In this document: one piece after another, positions 1 through 41,473 of the stretch
How the letters are laid out: each line of letters starts with the position of its first letter
How positions within the stretch are numbered: the first letter of the stretch is position 1
Origin: Candidatus Nomurabacteria bacterium GW2011_GWE2_34_25
GTDB lineage: Bacteria; Patescibacteriota; Minisyncoccia; Phycocordibacterales; UBA9973
Assembly (NCBI GenBank): GCA_000990325.1
Contig: LBPS01000013.1
Coordinates: 1 to 41,473, forward strand
Direction: 5' to 3'
DNA: 41,473 nt
Made by a program: the position numbers and the translations under genes
The notes under the pieces: generated by a model
Told to the model about the DNA's origin: nothing
The model's input: the letters and a program-made list of their open reading frames with translations, nothing else
Databases searched by the model: none

Positions 1-1
1 T

Positions 2-445
2 AAAACTTTAAAAGATATAGAGAAAGCTCTTAATATAAACGAAGATAGTGTTGTCTACGATTTAGGTTGTGGGGATGGAAGAGTTCTTTTTTATTTATAT
101 AAAAATAATCCTAAGGCTAAATATATAGGAATTGAAAATAGTCAATTTCCCCTCCTTGTTTTCAATGTTAGAAATTGGTTTTTCAAGAGAAAAAACAAAT
201 CAAATATTTCAATCATTGGAAAAGACTTTTTTGATGTAAACTTGTCAGATGCTACTCATATATTTACTTATCTTTACCCAAATGTAATGGATGATCTAAT
301 CCCAAAGCTAGATAAAGAACTTAAATCAGGGACTCGTTTAATTTCAGCATCTTTTCGTTTTACTGGTAGACGTGAAATAGAAGAAATTGATTTAAAAAGG
401 AACAATTACCAACTAGCAAAAAAAGTATATGTTTATGAATTTTAG
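2..445 (+). CDS. SAM-dependent methyltransferase, 5'-truncated by window edge
   Basis: Frame of the 242..445 ORF is open to the window start: KTLKDIEKALNINEDSVVYDLGCGDGRVLFYLY... with methyltransferase motif I (VYDLGCGDGRV). Confidence 0.8.
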   Translation, partial: KTLKDIEKALNINEDSVVYDLGCGDGRVLFYLYKNNPKAKYIGIENSQFPLLVFNVRNWFFKRKNKSNISIIGKDFFDVNLSDATHIFTYLYPNVMDDLIPKLDKELKSGTRLISASFRFTGRREIEEIDLKRNNYQLAKKVYVYEF

Positions 446-509
446 ATAAAATCCACTAGTTGCGTAATAGAATTTACTTAAATTATATTACGGAGTATAA
501 TAATAATAT

Positions 510-2762
510 ATGATAACGAGCGATCTAATTGAGTATATAAAAATACAACTCAATAAAAATATTTCCAAAGATTTGATTATTTCACGACTCTCTCAAGTGG
601 GATGGAGGGCTGAAGATATTGAAGAGGGCTTTTTGTCTATTGAGACATCTCTAACTCCTCCTGTATTAGAAGCTAGTCTGTCTGCTGAAAATTTAAATAA
701 AGAAGAAGATATTAAGATAAAGGATGAAGACGGTGCGAAGACTGTTGATCCCTATCGTGAATTACCTGATGGAGTGGAATTGGAAAGTAGAGAGATATAT
801 AGAACTCCAAATTTTAAGAAGGAAGAAATACACACTCCTCCTACTGTGGAAAAGACAACCGAGAAAATCGAACCAGTAAAAATATGGGCTCCTACAACAA
901 TTCCAACTAAGATTGAAGAAACAAAGATAACCCCAGAACCTAAGAAAGAAGAAGCAGTAGAATTCTCAACAAATAAAGAGGTAGCGCCATACAGACTAGA
1001 AGTTGAAGGTGGAGAAAAACCTAATACTGATGAAATAAAAAAATCTTCTGACTTGGAATTTATCCCAACAATAAATAAAAATCCTTTTTCAAATCCTATT
1101 ACACAGACAATAGATAAGGTCGAGAGTCCCTTAATCTCACGAGAATTTATTCCATCAACAGAGAAGAATCCTTCTTCGGAACTAGTACCCCAGAAAGTTA
1201 ACTTACCCCCTCTTAAAATATCAAATACTAAAACTCCTATCCCGGAAAAAAGGATATCGGATATGGTGCAAAAAAGCGCTATGATATCTTCTTATTCTCA
1301 AGATATTTTAGCTGCAAAAAAGGAAGAACCCATTATCACTAAAAAAAGCAATTTACTTTTAAAGATAGGAATTTTAATGTTTATTATCGGTCTTGTTGGT
1401 GGAATGGTTTTTGCTTTTGTTGAAGGATATTTAAGGATTCCTTGGTTAAATATTAATCTTTCTGTTGTTAAGAAAGATCCTAAAACAATAATTTTGAATA
1501 CTTCTTCTTCGCTTTCAAAACTGAAATCATACAAAGTAGAAAACAATATAAGCATTTCATCCCCATCATTATCCAATATAACCACTGGATTATCTAGTGG
1601 AAGTGTAGTTGCATCAAAAGATCGAGATTCTATATCTGTAAACACTAAGGGCATAGTAAATCATTTAAACAATAAATTAATGTTTGATTACATTTTGAAT
1701 CTCGAGAGTTCTATTTTAGAAAATGATATAAATAGTAATTGGAAATATAACGGAACGGATCTATATGTATCGATCCCAGATTTGAACCAAGTCTTGGGTA
1801 GTGACGCTCCAGTTGCCACAGCAGTATCATTAAAGCCCGATCAATTAAATTTAATTATTCCAGAATTATCAAGCGAGATGCAAAAAACAGTAAAAGATAT
1901 TGATATCTACAACTTGATGTCGGGGGAAGTTCCTCTATATATAAAAAATGAAGTATCTTCAATTTTTAAAGAATTTATTAATAATTTAGAATATTCAGAG
2001 AAGGCAGATGAAAATATACGTGGAGTCGATACATATCACTATGAATTAACTGCCGACCGTCAATCAACAAAGAAATTTCTGACTTCTCTTACAAATATTT
2101 TTGTTGTGAAACTTACCGCAGATCAAAAAAGCAATTTAGATGAGGTATTGGGTTCATCGAGCATAAGTTCTTTTGAAGTTTGGATTGGTAAGAATGATGA
2201 TAATTTATATCAAATAAAGTTCACATTAAATACTCCTTTGTCTAAAGTATTAGACTTAAACGACAGCGGAATAGCTGGTAATGAAGTAAAATTAGATTGG
2301 ATGATTACATATTATGACTTAGATGTTCCAAATAATATCAATTTTCCTGATGCACAATTAGATATGATTGAGTTTATAAAAAGTATTAGAGATGTAAAAA
2401 TTAAAAATTTCATTTCCTCTTTTAGATCACATGCGGTATTATTCAAAAATGCAGTGGGTTCTTTTGGAACAAGATCCAATCCTGCAGGAAGCTGTACTAA
2501 CCCAAACCCTGGATCAATCTTTTCTCCTAAGGGCCACAATAAAGGGGCGGATCAAAGCGTAGGTTCTATAGCAGAGATTATGAACTCCTTACTTTCGATA
2601 ACAAACGGAGCAGGGTCTTGCTATTCTACCTCGAGGGAGTGGGCTCTCAGCGCTCCACTTTCTACGGTGACAGAAGGAGGCACTTCCAACTTTTATTGTG
2701 TTGATACTACGGGGAACACAACAATATTACAAACTCCTATAACTGGACCAGCTTGTAAATAA
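510..2762 (+). CDS. Hypothetical membrane-anchored protein with disordered N-terminal region
   Basis: 750-aa ORF; central TM helix (LLLKIGILMFIIGLVGGMVFAFVEGYL); TATAAT 8 nt before ATG. Confidence 0.8.
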   Translation: MITSDLIEYIKIQLNKNISKDLIISRLSQVGWRAEDIEEGFLSIETSLTPPVLEASLSAENLNKEEDIKIKDEDGAKTVDPYRELPDGVELESREIYRTPNFKKEEIHTPPTVEKTTEKIEPVKIWAPTTIPTKIEETKITPEPKKEEAVEFSTNKEVAPYRLEVEGGEKPNTDEIKKSSDLEFIPTINKNPFSNPITQTIDKVESPLISREFIPSTEKNPSSELVPQKVNLPPLKISNTKTPIPEKRISDMVQKSAMISSYSQDILAAKKEEPIITKKSNLLLKIGILMFIIGLVGGMVFAFVEGYLRIPWLNINLSVVKKDPKTIILNTSSSLSKLKSYKVENNISISSPSLSNITTGLSSGSVVASKDRDSISVNTKGIVNHLNNKLMFDYILNLESSILENDINSNWKYNGTDLYVSIPDLNQVLGSDAPVATAVSLKPDQLNLIIPELSSEMQKTVKDIDIYNLMSGEVPLYIKNEVSSIFKEFINNLEYSEKADENIRGVDTYHYELTADRQSTKKFLTSLTNIFVVKLTADQKSNLDEVLGSSSISSFEVWIGKNDDNLYQIKFTLNTPLSKVLDLNDSGIAGNEVKLDWMITYYDLDVPNNINFPDAQLDMIEFIKSIRDVKIKNFISSFRSHAVLFKNAVGSFGTRSNPAGSCTNPNPGSIFSPKGHNKGADQSVGSIAEIMNSLLSITNGAGSCYSTSREWALSAPLSTVTEGGTSNFYCVDTTGNTTILQTPITGPACK

Positions 2763-2868
2763 TAAAATTTTAATAGCACCTAGATTTTTTAGGCATTTTC
2801 TGGTATAAAGGGGGAGTCACCATTGTATTTTATGATGGTAAAAGTAATAGTGTTTGTATAGATGATAT

Positions 2869-2944
2869 GGTGCCTATAGTGTAACGGTTAGCACTAGAGT
2901 TTGTGGAACTCTCAGTTTGGGTTCAAATCCCAGTAGGCACCCCA
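2869..2944 (+). tRNA. tRNA-His (anticodon GTG), CCA encoded
   Basis: Acceptor GTGCCTA/TAGGCAC with extra 5' G(-1), anticodon arm AGAGTTTGTGGAACTCT, T-arm TGGGTTCAAATCCCA, followed by CCA. Confidence 0.93.
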
Positions 2945-2981
2945 AAACAAAAACCCCTGAAAAGGGTTGTTTTTGTTTTGA
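2945..2981 (+). terminator. Intrinsic terminator after tRNA-His
   Basis: Inverted repeat AAACAAAAACCCCTGAAAAGGGTTGTTTTTGTTTT. Confidence 0.75.
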
Positions 2982-3032
2982 AATATCCTCACTTACTCAA
3001 AAGAGTTCTCTTGTGGTAATATTATAAACATA

Positions 3033-4154
3033 ATGAAAAATATACTCCCTATAGTTTTTATTGTGACTTTTATAACCTTTCTAATAGGACTTGGTCACTT
3101 TGTAATATATAAAAGTTTGTTGGCAATTTTTGATATAACTGTTTTCAGAGTAATAAATATTACAAGAATCTTCTTTATCTCTGGGTCACTCAGTTTCGTA
3201 GTTATGACTATATTAACCAACTATGGATACAATAAAGTCTTCTCTTTCTTATATGAGACAAGTGCTATTTGGCTTGGCACTGTTTACTTTCTATTTATTG
3301 CAAGCGTTATATTCATGATAGTTTGTGGAGTTGGATCCCTTTTTAATATGCCAACTATTGCTATTAGAATCATTGGAATGGTTCTTTTGTCAGCAGGATT
3401 AGGCATTAGCGTCTATGGAGTTATCCATACATATTATTTGAAAGTTACAAATTATACAGTAAAAATAAATAACCTTCCTGACGTTTGGAACAACAAGAAG
3501 ATAGTGATGTCTGCCGACACTCATTTTGGAAATATTCGGAATGTTCGTTTCGGAGAAAGGCTTGTGAAGAAAATAAATGAGGAGAATCCTGACTTAGTTC
3601 TAATAGCAGGGGACTATTATGATGGGCCACATATAAATGATGGAGAGATTGCAAATGTTTTAAAAGATATTCACTCTAAGAAGGGGATAATATTTGCTCC
3701 TGGAAACCATGAGGAATATGGTAATAGTGGAGAGTTTAGTAAATTGTTAACTGATGCTGGTGTCCTAGTTCTTTCCAATAGAACAACAAACATTGATGGA
3801 ATACAGATATCGGGTGTTGATTATACTACTGGTTCAAACAAAGAATTACTATCTTCAGTGATAGGCAACATGAATTTATCAAAGGGAATACCCCAAATCC
3901 TTATTAAACATGCACCCAACAATCTATCGGTCGTAGCTGACGAAGGGTTTGATCTTGTTGTTTCGGGGCATGTCCACCGGGGACAAGTATGGCCAGGCCA
4001 GTGGATTGTGAAGATGATATTTAAAGAATTTTCATATGGATTAAATTATTTTAATAAAACAGCTGTAGTTACAACTAGTGGTGCTGGTACATGGGGTCCA
4101 CCACAGAGAGTAGGGACCAATAGTGAAATTGTTGTAATTAATCTTGAAAAATAG
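3033..4154 (+). CDS. Membrane-anchored metallophosphoesterase (YkuE-like)
   Basis: N-terminal TM helices then MSADTHFG, AGDYYDG, GNHEEY, SGHVHRGQ motifs. Confidence 0.88.
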   Translation: MKNILPIVFIVTFITFLIGLGHFVIYKSLLAIFDITVFRVINITRIFFISGSLSFVVMTILTNYGYNKVFSFLYETSAIWLGTVYFLFIASVIFMIVCGVGSLFNMPTIAIRIIGMVLLSAGLGISVYGVIHTYYLKVTNYTVKINNLPDVWNNKKIVMSADTHFGNIRNVRFGERLVKKINEENPDLVLIAGDYYDGPHINDGEIANVLKDIHSKKGIIFAPGNHEEYGNSGEFSKLLTDAGVLVLSNRTTNIDGIQISGVDYTTGSNKELLSSVIGNMNLSKGIPQILIKHAPNNLSVVADEGFDLVVSGHVHRGQVWPGQWIVKMIFKEFSYGLNYFNKTAVVTTSGAGTWGPPQRVGTNSEIVVINLEK

Positions 4155-4205
4155 CATGAAAAACCATCTATTTTTTATGTTCAATATTTAGGTTATAATA
4201 CACTT

Positions 4206-5906
4206 ATGAATTCAGAAACTAAGATTTGCCAGAATTGTAAAAAAGACTTCACAATTGAGCCCGATGACTTCTCTTTTTATGAGAAGATGAAGGTGCCAGT
4301 GCCTACTTGGTGTCCGGACTGTAGGATGGTTCGTCGACTTATATGGAGAAATGAGCGTAATTTATTTCGTAGAAAAGATGCACTCACAGGAGAGGATTCC
4401 TTCTCTGGTTTCCCTGCTGAAGCCAATTTGCAAACATATGAAAATAGTTATTGGTATGGAGATAAATGGAATTCTCTAGATTATGGAATGGATTATGATT
4501 TCTCTAAGCCATTCTTTAAACAATTTTATGATCTCCTATCTCGAGTACCACTTATGGCAAAATCATCTGCTAGTTTTATGATTAATTCAGATTATTGTAA
4601 TGAAGCTGGAAGACTTCGTAATGCGTATCTATGCTTCGATTCAGATTTTGTTGAAAATTCTGCCTATCTAGTTAAAGCTACAAACATGAATGACTCCTTT
4701 GACTCTCACGAAGTAATAGAGGGTGAACTATGCTATGAAGATGTTATGGTCTACAAATCTTATAGAACTTTTTATTCTCTAGACTGTGAAAGCTGTGTAG
4801 ATGTTTGGTTTAGTAAAGGACTTCGAGGATGTACAAACTGTTTTGGGTGTGTAAATCTACGAGGTAAATCTTATTATTTTTTTAACGAACAATTACCAAA
4901 AGAAGAATATGAAAAAAGGTTATCTGAATTAAATTTGGGGTCTTATGAATCAATCTCAAAAATACGTATTAAGGTTTTAGAATTTTGGCAAAAATTTCCG
5001 GTGAAATATTATCATGGAATACGAAACATCAGTTTTACTGGTGATAGAATTAGTGACTGCAAAAATGTTCGTGACTCTTTTTCAATACAAGAAGGTGAGA
5101 ATATGCGCTACATAGAGATCAGTGTTCTTAAGGCTGCTAATTCATATGATTGCGTCCAGCTTTTCATGGGAGTTGAAAATGCTTATGAGTGTACAACAGT
5201 AGGAGAAGGGGCATATAATTTGAGATATTGTTTTAATTCTTGGGGCGGTTCACGAGATCTGGAATATTGTGGTTATTGTATAGGAGTAGTTGATTGTTTT
5301 GGTTGTGTAGGATTAAAGAAGAAACAATATTGTGTTTTTAATAAACAATACACAAAGGAAGAATATTTTGATCTTGTAGAAAAAATAAAGAAACACATGA
5401 ATGATATGCCATATGTTGATCACATAGGACGGTCCTATGTATATGGTGAATTTTTCCCATCTGAATTTTCACCTCTTGCATACAATGAAAGTCTTGCTCA
5501 AGATTACGTTCCTATAAATAGGGAACAAGCAAAAGAAAAAGGATTTGTATGGCGTGAACCAAATGCACGTGAATTTCAAACTACAATTAAAGGAGTAGAC
5601 CTACCTGATTTAATTAATGATGTGCCAGAAAGTATTACTAAAGAAATTATTGCTTGTGAGACTTGTAAGCGTGCTTATAGAATAGTCCCTATTGAATTAC
5701 AGTTTTATAAACGTATTGGCTTACCTTTACCTCACAAGTGTCACAATTGCCGATTTCTAGATCGTTATGAATTTATTAACAAACCAAAACTATACCATCG
5801 TTCTTGTATGAAAGAAGGATGTGAAAACGAATTTGAAACCTCATATTCTCCTGACAGTTCGGAAATAGTATATTGTGAGAAGTGTTACCAACAAGAAGTG
5901 TATTAG
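4206..5906 (+). CDS. Cys-rich zinc-ribbon protein, uncharacterised family
   Basis: N-terminal CQNCKKDF...CPDCR and C-terminal CETCKRAY...CHNCR / CENEF...CEKC ribbons; many internal paired Cys. Confidence 0.75.
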   Translation: MNSETKICQNCKKDFTIEPDDFSFYEKMKVPVPTWCPDCRMVRRLIWRNERNLFRRKDALTGEDSFSGFPAEANLQTYENSYWYGDKWNSLDYGMDYDFSKPFFKQFYDLLSRVPLMAKSSASFMINSDYCNEAGRLRNAYLCFDSDFVENSAYLVKATNMNDSFDSHEVIEGELCYEDVMVYKSYRTFYSLDCESCVDVWFSKGLRGCTNCFGCVNLRGKSYYFFNEQLPKEEYEKRLSELNLGSYESISKIRIKVLEFWQKFPVKYYHGIRNISFTGDRISDCKNVRDSFSIQEGENMRYIEISVLKAANSYDCVQLFMGVENAYECTTVGEGAYNLRYCFNSWGGSRDLEYCGYCIGVVDCFGCVGLKKKQYCVFNKQYTKEEYFDLVEKIKKHMNDMPYVDHIGRSYVYGEFFPSEFSPLAYNESLAQDYVPINREQAKEKGFVWREPNAREFQTTIKGVDLPDLINDVPESITKEIIACETCKRAYRIVPIELQFYKRIGLPLPHKCHNCRFLDRYEFINKPKLYHRSCMKEGCENEFETSYSPDSSEIVYCEKCYQQEVY

Positions 5907-5933
5907 TAATTTATGCAAACTTTAAAAAATAAT

Positions 5934-6173
5934 ATGAAACTCGAAGTCATTGGATCAGGATGTAAAAAGTGTAAAGCATTGTTTGAATTGACGGAAATCG
6001 TTGCTAAGGAACTGGGTATTCATGATACAGTTCTATATAGTACAGATATAAACAAAATTGTAGCAATGGGGCTTATGAGTAGCCCTGTCTTAACTGTAAA
6101 CGATAAGCCTGTTCTGGTTGGTATGTTGCCAGATAAAGAAAGATTAAAGGAAATTATTTCTAAAAACATTTAA
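5934..6173 (+). CDS. Thioredoxin-like small redox-active disulfide protein
   Basis: MKLEVIGSGCKKCKALFELTEIVAKELG; CxxC motif; ORF also open from 5913. Confidence 0.8.
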   Translation: MKLEVIGSGCKKCKALFELTEIVAKELGIHDTVLYSTDINKIVAMGLMSSPVLTVNDKPVLVGMLPDKERLKEIISKNI

Positions 6174-6174
6174 T

Positions 6175-7140
6175 ATGTTTTATCCCATACAACTACTAGC
6201 TGATTGGTTAACTTATACAGTCTTTGGAATTATCCCAAAGACCTTACTAGCTTCGGCTGTAAATTTCTTCATTTTTGACACTATTAAAATCTTTATTCTT
6301 CTTGCTGGTATTATTTTTATTGTTTCTATAATTCGTTCGTATCTACCACCAGAGAAAATACGAGTAATACTTTCACGAAAGAATAAATATATAGGAAATG
6401 TCCCAGCCTCACTTCTAGGAATCATTACTCCGTTTTGTTCTTGCTCAGCTATTCCACTTTTCCTTGGTTTTGTTCAGGCGGGGGTCCCACTTGGAACTAC
6501 ATTTTCTTTTCTAATAGCATCACCAATGATTAACGAAGTAGCACTTGTATTACTCTTGGGATTATTTGGTTGGAAGATTGCAATTATCTATATAGTAACA
6601 GGCCTCATTATCTCAATACTTTCTGGGGTTGTAATAGGCTCTTTAAAAGTAGAAAATCTTGTTGAATCATTTGTTTATGAAAATTCTGTAAATGGAAACA
6701 ATCTTGAACTACCTAGTTTATCTCGCATAGAAAGAATTAATTATGCACTAGATTACACAACAGATATTTTGAAAAAAGTTTGGCCTTACATACTAGTAGG
6801 TATTGGTCTCGGAGCTTGGATACATGGTTATTTACCTGCTGACTTCTTGGTAGAATATGCTGGGTCTGGTAAATGGTATGCTGTACCACTTGCTGTACTT
6901 ATCGGTATTCCTCTTTATTCAAATGCGGCAGGAGTAATACCTCTCGTATCTGCACTAACAGAGAAAGGTGTATCTATGGGTACTACGCTCGCATTTATGA
7001 TGTCTGTAACGGCCTTATCACTTCCAGAATTTATGATTCTTAAGAAAGTTATGAAAATAAAACTTATCTTTATTTTTGCAGGAATTGTAAGTGTAGGGAT
7101 AGTATTTACAGGGTATTTATTTAATATTATTTTAAAATAA
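6175..7140 (+). CDS. Permease, DUF318/ArsP_1 family
   Basis: Multi-TM protein with TPFCSCSAIPLFLGFVQAGVPLG motif; immediately follows redox-active disulfide protein. Confidence 0.85.
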   Translation: MFYPIQLLADWLTYTVFGIIPKTLLASAVNFFIFDTIKIFILLAGIIFIVSIIRSYLPPEKIRVILSRKNKYIGNVPASLLGIITPFCSCSAIPLFLGFVQAGVPLGTTFSFLIASPMINEVALVLLLGLFGWKIAIIYIVTGLIISILSGVVIGSLKVENLVESFVYENSVNGNNLELPSLSRIERINYALDYTTDILKKVWPYILVGIGLGAWIHGYLPADFLVEYAGSGKWYAVPLAVLIGIPLYSNAAGVIPLVSALTEKGVSMGTTLAFMMSVTALSLPEFMILKKVMKIKLIFIFAGIVSVGIVFTGYLFNIILK

Positions 7141-7190
7141 TATTTTAAAAGACCGGTTACAATTTGAGAAAAAGATAGTATAATGCCCTT

Positions 7191-7739
7191 ATGAACAACC
7201 CACAAAAACTTGGTATTAAAGTATTCTACTATTATCTTTCCAGAAAGATTTCGCTAGGAGTTATACTACTAGTAGTTTCTTTTATTGTTTCATCTTCGAA
7301 AGATTTCATCGTATCAAAGATGGTTATGCTTTTGCCTGTTAGTGTTACAGCAGTTGTCGTCAACTTTTTAACTAGTGGATTATTTATCATATCAGCTGTA
7401 TTTATACTTGGAGCATTTGTAACAAGTTGGTTTAAATATACAAGTTGTGACTTTTCTTTAGACGAGAATGCTTTCAATATTAGAAGAGGATTCTTCACTA
7501 AGAAGGAAATTTCTATACCATATAGACAAATTCAGAATGTAAATATTGAGCAATCTATAAGTCACAAAATGCTCGGAATTGGTAAGTTGGTTATCCTAAC
7601 AGAAGGGGACCATAGTGAAAATAATGGTGAAGCTTCTGGAGGATCTTTTGATGTTATAGACTACGTTTTAGCACATAAAGTTCGTGAATTTATCTTACAA
7701 AGAGCTAATTTTCAAATAGTTAAGGATTCTACAATTTAA
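7191..7739 (+). CDS. Bacterial PH domain (YdbS-like) membrane protein
   Basis: Two TM helices then FNIRRGFFTKKEISIPYRQIQNVNIEQS. Confidence 0.75.
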   Translation: MNNPQKLGIKVFYYYLSRKISLGVILLVVSFIVSSSKDFIVSKMVMLLPVSVTAVVVNFLTSGLFIISAVFILGAFVTSWFKYTSCDFSLDENAFNIRRGFFTKKEISIPYRQIQNVNIEQSISHKMLGIGKLVILTEGDHSENNGEASGGSFDVIDYVLAHKVREFILQRANFQIVKDSTI

Positions 7740-7750
7740 AATTTAAAAAT

Positions 7751-8560
7751 ATGAAAGAAAATAGTAGTTTTGAAAAAACACACGAATTAAAAATTGAAAC
7801 CATTAAAGGGCCTAATGGTTGCGAAGTCTCTTTTTGTCCTCTACGTGGTGGAATTATAACCTCGTTAAAGTTAAACGGGAAAGAGCTTCTTTTCCTAGAT
7901 AAAGAAACATTTAAAAATAAAGAAGTCAGTGTTAAAGGGGGAATTCCATATCTATTTCCGAATGCTGGACCATTAGATCCAAATACCAAATTTCCCAATT
8001 TAGCACAGCATGGGTTTGCTAGAAATTTAGAATGGAAAAATGAAAATACAGAAAATGGATTTTGTATAACTCTAGTTTCAAGCGAAGAAACCAAAAAATT
8101 ATATCCTTATAATTTTAAATTCTCTATTAAGGGAAGTTTTAATGAAGACAGTTCATTTACCATGGAAACAGAAATAGAAAATCTGGAAGAAAATGAAGAT
8201 ATGCCTATCTCAATGGGGCTACATCCGTATTTTAATGTTTCGAATGAAGAAAAGAAAAATATTAAATTTAATTTTGAAGGCGGAAAATATGTCGAAGAGC
8301 AAATAGAAAGTTGGGCCAATGGTAAGGCCATTTCTATTGAAAATCCAGGAGTTCCAATAGAAGTTGAGATTCCAGGATTAGGAACTTCAGTTATTGATCT
8401 ATCAAAAGAATTTAAAAGGATCTGGGTATGGTCTATGTCTGGGAAGGACTTTGTGTGTATTGAACCAGTAATGAGAGACAAAAATGGACTTCTGAATAAT
8501 CCAGAATTAATAAAACCGAAAGATACATTTAAAGCTAGTGTTAATTTCAAGCTGGATTAG
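7751..8560 (+). CDS. Aldose 1-epimerase family protein
   Basis: GGIPYLFPNAGPL...QHGFARNLEW...MGLHPYFN motifs. Confidence 0.85.
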   Translation: MKENSSFEKTHELKIETIKGPNGCEVSFCPLRGGIITSLKLNGKELLFLDKETFKNKEVSVKGGIPYLFPNAGPLDPNTKFPNLAQHGFARNLEWKNENTENGFCITLVSSEETKKLYPYNFKFSIKGSFNEDSSFTMETEIENLEENEDMPISMGLHPYFNVSNEEKKNIKFNFEGGKYVEEQIESWANGKAISIENPGVPIEVEIPGLGTSVIDLSKEFKRIWVWSMSGKDFVCIEPVMRDKNGLLNNPELIKPKDTFKASVNFKLD

Positions 8561-8594
8561 TTCTTTGTTGTATTTTTGATATAATCTATCTTAT

Positions 8595-9704
8595 ATGGTT
8601 AAAACAAAAAATGATAATAAATATGTTTTAATAATGGCTGGAGGCTCTGGTTCAAGATTGTACCCACGTTCCACAGACGATTTACCTAAACAATTTCAGC
8701 AAATTATTGGAGAAAAAACACTGATAGAACAAGCATACGATAGAGCTCGAAGGATTGTTGCTGATGATCATATCTATGTTTCTTCCAATCATAAATATAT
8801 AGATTTGATAAAAAAGTATTTACCCAACATTCTAAGTGAAAATTATATAACTGAACCTGTTAAGAGAAATACTGGTCCTGCAATATCATTGGCGACAGCT
8901 ATTATTTATAAAAAAGACCCAAAGGCTGTTATTGTAGCTACACACTCTGACCATCTTGTCTTAAAGATAGATGAATACGAAAAAGTAATAAAAACAGGAA
9001 TTAAGGTCGTTCAGAAAAAAACTAATCATATTTTATGTATTGGTATAACGCCAACATCTCCTCACACTGGACTGGGGTATATTGAAAAAGATAAAAAATT
9101 TGCTCAAGTTGATGGCTCTATTGTTTTCAGTACAAAAAGATTTGTAGAGAAACCAAACCTGGATTTAGCTAAACAATACGTTTCATCTGGAAACTTCTTT
9201 TGGAATGCTGGCTATTTTATTTGGCAGGCTAAACACTTCTTGGGAGAGCTTAAGAAATATGACTTAAAACTTTATAATGGAGTTACTAAAATAGCGGAAG
9301 CGAAAGGAAGTAAAAATTTTATTAAAACTTTAGATAAAGAATTTATTAAATTTAAAGATATTGCCGTTGATCATTTAATTATGGAGAAAACACCGAACCT
9401 CCTTGTCCTGCCAGTTGATATTGGCTGGTCAGATATTGGGAGCTGGGATGTCGTGGCAGATATGGTTGATGTAAACGAGAAGGATGTTCATGGAAATTAT
9501 TCAAAAGGTATGGTAATAAACATAGATACACATAATACTATTATTTTTTCCCATGATAATGCTAAAGTTATAGCGACTATAGGCCTCGATAACTATATAA
9601 TAGTAACCACAGAAGAGGCTATTGTGATAGTCCCTAGAGGAAGGAGTGAAGATGTTAAGAATATTGTTTTAGAATTAGGGAAAAGGAGAACGGATGAGAT
9701 ATAA
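8595..9704 (+). CDS. manC: Mannose-1-phosphate guanylyltransferase
   Basis: MAGGSGSRLYPRSTDDLPKQF, TEPVKRNTGPAISLA, HSDH, WNAGYFIW motifs. Confidence 0.92.
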   Translation: MVKTKNDNKYVLIMAGGSGSRLYPRSTDDLPKQFQQIIGEKTLIEQAYDRARRIVADDHIYVSSNHKYIDLIKKYLPNILSENYITEPVKRNTGPAISLATAIIYKKDPKAVIVATHSDHLVLKIDEYEKVIKTGIKVVQKKTNHILCIGITPTSPHTGLGYIEKDKKFAQVDGSIVFSTKRFVEKPNLDLAKQYVSSGNFFWNAGYFIWQAKHFLGELKKYDLKLYNGVTKIAEAKGSKNFIKTLDKEFIKFKDIAVDHLIMEKTPNLLVLPVDIGWSDIGSWDVVADMVDVNEKDVHGNYSKGMVINIDTHNTIIFSHDNAKVIATIGLDNYIIVTTEEAIVIVPRGRSEDVKNIVLELGKRRTDEI

Positions 9705-10363
9705 TGTATATTATGGGTATCAATAAAATTAAAATACCTAAACAAATAGCTTCTCTTCTTATACTGGCTGTTGTTTTAAATATTGTTAGAATGTTTTTGT
9801 TCCATACGACATCTTCTCTTTACATGTTCTGGAATATCTTTCTGGCATTTGTACCATTTTTCATAAGTTCTATTTTGTATTTACATACGACTAAAGAAAA
9901 TATTATAAAACCATTTTTCATAATAGGCTTTGTTCTTTGGTTGTTGTTTTTACCGAATGCCCCTTATGTAATGACAGACTTTATACACTTAGGAAGAGTT
10001 AAGACTATCCCTGTCATGTATGATATATTCTTCTTCTTCAGCTCTGCTTATGTATCGTTACTTATGGGGTTATACTCTCTTCGTCATATGGAAAAGATAA
10101 TTCTCTTAAAATTTTCAAGAAGGGTTGTAAATATAGTAATCCCGATTATCATTTTATTTGCAAGTTTTGGTATGTATTTAGGCCGATTCTTACGATTCAA
10201 TAGCTGGGATTTGTTCACAAGCCATACATCATTACTTTCTACTATTTGGGATATATTTACGAAAAGTAACAATTATATCAACGTTTATTCATATACAGTA
10301 CTGTTTTTCTTCTTTATCTACATAGCCTACGTTTCTTTCAGGAGTGGAGACAAAAATAGCTAG
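9704..10363 (+). CDS. DUF1361 multi-TM protein
   Basis: Conserved FLPNAPYVMTDFIHL and GMYLGRFLRFNSWDL motifs. Confidence 0.75.
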   Translation: MYIMGINKIKIPKQIASLLILAVVLNIVRMFLFHTTSSLYMFWNIFLAFVPFFISSILYLHTTKENIIKPFFIIGFVLWLLFLPNAPYVMTDFIHLGRVKTIPVMYDIFFFFSSAYVSLLMGLYSLRHMEKIILLKFSRRVVNIVIPIIILFASFGMYLGRFLRFNSWDLFTSHTSLLSTIWDIFTKSNNYINVYSYTVLFFFFIYIAYVSFRSGDKNS

Positions 10364-10417
10364 TAGTCCGACTCTTTGTATAAACAAAGTAATCTTCATG
10401 TGCTATAATATTCCAAT

Positions 10418-10768
10418 ATGATTAAAGCTAATTCTTTTCAAGTAGAGCGACCATGGGGGAACTTCAGACAATTTACGAAGAACGCTATTTCGACTGTTAA
10501 GATAATCACAGTAAATCCTAATGAATCTCTTAGTTTACAAAGTCACGAAAAAAGATCAGAATTTTGGCACGTAATTTCTGGAAGTGGAACAGTAGAGATA
10601 GGTGAAGTAAAAAAAGAAACTACTGTAGGCGATGAGCATGAAATAGCTATTGGAGAAAAGCATCGACTTTCAGCGGGGGTGTCGGGAATACAAGTTTTAG
10701 AAATTGCGACGGGGGAATTTGATGAAAGTGACATTGTTCACTTTGAAGATAAATATGGAAGAGTATAA
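10418..10768 (+). CDS. Mannose-6-phosphate isomerase type 2 / cupin
   Basis: VERPWGNFRQF...PNESLSLQSHEKRSEFWHVISGSGTVEIG. Confidence 0.88.
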   Translation: MIKANSFQVERPWGNFRQFTKNAISTVKIITVNPNESLSLQSHEKRSEFWHVISGSGTVEIGEVKKETTVGDEHEIAIGEKHRLSAGVSGIQVLEIATGEFDESDIVHFEDKYGRV

Positions 10769-10781
10769 AAGAATTAAGATT

Positions 10782-12026
10782 ATGGAAAAGAAGAAAAAAT
10801 TAATAACTAAAAAAGTTTCTAAAAAAGTCGCTAAAATTGCCTCTGTTAAAATTACAGCGAGTAAAAGAAAACTTAAGGTTGTTAAAGTTGTAAAAAAAAT
10901 AAAACCCAAATTAAAGAAAGTATTATTACAAAAAACAAAAAAGAAAGAAAGTGCTCCTAAAAAAGAATCAGGTATCCGACTAAAAAGAGTTGCACACAAT
11001 CCTATACTTTCACCTAGTTTGTACGGATGGGAATCGGAAGCCGCTTTTAATCCGACGGCTGTAGTCTGTGGGGGGAAGGTGCATTTGTTCTATAGGGCAC
11101 TTGGATCTGATGGGATTTCTAGAATAGGGTATGCATCAAGTAATGATGGTATCAACTTTGATACTAGGCTGACTTACCCTGTATATACTGCGGAGACATA
11201 CGAAGAAGCTAGAAAACACTGGCCATATACTTCTCCCGCAAGACTAACTTATAGTCCAAGCCTATACGCTTCTGGAGGAGGGTGGGGTGGATGTGAAGAC
11301 CCAAGAGCCGTCGTCATCGACGGATACGTCTATATGACCTTCAATGTGTTTAATGGTTGGAATTCTATGCGAGTAGCAGTGGTTTCAATCAAGGAAGAAA
11401 ATTTAATAAACAAAAAATGGATTTGGGAAAACTTTGCTTACCTTTCTCCACTAGGAGACAGGCAGAAGAATTGGGTTCTTTTCCCTGAAAAGATAAATGG
11501 GAAGTTTGCGATTTTCTGTAATTTGGATAAAGGAGATCCCAATAAAGTATTCGTTGCTTATGTTAATAATTTAGATGAATCAGAAACTCCTTCACAAAAT
11601 GAAGCGCCTGATCCACAGCGAATGCCCGATCATGAAGTTGCTTGGCATTATAGGACTCGTAGTGCGGCTTGTTCACCGATAAAGACCAAAGACGGCTGGC
11701 TTCTCCTCTATCATGCAATGGATAAAAAGGAACCAAATAAGTATAAAGTAGGAGCTCTTTTGCTTGATTTAGAGAATCCAGAGAAAGTTCTTTATAGGTC
11801 ACATCATCCAATCTTGGAACCCGACTTATGGTATGAGAATGATTATAAGCCAGGGATTGTCTATGCCAATGGAGCAGTTGTTAAAGATGGGACACTTCTT
11901 GTATACTACGGTGGCGGAGATAAGTATGTATGTGTCGCATCTGTAGACTTACAAGAGCTTATAGATAGTATGAAAGAAGATAAGATTATCAAATTAAAAA
12001 ATATTAGAGAAATAAAAAAGATATAA
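10782..12026 (+). CDS. Glycoside hydrolase family 130 (mannoside phosphorylase) with Lys-rich N-terminal tail
   Basis: NPILSPSLYGWESEAAFNPTAV, YRALGSDGISRIGYASS, GCEDPR, PGIVYANG, YYGGGDKYVCVA; upstream in-frame starts at 10704 and 10755 exist. Confidence 0.88.
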   Translation: MEKKKKLITKKVSKKVAKIASVKITASKRKLKVVKVVKKIKPKLKKVLLQKTKKKESAPKKESGIRLKRVAHNPILSPSLYGWESEAAFNPTAVVCGGKVHLFYRALGSDGISRIGYASSNDGINFDTRLTYPVYTAETYEEARKHWPYTSPARLTYSPSLYASGGGWGGCEDPRAVVIDGYVYMTFNVFNGWNSMRVAVVSIKEENLINKKWIWENFAYLSPLGDRQKNWVLFPEKINGKFAIFCNLDKGDPNKVFVAYVNNLDESETPSQNEAPDPQRMPDHEVAWHYRTRSAACSPIKTKDGWLLLYHAMDKKEPNKYKVGALLLDLENPEKVLYRSHHPILEPDLWYENDYKPGIVYANGAVVKDGTLLVYYGGGDKYVCVASVDLQELIDSMKEDKIIKLKNIREIKKI

Positions 12027-12027
12027 T

Positions 12028-13965
12028 ATGTACGTTGCTAAAAAGTCAGAACACAATCCGATACTAGTGCCGAACAAAGATCATTACTGGGAAGAATTCG
12101 CAACTTTCAACTTGAGCCCTGTCAAAAAAGGGAAAAATATTTATGGTTTATATCGGGCCATATCTGCAGTTGATAGCCTGACTCCACAAAAGCAGGTTTC
12201 TATTGTAGGTATTGGTAAGAGTAAAGATGGTATACACTTCGAAGACAGAACTCCTTTTATTAAACCAGAAAAAGTTTGGGATGCTTGTGGATGTGAGGAT
12301 CCAAGGGTTACCTTCTTTGAAGGTAAGTATTATGTATTTTATACTGCACTTTCTGACTTTCCTTTCTCGGCAGAAAGTATAAAAGTGGCGGTGGCCGTAT
12401 CTAAAGATTTAAAGAAAGTAGATGCGCGACACCTAGTAACACCTTTTAATGCAAAAGCCATGACTCTTTTCCCAGAGAGGATTAACGGCAAGATTGTCGT
12501 AATTTTCTCACTTCATACTGACATGCCTCCTGCAAAAGTTTGTATTGCAAAGCTTGATCGTATAGAAGAGCTTTGGGATGAATCTTTCTGGGAGAAATGG
12601 ATAATAGACGCCGATAAGCATACTGTGGATTTTCGGAGGAATGAGTACGACCACTTGGAAGTGGGAGCTACTCCTATAAAAACTAAGAATGGATGGCTAC
12701 TTGTCTACTCTCATATTCAAAATTATTTTCCTCATCCAGAGAGACTTGATCGTATCTTTGGGATAGAGACATTACTTCTAGACATAAATGATCCTACGAA
12801 AATCGTTGGCAGAACAGTCGGTCCTATACTTGTGCCAGAAGAAAATTATGAACTTAGGGGATATGTCGATAATGTTATTTTCCCGACGGGAACTATTTTA
12901 GATAAAGATAAGCTCTCCATTTACTATGGAGCTGCTGATACAACTGTATGTGTGGCATACGTTTCTATTTCTGATTTGATAAATACAATGGATTTAGACA
13001 AAAACAGTGAATGGAAATTTAAACGCCATATAGAAAATCCAATTATAATTCCAAAGCCTGAGAGTGACTGGGAAGCTAAAGCTACTTTTAATCCAGCAGC
13101 CATATACTTGGGAGGGAAGACTCACATACTTTATAGAACTCTTTCAAATGACAATACTTCTTTTATTGGATATGCATCAAGCAAAGATGGACTTAAGATA
13201 GATGAAAGATTGGACAAGCCAATATATATACCTCGAGAAGATTTCGAAATGAAGAAAATGTCAAATGGAAATTCTGGTTGCGAAGACCCACGTCTTACTC
13301 AAATAGGTAAGGATATATATCTTTGTTATACAGCTTATGACAGTGTGAATCCACCGAAAGTAGCGGTGTCGTCGATAAGTGAAAAAGATTTCCTTGCTCA
13401 CAATTGGAATTGGAGCAAACCATTTATTATAACTCCTTCCGGACTAGATGATAAAGATACTTGCATATTTCCTGAAAAATTTAAGGATGGCTACTTTATA
13501 CTTCATCGTGTAAACAATGAAATGTGCGGAGACTACATGACCTCGCTTGATGCAAGTGCTGATAAGATAGATAAGTGTATACGAGTGATTGGTCCACGTA
13601 TAAATAAATGGGATAGTCTTAAGGTAGGTATTACTGCTCCTCCTGTCAAAACAAAATACGGATGGTTGCTACTTTACCACGGGGTATCACGAAGTCACAA
13701 CACTTATCGAATTGGGGCAATGCTTCTTGATCTTAAAGATCCAGCAATAGTCCTTGCTCGGACAGCAGATCCGATATTTGAACCAGAGGAAGATTATGAA
13801 AAGTTTGGAGTTGTGAACGGAGTAGTATTTCCTTGCGGTATGGTTGTTCGAGACAAAAAACTTTTTATATATTACGGAGGAGGGGACAAAGTGACAGGGG
13901 TAGCCACAATAAAGCTTTCCAATATAGTGGATCCTCTAGTTCATGGGTCAAAGTTTGAAGACTAA
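12028..13965 (+). CDS. Tandem-duplicated GH130 protein (two GH130 modules)
   Basis: Two complete GH130 signatures: GCEDPR at two places, YYGAADTTVCVAYV and YYGGGDKVTGVATI. Confidence 0.88.
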   Translation: MYVAKKSEHNPILVPNKDHYWEEFATFNLSPVKKGKNIYGLYRAISAVDSLTPQKQVSIVGIGKSKDGIHFEDRTPFIKPEKVWDACGCEDPRVTFFEGKYYVFYTALSDFPFSAESIKVAVAVSKDLKKVDARHLVTPFNAKAMTLFPERINGKIVVIFSLHTDMPPAKVCIAKLDRIEELWDESFWEKWIIDADKHTVDFRRNEYDHLEVGATPIKTKNGWLLVYSHIQNYFPHPERLDRIFGIETLLLDINDPTKIVGRTVGPILVPEENYELRGYVDNVIFPTGTILDKDKLSIYYGAADTTVCVAYVSISDLINTMDLDKNSEWKFKRHIENPIIIPKPESDWEAKATFNPAAIYLGGKTHILYRTLSNDNTSFIGYASSKDGLKIDERLDKPIYIPREDFEMKKMSNGNSGCEDPRLTQIGKDIYLCYTAYDSVNPPKVAVSSISEKDFLAHNWNWSKPFIITPSGLDDKDTCIFPEKFKDGYFILHRVNNEMCGDYMTSLDASADKIDKCIRVIGPRINKWDSLKVGITAPPVKTKYGWLLLYHGVSRSHNTYRIGAMLLDLKDPAIVLARTADPIFEPEEDYEKFGVVNGVVFPCGMVVRDKKLFIYYGGGDKVTGVATIKLSNIVDPLVHGSKFED

Positions 13966-13986
13966 AACATTTTTAATAAAAATGTT
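13966..13986. terminator. Perfect hairpin after GH130 gene
   Basis: AACATTTTT-AAT-AAAAATGTT. Confidence 0.5.
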
Positions 13987-13994
13987 CGCCCGCT

Positions 13995-14020
13995 TCATAT
14001 AGATTTAATAATCTATATGA
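13995..14020. repeat. Second intergenic hairpin
   Basis: TCATATAGATT-TAAT-AATCTATATGA inverted repeat. Confidence 0.6.
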
Positions 14021-14054
14021 ATTTAGGGGGTTTTGAAGTTGGGCTAATTTGTGG

Positions 14055-14084
14055 TATAATACAAAAAGAGGGCTGAAAGCCCTT
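14055..14084 (+). promoter_or_regulatory. Promoter -10 (TATAAT) and 5'-leader hairpin of the ABC transporter gene
   Basis: TATAAT 14055-14060; AGGGCT-GAA-AGCCCT followed by TTTATT, upstream of ATG 14095. Confidence 0.5.
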
Positions 14085-14094
14085 TATTGCGTGT

Positions 14095-15876
14095 ATGGAT
14101 AAAGAAAAAGATTATAATAATTTACATAGAGGATTAGTTCTCAAATATTTTTGGGAGGTTATTAGACAATATAAAATATCCTTTTTTGTTGTTATTTTTA
14201 CTATCATTTTAGTGTCTATAATGGATGTTTATATACCTTTCCAATTTTTAAAACTTTTTAATATTTTTTTAACTAATGATTTTTCTTTTGTTAAACAAGC
14301 ACAACACATTTTCCTTTTCATTTTTGTTTTAAAAATAATTAGTTGGGGATTACGAAGAACTATAGAATTTACAAACTTTTATTTTGTTTCTCATGTTGAA
14401 GCTGGACTAAGGGAACAAGCTTTTTCTTCTATGATGAAACATTCTAAGTCATTTTTCTCTAATAATTTTAGTGGATCTCTCACTCAAAAAATAAATAAAT
14501 ATATTCGAGCTTTTGAAAAATTAAATGATAGATTAGTAAGAGATGGGATTGCTTTGGTTATTAAATCTATTGGGACAGTTACAGCTATTTATATTCTTCT
14601 TCCAAAATATTCATATATTTTAGGAATATTTTGTTTTGTGTTTTTATTAACAGCTATGATTTACACTCGTTTGAAATTAAAATACGATATTATTGCAGCT
14701 CTTGCTGATACGAAAACACATGGATCATTGGCTGACTCAATTAGTAATCATCCTTCAGTTCAGTTTTTTGCTGGACATGAATATGAAAATGAAAGGATAA
14801 CAAAAGTAGTAGGAGAACAACAAAAAGCCACAATATTTAACTGGAATCTGTGGGGAGGGTTGGGGACAATACAAGGACTTTATATATTAATAGTTGAGTT
14901 TGTTATTTTTTGGATTGCTATTGGAGATTGGAAGTTAGGATTGATAGGATTACCAGTTATTGTATTAATTCAAACATACATATATCGTCTTATAGAAAAT
15001 CTATGGGATTTTGCGTCTATTACAAAAGCTTTCTATGAAGCATTTGCTGATGCTCAAGAGATGGCGCTAGTCATGGAGAAGCCTTATGATATAAAAGACG
15101 AAGTGACAAATGAATTAAAAAATGTAAAAGGAGAAGTAGTGTTTGAAAACGTCACTTATATATACGACAAGAATAATACAAAAGTATTTGATAACTTCTC
15201 TCTTACAATACCTGCAGGGCAGAAGCTTGCGATAGTCGGAACTTCTGGAGCAGGGAAGTCGACTTTCGTCAATCTTCTTATGAGACTCTTCAACTTAACT
15301 TCGGGGAAAATTATGATTGATGGAGTAGATATCGCAACAGTTTCCCAAAAGAATTTACGTGAAGAAATAGGATTCGTGCCTCAAGACCCAGCTCTCTTCC
15401 ATAGATCACTACTAGAGAATATACGTTATGGAAGACGAGATGCTACAGACGAAGAAGTAAAGGAAGCAAGTCGCCTAGCTAATTGTGATAAATTTATAGA
15501 TAGATTGCCACTTGGCTATGATACATACGTGGGAGAGAGAGGGATAAAGCTTTCAGGTGGAGAGCGTCAACGCGTAGCTATTGCTAGAGCTATTCTTAAG
15601 GATGCACCGATACTTGTACTCGATGAAGCGACTTCGGCTCTCGACTCAGAATCTGAAATGCTTATACAAGAAGCTTTGCATAACTTGATTAAAAACAAAA
15701 CGACGATAGTTATCGCCCATAGGCTTTCGACTGTTCGTGCTATGGATAGAATTATTGTGATAGAGGATGGAAAGATAATAGAAGACGACAATCACGATGA
15801 ACTCTTGAATAATAAAGATGGTATATATAAAAAACTCTGGGATATACAGTCTGGAGGTTTTGATACCACTGAATAA
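14095..15876 (+). CDS. ABC transporter, fused TMD-NBD exporter
   Basis: Walker A GTSGAGKST, signature LSGGERQR, Walker B ILVLDEATSALD, six-TM N-terminus. Confidence 0.93.
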   Translation: MDKEKDYNNLHRGLVLKYFWEVIRQYKISFFVVIFTIILVSIMDVYIPFQFLKLFNIFLTNDFSFVKQAQHIFLFIFVLKIISWGLRRTIEFTNFYFVSHVEAGLREQAFSSMMKHSKSFFSNNFSGSLTQKINKYIRAFEKLNDRLVRDGIALVIKSIGTVTAIYILLPKYSYILGIFCFVFLLTAMIYTRLKLKYDIIAALADTKTHGSLADSISNHPSVQFFAGHEYENERITKVVGEQQKATIFNWNLWGGLGTIQGLYILIVEFVIFWIAIGDWKLGLIGLPVIVLIQTYIYRLIENLWDFASITKAFYEAFADAQEMALVMEKPYDIKDEVTNELKNVKGEVVFENVTYIYDKNNTKVFDNFSLTIPAGQKLAIVGTSGAGKSTFVNLLMRLFNLTSGKIMIDGVDIATVSQKNLREEIGFVPQDPALFHRSLLENIRYGRRDATDEEVKEASRLANCDKFIDRLPLGYDTYVGERGIKLSGGERQRVAIARAILKDAPILVLDEATSALDSESEMLIQEALHNLIKNKTTIVIAHRLSTVRAMDRIIVIEDGKIIEDDNHDELLNNKDGIYKKLWDIQSGGFDTTE

Positions 15877-15893
15877 TGCTATCTTTTTATTTT

Positions 15894-16019
15894 AAGCACG
15901 CAAACTTCATAAAATTGCTCTCGGACTCACCACACATATTTTCTTGCTAGAAAATTGCTCTTCTCGCCCCGTCGGTCTGCGAAAGGGTTCGCTCGAGAGC
16001 AATTTTATTGCGTTTGCTT
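15894..16019. repeat. Fold-back repeat family B, copy 1
   Basis: Arms ATAAAATTGCTCTCG / CGAGAGCAATTTTAT with core CGGACTCACCACAC...TTGCTC...GTCGGTCTGCGAAAGGGTTCGCTCGAG. Confidence 0.75.
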
Positions 16020-16925
16020 ATTTAATTTCACTGATTTGAAGACGAAGTATCCGATTATAGCGAAAGTTAGAAGAGGGGAAACGTATGAAGGAATATGAAC
16101 TCCAAATGCGTCTGCCATCATAACTATCCCTAGAACGAAGATAGAATACATAGCTCCATTTTTCAAGAAGGCGTACTTTTTAATTCTATCTATATTACTG
16201 ATAGTTAACTTTCTTAATACAAAAGCACCAAGTCCATTACCTAAAATAATAAGAGGAACAGAAAGTGTAAAGGCAAAAGCTCCAAGAACTCCATCTATAG
16301 AGAATGTCATATCGATTATTTCTAAATAAAGAATTTTACTAATATCAGACATCTTGTTGTCGCTTGAGAGAAGAGCCTTCTCTCCTTTTTCAGCATTTTC
16401 TTTGAATCCGTGAGTTATGAAAAATGCTGTTGATCCAACAACTGCTGAAAACGCCAGCATAGGGTTTATTTTGAGAGCATACCAGACTACAACAGCAAGA
16501 AGTATTGATACTATTGCGAAGAACCAGACTCCATTTTTGAAAAAGAATTTTTCGTGACGTAGTCCAAAGTTCTTGGTTTCAAGGAATAGCCAATGAAAGA
16601 AAAGAAAGACAAGGAATATTCCTCCTCCTAAGAGAAGTATGGGGGCGGATTCTTCAATAGCAAGGTGAACACTAGGATCATTGGAAAAAGCGGCGGTTAA
16701 AGACCCGATAGGTCCCAATGATGGCATTGTGGCCCAAATGATAGCCCAAGGCAAAAGTCCACGGACTACGAAAACTGCAAAGAAAAATCCATAAAGTAGA
16801 AACCAGCGACGACCCTTTTTGCCCATGGTGCCCAAAACTTCAGCATTTATAACGGCGTTATCAATACTTGAAATAACTTCAAATAGACAAAGTCCCAAAA
16901 CCGTAAGAATCATTGTGAAAATCAT
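16005..16925 (-). CDS. DUF475/TerC-family integral membrane protein
   Basis: LFEVISSIDNAVINAEVLGTM and EIIDMTFSIDGVLGAFA duplicated acidic TM motifs. Confidence 0.85.
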   Translation of the reverse strand: MIFTMILTVLGLCLFEVISSIDNAVINAEVLGTMGKKGRRWFLLYGFFFAVFVVRGLLPWAIIWATMPSLGPIGSLTAAFSNDPSVHLAIEESAPILLLGGGIFLVFLFFHWLFLETKNFGLRHEKFFFKNGVWFFAIVSILLAVVVWYALKINPMLAFSAVVGSTAFFITHGFKENAEKGEKALLSSDNKMSDISKILYLEIIDMTFSIDGVLGAFAFTLSVPLIILGNGLGAFVLRKLTISNIDRIKKYAFLKNGAMYSIFVLGIVMMADAFGVHIPSYVSPLLTFAIIGYFVFKSVKLNKQTQ

Positions 16926-16975
16926 GTTATATATTATACATAGTTTTCTAAATAAATAAATGTTATATTGTATCT

Positions 16976-17326
16976 ATGGAAATAAAGATATTAGACCATA
17001 AAATAAGTATTAAAGAAGTTAAGGAATTAGCAGACTTTTGGTATGGCACAATGATAAAAGGTTGTGTTGATGTGGAACTTGGACGGGTAGCTCTCGGAGG
17101 GGATTATCATATTGAATCTTCTGAACTTTTAACTGCAAGTGACTCAAAATTTGAAGATGTATGGGGTTTCAATATTCGTTTTGAAGAAGATACTGACGGA
17201 GTACTTGAGTTTGATTCAATGGTGAATATTAAACCGAACTTTGGTAATAGATCACGAGGAATAAATAATGAAGAAATACTAGAGAAAGCTCGTACAATAA
17301 TTTATAAATTTATTGAATTAAAATAA
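16976..17326 (+). CDS. DUF5674-like hypothetical protein
   Basis: 116-aa ORF, DFWYGTMIKGCVDVELGRVALGGDYH...NFGNRSRGI; TATATT 6 nt before ATG. Confidence 0.65.
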   Translation: MEIKILDHKISIKEVKELADFWYGTMIKGCVDVELGRVALGGDYHIESSELLTASDSKFEDVWGFNIRFEEDTDGVLEFDSMVNIKPNFGNRSRGINNEEILEKARTIIYKFIELK

Positions 17327-17329
17327 TTT

Positions 17330-17626
17330 ATGGAGAAAAATTCACTTTTTTATATGGCAAACTTATATCCAGAAATAGGAAGGATGTTTTCATATTACGA
17401 TTCTGGTAAAAAGGAAGCCGGAGATAATGCAAAAAAACGAGCTCTTAACATAGTGGATACTATACTTACTTTTAGAGATATAAAGCCTGCAGGTAGGGAA
17501 GAGTGGTCTGTCATAAAGAATTTTATATTGGGCTTCGATGAATTAGATAGCTTTGAAAAAACTATCTTGGAAAAATATTCTGAACCTTTTTCTTATAAAT
17601 TTATGAATCAGTATACTTTATCATAA
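17330..17626 (+). CDS. Hypothetical protein
   Basis: 98-aa ORF directly after DUF5674-like gene. Confidence 0.55.
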   Translation: MEKNSLFYMANLYPEIGRMFSYYDSGKKEAGDNAKKRALNIVDTILTFRDIKPAGREEWSVIKNFILGFDELDSFEKTILEKYSEPFSYKFMNQYTLS

Positions 17627-17695
17627 AACAAAGCCTAGCTTAAAATTCCAGCAAGGCTGGTAAAATAAAAACATGGAAACAAAGAATTATCAAAT

Positions 17696-18310
17696 ATGAT
17701 CTCGTATAATTTAAGAAAATATAAAAATGAATGTCAAAAGATAAATGATAATAAACTTGTTTTTATTCCAAAATTAGATTCAGAAAATGGAAAAGGTAAA
17801 ATAAAAATAATGTTTATTAATGAAAGACCTGGTCCTAAAACCAAAAGAACCGACCAAGTATCTTTTGATAATAATGATCCATCAGCAAAATTATTTAAAT
17901 ATCTTTTTGACAAAACATTTGGTTTAAATTATCGTCAATTTATTTTCATAACAAATGCAATAATTTGGGTACCAGACGAAGAAAAACCAAGAAACTATAA
18001 ACCAACGAAGAAAGAGTTAATAAACGAGGTAAATCTTAAAATTCTGAAAGATCAGATAAAAAATATTAAACCTAAGGTAATTGTTTCTCTTGGAAATAGT
18101 GCACTTTATTCCTTAAAACATATTTACAAAGAATCAACGCAACTAAAAACTTACTCATTGAAGAAAAATATAGGAGATTTAGTAAAAGATACCCCAATAC
18201 CTATTTATCCCGTTTATCATACAGCATTATTGGCTCAAAGCACGAGAAAAGGAATACAACAAGAAAAAGATTGGTTAAAAATGAGAAAGAAAATAAAAAG
18301 GCTTATTTAA
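17696..18310 (+). CDS. Uracil-DNA glycosylase-superfamily-like protein
   Basis: IMFINERPGPKTKRT..., FITNAIIWVPD, PKVIVSLGNSALYSL pattern. Confidence 0.6.
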   Translation: MISYNLRKYKNECQKINDNKLVFIPKLDSENGKGKIKIMFINERPGPKTKRTDQVSFDNNDPSAKLFKYLFDKTFGLNYRQFIFITNAIIWVPDEEKPRNYKPTKKELINEVNLKILKDQIKNIKPKVIVSLGNSALYSLKHIYKESTQLKTYSLKKNIGDLVKDTPIPIYPVYHTALLAQSTRKGIQQEKDWLKMRKKIKRLI

Positions 18311-18535
18311 TTTAAATTCATCCACCCCGTCTCTACGAGCCACCCCTCAAGAGGGGAATAAATGCGAATAAAATGCAATTTTCGGGGGCTTGATAGTTTT
18401 GAAAATGGAAGAATTTTTATTATGAAAATATCCTTTAATAGTAGTCTTCTAAGAGCGACTTTTAGGGGAAATTTAGAAAACCATTGACGACTTCTTGATA
18501 TTTTTATGTAGTGTCTAAAATGCTTTCTTTTGCTA

Positions 18536-18565
18536 TTGCAGTCTTGCATAAGACAAGAGTATAAT
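18536..18565 (+). promoter_or_regulatory. Putative sigma70-type promoter of the NrdJ gene
   Basis: TTGCAG - 18 nt - TATAAT. Confidence 0.5.
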
Positions 18566-18625
18566 ATAAACCCAAAAGCAAAAGTAAGAGCAAAAGGAAA
18601 CATTATTAATTAAAATTAAAAAAAT

Positions 18626-20959
18626 ATGACCTCAAAAAAGAAAGTGTCTAGTTCTAAAAAAGTTGTCAAAAAAAGTGAGGAAGTTTTGGTTGAGAAAAAA
18701 GTAAGCAAGAATATTTTTATTAAAAGCGTTCTAAAAAGAGATGGAGTTTTAGTTCCTTTTGAATTTGAAAAAATAGTGAATGCTATTAATAAAGCTATGC
18801 TTGCAAGTGCTGAAGGGTCTATTGAAGATGCTAGAATGGTGGCCAATAGAGTACTGGACGAAATAGTTAAAATAGCCAAGAAATATAAGAACTTTTTGCC
18901 AACAGTTGAGGGTGTTCAAGATACTGTCGAGCAAGAACTTATGCTGTCTGATTTCGTTAAAACTTCTAAGAATTATATTCTTTATCGTGAGGAGCGAGCA
19001 CGACTTCGAGCTCATAGTTTAAGTGTGCCAGCACATTTAAAAAAACTAAATGAAGAAAGTAAGAAATATTTTAGGAATCCACTTTCAGAATTTGTTTATT
19101 ATCGCACATATGCAAAGTGGATTGAAGAAGAGGGAAGAAGAGAAACATGGATTGAGACGATCAATCGATATGTCGAATTCATGAAAAGTAAATTAGGAGA
19201 TAAACTTAAAGAAAGTGAGTACGATGAAGTTCGCGAAGCAATATTAAAACAAGAAGCGATGCCATCAATGAGACTTTTACAATTTGCGGGGAAAGCAGCT
19301 GATAAGACCAATGTCTGTGCTTATAATTGTTCTTTTATTGCACCTTCTAAATTTCAAGATTTCGGAGAAATTATTTATATCTCAATGTGTGGAACAGGAG
19401 TAGGATTCTCTGTTGAAAGTAAGAATATTCAATCTTTGCCTCAAATTAAAAATCAAACAGGTAAAAAGTTGCCAACCCACGTTGTCCCCGACTCAAAAGA
19501 AGGTTGGGCGGATGCATTTGTCCTTGGTATGAAAACTTGGTTTGATGGTAATGATATTGAATTTGATTTCTCTCAATTACGTCCAGCGGGAGCCAGATTG
19601 ATGACGATGGGAGGCAAGAGTTCCGGTCCAAAGCCCTTGATAGATCTACTTGGTTTTACTCGCGAGCGTATCTTACGACGACAAGGAAGACACCTAAGGA
19701 ATATAGACGCTCACGATATTATCTGTAAAATTGGAGAATGTGTCGTTTCTGGAGGTGTTCGTCGAAGTGCCCTTATATCGCTTTCAGATTTAGACGATTC
19801 CGAAATGCGTGACGCCAAGAATGGACAATTCTGGGCTAATGAGGGACAACGTATGCTTGCCAATAATTCTGCTGTTTATAATACAAAACCAACTGAGACA
19901 GAATTCTTGAAAGAATGGGTTGCTCTTATGGAATCTCAAACAGGCGAGAGAGGAATATTTAACCGTGGTTCTTTGTATACCTCATTACCTAAAAGAAGAA
20001 TCGAAAAATCAGCTGACTTTATAGGAGAGATGGGAACAAATCCATGTGGAGAAATAATTCTTCGTTCCAAACAATTTTGTAATTTATCAGAAGTTGTTGC
20101 TCGAGCCGAAGATACAGAAGAATCTCTAATGAGGAAAATTCGGGTAGCTACAATTATTGGTACATATCAATCCACTTTGACAAAGTTTGGGTATTTATCA
20201 AAAGAATGGAAAGATAATTGTGACGACGAAAGATTACTAGGAGTTTCAGTCACTGGGCAGTGGGATTCAAAATTAGCTCGAGATCCTCAAATATTAACAA
20301 AACTTCGATTGGAATCTATTCGTGTAAATAAAATATATGCTAAGAGATTTGGTATCAGCGAGTCAACCTGTATAACAGCTGTTAAGCCGTCAGGGACAGT
20401 TTCGCAAACAGTTGATTGTGCATCAGGAATGCATCCTCGACATGCTCCTTACTATATTCGTCGTATTCGTATTTCAGCTACAGACTCACTATTTAAAATG
20501 ATGAAAGATCAAGGGGTGCCTTATCATCCCGAAGTTGGACAAACTCTTGGTGAAGCCAATACTTTTGTTCTTGAATTTCCAATGAAAGCCCCGGTTGATG
20601 CTATTTGTAAAGATGATATATCTGCGATTGATCAGCTTGAACACTGGAAAATTGTTAAAGTGAATTATACTGAACACAATCCTTCGGTGACAGTGTCTGT
20701 GGGAGAGAATGAATGGATTCAAGTCGCACACTGGCTCTATCAGAATTGGGATATTGTCGGAGGGCTTTCATTCCTTCCACGTAGTAATCATGTTTATCAG
20801 CTTGCTCCATATGAAGCAATTGACGAGAAAACCTACAAAGAGCTTGTCAGTAAAATGCCAGACTTCGATTTTTCAAAAATTATAACTTATGAATTGAGAG
20901 ATGAAACAGAAGTCAAAAGGGAACTAGCTTGTGTTTCTGGTGTTTGTGATATAGTGTAG
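18626..20959 (+). CDS. nrdJ: Adenosylcobalamin-dependent (class II) ribonucleotide reductase
   Basis: ATP-cone N-terminus, NVCAYNCSFIAP, MCGTGVGFSVE, NPCGEIILRSKQFCNLSEV, AVKPSGTVSQTVDCASGMHPRHAPYYIRRIR, C-terminal CVSGVC. Confidence 0.93.
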   Translation: MTSKKKVSSSKKVVKKSEEVLVEKKVSKNIFIKSVLKRDGVLVPFEFEKIVNAINKAMLASAEGSIEDARMVANRVLDEIVKIAKKYKNFLPTVEGVQDTVEQELMLSDFVKTSKNYILYREERARLRAHSLSVPAHLKKLNEESKKYFRNPLSEFVYYRTYAKWIEEEGRRETWIETINRYVEFMKSKLGDKLKESEYDEVREAILKQEAMPSMRLLQFAGKAADKTNVCAYNCSFIAPSKFQDFGEIIYISMCGTGVGFSVESKNIQSLPQIKNQTGKKLPTHVVPDSKEGWADAFVLGMKTWFDGNDIEFDFSQLRPAGARLMTMGGKSSGPKPLIDLLGFTRERILRRQGRHLRNIDAHDIICKIGECVVSGGVRRSALISLSDLDDSEMRDAKNGQFWANEGQRMLANNSAVYNTKPTETEFLKEWVALMESQTGERGIFNRGSLYTSLPKRRIEKSADFIGEMGTNPCGEIILRSKQFCNLSEVVARAEDTEESLMRKIRVATIIGTYQSTLTKFGYLSKEWKDNCDDERLLGVSVTGQWDSKLARDPQILTKLRLESIRVNKIYAKRFGISESTCITAVKPSGTVSQTVDCASGMHPRHAPYYIRRIRISATDSLFKMMKDQGVPYHPEVGQTLGEANTFVLEFPMKAPVDAICKDDISAIDQLEHWKIVKVNYTEHNPSVTVSVGENEWIQVAHWLYQNWDIVGGLSFLPRSNHVYQLAPYEAIDEKTYKELVSKMPDFDFSKIITYELRDETEVKRELACVSGVCDIV

Positions 20960-20975
20960 ATTAAGTTTGAGTTTC

Positions 20976-21049
20976 GCAAGTATATGTAAAATTATTTTCG
21001 CTTTACCCTAAAGGGCTCCGACGCGACAAATAATTTTACATATACTTGC
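20976..21049. repeat. Long inverted repeat at 5' edge of the ECF-S-like gene
   Basis: GCAAGTATATGTAAAATTATTT ... AAATAATTTTACATATACTTGC, 22-nt perfect arms around a GC-rich core. Confidence 0.85.
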
Positions 21050-21073
21050 TTCACTATCGCTTTTGCAATCAGA

Positions 21074-21541
21074 TTGATACCATTTAGAGCTCCAAATGTG
21101 GAGCCTATTATGGCCACTATAATGCCATTTGGGAAAGTTTATGGTGGTCTTTATGCTTTCACATTTGGATTCTTTAGTATTGTATTGTTTGATGCTGTGA
21201 CTTCAGGACTTGGTATATGGACACTCGTCACGGCTTTGGCTTATGGTTCTCTTGGACTTGGTGCATCTTATTTCTTTAAGAATCGTTCTGGCTGGAAGAA
21301 TTATGCAGTATATGCAGTCATGGCGACAATTCTCTATGATGCTATTACAGGGCTTACTATTGGACCACTATTCTTTCATCAGTCATTCCTAGTGTCTTTA
21401 GTAGGACAGATTCCATTTACAGCTCTTCACTTGCTTGGGAATGTATCTTTTGCTATAGTACTTTCACCAGTTATTGAAAAATGGGTAGCAAGAGAAGAGA
21501 GGAGTGTCGTTAGAGTAGAAAAAGTTGTTTTGGTTAGTTAG
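21074..21541 (+). CDS. ECF-transporter S-component-like membrane protein (possibly 5'-truncated; TTG start in the ORF track)
   Basis: RLIPFRAPNVEPIMATIMPFGKVYGGLYAF..., 4-5 TM; next to cobalamin riboswitch and NrdJ. Confidence 0.65.
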   Translation: MIPFRAPNVEPIMATIMPFGKVYGGLYAFTFGFFSIVLFDAVTSGLGIWTLVTALAYGSLGLGASYFFKNRSGWKNYAVYAVMATILYDAITGLTIGPLFFHQSFLVSLVGQIPFTALHLLGNVSFAIVLSPVIEKWVAREERSVVRVEKVVLVS

Positions 21542-21562
21542 TCGTATTTTAAAAATTTAAAC

Positions 21563-21720
21563 CTATGTATTTGGAAGTGAGGTGTGATTCCTCCACTGTG
21601 CCGCAACGGTAATGCTCGTAAGAGATAAGTCCGATCTTAATACAATGGTGACCCCCGAGCAGGAGAAATCTACTATTATCTTTAGATAAAAGCCCCTGCG
21701 AAAGCAGGGGCTTTTATTGT
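21563..21720 (+). promoter_or_regulatory. Cobalamin riboswitch with downstream terminator
   Basis: GGAAGTGAGGTGTGATTCCTCCACTGTGCCGCAACGGTAA ... AAGTCCGATC...GGTGACC, then AGCCCCTGC-GAAA-GCAGGGGCTTTTATT. Confidence 0.8.
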
Positions 21721-21745
21721 AATCTTTATAAATTTATCAAATCAT

Positions 21746-22267
21746 ATGAAAACAAAAGAACAAAAAATTTTAATAGGAGGTTTGGTTATTTTATTAATTT
21801 TTATTATAAGCTTTCTCTATTTAAATTTTAATAGCAAAGAAAGTTTTGTAATTGATACTTTTAAGAAAGACGCTCAAATAGAAAATCTTCCAGAGCCACC
21901 TTCTACAAAAGAAGCAGTAAAAGTAGAAAAAGTATTACAGATAGAGTCTAAGGCTCTATCTGTAAATATGATCAAAGTTTCTTTAAATGTTTTCGATAAA
22001 AAATATGAAGTAGAGACAAAAGAAGGGACATCGGTGTTCGAAATGATGAAAATATTGGAAGAGAAGAGCACTCCTCTTAATACATTTAGCTTCCAATATA
22101 AAGAAGTTTCAGGATTGGGAAGCTTTATTACAGAGATAAATGGAGTAAAGGGAACTCCCGGGAAGTACTGGATGTATTATGTGAACGACAAGCTCGCTTC
22201 CGTCGGAGTCTCGCAATATATACTAAAAGATGGAGATATTATTAATTGGAAAAATGAAGGGATATAA
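21746..22267 (+). CDS. DUF4430 (transcobalamin C-terminal-like) membrane-anchored protein
   Basis: N-terminal TM; GTSVFEMMKILEE...FITEINGVKGTPGKYWMYYVNDKLASVGVSQYILKDGDIINW. Confidence 0.8.
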   Translation: MKTKEQKILIGGLVILLIFIISFLYLNFNSKESFVIDTFKKDAQIENLPEPPSTKEAVKVEKVLQIESKALSVNMIKVSLNVFDKKYEVETKEGTSVFEMMKILEEKSTPLNTFSFQYKEVSGLGSFITEINGVKGTPGKYWMYYVNDKLASVGVSQYILKDGDIINWKNEGI

Positions 22268-22270
22268 TTT

Positions 22271-24388
22271 ATGATAAAAAATATTTTAAAAAAGTTTATA
22301 GTTTTGTTTGGAATAGGATTTATTTTATTTGGATTTAATTTTACAAATGTAAATGCTGAAGAAATTTTTACACCTACACCACTTGAATGTACAGCACCTC
22401 AAATATTAAACGAAGCAGGGGATACTTGCGTTGACGTAGTCGCAACACCAGCAGTTTTAGTGTGTGTTCTACCTCAAGTAGAAGTTGCTGGAGTATGTAC
22501 TACTCCAGCAGTAGAGCCCACACCAGATCCTGTTCCAGACAAATTAAAAGAGCAAGTTGTTATTAGAAATGGAGATATTATCTTGTATGATGGATTTTAT
22601 GAACTACCCGAGTCAGGAATAATTTCGATTCCAGATAAAGATGGTGTTGCTCATGATATAGATGCACGTAGTGTCCTCGCTATATTTTACGGTATTGATA
22701 ATACTAGTGATAACTTTTCAATTTCTACGTTGGAATATAGTGGTGTTTATGATTCTCTGTACATGAAATGCTTAACTCCAAGTGGAGGAGAGAGCCTTTG
22801 TGATAACTGGCAGTATGTCGTAAACGATTCCTATCCATACGTTGGGATGGACAAAAATGTTTTAAGTGGAAATGAAAAAATTTACATATACTTTGGACAA
22901 CAGAATAGAGTTCTCTTAAATAAAAATTCAATAAAAGATAACGAAGAATTAAATATTACTGCTGAAAAGTATGACTATGAGCATAATCTTTGGCTTTCTC
23001 GTAGTGGGGTTACTGTAGGAGTTACCAAACCTGATCCAAATAATCCTTGGTCTCCAAATGATGAGATTCAAAAAAGGGTTGATGATACAACAGCCGTCGC
23101 CACTTTTTTATCTGTACCAGAGGGTGAATACAATGTAGGAATTAAAGAGGATTATTATTGGCCAACAGAAAAGCTAGTTGTTACTAAATTTGTTCCAGAA
23201 AATAATGGTGGTGGAGGTCCTATTACTCCTTTACCTCCTAAAACTTTTTCTATTTCAAAAGCTTTCGAATTCCTTTTATTAAACCAGAAGAGTGACGGCT
23301 CATTTGGATCTCCAATGTATACAGACTGGGTAGCGATAGCCTCCAAAGCGGGGGACAATGCCGACTTGAAATCAAAACTTGCAAATTATCTTAAATCAAA
23401 TCCTATAGATAGTGGAGTGGTCACTGACTATGAGAGGCGAGCGATGGCATTGATGGCTCTCGGTATAAATCCGTACAATGGGACAGATATAAATTATATA
23501 AATAAAATAATAGACAGCTTCGATGGAACACAATTTGGAGACACGAGCTTAATAAATGATGACATCTTTGCTTTGATAGTTTTAAAAAATGCTGGATATA
23601 CTGGAAGTGATGAAAAAATAGCTAAGGATGTTGATTATATAGTTTCTAAGCAGTTCTCAGATGGTTCATGGGGAAGTATAGATATGACAGGAGCAGGAAT
23701 ACAAGCCTTGAGAGGTTTTGAAAATATAAATGGAGTAGGTGAGGCAATATCAAAAGGAGAATCTTATTTAGTTTCAAATCAAAAAAGTGATGGAGGGTTT
23801 GGAAATTCTTTTGCAACATCTTGGGCATTGCAATCATTATTTACTAATAGCAATATATTAAGAGCAGAAGATTACTTAGTTTTGAAGCAACAGATAGACG
23901 GTGGATTAGAAAATATTGGTGATGACATAAACACTCGTGTATGGTCTACAGCTTACGCTATCCCAGCTATTCTACATAAACCATGGAGTAGTATAATGGA
24001 TAATTTCTCTAAGCAAGAAGTGGCTCCGTCATCATCACCATCATCTTCTTCTACGTCTTCTGGGTCGGAAGAAATAAAAAAGGAAATTGCCACTCCTGTT
24101 ATAGCAGTAGAAGAGAAGAAAGATATAGAAGTACTTCCAAAATTAGAAGATAAAAAAATAACTAAGTTAGCAATAAAACCAATAGTAAAAACAAGCGTAG
24201 TAAAAAATATAAAAGTAGAGAAGCCTGTATCTCAAAAATTAAAAGAGGAGGTTGTAAGGGGAAATCCTCTTTCTGCTAGCGCCATAGGGGCGAGCGAGTC
24301 AAATAATGGCTTCTTGTCTATAATTCATAATCTGATATCGAAGATAAAAGCTCCGTTTGTCTGGCTTCTTGTTAAGCTTGGATTCTGA
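22271..24388 (+). CDS. Secreted transcobalamin-like protein: DUF4430-like domain plus alpha/alpha-barrel prenyltransferase-type repeats, C-terminal anchor
   Basis: Signal peptide; LCDNWQYVVNDSYPYVGMDKNVLSGNEKIYIYFG; repeats SDGSFGSPMYTDWVAIA, SDGSWGSIDMTGAGIQALRG, SDGGFGNSFATSWALQSL. Confidence 0.75.
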   Translation: MIKNILKKFIVLFGIGFILFGFNFTNVNAEEIFTPTPLECTAPQILNEAGDTCVDVVATPAVLVCVLPQVEVAGVCTTPAVEPTPDPVPDKLKEQVVIRNGDIILYDGFYELPESGIISIPDKDGVAHDIDARSVLAIFYGIDNTSDNFSISTLEYSGVYDSLYMKCLTPSGGESLCDNWQYVVNDSYPYVGMDKNVLSGNEKIYIYFGQQNRVLLNKNSIKDNEELNITAEKYDYEHNLWLSRSGVTVGVTKPDPNNPWSPNDEIQKRVDDTTAVATFLSVPEGEYNVGIKEDYYWPTEKLVVTKFVPENNGGGGPITPLPPKTFSISKAFEFLLLNQKSDGSFGSPMYTDWVAIASKAGDNADLKSKLANYLKSNPIDSGVVTDYERRAMALMALGINPYNGTDINYINKIIDSFDGTQFGDTSLINDDIFALIVLKNAGYTGSDEKIAKDVDYIVSKQFSDGSWGSIDMTGAGIQALRGFENINGVGEAISKGESYLVSNQKSDGGFGNSFATSWALQSLFTNSNILRAEDYLVLKQQIDGGLENIGDDINTRVWSTAYAIPAILHKPWSSIMDNFSKQEVAPSSSPSSSSTSSGSEEIKKEIATPVIAVEEKKDIEVLPKLEDKKITKLAIKPIVKTSVVKNIKVEKPVSQKLKEEVVRGNPLSASAIGASESNNGFLSIIHNLISKIKAPFVWLLVKLGF

Positions 24389-24401
24389 TATAATATGTAA
24401 T

Positions 24402-24968
24402 ATGAAAACTAAATTTTTTGTTGTATTTATTGTGGTCACAGTTATTGTTGTAGGAGGATTAGGTGTTTTTGTGAATAGAGATACTTCAGGACCTTCAAAA
24501 TACGATGGTCTTGCTAAAGCTTTAAAAGATAAAGGGGCGGAGTTTTATGGGGCTTTTTGGTGTCCTCATTGCCAAGAACAAAAAGCTGAATTTGGTACTT
24601 CAAAAAAATATTTACCCTATATAGAATGTGCAAATACAGACAATACAGTAAAACAGATCTGTATTGATGAAAAGATAGAAGGATATCCCACATGGAGGTT
24701 TAAAGATGGGATTACTATTAACTCTGAAAAAGAACCATTAATTTGTGAAATAAAAACTGATAAAAACGTAGGTCCAGAATTTTGTAAGGATAGGTCTTCT
24801 CAATACTATAGAACTTGGATATTCCCTGATTATGGTTTTTCTGTAAGAAGTCCTATCGATCCAATTAAAGATGGAATTATTTGGAAATTTCCTTCAGGAG
24901 CAGAAGCTAGTGGGAAAATGCCACTTTCATCATTGGCCGAACAAATTCAATTTAGCCTACCTCAATAA
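24402..24968 (+). CDS. Membrane-anchored thioredoxin-like (Dsb-type) protein
   Basis: FYGAFWCPHCQEQKAEFG CxxC; TATAAT 7 nt before ATG 24402 (ORF track start 24357 is upstream of this promoter). Confidence 0.8.
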   Translation: MKTKFFVVFIVVTVIVVGGLGVFVNRDTSGPSKYDGLAKALKDKGAEFYGAFWCPHCQEQKAEFGTSKKYLPYIECANTDNTVKQICIDEKIEGYPTWRFKDGITINSEKEPLICEIKTDKNVGPEFCKDRSSQYYRTWIFPDYGFSVRSPIDPIKDGIIWKFPSGAEASGKMPLSSLAEQIQFSLPQ

Positions 24969-24969
24969 T

Positions 24970-25518
24970 ATGCCTGCATATTTAGAAATTGTAAATAAAA
25001 CTTTATCATTAGGAACAATCTTTCTACAAGCTGTTATTTTAATGATTTTGGTAACATTGATTTTGTTTCGAAAAAGGGATAATCCATTGTTATTGTTTTT
25101 TAAAAAATATACATTCCTCTTTGGTTTTCTTGGAGCCTTAGGAGCTTTTGCTTTGTCTATATTTTATTCTAATTTTGTTGGATTTCCTCCTTGTGAACTT
25201 TGCTGGATACAAAGAATTTTCTTATATCCACAATTGATACTTTTTGGAATGGAATTATACAAAAGAGATCGATCAATTGTCGATTTTAGTATTGTCTTTG
25301 CAATCCTTGGATCTATCACTTCTATTTACCATATATACGTTGAAGCTGGTGGTACGAGAGGTCTAGCCTGTGCTGATCCATCACATGGGGGAGTTTCTTG
25401 TGCGGTTAGATATATATATGAATTCGGATATGTCACAATGCCAATCATGGCTCTCACCTTATCGTTATTTATCATCGTACTTCTGGTTAATTATAAATAC
25501 ATGGCGAGAGTTAAATAA
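24970..25518 (+). CDS. Disulfide bond formation protein, DsbB/BdbC family
   Basis: FPPCELCWIQRIFLYPQ motif, 4 TM, second Cys pair ACADPSHGGVSC. Confidence 0.88.
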   Translation: MPAYLEIVNKTLSLGTIFLQAVILMILVTLILFRKRDNPLLLFFKKYTFLFGFLGALGAFALSIFYSNFVGFPPCELCWIQRIFLYPQLILFGMELYKRDRSIVDFSIVFAILGSITSIYHIYVEAGGTRGLACADPSHGGVSCAVRYIYEFGYVTMPIMALTLSLFIIVLLVNYKYMARVK

Positions 25519-25521
25519 ATT

Positions 25522-25566
25522 TAAAAAAACAAAAAATCTCTGCTTAGACAGAGATTTTTTGTTTTA
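25522..25566. terminator. Intrinsic terminator
   Basis: AAAACAAAAAATCTCTG-CTTAGA-CAGAGATTTTTTGTTTT. Confidence 0.85.
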
Positions 25567-25586
25567 TATTTGATATACTAATGTAT

Positions 25587-27350
25587 ATGCATATTGATGA
25601 GGGGACAATTGTAAATCTTTTAAATACTTCTGGGCTTGTCAGTAAGACTGATGTAGCCATGGCGCAAAAGAAAGCCAAAGAAACTAATCAAACACTAGGT
25701 TCTGTTTTGATGAGTGAAGGAAAACTCACTGAAAAAGATTGGAATAGCATGCAGGCTGTTTCACTCGGGATTCCATTTGTTAGCTTAAAGGGTGAACATA
25801 TTTCGCCAGAAGTTTTGAATTTGATTCCTGAACCAATTGCCCGTAACAATAATATCATTGCTTATAAAAAGTCTACTTTAGGTCTTGAAGTAGCAATGCT
25901 TGATGTAGACAATTTGCCAGTTATCGACTTTATCAAAAAGAAAGTGGGGCTTCGAATCCTGCCACGCATGACTTCTTCTGATTCTATTAAAGAAGCTCTT
26001 TCTTTGTATAAGAAAAGTTTACAGGCTGACTTTGAAGATATTATTAAAAAAGAAAGCAATTCTTTAAATCCGATTGCGGACAGTTCTTTTATGGGTGAGA
26101 AGTTTAATAATTCCGAAAAAACAGAGAAAGAATTAGCTGAAGATTTACCAATTGTGAAGATTGTTGACACCCTTATTTCACACGCTATTTTGCAGGGATC
26201 ATCGGATATTCATATTGAGCCAGGAGAAGAATCATTGGTAGTTAGATATCGTATTGATGGAATTTTACATGATGCCATGGTATTACCCAAAGATACCGCT
26301 CCTGGAATAGTTGCTCGCATAAAAGTGTTATCCAATTTAAAACTTGACGAGAAACGTCTTCCTCAGGATGGTAGATTTAAAATTATAAATGATTCTGGTC
26401 GCGTTTCTTTTCGTGTTTCAACTCTCCCTACGTATTTTGGAGAAAAGACTGTTATCCGTATATTACGAGAAAATGCCAAAGGATTTTCTTTGGAAGGACT
26501 TGGTTTCCATGGAGAGGCATTAGAGAGAATACATAGAGGAATGAAGAAAAGAAATGGAATGTTGCTTGCTGCAGGACCAACTGGTTCTGGTAAGACGACG
26601 ACACTATATACAATGCTCGACATATTAAATACACCAGATGTAAATATATCAACCGTTGAAGATCCAATCGAATATCAGATGGCCAGAATTAATCAAACAC
26701 AGACAAAGTCAGAGATTGGGTTAACTTTTGCCAATGGGCTCCGAACTCTTCTTCGTCAGGACCCTGACATAATAATGGTTGGAGAGATTCGTGATGGAGA
26801 AACAGCTTCTTTGGCAGTTAATGCTTCTTTGACAGGGCATTTGGTTCTTTCAACAATTCACACCAATTCAGCTGCAGGAGCAATTCCTCGTATGATAGAT
26901 ATGGGAGTAGAACCTTTTCTAATTGTTTCAACAGTCAAGACGGTTATTGCTCAACGTTTGGTTCGTAAACTCTCAGAAGAAAAAGAAAAATACTTTTTGA
27001 GTGAAGTAGAATTAAAGGCTCTAGGGAAGGTTGTTAATCTAGATATTGTTCTTGAAACTTTAAAGAAAGAAAAAATAGTAAAAGAAGATGCCAAGTGGCC
27101 CGATATTCCTTTCTATAAACCAAAACCAAATAAAGATTCCCCTGATGGATATAAGGGACGAGTAGGGATTCATGAGGTACTAGAAGTAAGTTCAACGATC
27201 AAAGAGTTAATTTTAAAAAATTCCTCAACAGACGATTTGGAGAAAACAGCCAAAAAAGAAGGAATGATGACAATGCTTGAAGACGGAATCTTCCTAGTGG
27301 CATCGGGAGTTACTTCTACCGAAGAAGTACTACGTGTGGTTTCTGAATAA
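25587..27350 (+). CDS. pilB: Type IV pilus assembly ATPase (PilB/GspE family)
   Basis: Walker A AAGPTGSGKTTTLYT, DIHIEPGEESLVVRYRIDG, RQDPDIIMVGEIRD, TGHLVLSTIHTN; TATACT 7 nt before ATG 25587. Confidence 0.93.
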   Translation: MHIDEGTIVNLLNTSGLVSKTDVAMAQKKAKETNQTLGSVLMSEGKLTEKDWNSMQAVSLGIPFVSLKGEHISPEVLNLIPEPIARNNNIIAYKKSTLGLEVAMLDVDNLPVIDFIKKKVGLRILPRMTSSDSIKEALSLYKKSLQADFEDIIKKESNSLNPIADSSFMGEKFNNSEKTEKELAEDLPIVKIVDTLISHAILQGSSDIHIEPGEESLVVRYRIDGILHDAMVLPKDTAPGIVARIKVLSNLKLDEKRLPQDGRFKIINDSGRVSFRVSTLPTYFGEKTVIRILRENAKGFSLEGLGFHGEALERIHRGMKKRNGMLLAAGPTGSGKTTTLYTMLDILNTPDVNISTVEDPIEYQMARINQTQTKSEIGLTFANGLRTLLRQDPDIIMVGEIRDGETASLAVNASLTGHLVLSTIHTNSAAGAIPRMIDMGVEPFLIVSTVKTVIAQRLVRKLSEEKEKYFLSEVELKALGKVVNLDIVLETLKKEKIVKEDAKWPDIPFYKPKPNKDSPDGYKGRVGIHEVLEVSSTIKELILKNSSTDDLEKTAKKEGMMTMLEDGIFLVASGVTSTEEVLRVVSE

Positions 27351-27360
27351 AAGGAATGAA

Positions 27361-27479
27361 TCCCGTTAGAAGCCGCGGTCACGGGATAAAAAAGTAAATT
27401 AATAATAAATATTTTAAATAAAAAATAGTAAGTTGTGTTAGTTATAGAAATATAACGACCGCGACCTGCTTCTAACGGG
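27361..27479 (+). mobile_element. Non-coding start-codon element (family A), copy 1, 119 bp
   Basis: TCCCGTTAGAAGCCGCGGTC ... GACCGCGACCTGCTTCTAACGGG; flanked by ATGAA (27356-27360 and 27480-27484). Confidence 0.85.
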
Positions 27480-28694
27480 ATGAAATTTAAATATAAAGAA
27501 CAAAGTAAAGAGGGGAAAATTATTGAAGGGATTGCAGAATCTCCTGATATGTTTGCTTTAGCTAAAGAGATAAGAGAGCAGGGTGGGGTTCCTCTTTCAA
27601 TCAAAGAATTTAATGAAAAAGGCATTAAAAATATTGTAAACTTTGATGTATTTACCGGAGTTTCACTCTCTGAAAAGATTATGTTTACTAACAATCTTAG
27701 TGGAATGCTTTCAGCTGGTCTTGCTCTTACGCGAGCACTTTCAGTTTTAGAAAAACAGACATCTAATAAATATTTCAACGGTGTTTTAAAAAGTTTAATT
27801 GACGACATTAACGGAGGAGGCACACTTTCTTCTGGAATGAAAAAGTTTCCGAAAGTTTTTTCTGGGGTATTTGTTTCAATGGTGCATTCAGGAGAAGAAT
27901 CTGGTGGCTTACCTAGGACTCTTTCTGAAATAGGTATCACACTAAAGAAAACTTATGATCTAAATAAAAAGATTAAGGGAGCACTTATATATCCAAGTGT
28001 TATACTTTTTGCTATTTTTGCCATTGGAATATTAATGATGATATATGTGGTACCAACACTTACTGCAACATTTAAAGATGTAGGAATGGAATTGCCTGCT
28101 TCAACACAATTTATAATATTTATATCCGATTCCCTTAAAGACCACTTTTTACTTTTTGCTACAGCCATGGCTGCATTCATTGGGTCTTTTGTAGCTTTTG
28201 CAAAACTTAAATCAACACAAAAATATTTTGATCTCATTATACTTAAAATTCCATTACTTGGAACTCTGATTAGAGAGATGAATACAGCCAGGACAACTCG
28301 GACTTTATCCTCCTTGATTTCATCGGGAGTTGATCTTTCGAGAGCTTTAACTATTACAGAAGAAGTTTTGCAAAATGTTCATTATAAAAAATTAATACAT
28401 GATGCTGTTCTTTCTATAGAGAAAGGAGTTTCACTCTCTGCTTCTTTTAAGAAACACCCGGAACTTTATCCTATTATGGTAGGTGAAATGATTGAAGTTG
28501 GAGAAGAGACTGGTAAATTATCTTCTATGCTTATGGATATAGCCAGCTTTTATGAAAATGAAGTAGATGACAAAACGAAAAATTTATCAACTATTATAGA
28601 GCCAGTATTAATGGTGTTCATCGGAGCTGCTGTAGGATTCTTTGCTGTTGCGATGATTAAACCGATGTATTCGGTTATGGATAGTATAAAATAA
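27480..28694 (+). CDS. pilC: Type IV pilus inner-membrane protein (PilC/GspF family)
   Basis: FKYKEQSKEGKIIEGIAES; duplicated T2SF domains; three TM helices. Confidence 0.9.
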   Translation: MKFKYKEQSKEGKIIEGIAESPDMFALAKEIREQGGVPLSIKEFNEKGIKNIVNFDVFTGVSLSEKIMFTNNLSGMLSAGLALTRALSVLEKQTSNKYFNGVLKSLIDDINGGGTLSSGMKKFPKVFSGVFVSMVHSGEESGGLPRTLSEIGITLKKTYDLNKKIKGALIYPSVILFAIFAIGILMMIYVVPTLTATFKDVGMELPASTQFIIFISDSLKDHFLLFATAMAAFIGSFVAFAKLKSTQKYFDLIILKIPLLGTLIREMNTARTTRTLSSLISSGVDLSRALTITEEVLQNVHYKKLIHDAVLSIEKGVSLSASFKKHPELYPIMVGEMIEVGEETGKLSSMLMDIASFYENEVDDKTKNLSTIIEPVLMVFIGAAVGFFAVAMIKPMYSVMDSIK

Positions 28695-28697
28695 TAT

Positions 28698-29168
28698 ATG
28701 TATATATTTAAAAACAAAGGTATAACAATAATAGAAATTTTGATAGTAATTGCTATCATTGGGATTATTTCTGCTATTATATTTGTTAATCTTTCTGATT
28801 TTCGAAATGAACAATCTTTAAAAAATACCTCGATTGATATTGTTTCTGTTTTAAATAAAGCAAGACAGAAAACACTTTCTTCGGTTAATTCAATGAATTA
28901 TAGTGTTCATTTTGAGACAGGGAGTGCAACACTTTTCACTGGGACGATTTATAACTCTTTGGATTCTTCAAATGAAGTAATTTCTTTTGATCCATCAGTA
29001 AATATTCCTGTATCAGGTGGCTTAAATATTGGTGGTGGAAGTGATGTAACCTTCGAACGTTTAACAGGTGATACAATAGGTGGTACAATCATTATAAGTT
29101 TGGTTTCTGATTCCACTCAACAAAAAACGGTTACAATAAATAAAACAGGTGTCATAAGTTCTAATTAA
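28698..29168 (+). CDS. Type IV prepilin-like protein
   Basis: KGITIIEILIVIAIIGIISAIIF. Confidence 0.85.
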   Translation: MYIFKNKGITIIEILIVIAIIGIISAIIFVNLSDFRNEQSLKNTSIDIVSVLNKARQKTLSSVNSMNYSVHFETGSATLFTGTIYNSLDSSNEVISFDPSVNIPVSGGLNIGGGSDVTFERLTGDTIGGTIIISLVSDSTQQKTVTINKTGVISSN

Positions 29169-29741
29169 ATGCTTACTAATTATAAAAAAAATAATAATCT
29201 CGGGCTTACCCCCACACCTACTTTCAAGAGTAGGAGAAAGTGGGTGTCGGGGTTTACTATTATAGAGATCCTCATCGCATGCTCTATCATTACTGTATCA
29301 ATGTTTGCTTTAATGCAGACGGCACAGAAAGGATTGACTTTATCCTATCAGGCTTTAAAAAAGTCACAGGTTAATTTATTACTTGAAGAAGGAGCTGAAG
29401 CAGTAAAATCCATAAGAGATAACAATTGGGCAACAATAGATGGATTGAGCCTTGATACTCCGTATTATTTATTTTTTAATACAACCACTAAATCTTGGAT
29501 ACTTGATGATACTTCTACCACTAGTCTATCTGGACATATTCCCACATATCCTATTGATGGGGTCTTTATTCGTACAGTCAACATCTCTTCTGTCGGGAGG
29601 GATGTTGATGATGATATTTTAGTTTCAGGTGGTACTATCGATATTCGTACAAAATTGGTAACAATATCTGTGTCATGGCCAATACCTGGATCTACAAGTT
29701 CTAAGAGTCTATCTTTTTATATAAGTGATATTTTTAATTAA
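29169..29741 (+). CDS. Type IV prepilin-like protein
   Basis: VSGFTIIEILIACSIITVSMFALMQTA. Confidence 0.82.
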   Translation: MLTNYKKNNNLGLTPTPTFKSRRKWVSGFTIIEILIACSIITVSMFALMQTAQKGLTLSYQALKKSQVNLLLEEGAEAVKSIRDNNWATIDGLSLDTPYYLFFNTTTKSWILDDTSTTSLSGHIPTYPIDGVFIRTVNISSVGRDVDDDILVSGGTIDIRTKLVTISVSWPIPGSTSSKSLSFYISDIFN

Positions 29742-29742
29742 T

Positions 29743-30315
29743 ATGATCATAGATTATAAAATAATAAATTTTCATAAATATATTGATTTACAAAAAACTT
29801 TTTACAAAAAAAAGGGTTTAAAACAAGGGATTAGTATTATAGAAATAATAATTTACTTAGCTCTATTTACGACTATTTCAATAGTAGTTATAAATTCTTT
29901 TATAATTGTTATTTCAACCTTTTCTACTATTAGGGCAAATCATGATTTAATAAACGCAGGATCAAATTCTATGGAAAGAATATCTCGTGAAATCCGTCAA
30001 GCCAAAAATATTGATATAGTTAATAGTACTTTTGATTCAAACTCAAGTATCTTAAGATTAAATGATACAAATGGAACTAGTTATGTAGTTTTTGATAAGA
30101 GTGGAAACGGTCTGCGTATTTCTAAAAACGGTGTAACTATTGGTAATTTGTTGACCGACAATGTCATCTTAAATAAGTTAATTTTTACTAGGATATCAAC
30201 ACCTAATAGCGAGGGAGTAAAAATAGAAATAGAAGTAGAAGACATAAATGATAAAACAGAAAGAATAGAAAAATTCTGCAACACTGTTATATTAAGGGGA
30301 GGGTATCAAAATTAG
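29743..30315 (+). CDS. Type IV prepilin-like (PilW-type) protein
   Basis: QGISIIEIIIYLALFTTISIVVINSF; start at 29743 preferred over 29725. Confidence 0.8.
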   Translation: MIIDYKIINFHKYIDLQKTFYKKKGLKQGISIIEIIIYLALFTTISIVVINSFIIVISTFSTIRANHDLINAGSNSMERISREIRQAKNIDIVNSTFDSNSSILRLNDTNGTSYVVFDKSGNGLRISKNGVTIGNLLTDNVILNKLIFTRISTPNSEGVKIEIEVEDINDKTERIEKFCNTVILRGGYQN

Positions 30316-30361
30316 TGGAAAGTAGTAAATAGAAGGTAGAGAGAAAAAATAATAAATTCAA

Positions 30362-32092
30362 ATGCAAAATAATATTAAAAATAAATACAATGGAGGTGCA
30401 GCAATGATGGTAGTCGTTATATTTTTTATTTTTATAAGCCTGACTATTTTAGTGGGAGTTGTAAATCCAACTGTACGTGAATTTAAAATTGCATCAGATA
30501 GTTTCAAATCAAAACAGACATATTTCTTGGCAGAATCGGGAGTTGAAGATGTTCTCTATAGATTGAGAAATAATAAACAAACTAATGGGACAGAGAGTCT
30601 GGTGTTGGGAGATTCAGAGGCCGTAACAACCGTTACTGATATTTCTAATGGTCAAAAGGAGATTACTTCATTGGGTGATACGAATTCATTACAGAGAAAA
30701 GTTAAATTAGTAATTGATACTGGAGTAGGGGTTTCATTCAGTTACGGTGTTCAATCTGGCGCAGGGGGGTTTGTTATGAATAATGGTTCAAGGGTAGTTG
30801 GAAGTATTTATTCAAATGGTAATATAACTGGTTCAGGTACTATTACAGGGAGTGCGAGTTCTGCTAACTCTTCTGCGCTGGTAGCAGATCAGTCAAATGG
30901 TAGTGGAACTCCACCAATAGATATAACATTTGGTAATACAAATGGTACTCAAGATTTTGCACAAAGCTTTATGGTTGGAAATACAGGAGTTTTAAATAAA
31001 ATTCAATTATATATAAAAAAGGTTAGCACTCCTTCAAATATCACTGCACGTATTGTGTCTGATCTAAATGGAAGCCCAAGTGGTACTACTTTAACATCCG
31101 CTACTATATCTACCTCAACAATTTCAACAAATTACGGTTGGATTGACGTTCCTTTTTCCAGTCATATACAGCTTTCATCTAGTACAACATATTGGCTAAT
31201 ATTAGATGTAACTACTTCTTCAACTAAATATTATAAAATAGGAGCCAATAATAATGGATATCCAAACGGGGTTAGTAAAACAGGTGGATTTGGTGGTACA
31301 TGGAGCAATACCACACCATCAGGGTCAGACGGTTATTTTAGTGTTTATCTGGGTGGTTTGACGGGGTTGATTAGTGGGATAACAATTGGAACTAATTCAA
31401 ATGATGGGGCATATGCAAATACAATTAATAATTCAAATGTTGCAGGTACTATTTATTGTCAAACTGGTAGTGGAAACAATAAATCATGTAATACATCTCG
31501 ACCAGACCCTGTGCAGATAGCGATGCCAATATCAGAACAAAATATTTTAGACTGGAAAGATGCTGCTGCTGAGGGTGGCACTTATAATGGTAATTATGTC
31601 CTTTCTTCAAATGCCACACTAGGGCCTAAAAAAATTACTGGCAACTTGGTGGTATCCAATGGTGTAACCTTAACACTAACAGGAACAATTTGGGTTCAAG
31701 GTTCCTTGACTGTCAGTAATAATGCTATTATAAAGCTAGCTTCTGGTTATGGTAGCTCTGAGGGTTTGATTGTTACTGATGGTACTATTTCTATAAGTAA
31801 TAATTCTACTTTTCAAGGTTCAGGGACTTCAGGTAGTTATGTAATGGCCCTCAGTACTTCTTCATCTACGTCAGCTGTTACATTAGCAAATAATGGCGGT
31901 GCGGTTGTCTTATATGCATCAAATGGGACAATAAATGTAGCAAATAATGCAACAGCAAAGTCACTAACGGGTTATTATATAAATCTAAGCAATAATGCTG
32001 TCATAACTTATGACGAAGGACTCACAAATTCAAACTTTTCAAGTGGTCCATCGGGAACATGGAATGTAAATAGCTGGCAAGAGGTTGAATAA
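30362..32092 (+). CDS. PilX-like pilus assembly protein with C-terminal repeat region
   Basis: GGAAMMVVVIFFIFISLTILVGVVNP, YFLAESGVEDVLYRLR; choice-of-anchor-like module. Confidence 0.75.
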   Translation: MQNNIKNKYNGGAAMMVVVIFFIFISLTILVGVVNPTVREFKIASDSFKSKQTYFLAESGVEDVLYRLRNNKQTNGTESLVLGDSEAVTTVTDISNGQKEITSLGDTNSLQRKVKLVIDTGVGVSFSYGVQSGAGGFVMNNGSRVVGSIYSNGNITGSGTITGSASSANSSALVADQSNGSGTPPIDITFGNTNGTQDFAQSFMVGNTGVLNKIQLYIKKVSTPSNITARIVSDLNGSPSGTTLTSATISTSTISTNYGWIDVPFSSHIQLSSSTTYWLILDVTTSSTKYYKIGANNNGYPNGVSKTGGFGGTWSNTTPSGSDGYFSVYLGGLTGLISGITIGTNSNDGAYANTINNSNVAGTIYCQTGSGNNKSCNTSRPDPVQIAMPISEQNILDWKDAAAEGGTYNGNYVLSSNATLGPKKITGNLVVSNGVTLTLTGTIWVQGSLTVSNNAIIKLASGYGSSEGLIVTDGTISISNNSTFQGSGTSGSYVMALSTSSSTSAVTLANNGGAVVLYASNGTINVANNATAKSLTGYYINLSNNAVITYDEGLTNSNFSSGPSGTWNVNSWQEVE

Positions 32093-32125
32093 GGCTTTTT
32101 GCCTATTTTGTGGTAAAATAGGGTA

Positions 32126-32887
32126 ATGAAGCCAGTAAATAAACTTATAATTGCCAATTGGAAAATGAATCCGCAAAAGAAGACTGAAGCGGAGGCTATT
32201 TTTAAAGATATCTCAACATTTGTAAAAAATATAAAAAATACTGAGATTATCATTTGTCCACCATTTCCCTACTTTTTTATTAAAGACAAAATTAAAGGTA
32301 AGAAATTAAAATTGGGTAGCCAAGATGTTTTTTATGAAAAAGAAGGATCACACACAGGAGAAGTGTCAGCTTCAATGCTTAAGGATTTTGGAGTCGAATA
32401 TGTTTTAGTAGGACATTCTGAAAGAAGATCACTTGGGGATACGAATGATCAAGTAAATAAGAAAATTTTAGCTGTAATTAAATCAAAAATGTGTCCGATT
32501 TTTTGTATTGGTGAGAGTGAGAAAGATGCCAATGGATTCTATTTATCTTTTATTAAACAACAAATAACGGAAGGTCTTTTAGCTGTGACGAAATCCCAAG
32601 CGAAGAATATCATCATTGCTTATGAACCTATCTGGGCGATAGGGAGTAATGCTACCAGAGTTGCTACTCCAGCTGAATTTACTGAAATAAGAATTTTTAT
32701 AAAAAAGATACTTTCCGATTTATACGATATTAAAACTGCTAGTGGAGTAAGAATTCTATATGGAGGATCAGTCAATCCTTTAAATGCAGAGTCTTTTATA
32801 AAAGAAGGAGGGGCAGATGGCTTGCTTGTTGGACGTGATAGCCTAACTCCTAAAAAGTTTATTCAGATTATTAATTTAGCAAGGTGA
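32126..32887 (+). CDS. tpiA: Triosephosphate isomerase
   Basis: IANWKMNP, GHSERRS, AYEPIWAIG, ILYGGSV. Confidence 0.95.
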   Translation: MKPVNKLIIANWKMNPQKKTEAEAIFKDISTFVKNIKNTEIIICPPFPYFFIKDKIKGKKLKLGSQDVFYEKEGSHTGEVSASMLKDFGVEYVLVGHSERRSLGDTNDQVNKKILAVIKSKMCPIFCIGESEKDANGFYLSFIKQQITEGLLAVTKSQAKNIIIAYEPIWAIGSNATRVATPAEFTEIRIFIKKILSDLYDIKTASGVRILYGGSVNPLNAESFIKEGGADGLLVGRDSLTPKKFIQIINLAR

Positions 32888-32895
32888 TGAATGAA

Positions 32896-33012
32896 TCCCG
32901 TTAGAAGCCGCGGTCGCAGTTTCTATTTGTGGATTAGTATAAAAATAATTATTTAATTTAATCAAGCAATGTAGGTTCTATTAAAAATAGACCGCGACCT
33001 GCTTCTAACGGG
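32896..33012 (+). mobile_element. Non-coding start-codon element (family A), copy 2, 117 bp
   Basis: Same arms as copy 1; flanked by ATGAA (32891-32895 and 33013-33017). Confidence 0.85.
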
Positions 33013-34137
33013 ATGAAATCAATAAAAGACATAGAAAATTTGAAAGGGAAACATGTAATTGTCCGCGTAGACTTCAATGTTCCACAAGATAAAGATGGAA
33101 AGATTCTAGATGATTTTCGTATTAAGTCTATACTTCCGACAGTAGAATATTTACAGAAAAAGGGAGCTATAGTAATACTAGTTGCACATATTGGTGAAGG
33201 TGGAGAGAAGAGCTTAAAGCCTGTTGCTATAAGGCTCAAAAAGTATCTTCCAAACATTAAATTCATCGAGTCATCTATCTTTTCAGATGAGACTAAAAAA
33301 ATTACAGGGACTCTTAAGAATGGAGATGTTGCACTTTTTGAAAATTTACGTAGAGAAATAGGAGAGAAGACGAACTCCCCATCTTTTGCTAGAGGTCTTT
33401 CCCGTTTTGGAGATATATATGTGAATGATGCTTTCTCTGTATCGCATCGAGTCCACGCTTCTATCGTTGGTATTACAAAATATTTACCAAGTTATGCAGG
33501 GCTTCAACTTATAGATGAGATAAATAATTTGTCGAAAGCTTTTAATCCCAAAAAACCTTTTTTGTTTATTTTGGGTGGTGCTAAATTTGAAACTAAGATT
33601 CCTTTGATTAAAAAATTTCTTCGTGATGCGGATCATGTATTTATCGGAGGAGCTATCGCCAACGATTTCTTTAAAGGTAAGGGTTATGAAGTAGGAACAT
33701 CTTTAGTGAGTGATGGTATGGTTCAAGTAAAATCTTTTTTTAAGAATAAAAATTTAGTTATACCGACTGATGTTGTAGTTACCAAAGGAAGCCTAAGTCG
33801 CAATGTTAAGCCAAGTGATGTAACGCACGATGAATGCATTGTCGATATTGGCAAAGATTCAGTTGAGGTGATAAAGGGTCTTATAGAGAAAGCACAGTTT
33901 GTGCTTTGGAATGGACCGCTTGGGATATATGAAAGTGGCTTTGGAAGTGCGACAGAAAATATTCTTAAAATTCTTTCCAAGAGTAAAGCTGTCAGTATTG
34001 TCGGAGGAGGGGACACTGTGGCCCTCATTACAAAACTAAAACTAGGTGATAAGCTCGGCTTCGTCTCAACTGGCGGTGGCGCCACTCTCGACTTCCTAGC
34101 CAAAGGCACTCTACCGGGGATAAAAGCATTGAAATAA
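33013..34137 (+). CDS. pgk: Phosphoglycerate kinase
   Basis: VIVRVDFNVPQD, LGGAKFETKIPLI, WNGPLGIYE, VGGGDT. Confidence 0.95.
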   Translation: MKSIKDIENLKGKHVIVRVDFNVPQDKDGKILDDFRIKSILPTVEYLQKKGAIVILVAHIGEGGEKSLKPVAIRLKKYLPNIKFIESSIFSDETKKITGTLKNGDVALFENLRREIGEKTNSPSFARGLSRFGDIYVNDAFSVSHRVHASIVGITKYLPSYAGLQLIDEINNLSKAFNPKKPFLFILGGAKFETKIPLIKKFLRDADHVFIGGAIANDFFKGKGYEVGTSLVSDGMVQVKSFFKNKNLVIPTDVVVTKGSLSRNVKPSDVTHDECIVDIGKDSVEVIKGLIEKAQFVLWNGPLGIYESGFGSATENILKILSKSKAVSIVGGGDTVALITKLKLGDKLGFVSTGGGATLDFLAKGTLPGIKALK

Positions 34138-34161
34138 ACTTTTTATGTTACAATCGTTATT

Positions 34162-35853
34162 ATGCCGAATGAAATTGAACTTTTAGATTTACTGCTGAAA
34201 AATAGGGGGATAAAGGAAGAAGATAAGGAGAAATTTTTGAACCCTTCGTACGAAGAGGGGATTTACGATCCATATCTAATGAAAGATATGGAGAAGACGG
34301 TGGTAAGGATATTTGAGGCTGTAGAGGCGAAAGAAAAAATAGTGATATATAGTGACTATGATTGCGATGGTATTCCAGCTTCTGTCATAATGCATGATTT
34401 CTTCACAAAAATTGGTTATACCAACTTTACTATTTATATTCCTGATAGGCATGATGAAGGCTATGGTCTTCATATGGATGCTATAAAGAATTTTATAAAT
34501 GAAGAAGTGGACCTCCTCATAACTTTTGATTTAGGAATCACAGCTGTGGACGAAGTAGTAGAAGCAACAGCTGGAGGAATAGATGTGATAATCACAGACC
34601 ATCACTTACCTCACGCACAAGTTCCTCGTGCTTATGCGATTTTGAATCCTAAACAAGATGGGTGTACATATCCAGATACAATGCTTTGCGGAGCAGGAAT
34701 AGCCTTTAAACTTATCCAAGCTCTTATAATAAAATATGGAGAATATTGGAAAATAAATAAAGGCTGGGAGAAATGGTTGCTCGATATGGCAGGTATAGCA
34801 ACACTTGCTGATCAAGTGCCACTTCTAGATGAGAATAGAGTCCTAGCCACTTATGGTTTAAAAGTTTTGCAGAAAGGGAGACGTTTGGGACTTGTTGAAA
34901 TCTTCAAAAAAGCTGGAGTAGATATCACCAAACTTTCTGAAGAGGATGTTACTTTCACCTTGGCTCCTCGTATTAATGCGGCGTCTAGAATGGCAGATCC
35001 GATGATGGCATTTGAAATGCTTTCTGCAACTGATGCAGTAATAGCGAAAGCCTCGGCTGATAACTTGGCAAAAATAAATGATGAAAGGAAAATTATTGTC
35101 GCTCATATGATGAAGGAAGTAAAAAAAGTTTTAGGTAAAAGAGAGGACAAGAAGGTGATAGTGATAGGGAACCCTACTTGGAGAGTGGGGGTCTTGGGAA
35201 TCATAGCTTCAAAAATTGCCGAAGAATACAAAAGGCCAGCTTTCGTTTGGGGAACGGATGGTAGTGATGATCTTAAAGGATCTTGTCGTTCGTGGGGTGG
35301 TGCTAACTTGGTAGAAATAATGACGGCTCTTCCTGAGAATAGTTTACTTGGTTTTGGAGGACATGCGGGGGCTGGGGGGTTCTCGGTGGCACAAACAGAA
35401 ATACATTTTCTAGAAGAAAGAATTCTAAATGTGTATGGAGAGGAGGAAGAGATAGAAGTCGCCTTATCGGCGACCCGCCGAGGAGGCGGGATAAATGAGA
35501 GTATAGAAGGAGCAGAAGCAATTATAAGTATTGATGATATAACAAGTGGCAACTACAATGTTATCGAAAAGCTTGCTCCTTACGGAGAGGGGAATCCTAA
35601 GCCTAAATTTTTATTTAAAGAATTGCCTATATATGGTATAAAAGAATTTGGTAAAGAGAAGAATCATTTAGAATTAAGTTACTTAAATAGTAAAGGGAAG
35701 ATAGTCAAAGCGATAGCCTTCTTCAAAACAAGAGAGAGTTATAATAATATCCTTAATGTAGGGGAGAGAATAGACTTGGTTGCGACTTTTGAGAAAAGCA
35801 CTTTTGGGGGTAGGACGGAATTAAGACTCCGAATTGTAGATATAATATGTTAA
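34162..35853 (+). CDS. recJ: RecJ-type single-stranded-DNA exonuclease (DHH/DHHA1)
   Basis: IYSDYDCDGI, ITDHH, GFGGHAGAGGF motifs. Confidence 0.92.
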   Translation: MPNEIELLDLLLKNRGIKEEDKEKFLNPSYEEGIYDPYLMKDMEKTVVRIFEAVEAKEKIVIYSDYDCDGIPASVIMHDFFTKIGYTNFTIYIPDRHDEGYGLHMDAIKNFINEEVDLLITFDLGITAVDEVVEATAGGIDVIITDHHLPHAQVPRAYAILNPKQDGCTYPDTMLCGAGIAFKLIQALIIKYGEYWKINKGWEKWLLDMAGIATLADQVPLLDENRVLATYGLKVLQKGRRLGLVEIFKKAGVDITKLSEEDVTFTLAPRINAASRMADPMMAFEMLSATDAVIAKASADNLAKINDERKIIVAHMMKEVKKVLGKREDKKVIVIGNPTWRVGVLGIIASKIAEEYKRPAFVWGTDGSDDLKGSCRSWGGANLVEIMTALPENSLLGFGGHAGAGGFSVAQTEIHFLEERILNVYGEEEEIEVALSATRRGGGINESIEGAEAIISIDDITSGNYNVIEKLAPYGEGNPKPKFLFKELPIYGIKEFGKEKNHLELSYLNSKGKIVKAIAFFKTRESYNNILNVGERIDLVATFEKSTFGGRTELRLRIVDIIC

Positions 35854-35862
35854 AATATTTTT

Positions 35863-36360
35863 ATGAATAAAACTTTGGAAATATATACAGATGGTTCATC
35901 GTTGGGGAATCCAGGGCCTGGAGGGTGGGGAGTTGTTATTTTGATTTCAAATCAAAATAACAACGAGTTAAAAGTTGAAAGTGAAAAGTTAAAAGTAATA
36001 GAACTAGGCGGAGGAGAGAAAAATACGACGAATAACCGCATGGAACTTCAGGCTGTCATAGAAGCACTCAAATATATTTGCACTAGGCAAGACCTAGTAC
36101 AAAGTGAGGTGACTATTCATGCAGACTCAGCATATGTTTTAGGAGGGGTAACTACTTGGATACATGGTTGGGAAAAGAATGGATGGAAGACCGCCAACAA
36201 AAAGCCGGTAATGAATCAAGAACTATGGAAAGAGTTAATTGGCTATGTTCGAGAATTTAAAGGCAAAATAAATTGGCAGAAAGTAAAGGGACACTCGGGG
36301 CATGTTTACAATGACAAAGCAGATGAGATAGCGACAAGTTATGCGTCGAGACAAAAATAA
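35863..36360 (+). CDS. rnhA: Ribonuclease HI
   Basis: LEIYTDGSSLGNPGPGGWG, TTNNRMEL, HADSAYVLGGVTTWIHGW, VKGHSGHVYNDKADEIA. Confidence 0.93.
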   Translation: MNKTLEIYTDGSSLGNPGPGGWGVVILISNQNNNELKVESEKLKVIELGGGEKNTTNNRMELQAVIEALKYICTRQDLVQSEVTIHADSAYVLGGVTTWIHGWEKNGWKTANKKPVMNQELWKELIGYVREFKGKINWQKVKGHSGHVYNDKADEIATSYASRQK

Positions 36361-36489
36361 AATAAAACACTCCATAAAAAAATTCTCGGACTCACCACAC
36401 AATAAAATTCTGCTGAATTTTTTGCTCGTACTCGGGCCGTCGCCCTCCGTAAGGGTTCGCTCGAGAACATTTTTATTACGTGTTTTATT
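36361..36489. repeat. Fold-back repeat family B, copy 2
   Basis: Arms AATAAAACAC...TTCTCG / CGAGAA...GTGTTTTATT with core CGGACTCACCACAC...TGCT hairpin...GGGCCGTCGCCCTCCGTAAGGGTTCGCTCGAG. Confidence 0.75.
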
Positions 36490-36512
36490 AATTTAGATAT
36501 TTTTTTTGTAAT

Positions 36513-37802
36513 ATGTCTAAAAAAGAAGTTATAATAATTTTTATTTTAATAATAGTTGCTGTTGTTCGGTTTTTCTTTTTTATACCTAAGGGTCCTGATT
36601 ATAATGATGTGGTCGGGCAGGACGTTTCTCTCATTGGTATTGTTAGCGAGGATCCTGATATACGCTTGAAAACTAAGCATTTAAATGTAAAATTAAAAGA
36701 TAAAGATGTAAATATTTTAGTTTTTGTAGGGAGAGAGGTAGAAGTAAACTATGGAGATGAGATAGAGGTGAGGGGAGTACTAGAAGAGCCAGAGAATTTT
36801 ACGACAAATACTGGGAAAGAATTTAATTACAAAAGATATCTAGCCAATAAAGATATTTATTATTTAATTAAGAATGCTGAAATAAAAATAATAACGAGAG
36901 AAAATGGAAGTAAATTAAAAAGTTTACTTTATAAAATTCGTGCATCTTTCATGCGAAATATAAATAATGTAATACCCTCACCTGAGAGTGACTTGGCCAA
37001 TGGATTGATCCTTGGGGCTAGGGGAGGATTTGATGAAGATACTAAGCAAGAATTTATAGATACAGGAACGGTACACATTATTGCTCTTTCGGGGTACAAC
37101 GTATCTATAGTTGCTGAAAACGTAATGAAAGCTTTTAGTTTAATTCTTTCACAAACGATAGCAATTATATTAGGAGTTGTTGTGATATTACTTTTTATAA
37201 TTATGACTGGAGCAAGTGCGACAGCAATACGAGCAGGAATAATGGCGACTATAATGCTTTTAGGTAGAATGACAGGCAGAAAATATTTGGCAGGTAGAGC
37301 TTTGGTAATAGCAGGATTTGTCATGATAGCTTATGACCCAAGAGTAATAGTTGATATGTCTTTCCAACTATCTTTCATTGCTACATGGGGAGTACTTTTC
37401 ATAACTCCAAAAACACTAAAATGGTTTAGGTTTCTACCACTTCGTTTTGGATTTAGAGAAATGGTGGCATCGACAGTTGCAGCGACTATAGCAGTACTTC
37501 CGATACTTCTTCATCTGACTGGAGTCTTTTCCCTTGTATCTTTGCCGGCAAACTTTCTAATACTTCTTCTGATTCCCATAGCGATGCTCTTTATATTTAT
37601 TACTGGAATTTCAGGATTCATCACTCCGGTACTTGCTGTAGCCTTCGGGTATATAACATACTTGATACTTCTATATATGCTTTCGGTAATTCACTTCTTT
37701 GGCTCATTGTCATTTTCTTCGGTATCTATTCAATCTTTCCCACTTGTCCTTACTATCGTCATCTATGGCTTTTTACTTTGGTGGGTGCATAAAGATAATT
37801 AA
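36513..37802 (+). CDS. ComEC/Rec2 competence domain protein lacking the MBL domain
   Basis: HIIALSGYNVSIVAENV, GASATAIRAGIMATIMLLGRMTGRK, FQLSFIATWGVLF. Confidence 0.85.
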   Translation: MSKKEVIIIFILIIVAVVRFFFFIPKGPDYNDVVGQDVSLIGIVSEDPDIRLKTKHLNVKLKDKDVNILVFVGREVEVNYGDEIEVRGVLEEPENFTTNTGKEFNYKRYLANKDIYYLIKNAEIKIITRENGSKLKSLLYKIRASFMRNINNVIPSPESDLANGLILGARGGFDEDTKQEFIDTGTVHIIALSGYNVSIVAENVMKAFSLILSQTIAIILGVVVILLFIIMTGASATAIRAGIMATIMLLGRMTGRKYLAGRALVIAGFVMIAYDPRVIVDMSFQLSFIATWGVLFITPKTLKWFRFLPLRFGFREMVASTVAATIAVLPILLHLTGVFSLVSLPANFLILLLIPIAMLFIFITGISGFITPVLAVAFGYITYLILLYMLSVIHFFGSLSFSSVSIQSFPLVLTIVIYGFLLWWVHKDN

Positions 37803-37823
37803 TAATTATGAATTAAAAATTTT

Positions 37824-37871
37824 AATAAAATACATCACTGTGAGCGATCGCTCACAGTGATGTATTTTATT
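37824..37871. terminator. 48-nt perfect palindrome between convergent genes, probable bidirectional terminator
   Basis: AATAAAATACATCACTGTGAGCGA|TCGCTCACAGTGATGTATTTTATT. Confidence 0.8.
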
Positions 37872-37879
37872 TATAGTAG

Positions 37880-38473
37880 CTATGAAGCATTTTTGAAATT
37901 TTGTTCAATTATACTCCAATTTAAATTTGCAAAAAAACTCTCGATGTACTTTTTCTTTTCTGCTGGAGTATAGTCCAGATAGTAAGAGTGTTCCCACATA
38001 TCAAGAGCAAGTACTATAGAAGTTCCAGCTAGGTGGCCTAGGTGTTGCTCGTCTACCCAAGAGATAATTAACTTGTCGCTTGATTTGTCATAATAAAGCA
38101 TAGCCCAACCAATACCACGGGTTAATGCGACAAATTTAAAATGATTTAAGAAATTTTCAAAAGAACCCCATTCTTTTTCTAATGATTTATATAAAGATCC
38201 TTCTTTATTTATTTCTTTACTTCCATCAGAAAGAGAAGAGAAGTAGTATTCATGATTGCGCATGCCACCGAATTCAAAACCGAGGCGACGTTGTAGCTCT
38301 CCTAATATAAAAGCGTTTTTCTCTGGATCATTTTTTAATTCATATAATTTATTAAATATTGTATTTGTGTTTGTCACGTAACCCTTATAAAGCTTTCGAT
38401 GCTCTTCAATTGTTTTTTCACTGATACCAACCAATTTTGGTATATTAAATGTTTTTGTTGTGAATGTTTCCAT
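37880..38473 (-). CDS. Fe/Mn superoxide dismutase family protein
   Basis: RLGFEFGGMRNHEYYFSSL, WAMLYYD, LALDMWEHSYYLDY. Confidence 0.9.
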   Translation of the reverse strand: METFTTKTFNIPKLVGISEKTIEEHRKLYKGYVTNTNTIFNKLYELKNDPEKNAFILGELQRRLGFEFGGMRNHEYYFSSLSDGSKEINKEGSLYKSLEKEWGSFENFLNHFKFVALTRGIGWAMLYYDKSSDKLIISWVDEQHLGHLAGTSIVLALDMWEHSYYLDYTPAEKKKYIESFFANLNWSIIEQNFKNAS

Positions 38474-38592
38474 CCCGCTTAGAGACAGGTCGCGGTCGGT
38501 ATATATAATCTTGATAACAACGACTAGTCTTTATATTATTTATTAATTTATTTTATTTTTGTTAGAAACTGTGACCGCGGTCTCTAACGGGA
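38474..38592 (-). mobile_element. Non-coding start-codon element (family A), copy 3, 119 bp
   Basis: Minus strand: TCCCGTTAGAGACCGCGGTC...GACCGCGACCTGTCTCTAAGCGGG; flanked by ATGGA (minus strand; TCCAT at 38469-38473 and 38593-38597). Confidence 0.85.
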
Positions 38593-38644
38593 TCCATAAT
38601 GTTTTTATAAATATTTAATGTTAATATATAAAGTATAACACGTG

Positions 38645-38703
38645 TCCCGTTAGATATCTCTATTTATCAAACAGGCCATAATTATTCATAATATCTAACT
38701 GGG
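38645..38703 (+). mobile_element. Short, probably decayed family A copy 4, 59 bp
   Basis: TCCCGTTAGATAT ... ATATCTAACTGGG directly abutting ATG at 38704; no intact target duplication. Confidence 0.6.
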
Positions 38704-39576
38704 ATGGAACTAAATAGAAAAAATCTACCATATTTACTCCTCATAATTCTACTTATTTGCACTATTGGTATATGGTTTTTTATTTTTAAGAGTAATCGTC
38801 AGAATGATTATCTGAAAGTTGTATTTTTGGATGTGGGGCAAGGAGACGCTATATACATAGAAGCTCCAAATGGAAAGCAGATGCTTATCGACGGAGGACC
38901 AGATGCAAGTCTTCTGTCGAGACTTTCTCAAGTTATGCCTTTTGCAGATCGATCTATAGATATAATACTTGCCACTCATGCTGACATGGATCATATAGGA
39001 GGATTTCCACTTTTGTTAGATAATTATAAAATTAAAAACATTATTGAAAATGGAGCAGAAGGGGATTCTAAAATTTATACAAGCTTAGAAGAAAAAATCA
39101 TAAAGAAAAAAATAAATAAAGTAATTGCTAAAAGAGGCATGCAAATTATGCTAGATAAAAAAAGAAATATTTATTTTGATATTATTTTCCCTGATAGGGA
39201 TGTATCAAGTTTTGAAAGTAATGATGGCTCAATAGTAGGGAAGCTTACGTATGGAGAAAGTACTTTCATGCTGACGGGAGATGCTACAACTTATACAGAG
39301 AATTTAATAGGCTGGAATGAAAGTGACGCTATTTTAGACTCTGATGTTTTAAAACTTGGACACCATGGATCCCGAACTTCTTCGGGTATTCCTTGGCTTG
39401 AAAAGGTAAGCCCTGAAGTTGCGATTATCTCTGTCGATAAAAATAATAAATATGGGCATCCACATAAAGAAATTCTTGATAGGCTTTCATTTTTACAGAT
39501 TCCGTATTTGAGTACTTCTGATGTGGGGAATATAATTTTTAAGAGTGATGGAATGAAACTAATATACGCAAAATAG
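38704..39576 (+). CDS. Membrane-anchored MBL-fold hydrolase, ComEC C-terminal-domain-like
   Basis: VVFLDVGQGDAIYIEAPNGKQMLIDGG, ATHADMDHIGG, LTGDATT, LKLGHHGSRTSS. Confidence 0.9.
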   Translation: MELNRKNLPYLLLIILLICTIGIWFFIFKSNRQNDYLKVVFLDVGQGDAIYIEAPNGKQMLIDGGPDASLLSRLSQVMPFADRSIDIILATHADMDHIGGFPLLLDNYKIKNIIENGAEGDSKIYTSLEEKIIKKKINKVIAKRGMQIMLDKKRNIYFDIIFPDRDVSSFESNDGSIVGKLTYGESTFMLTGDATTYTENLIGWNESDAILDSDVLKLGHHGSRTSSGIPWLEKVSPEVAIISVDKNNKYGHPHKEILDRLSFLQIPYLSTSDVGNIIFKSDGMKLIYAK

Positions 39577-39670
39577 CTCTTCTCGAAGGGTCCGCATAAT
39601 TTTCTGCTGAAAATTTGCTCATTGCTCGAGCCGTCGCTCTCCGCCGGCCCCTTCTCAAAGACTATTTTGC
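39568..39670. repeat. Fold-back repeat family B, copy 4
   Basis: Arms GCAAAATAG / CTATTTTGC; nested AATTTTC-TGCT-GAAAATT; GCTCGAGCCGTCGCTCTCCG core. Confidence 0.65.
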
Positions 39671-39690
39671 TTCTATTAGTTTTTTGAATG

Positions 39691-39725
39691 CAAAATAAAA
39701 ATCTCGACAATGTCGAGATTTTTAT
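39691..39725. terminator. Bidirectional intrinsic terminator
   Basis: AAAAATCTCGACA-A-TGTCGAGATTTTT. Confidence 0.88.
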
Positions 39726-39967
39726 TTGATGATTCCGGCTTTTTTTAGAACTGCGTAGGCACCATTTTTATTGATAGTTTTAATAGCTTTTGTGGAGATA
39801 GTAAGGGGGAAGTACTTTTTAAGTTCAGGAACGTATACACGCTTCTTCTGAAGGTTTGTGTATTTACGAACCATACCTGTAGGGTTGAATTTGGTGGCAC
39901 GAACAACGTTGGAGTAGCCTCCTGCCATTTTTGAGCCCTTTTTTGTTATATCACAAACTTTTGCCAT
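39722..39967 (-). CDS. rpmB: Ribosomal protein bL28
   Basis: MAKVCDITKKGSKMAGGYSNVVRATKFNPTG...VYVPELKKYFPLTISTKAIKTI. Confidence 0.92.
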   Translation of the reverse strand: MAKVCDITKKGSKMAGGYSNVVRATKFNPTGMVRKYTNLQKKRVYVPELKKYFPLTISTKAIKTINKNGAYAVLKKAGIIK

Positions 39968-40007
39968 ATGTGAGTCCTATGCTATCATATAAACTATGGA
40001 AATGCAA

Positions 40008-40283
40008 TCCCGTTAGAGATAATTATGTATTACTACACTTATGTATTAAAAAGTAAGAAGGATGGTAAATTTTACACTGGATTTACAAATGATCTACGGA
40101 AGCGCCTTTCATATCATAATAGTGGTAGGTCTATCTATACAAAAGGTAGAGGCCCATTCGTTGTTGTTTATTATGAAGCATGTTTAGAAAAAGAAAAAGC
40201 AATGTCGAGAGAATTATATTTAAAATCGGGAATGGGCAAGCGTTATCTTAAAAATAGATTAGGCGCTTCCTATCTCTAACGGG
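40008..40283 (+). mobile_element. Compact GIY-YIG-encoding inverted-repeat element (family A, coding copy), 276 bp
   Basis: TIRs TCCCGTTAGAGATA / TATCTCTAACGGG; flanked by ATGCAA (40002-40007 and 40284-40289). Confidence 0.85.
40025..40279 (+). CDS. Single-domain GIY-YIG endonuclease
   Basis: YYTYVLKSKKDGKFYTGFTNDLRKRLSYHNSGRSIYTKGRGPFVVVYYEACLEKEKAMSRELYLKSGMGKRYLKNRL. Confidence 0.92.
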   Translation: MYYYTYVLKSKKDGKFYTGFTNDLRKRLSYHNSGRSIYTKGRGPFVVVYYEACLEKEKAMSRELYLKSGMGKRYLKNRLGASYL

Positions 40284-40913
40284 ATGCAAGCCATAGATGG
40301 AATATTTTATATAGTAGTACTTATAATGTCTGTAGTGGTTCATGAAGTAGCTCATGGATACACAGCCTATCTTCTTGGTGACAATACAGCTCGCAATAGT
40401 GGACGTCTTACTTTAAATCCTATCAAACACCTTGATCCTTTTGGCTCTGTTATCCTTCCTTTACTTCTTGTCTTTATGAATGCTGGCTTTGTCATCGGTT
40501 GGGCAAAGCCTGTACCTTATAACCCCGCAAATCTTCGTGATGAGAGGAAAGGAACCTTTCTTGTATCAGTTGCAGGAATAGTTGCGAACCTTATACTCGC
40601 TATTGTCTTTGGATTACTTATGAGGTTTGCCCCTTTATTTATAGGTGTTGCTTTTCTTGGAGCATTTTATAAAATCGCATCTATTATTGTTTTATTAAAC
40701 TTAGTACTTGCACTGTTTAACCTAATACCTATTCCACCTCTTGATGGTTCAAAAATTTTGTTTTCATTTTTACCTGTTAAATATAGGTATATAGAGAACT
40801 TTCTAGAAAAGTGGGGAATGTTTCTACTTCTCTTTTTCATCCTTGTGCTTTGGAGTAAAGTGGCTCCTATAATTTTCATAGCTTTTCATTTAATTACAGG
40901 GATTTCTATTTAA
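40284..40913 (+). CDS. Site-2 protease family (M50) metalloprotease
   Basis: VVVHEVAHGYTAYLLGD (HExxH), NLIPIPPLDGSKIL. Confidence 0.92.
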   Translation: MQAIDGIFYIVVLIMSVVVHEVAHGYTAYLLGDNTARNSGRLTLNPIKHLDPFGSVILPLLLVFMNAGFVIGWAKPVPYNPANLRDERKGTFLVSVAGIVANLILAIVFGLLMRFAPLFIGVAFLGAFYKIASIIVLLNLVLALFNLIPIPPLDGSKILFSFLPVKYRYIENFLEKWGMFLLLFFILVLWSKVAPIIFIAFHLITGISI

Positions 40914-40962
40914 AAAATACAAATAGATTGTTACACCTCTATCTAAATGTTAAAATACATAC

Positions 40963-41473
40963 ATGACTATTCTTAACAGAAAACCCTCTTTCTTCTTTAA
41001 ACTATCCTTAATCTCTTTTTCTCTTTTTCTCTTCTCCTTCTCTTACGCTTCTGCTAGTACTTACTATGTATCTAGTACAGATGGTAATGATACATGTACA
41101 GGATTATCACAAGTAGCTTATACTACAGGAGTAACTGCTTGTCCTATTAAGACCTTAACTAAACTAAATACTAAAACCTTCTCCCCCGGAGACTCTATAC
41201 TCTTTAAGAAAGGAGACACTTTCTATGGATCTATTACTGTATCCCAATCAGGAACAGCTGGTAACCCTATTACTTTCTCTTCCTATGGTAGTGGAGAGAA
41301 ACCTATTATTACTGGATTTACAGATGTTACTTCCTGGACTAACTTAGGTAACAATATCTGGGAATCAACGAATACGGTATCTACCTTATCTTATTTAAAT
41401 GTAGTTTCAGTAAATAACGAGAATGCAACAATGGGAAGAACTCCGAATGAGGGGTCTGTATATACAGTTGACA
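40963..41473 (+). CDS. Secreted protein, N-terminus of probable right-handed beta-helix protein, truncated at window end
   Basis: In-frame from ATG 40963 (MTILNRKPSFFFKLSLISFSLFLFSFSYASASTYYVSSTDGNDTCTG...) with signal peptide; TAAAAT 6 nt before ATG; not in ORF track because it runs off the window. Confidence 0.75.
   Translation, partial: MTILNRKPSFFFKLSLISFSLFLFSFSYASASTYYVSSTDGNDTCTGLSQVAYTTGVTACPIKTLTKLNTKTFSPGDSILFKKGDTFYGSITVSQSGTAGNPITFSSYGSGEKPIITGFTDVTSWTNLGNNIWESTNTVSTLSYLNVVSVNNENATMGRTPNEGSVYTVD

Follow-up and report, generated by a model that had tools for sequence, protein, structure and literature searches.

The pilC/gspF gene of this Candidatus Nomurabacteria genome begins at the foot of a short hairpin that is likely to belong to a family of small mobile DNA elements specialised for start codons. 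In its long form, the element consists of two terminal inverted repeats and a GIY-YIG nuclease gene, while the short forms, such as the one at pilC, would be its non-coding, MITE-like relatives. Insertion at the exact first codon, with the codon rebuilt, is a repeated event, and the genes concerned, including essential ones, stay intact. Five copies, one of them short and divergent, occur in the window (the whole stretch of 41,473 nucleotides that was analysed), where all of them abut a start codon:

27356-27360, + strand: left-hand ATGAA of the target duplication (former start codon)
27361-27480, + strand: short non-coding hairpin element at the pilC/gspF start codon; its last base is the A of the start ATG
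27480-27484, + strand: right-hand ATGAA of the target duplication, with which pilC begins; relatives with an empty site have the same N-terminus, MKFKYKEQ
32896-33013, + strand: second copy, at the start codon of phosphoglycerate kinase (pgk); flanks ATGAA 32891-32895 and ATGAA 33013-33017
38473-38592, - strand: third copy, at the start codon of Fe/Mn superoxide dismutase (SOD); flanks ATGGA and ATGGA; right arm imperfect
38645-38704, + strand: short divergent copy (TCCCGTTAGATAT...ATATCTAACTGGGA; 60 bp) that abuts the first codon of a metallo-beta-lactamase-like ORF (38704-39576); duplication not clear
40008-40284, + strand: long-form copy, abutting the start codon of an M50 peptidase; flanks ATGCAA 40002-40007 and ATGCAA 40284-40289
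40025-40279, + strand: GIY-YIG nuclease ORF of 84 aa, sole gene of the long form; Pfam GIY-YIG 1.1e-16, UPF0213 structure 1zg2 6.8e-12

The initial annotation of the pilC junction had described a hairpin at 27361-27479 between two ATGAA copies (27356-27360 and 27480-27484), the second of which opens the PilC/GspF ORF (27480-28694), and the window sequence and ORF call bear out this description. The palindrome is one pair longer than first described, the left T pairing with the A of the downstream ATG, so that the element is better written 27361-27480 and its last base is the A of the pilC start codon. The hairpin folds at -45.4 kcal/mol, compared with a shuffle mean of -21.8 (z = -6.9; none of 200 shuffles as stable), and it is not a chance structure, as the same genome carries at least 11 copies of the family. 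At about 120 nt, it is too short for a group I or group II intron. A search of the genome of the window (G000) with a 129-base query found six places and the right-end pattern added more, which together give at least 11 copies; the short divergent copy at 38645-38704, found by eye, is left out of this count of 11. Nine of the 11 lie directly at an ORF start. A diverged copy (C12:21675-21685, L012) lies within the rRNA operon, immediately ahead of the 23S gene, and another (C5:81778) is followed by an ATG that opens a 4-codon ORF only. The rRNA gene insertions described in CPR bacteria (PMC11270868) are group I-like introns with LAGLIDADG nucleases. The window also holds a different pair of partly palindromic repeats of about 110 bp (CTCGGACTCACCACACA...CGCTCGAGA; 15904-16013 and 36369-36481), which are 82-85% alike and adjoin gene ends.

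The family is made of directional hairpin elements of about 110-125 bp, the length in most copies being 107-122 bp, with ends TCCCGTTAGAnnn...nnnTCTAACGGGA. A two-arm palindrome pattern that does not include the ATG (CCCGTTAGA N86-116 TCTAACGGG) is present in 25 of 61 related Paceibacterota genomes, the reversed pattern used as a control having no match in any of the 61, and copy number by this pattern ranges from 0 to 25 per genome within the genus. Public genomes contain the right end of one subtype in 110 stretches. Among the matches listed, the titles that name a lineage are from Patescibacteria/Paceibacterota (Nomura-, Kaiser-, Taylor-, Zambryski-, Yanofsky-, Moran-, Komeili-, Buchanan- and Sungbacteria, and others), save for one Bacteroidia bin (L328) that may reflect a binning error; several titles say only 'bacterium'. 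The element is not described in the papers covered by our literature search. Viral carriage was considered and rejected: 59 contigs contain the 14-mer CTTCTAACGGGATG but none has the paired left arm, so that these matches are due to chance. An Rfam scan of the window returned no family match for the element, the only hits being a tRNA and an AdoCbl (B12) riboswitch at 21547-21677 (51.4 bits, gathering 50). This riboswitch lies upstream of a DUF4430 ORF (21746-22267) and of an ORF at 22271-24388 with a weak, below-cutoff cobalamin-binding match; the three could make up a locus for B12 capture in what is a very small genome.

In an alignment of 19 sequences, the outer stem comprises 13 bp and the inner stem about five pairs, with a 4-nt bulge, in most cases TCCT or ACCT, on the side of the ATG. 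Double compensatory changes are found in 11 of the 18 stem pairs, and the unconstrained stem positions 11-13 are paired in 85-88 of 89 copies, compared with 63-68 after shuffling. At pilC in G023, the outermost pair has changed from T-A to C-G, whereby the start codon has become GTG. Such compensatory changes can arise in any inverted-repeat element whose ends are recognised alike, and they therefore demonstrate pairing or symmetry rather than a function of the RNA. The conserved one-sided bulge and the fixed direction point to recognition of a folded single strand, either DNA or RNA. The strong conservation of the structure, with its compensatory changes, immediately ahead of start codons might suggest cis-regulatory RNA leaders, of riboswitch or attenuator type, that are kept for their function at host genes. 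This is highly improbable given that the target genes are unrelated, that the same orthologues occur in close relatives without the element, that copy number varies from none to 25 in one genus, and that target-site duplications, a poorly conserved interior and the missing Rfam match also count against it.

Mobility is indicated by the duplicated flanks and by the orthologous sites. The element lies between two copies of ATGN(N), and the downstream one takes its A from the right end of the element. Of 89 copies, 66 have at their right end a repeat of the 4-6 nt, ATG included, that precede the element on its left; the duplicated sequence varies from site to site and matches within a site (ATGAA, ATGGA, ATGAG, ATGTA, ATGCAA, ATGG, ATGA). 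If the A is counted to the element, the duplication consists of TG and 1-3 further nucleotides, that is 3-5 bp, a variable length that is unlike that of a strict transposon and counts against the proposed explanation. Relatives have empty pilC sites, as in L196 (...CAGAATAAAATTAA|ATGAAATTTAAATAT), L193, L195 and L208; pilC in G003, G012, G019, G017, G018 and G002 is preceded by a short continuous junction that ends in ...|ATGAA(A/G)TTT. G000 and G023 share an element subtype at pilC, and G001 has a variant with TCCCGTACGAGAT ends. The pgk site is empty in G004, G012, G019, G003 and others, and is occupied by three different subtypes in G000, G023 and G007. A nested insertion is visible in L166, where an element stands at a start codon that had been rebuilt by another, leaving three copies of ATGAA. 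These empty sites and the variable, matching flanks support the earlier proposal of a precise insertion with a duplication that contains the ATG; uninserted junctions were found among relatives, and the continuous, unrelated intergenic region that would have contradicted this proposal did not occur. In G004 (L192, bases just before 1501), an unrelated perfect hairpin (CCACATGTCGGACTTGTGG...) occupies the same junction, which suggests that the pilC junction is open to several types of elements. The short forms are thus non-coding elements with 13-bp outer arms and a target duplication, present in multiple copies and polymorphic at orthologous sites, as is the case for MITEs.

Identical protein N-termini (MKFKYKEQ, MKSIKDIENL) in filled and empty alleles make it very probable that translation truly starts at the downstream ATG. 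Its retention in 88 of 89 copies, compared with 68 of 89 for the upstream ATG, is consistent with this assignment.

Specificity for start codons was assessed on 69 copies collected with the ATG-free pattern. An ATG directly follows CGGG at the right end in 68 of them and opens an ORF of at least 50 codons in 63, while none has an ATG facing its left end. In the full set, the right ATG is the first of its open frame in 77 of 83 cases. Across the two genomes with the best coverage, start codons represent 3% of all ATGs, and 32% of start and non-coding ATGs; with 32% expected and independence simply assumed, 63 of 69 is far from chance (P ~1e-24), a value that is indicative only, since copies in related genomes are not all independent events. 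Genes with an element at their start include pgk, pilC, ssb and topA. These genomes are gene-dense (about 91% coding by a simple ORF call) and most insertions elsewhere would be harmful, which raises the question of whether insertion is random, the survivors being those that rebuilt a start codon or fell between genes. Such an absence of targeting is unlikely, because non-coding positions away from starts are available and almost unused, and the observed 63 of 69 far exceeds the 32% expected among tolerated ATGs. In addition, palindrome scans over 463 kb of G000 and the whole of G017 (693 kb) indicated that the palindromes abutting ORF starts belong to the TCCCGTTAGA family only; none of the approximately nine copies of the CCCCACACC... 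inverted-repeat family, also linked to GIY-YIG genes, was beside a start codon in these same genomes. A preference for leaderless promoters is not clearly seen, as a -10-like hexamer precedes 47% of targets compared with 41% of all genes.

The long form connects this start-codon family with a protein. It measures about 278 bp, with terminal inverted repeats as in the short form and an interior that is nearly all GIY-YIG ORF; in the window, it lies 12.5 kb downstream of the pilC element and the stop codon of its ORF (40025-40279) falls inside the right terminal repeat. The same terminal repeats flank a lone GIY-YIG ORF in at least six genomes, in the sense direction and at the start codons of unrelated genes. 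The protein has a single domain (PF01541), matches PDB 1zg2 and has a weak match to group I intron endonucleases. The right ends of long and short forms are similar in G000, G005 and G048, as exemplified by CTTCCTATCTCTAACGGG, found in the long form and in one short copy of G000, so that the short forms are plausibly derived from the long one. A close GIY-YIG copy (E < 1e-28) is present in 7 of 15 genus genomes with short elements and in none of 9 without. The element-rich genomes G023, G006 and G009 have no close GIY-YIG gene, and G023, which has the most copies, has distant GIY-YIG genes only; this is the weak side of the proposed explanation. Start codons are also where some close homologues with different ends (TCACGTATGAAAT) are found (L062, L066). 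In more distant GIY-YIG genes, both the ends and the locations differ, a number of them being close to tRNA genes; L067, L077, L082, L083 and L084 are directly beside tRNA genes, which suggests that other nuclease lineages use other targets. An inverted-repeat family (ACCCCCACACCTATATTTTTAT) also surrounds GIY-YIG genes (G017 L351-L406; L079, L085), with about seven copies in G017 and two in the part of G000 scanned, and is never adjacent to a start codon.

From these sequence comparisons, the element is probably moved by its GIY-YIG nuclease. The protein would recognise the hairpin ends and make a staggered cut at the start codon; insertion and repair would then duplicate the 3-5 bp formed by TG and the next 1-3 nt, and the downstream gene would regain an intact ATG, which would explain why insertion is tolerated even before essential genes. 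Because the role of the enzyme is deduced, the element is placed with the MITE kind. Another possible mover is a Y1 (IS200-like) tyrosine transposase, acting in trans on non-autonomous hairpins as in REP/RAYT systems, with the GIY-YIG gene as a passenger. The bulged directional hairpins and the left sequence repeated at the right end do resemble the IS200/IS605 and REP style, and G000 has three Y1_Tnp genes, some being also found in 19 of 24 genus genomes. However, the three Y1 genes of G000 are flanked by other hairpins (e.g. TGCACTAGGTCTTGCCTAGTGCA) with no CCCGTTAGA end within about 1.5 kb, G018 (7 elements) and G009 (3) have no Y1 match, and flanks that vary between sites and match within a site are unlike a fixed cleavage motif. 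Mobilisation by a Y1 enzyme is thus quite unlikely.

If the GIY-YIG protein is the mover of these start-codon insertions, the element would represent a new class. The chances appear evenly divided that there exists a class of bacterial transposable elements with a single-domain GIY-YIG nuclease as its only protein and the start codon as its target, whose terminal base replaces the A of the ATG, which can spread through the essential genes of gene-dense genomes without breaking them, and whose hosts initiate translation at an AUG right below a stable hairpin. If true, the element would have found a way to spread in a minimal genome, by choosing the single position within a gene at which it restores what it disrupts, and the single-domain GIY-YIG proteins that are common in these genomes would gain a concrete role.

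A stable stem directly before an AUG would normally hinder initiation, which counts against the insertion model. Genes in G000 and G017 give a picture of the initiation signals involved. A TATAAT-like hexamer lies 3-14 nt before the ATG in 41% of genes, compared with 14% in the shifted control, with a peak at 6-7 nt, while Shine-Dalgarno (SD)-like motifs are found in 8% of genes compared with 14% in the control; the corresponding values for the target genes of the element are 47% (-10-like) and 4% (SD-like). This pattern is the signature of leaderless transcription, and these genomes thus appear to be leaderless and poor in SD motifs. The idea put forward in the initial annotation, that the element separates a Shine-Dalgarno motif from the start codon, is consequently weak and unlikely to be the main point. 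At a leaderless gene, insertion would yield an mRNA that begins near AUGNN, continues with the stem and then reaches the second AUGNN. Translation most likely initiates at this downstream AUG, judging from the sequence. In what is the least certain part of the proposal, the downstream ATG might be used after RNase III has cut in the stem or, alternatively, the AUG at the foot of the stem might be accessible to an SD-independent ribosome. RNase III is encoded in G000. Transcripts of Correia elements are cut in the stem by this enzyme (PMC10969869), and a hairpin before the AUG is tolerated in T4 genes 38 and 25 (PMC3014915).

The matched take-off and landing codons that flank the hairpin in most copies, and an upstream AUG that is often where a leaderless transcript would begin, recall translational bypass, in which the ribosome would start at the upstream AUG and hop over the hairpin to the identical downstream AUGNN, with precedents in T4 gene 60 and the byp elements of yeast mitochondria (PMC5009743). 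Bypass is nevertheless very unlikely, as 21 of 89 copies have lost the upstream ATG whereas 88 have kept the downstream one, and in 67 of 68 cases the upstream reading frame terminates within the element. These stops, together with element lengths that fall in all three frames, also led to the rejection of an in-frame fusion of the element to the protein. An internal promoter at the right end was likewise rejected on inspection, no -10-like hexamer being present at the usual 6-7 nt and the nearest candidate, TCTAAC, lying 3 nt away with 4 of 6 matches. Initiation at the downstream AUG raises a testable question, namely how the Paceibacterota ribosome, without Shine-Dalgarno help, deals with an AUG placed directly behind a stem of about 20 bp in basic genes.

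The element shares features with several known systems. As in the split ribosome-binding sites of T4 genes 38 and 25, where initiation works with a hairpin just before the AUG (PMC3014915), the stem precedes the start codon; however, in T4 the hairpin brings the SD closer to the AUG, and it is not known to be mobile, whereas SD motifs are rare here. Directional imperfect hairpin ends are shared with REP/RAYT and IS200/IS605 elements, which use a different enzyme, and the RAYT genes of G000 have other hairpins. Free-standing GIY-YIG homing endonuclease genes and UPF0213-type proteins likewise encode a single-domain GIY-YIG nuclease, but homing genes copy themselves into the same allelic site, whereas the present family, with its terminal repeats and duplications, is found at many unrelated sites that have little in common except a start codon. 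Rickettsia palindromic elements (RPEs) are mobile palindromes of 105-150 bp tolerated in unrelated conserved protein genes (PMC2229807); they are translated in frame within the protein, unlike the present elements, which remain outside the protein, exactly before codon 1. A resemblance in size and build also exists with the Correia/NEMIS, ERIC and RUP MITEs, which are non-autonomous, about 100-150 bp long, and have terminal inverted repeats, a target duplication and a long RNA stem-loop (PMC10969869, PMC2229807). Those elements are mostly intergenic and the reviews consulted mention neither start-codon targeting nor a GIY-YIG partner, whereas the present element ends on the first base of the start codon and has a coding relative with a GIY-YIG nuclease.
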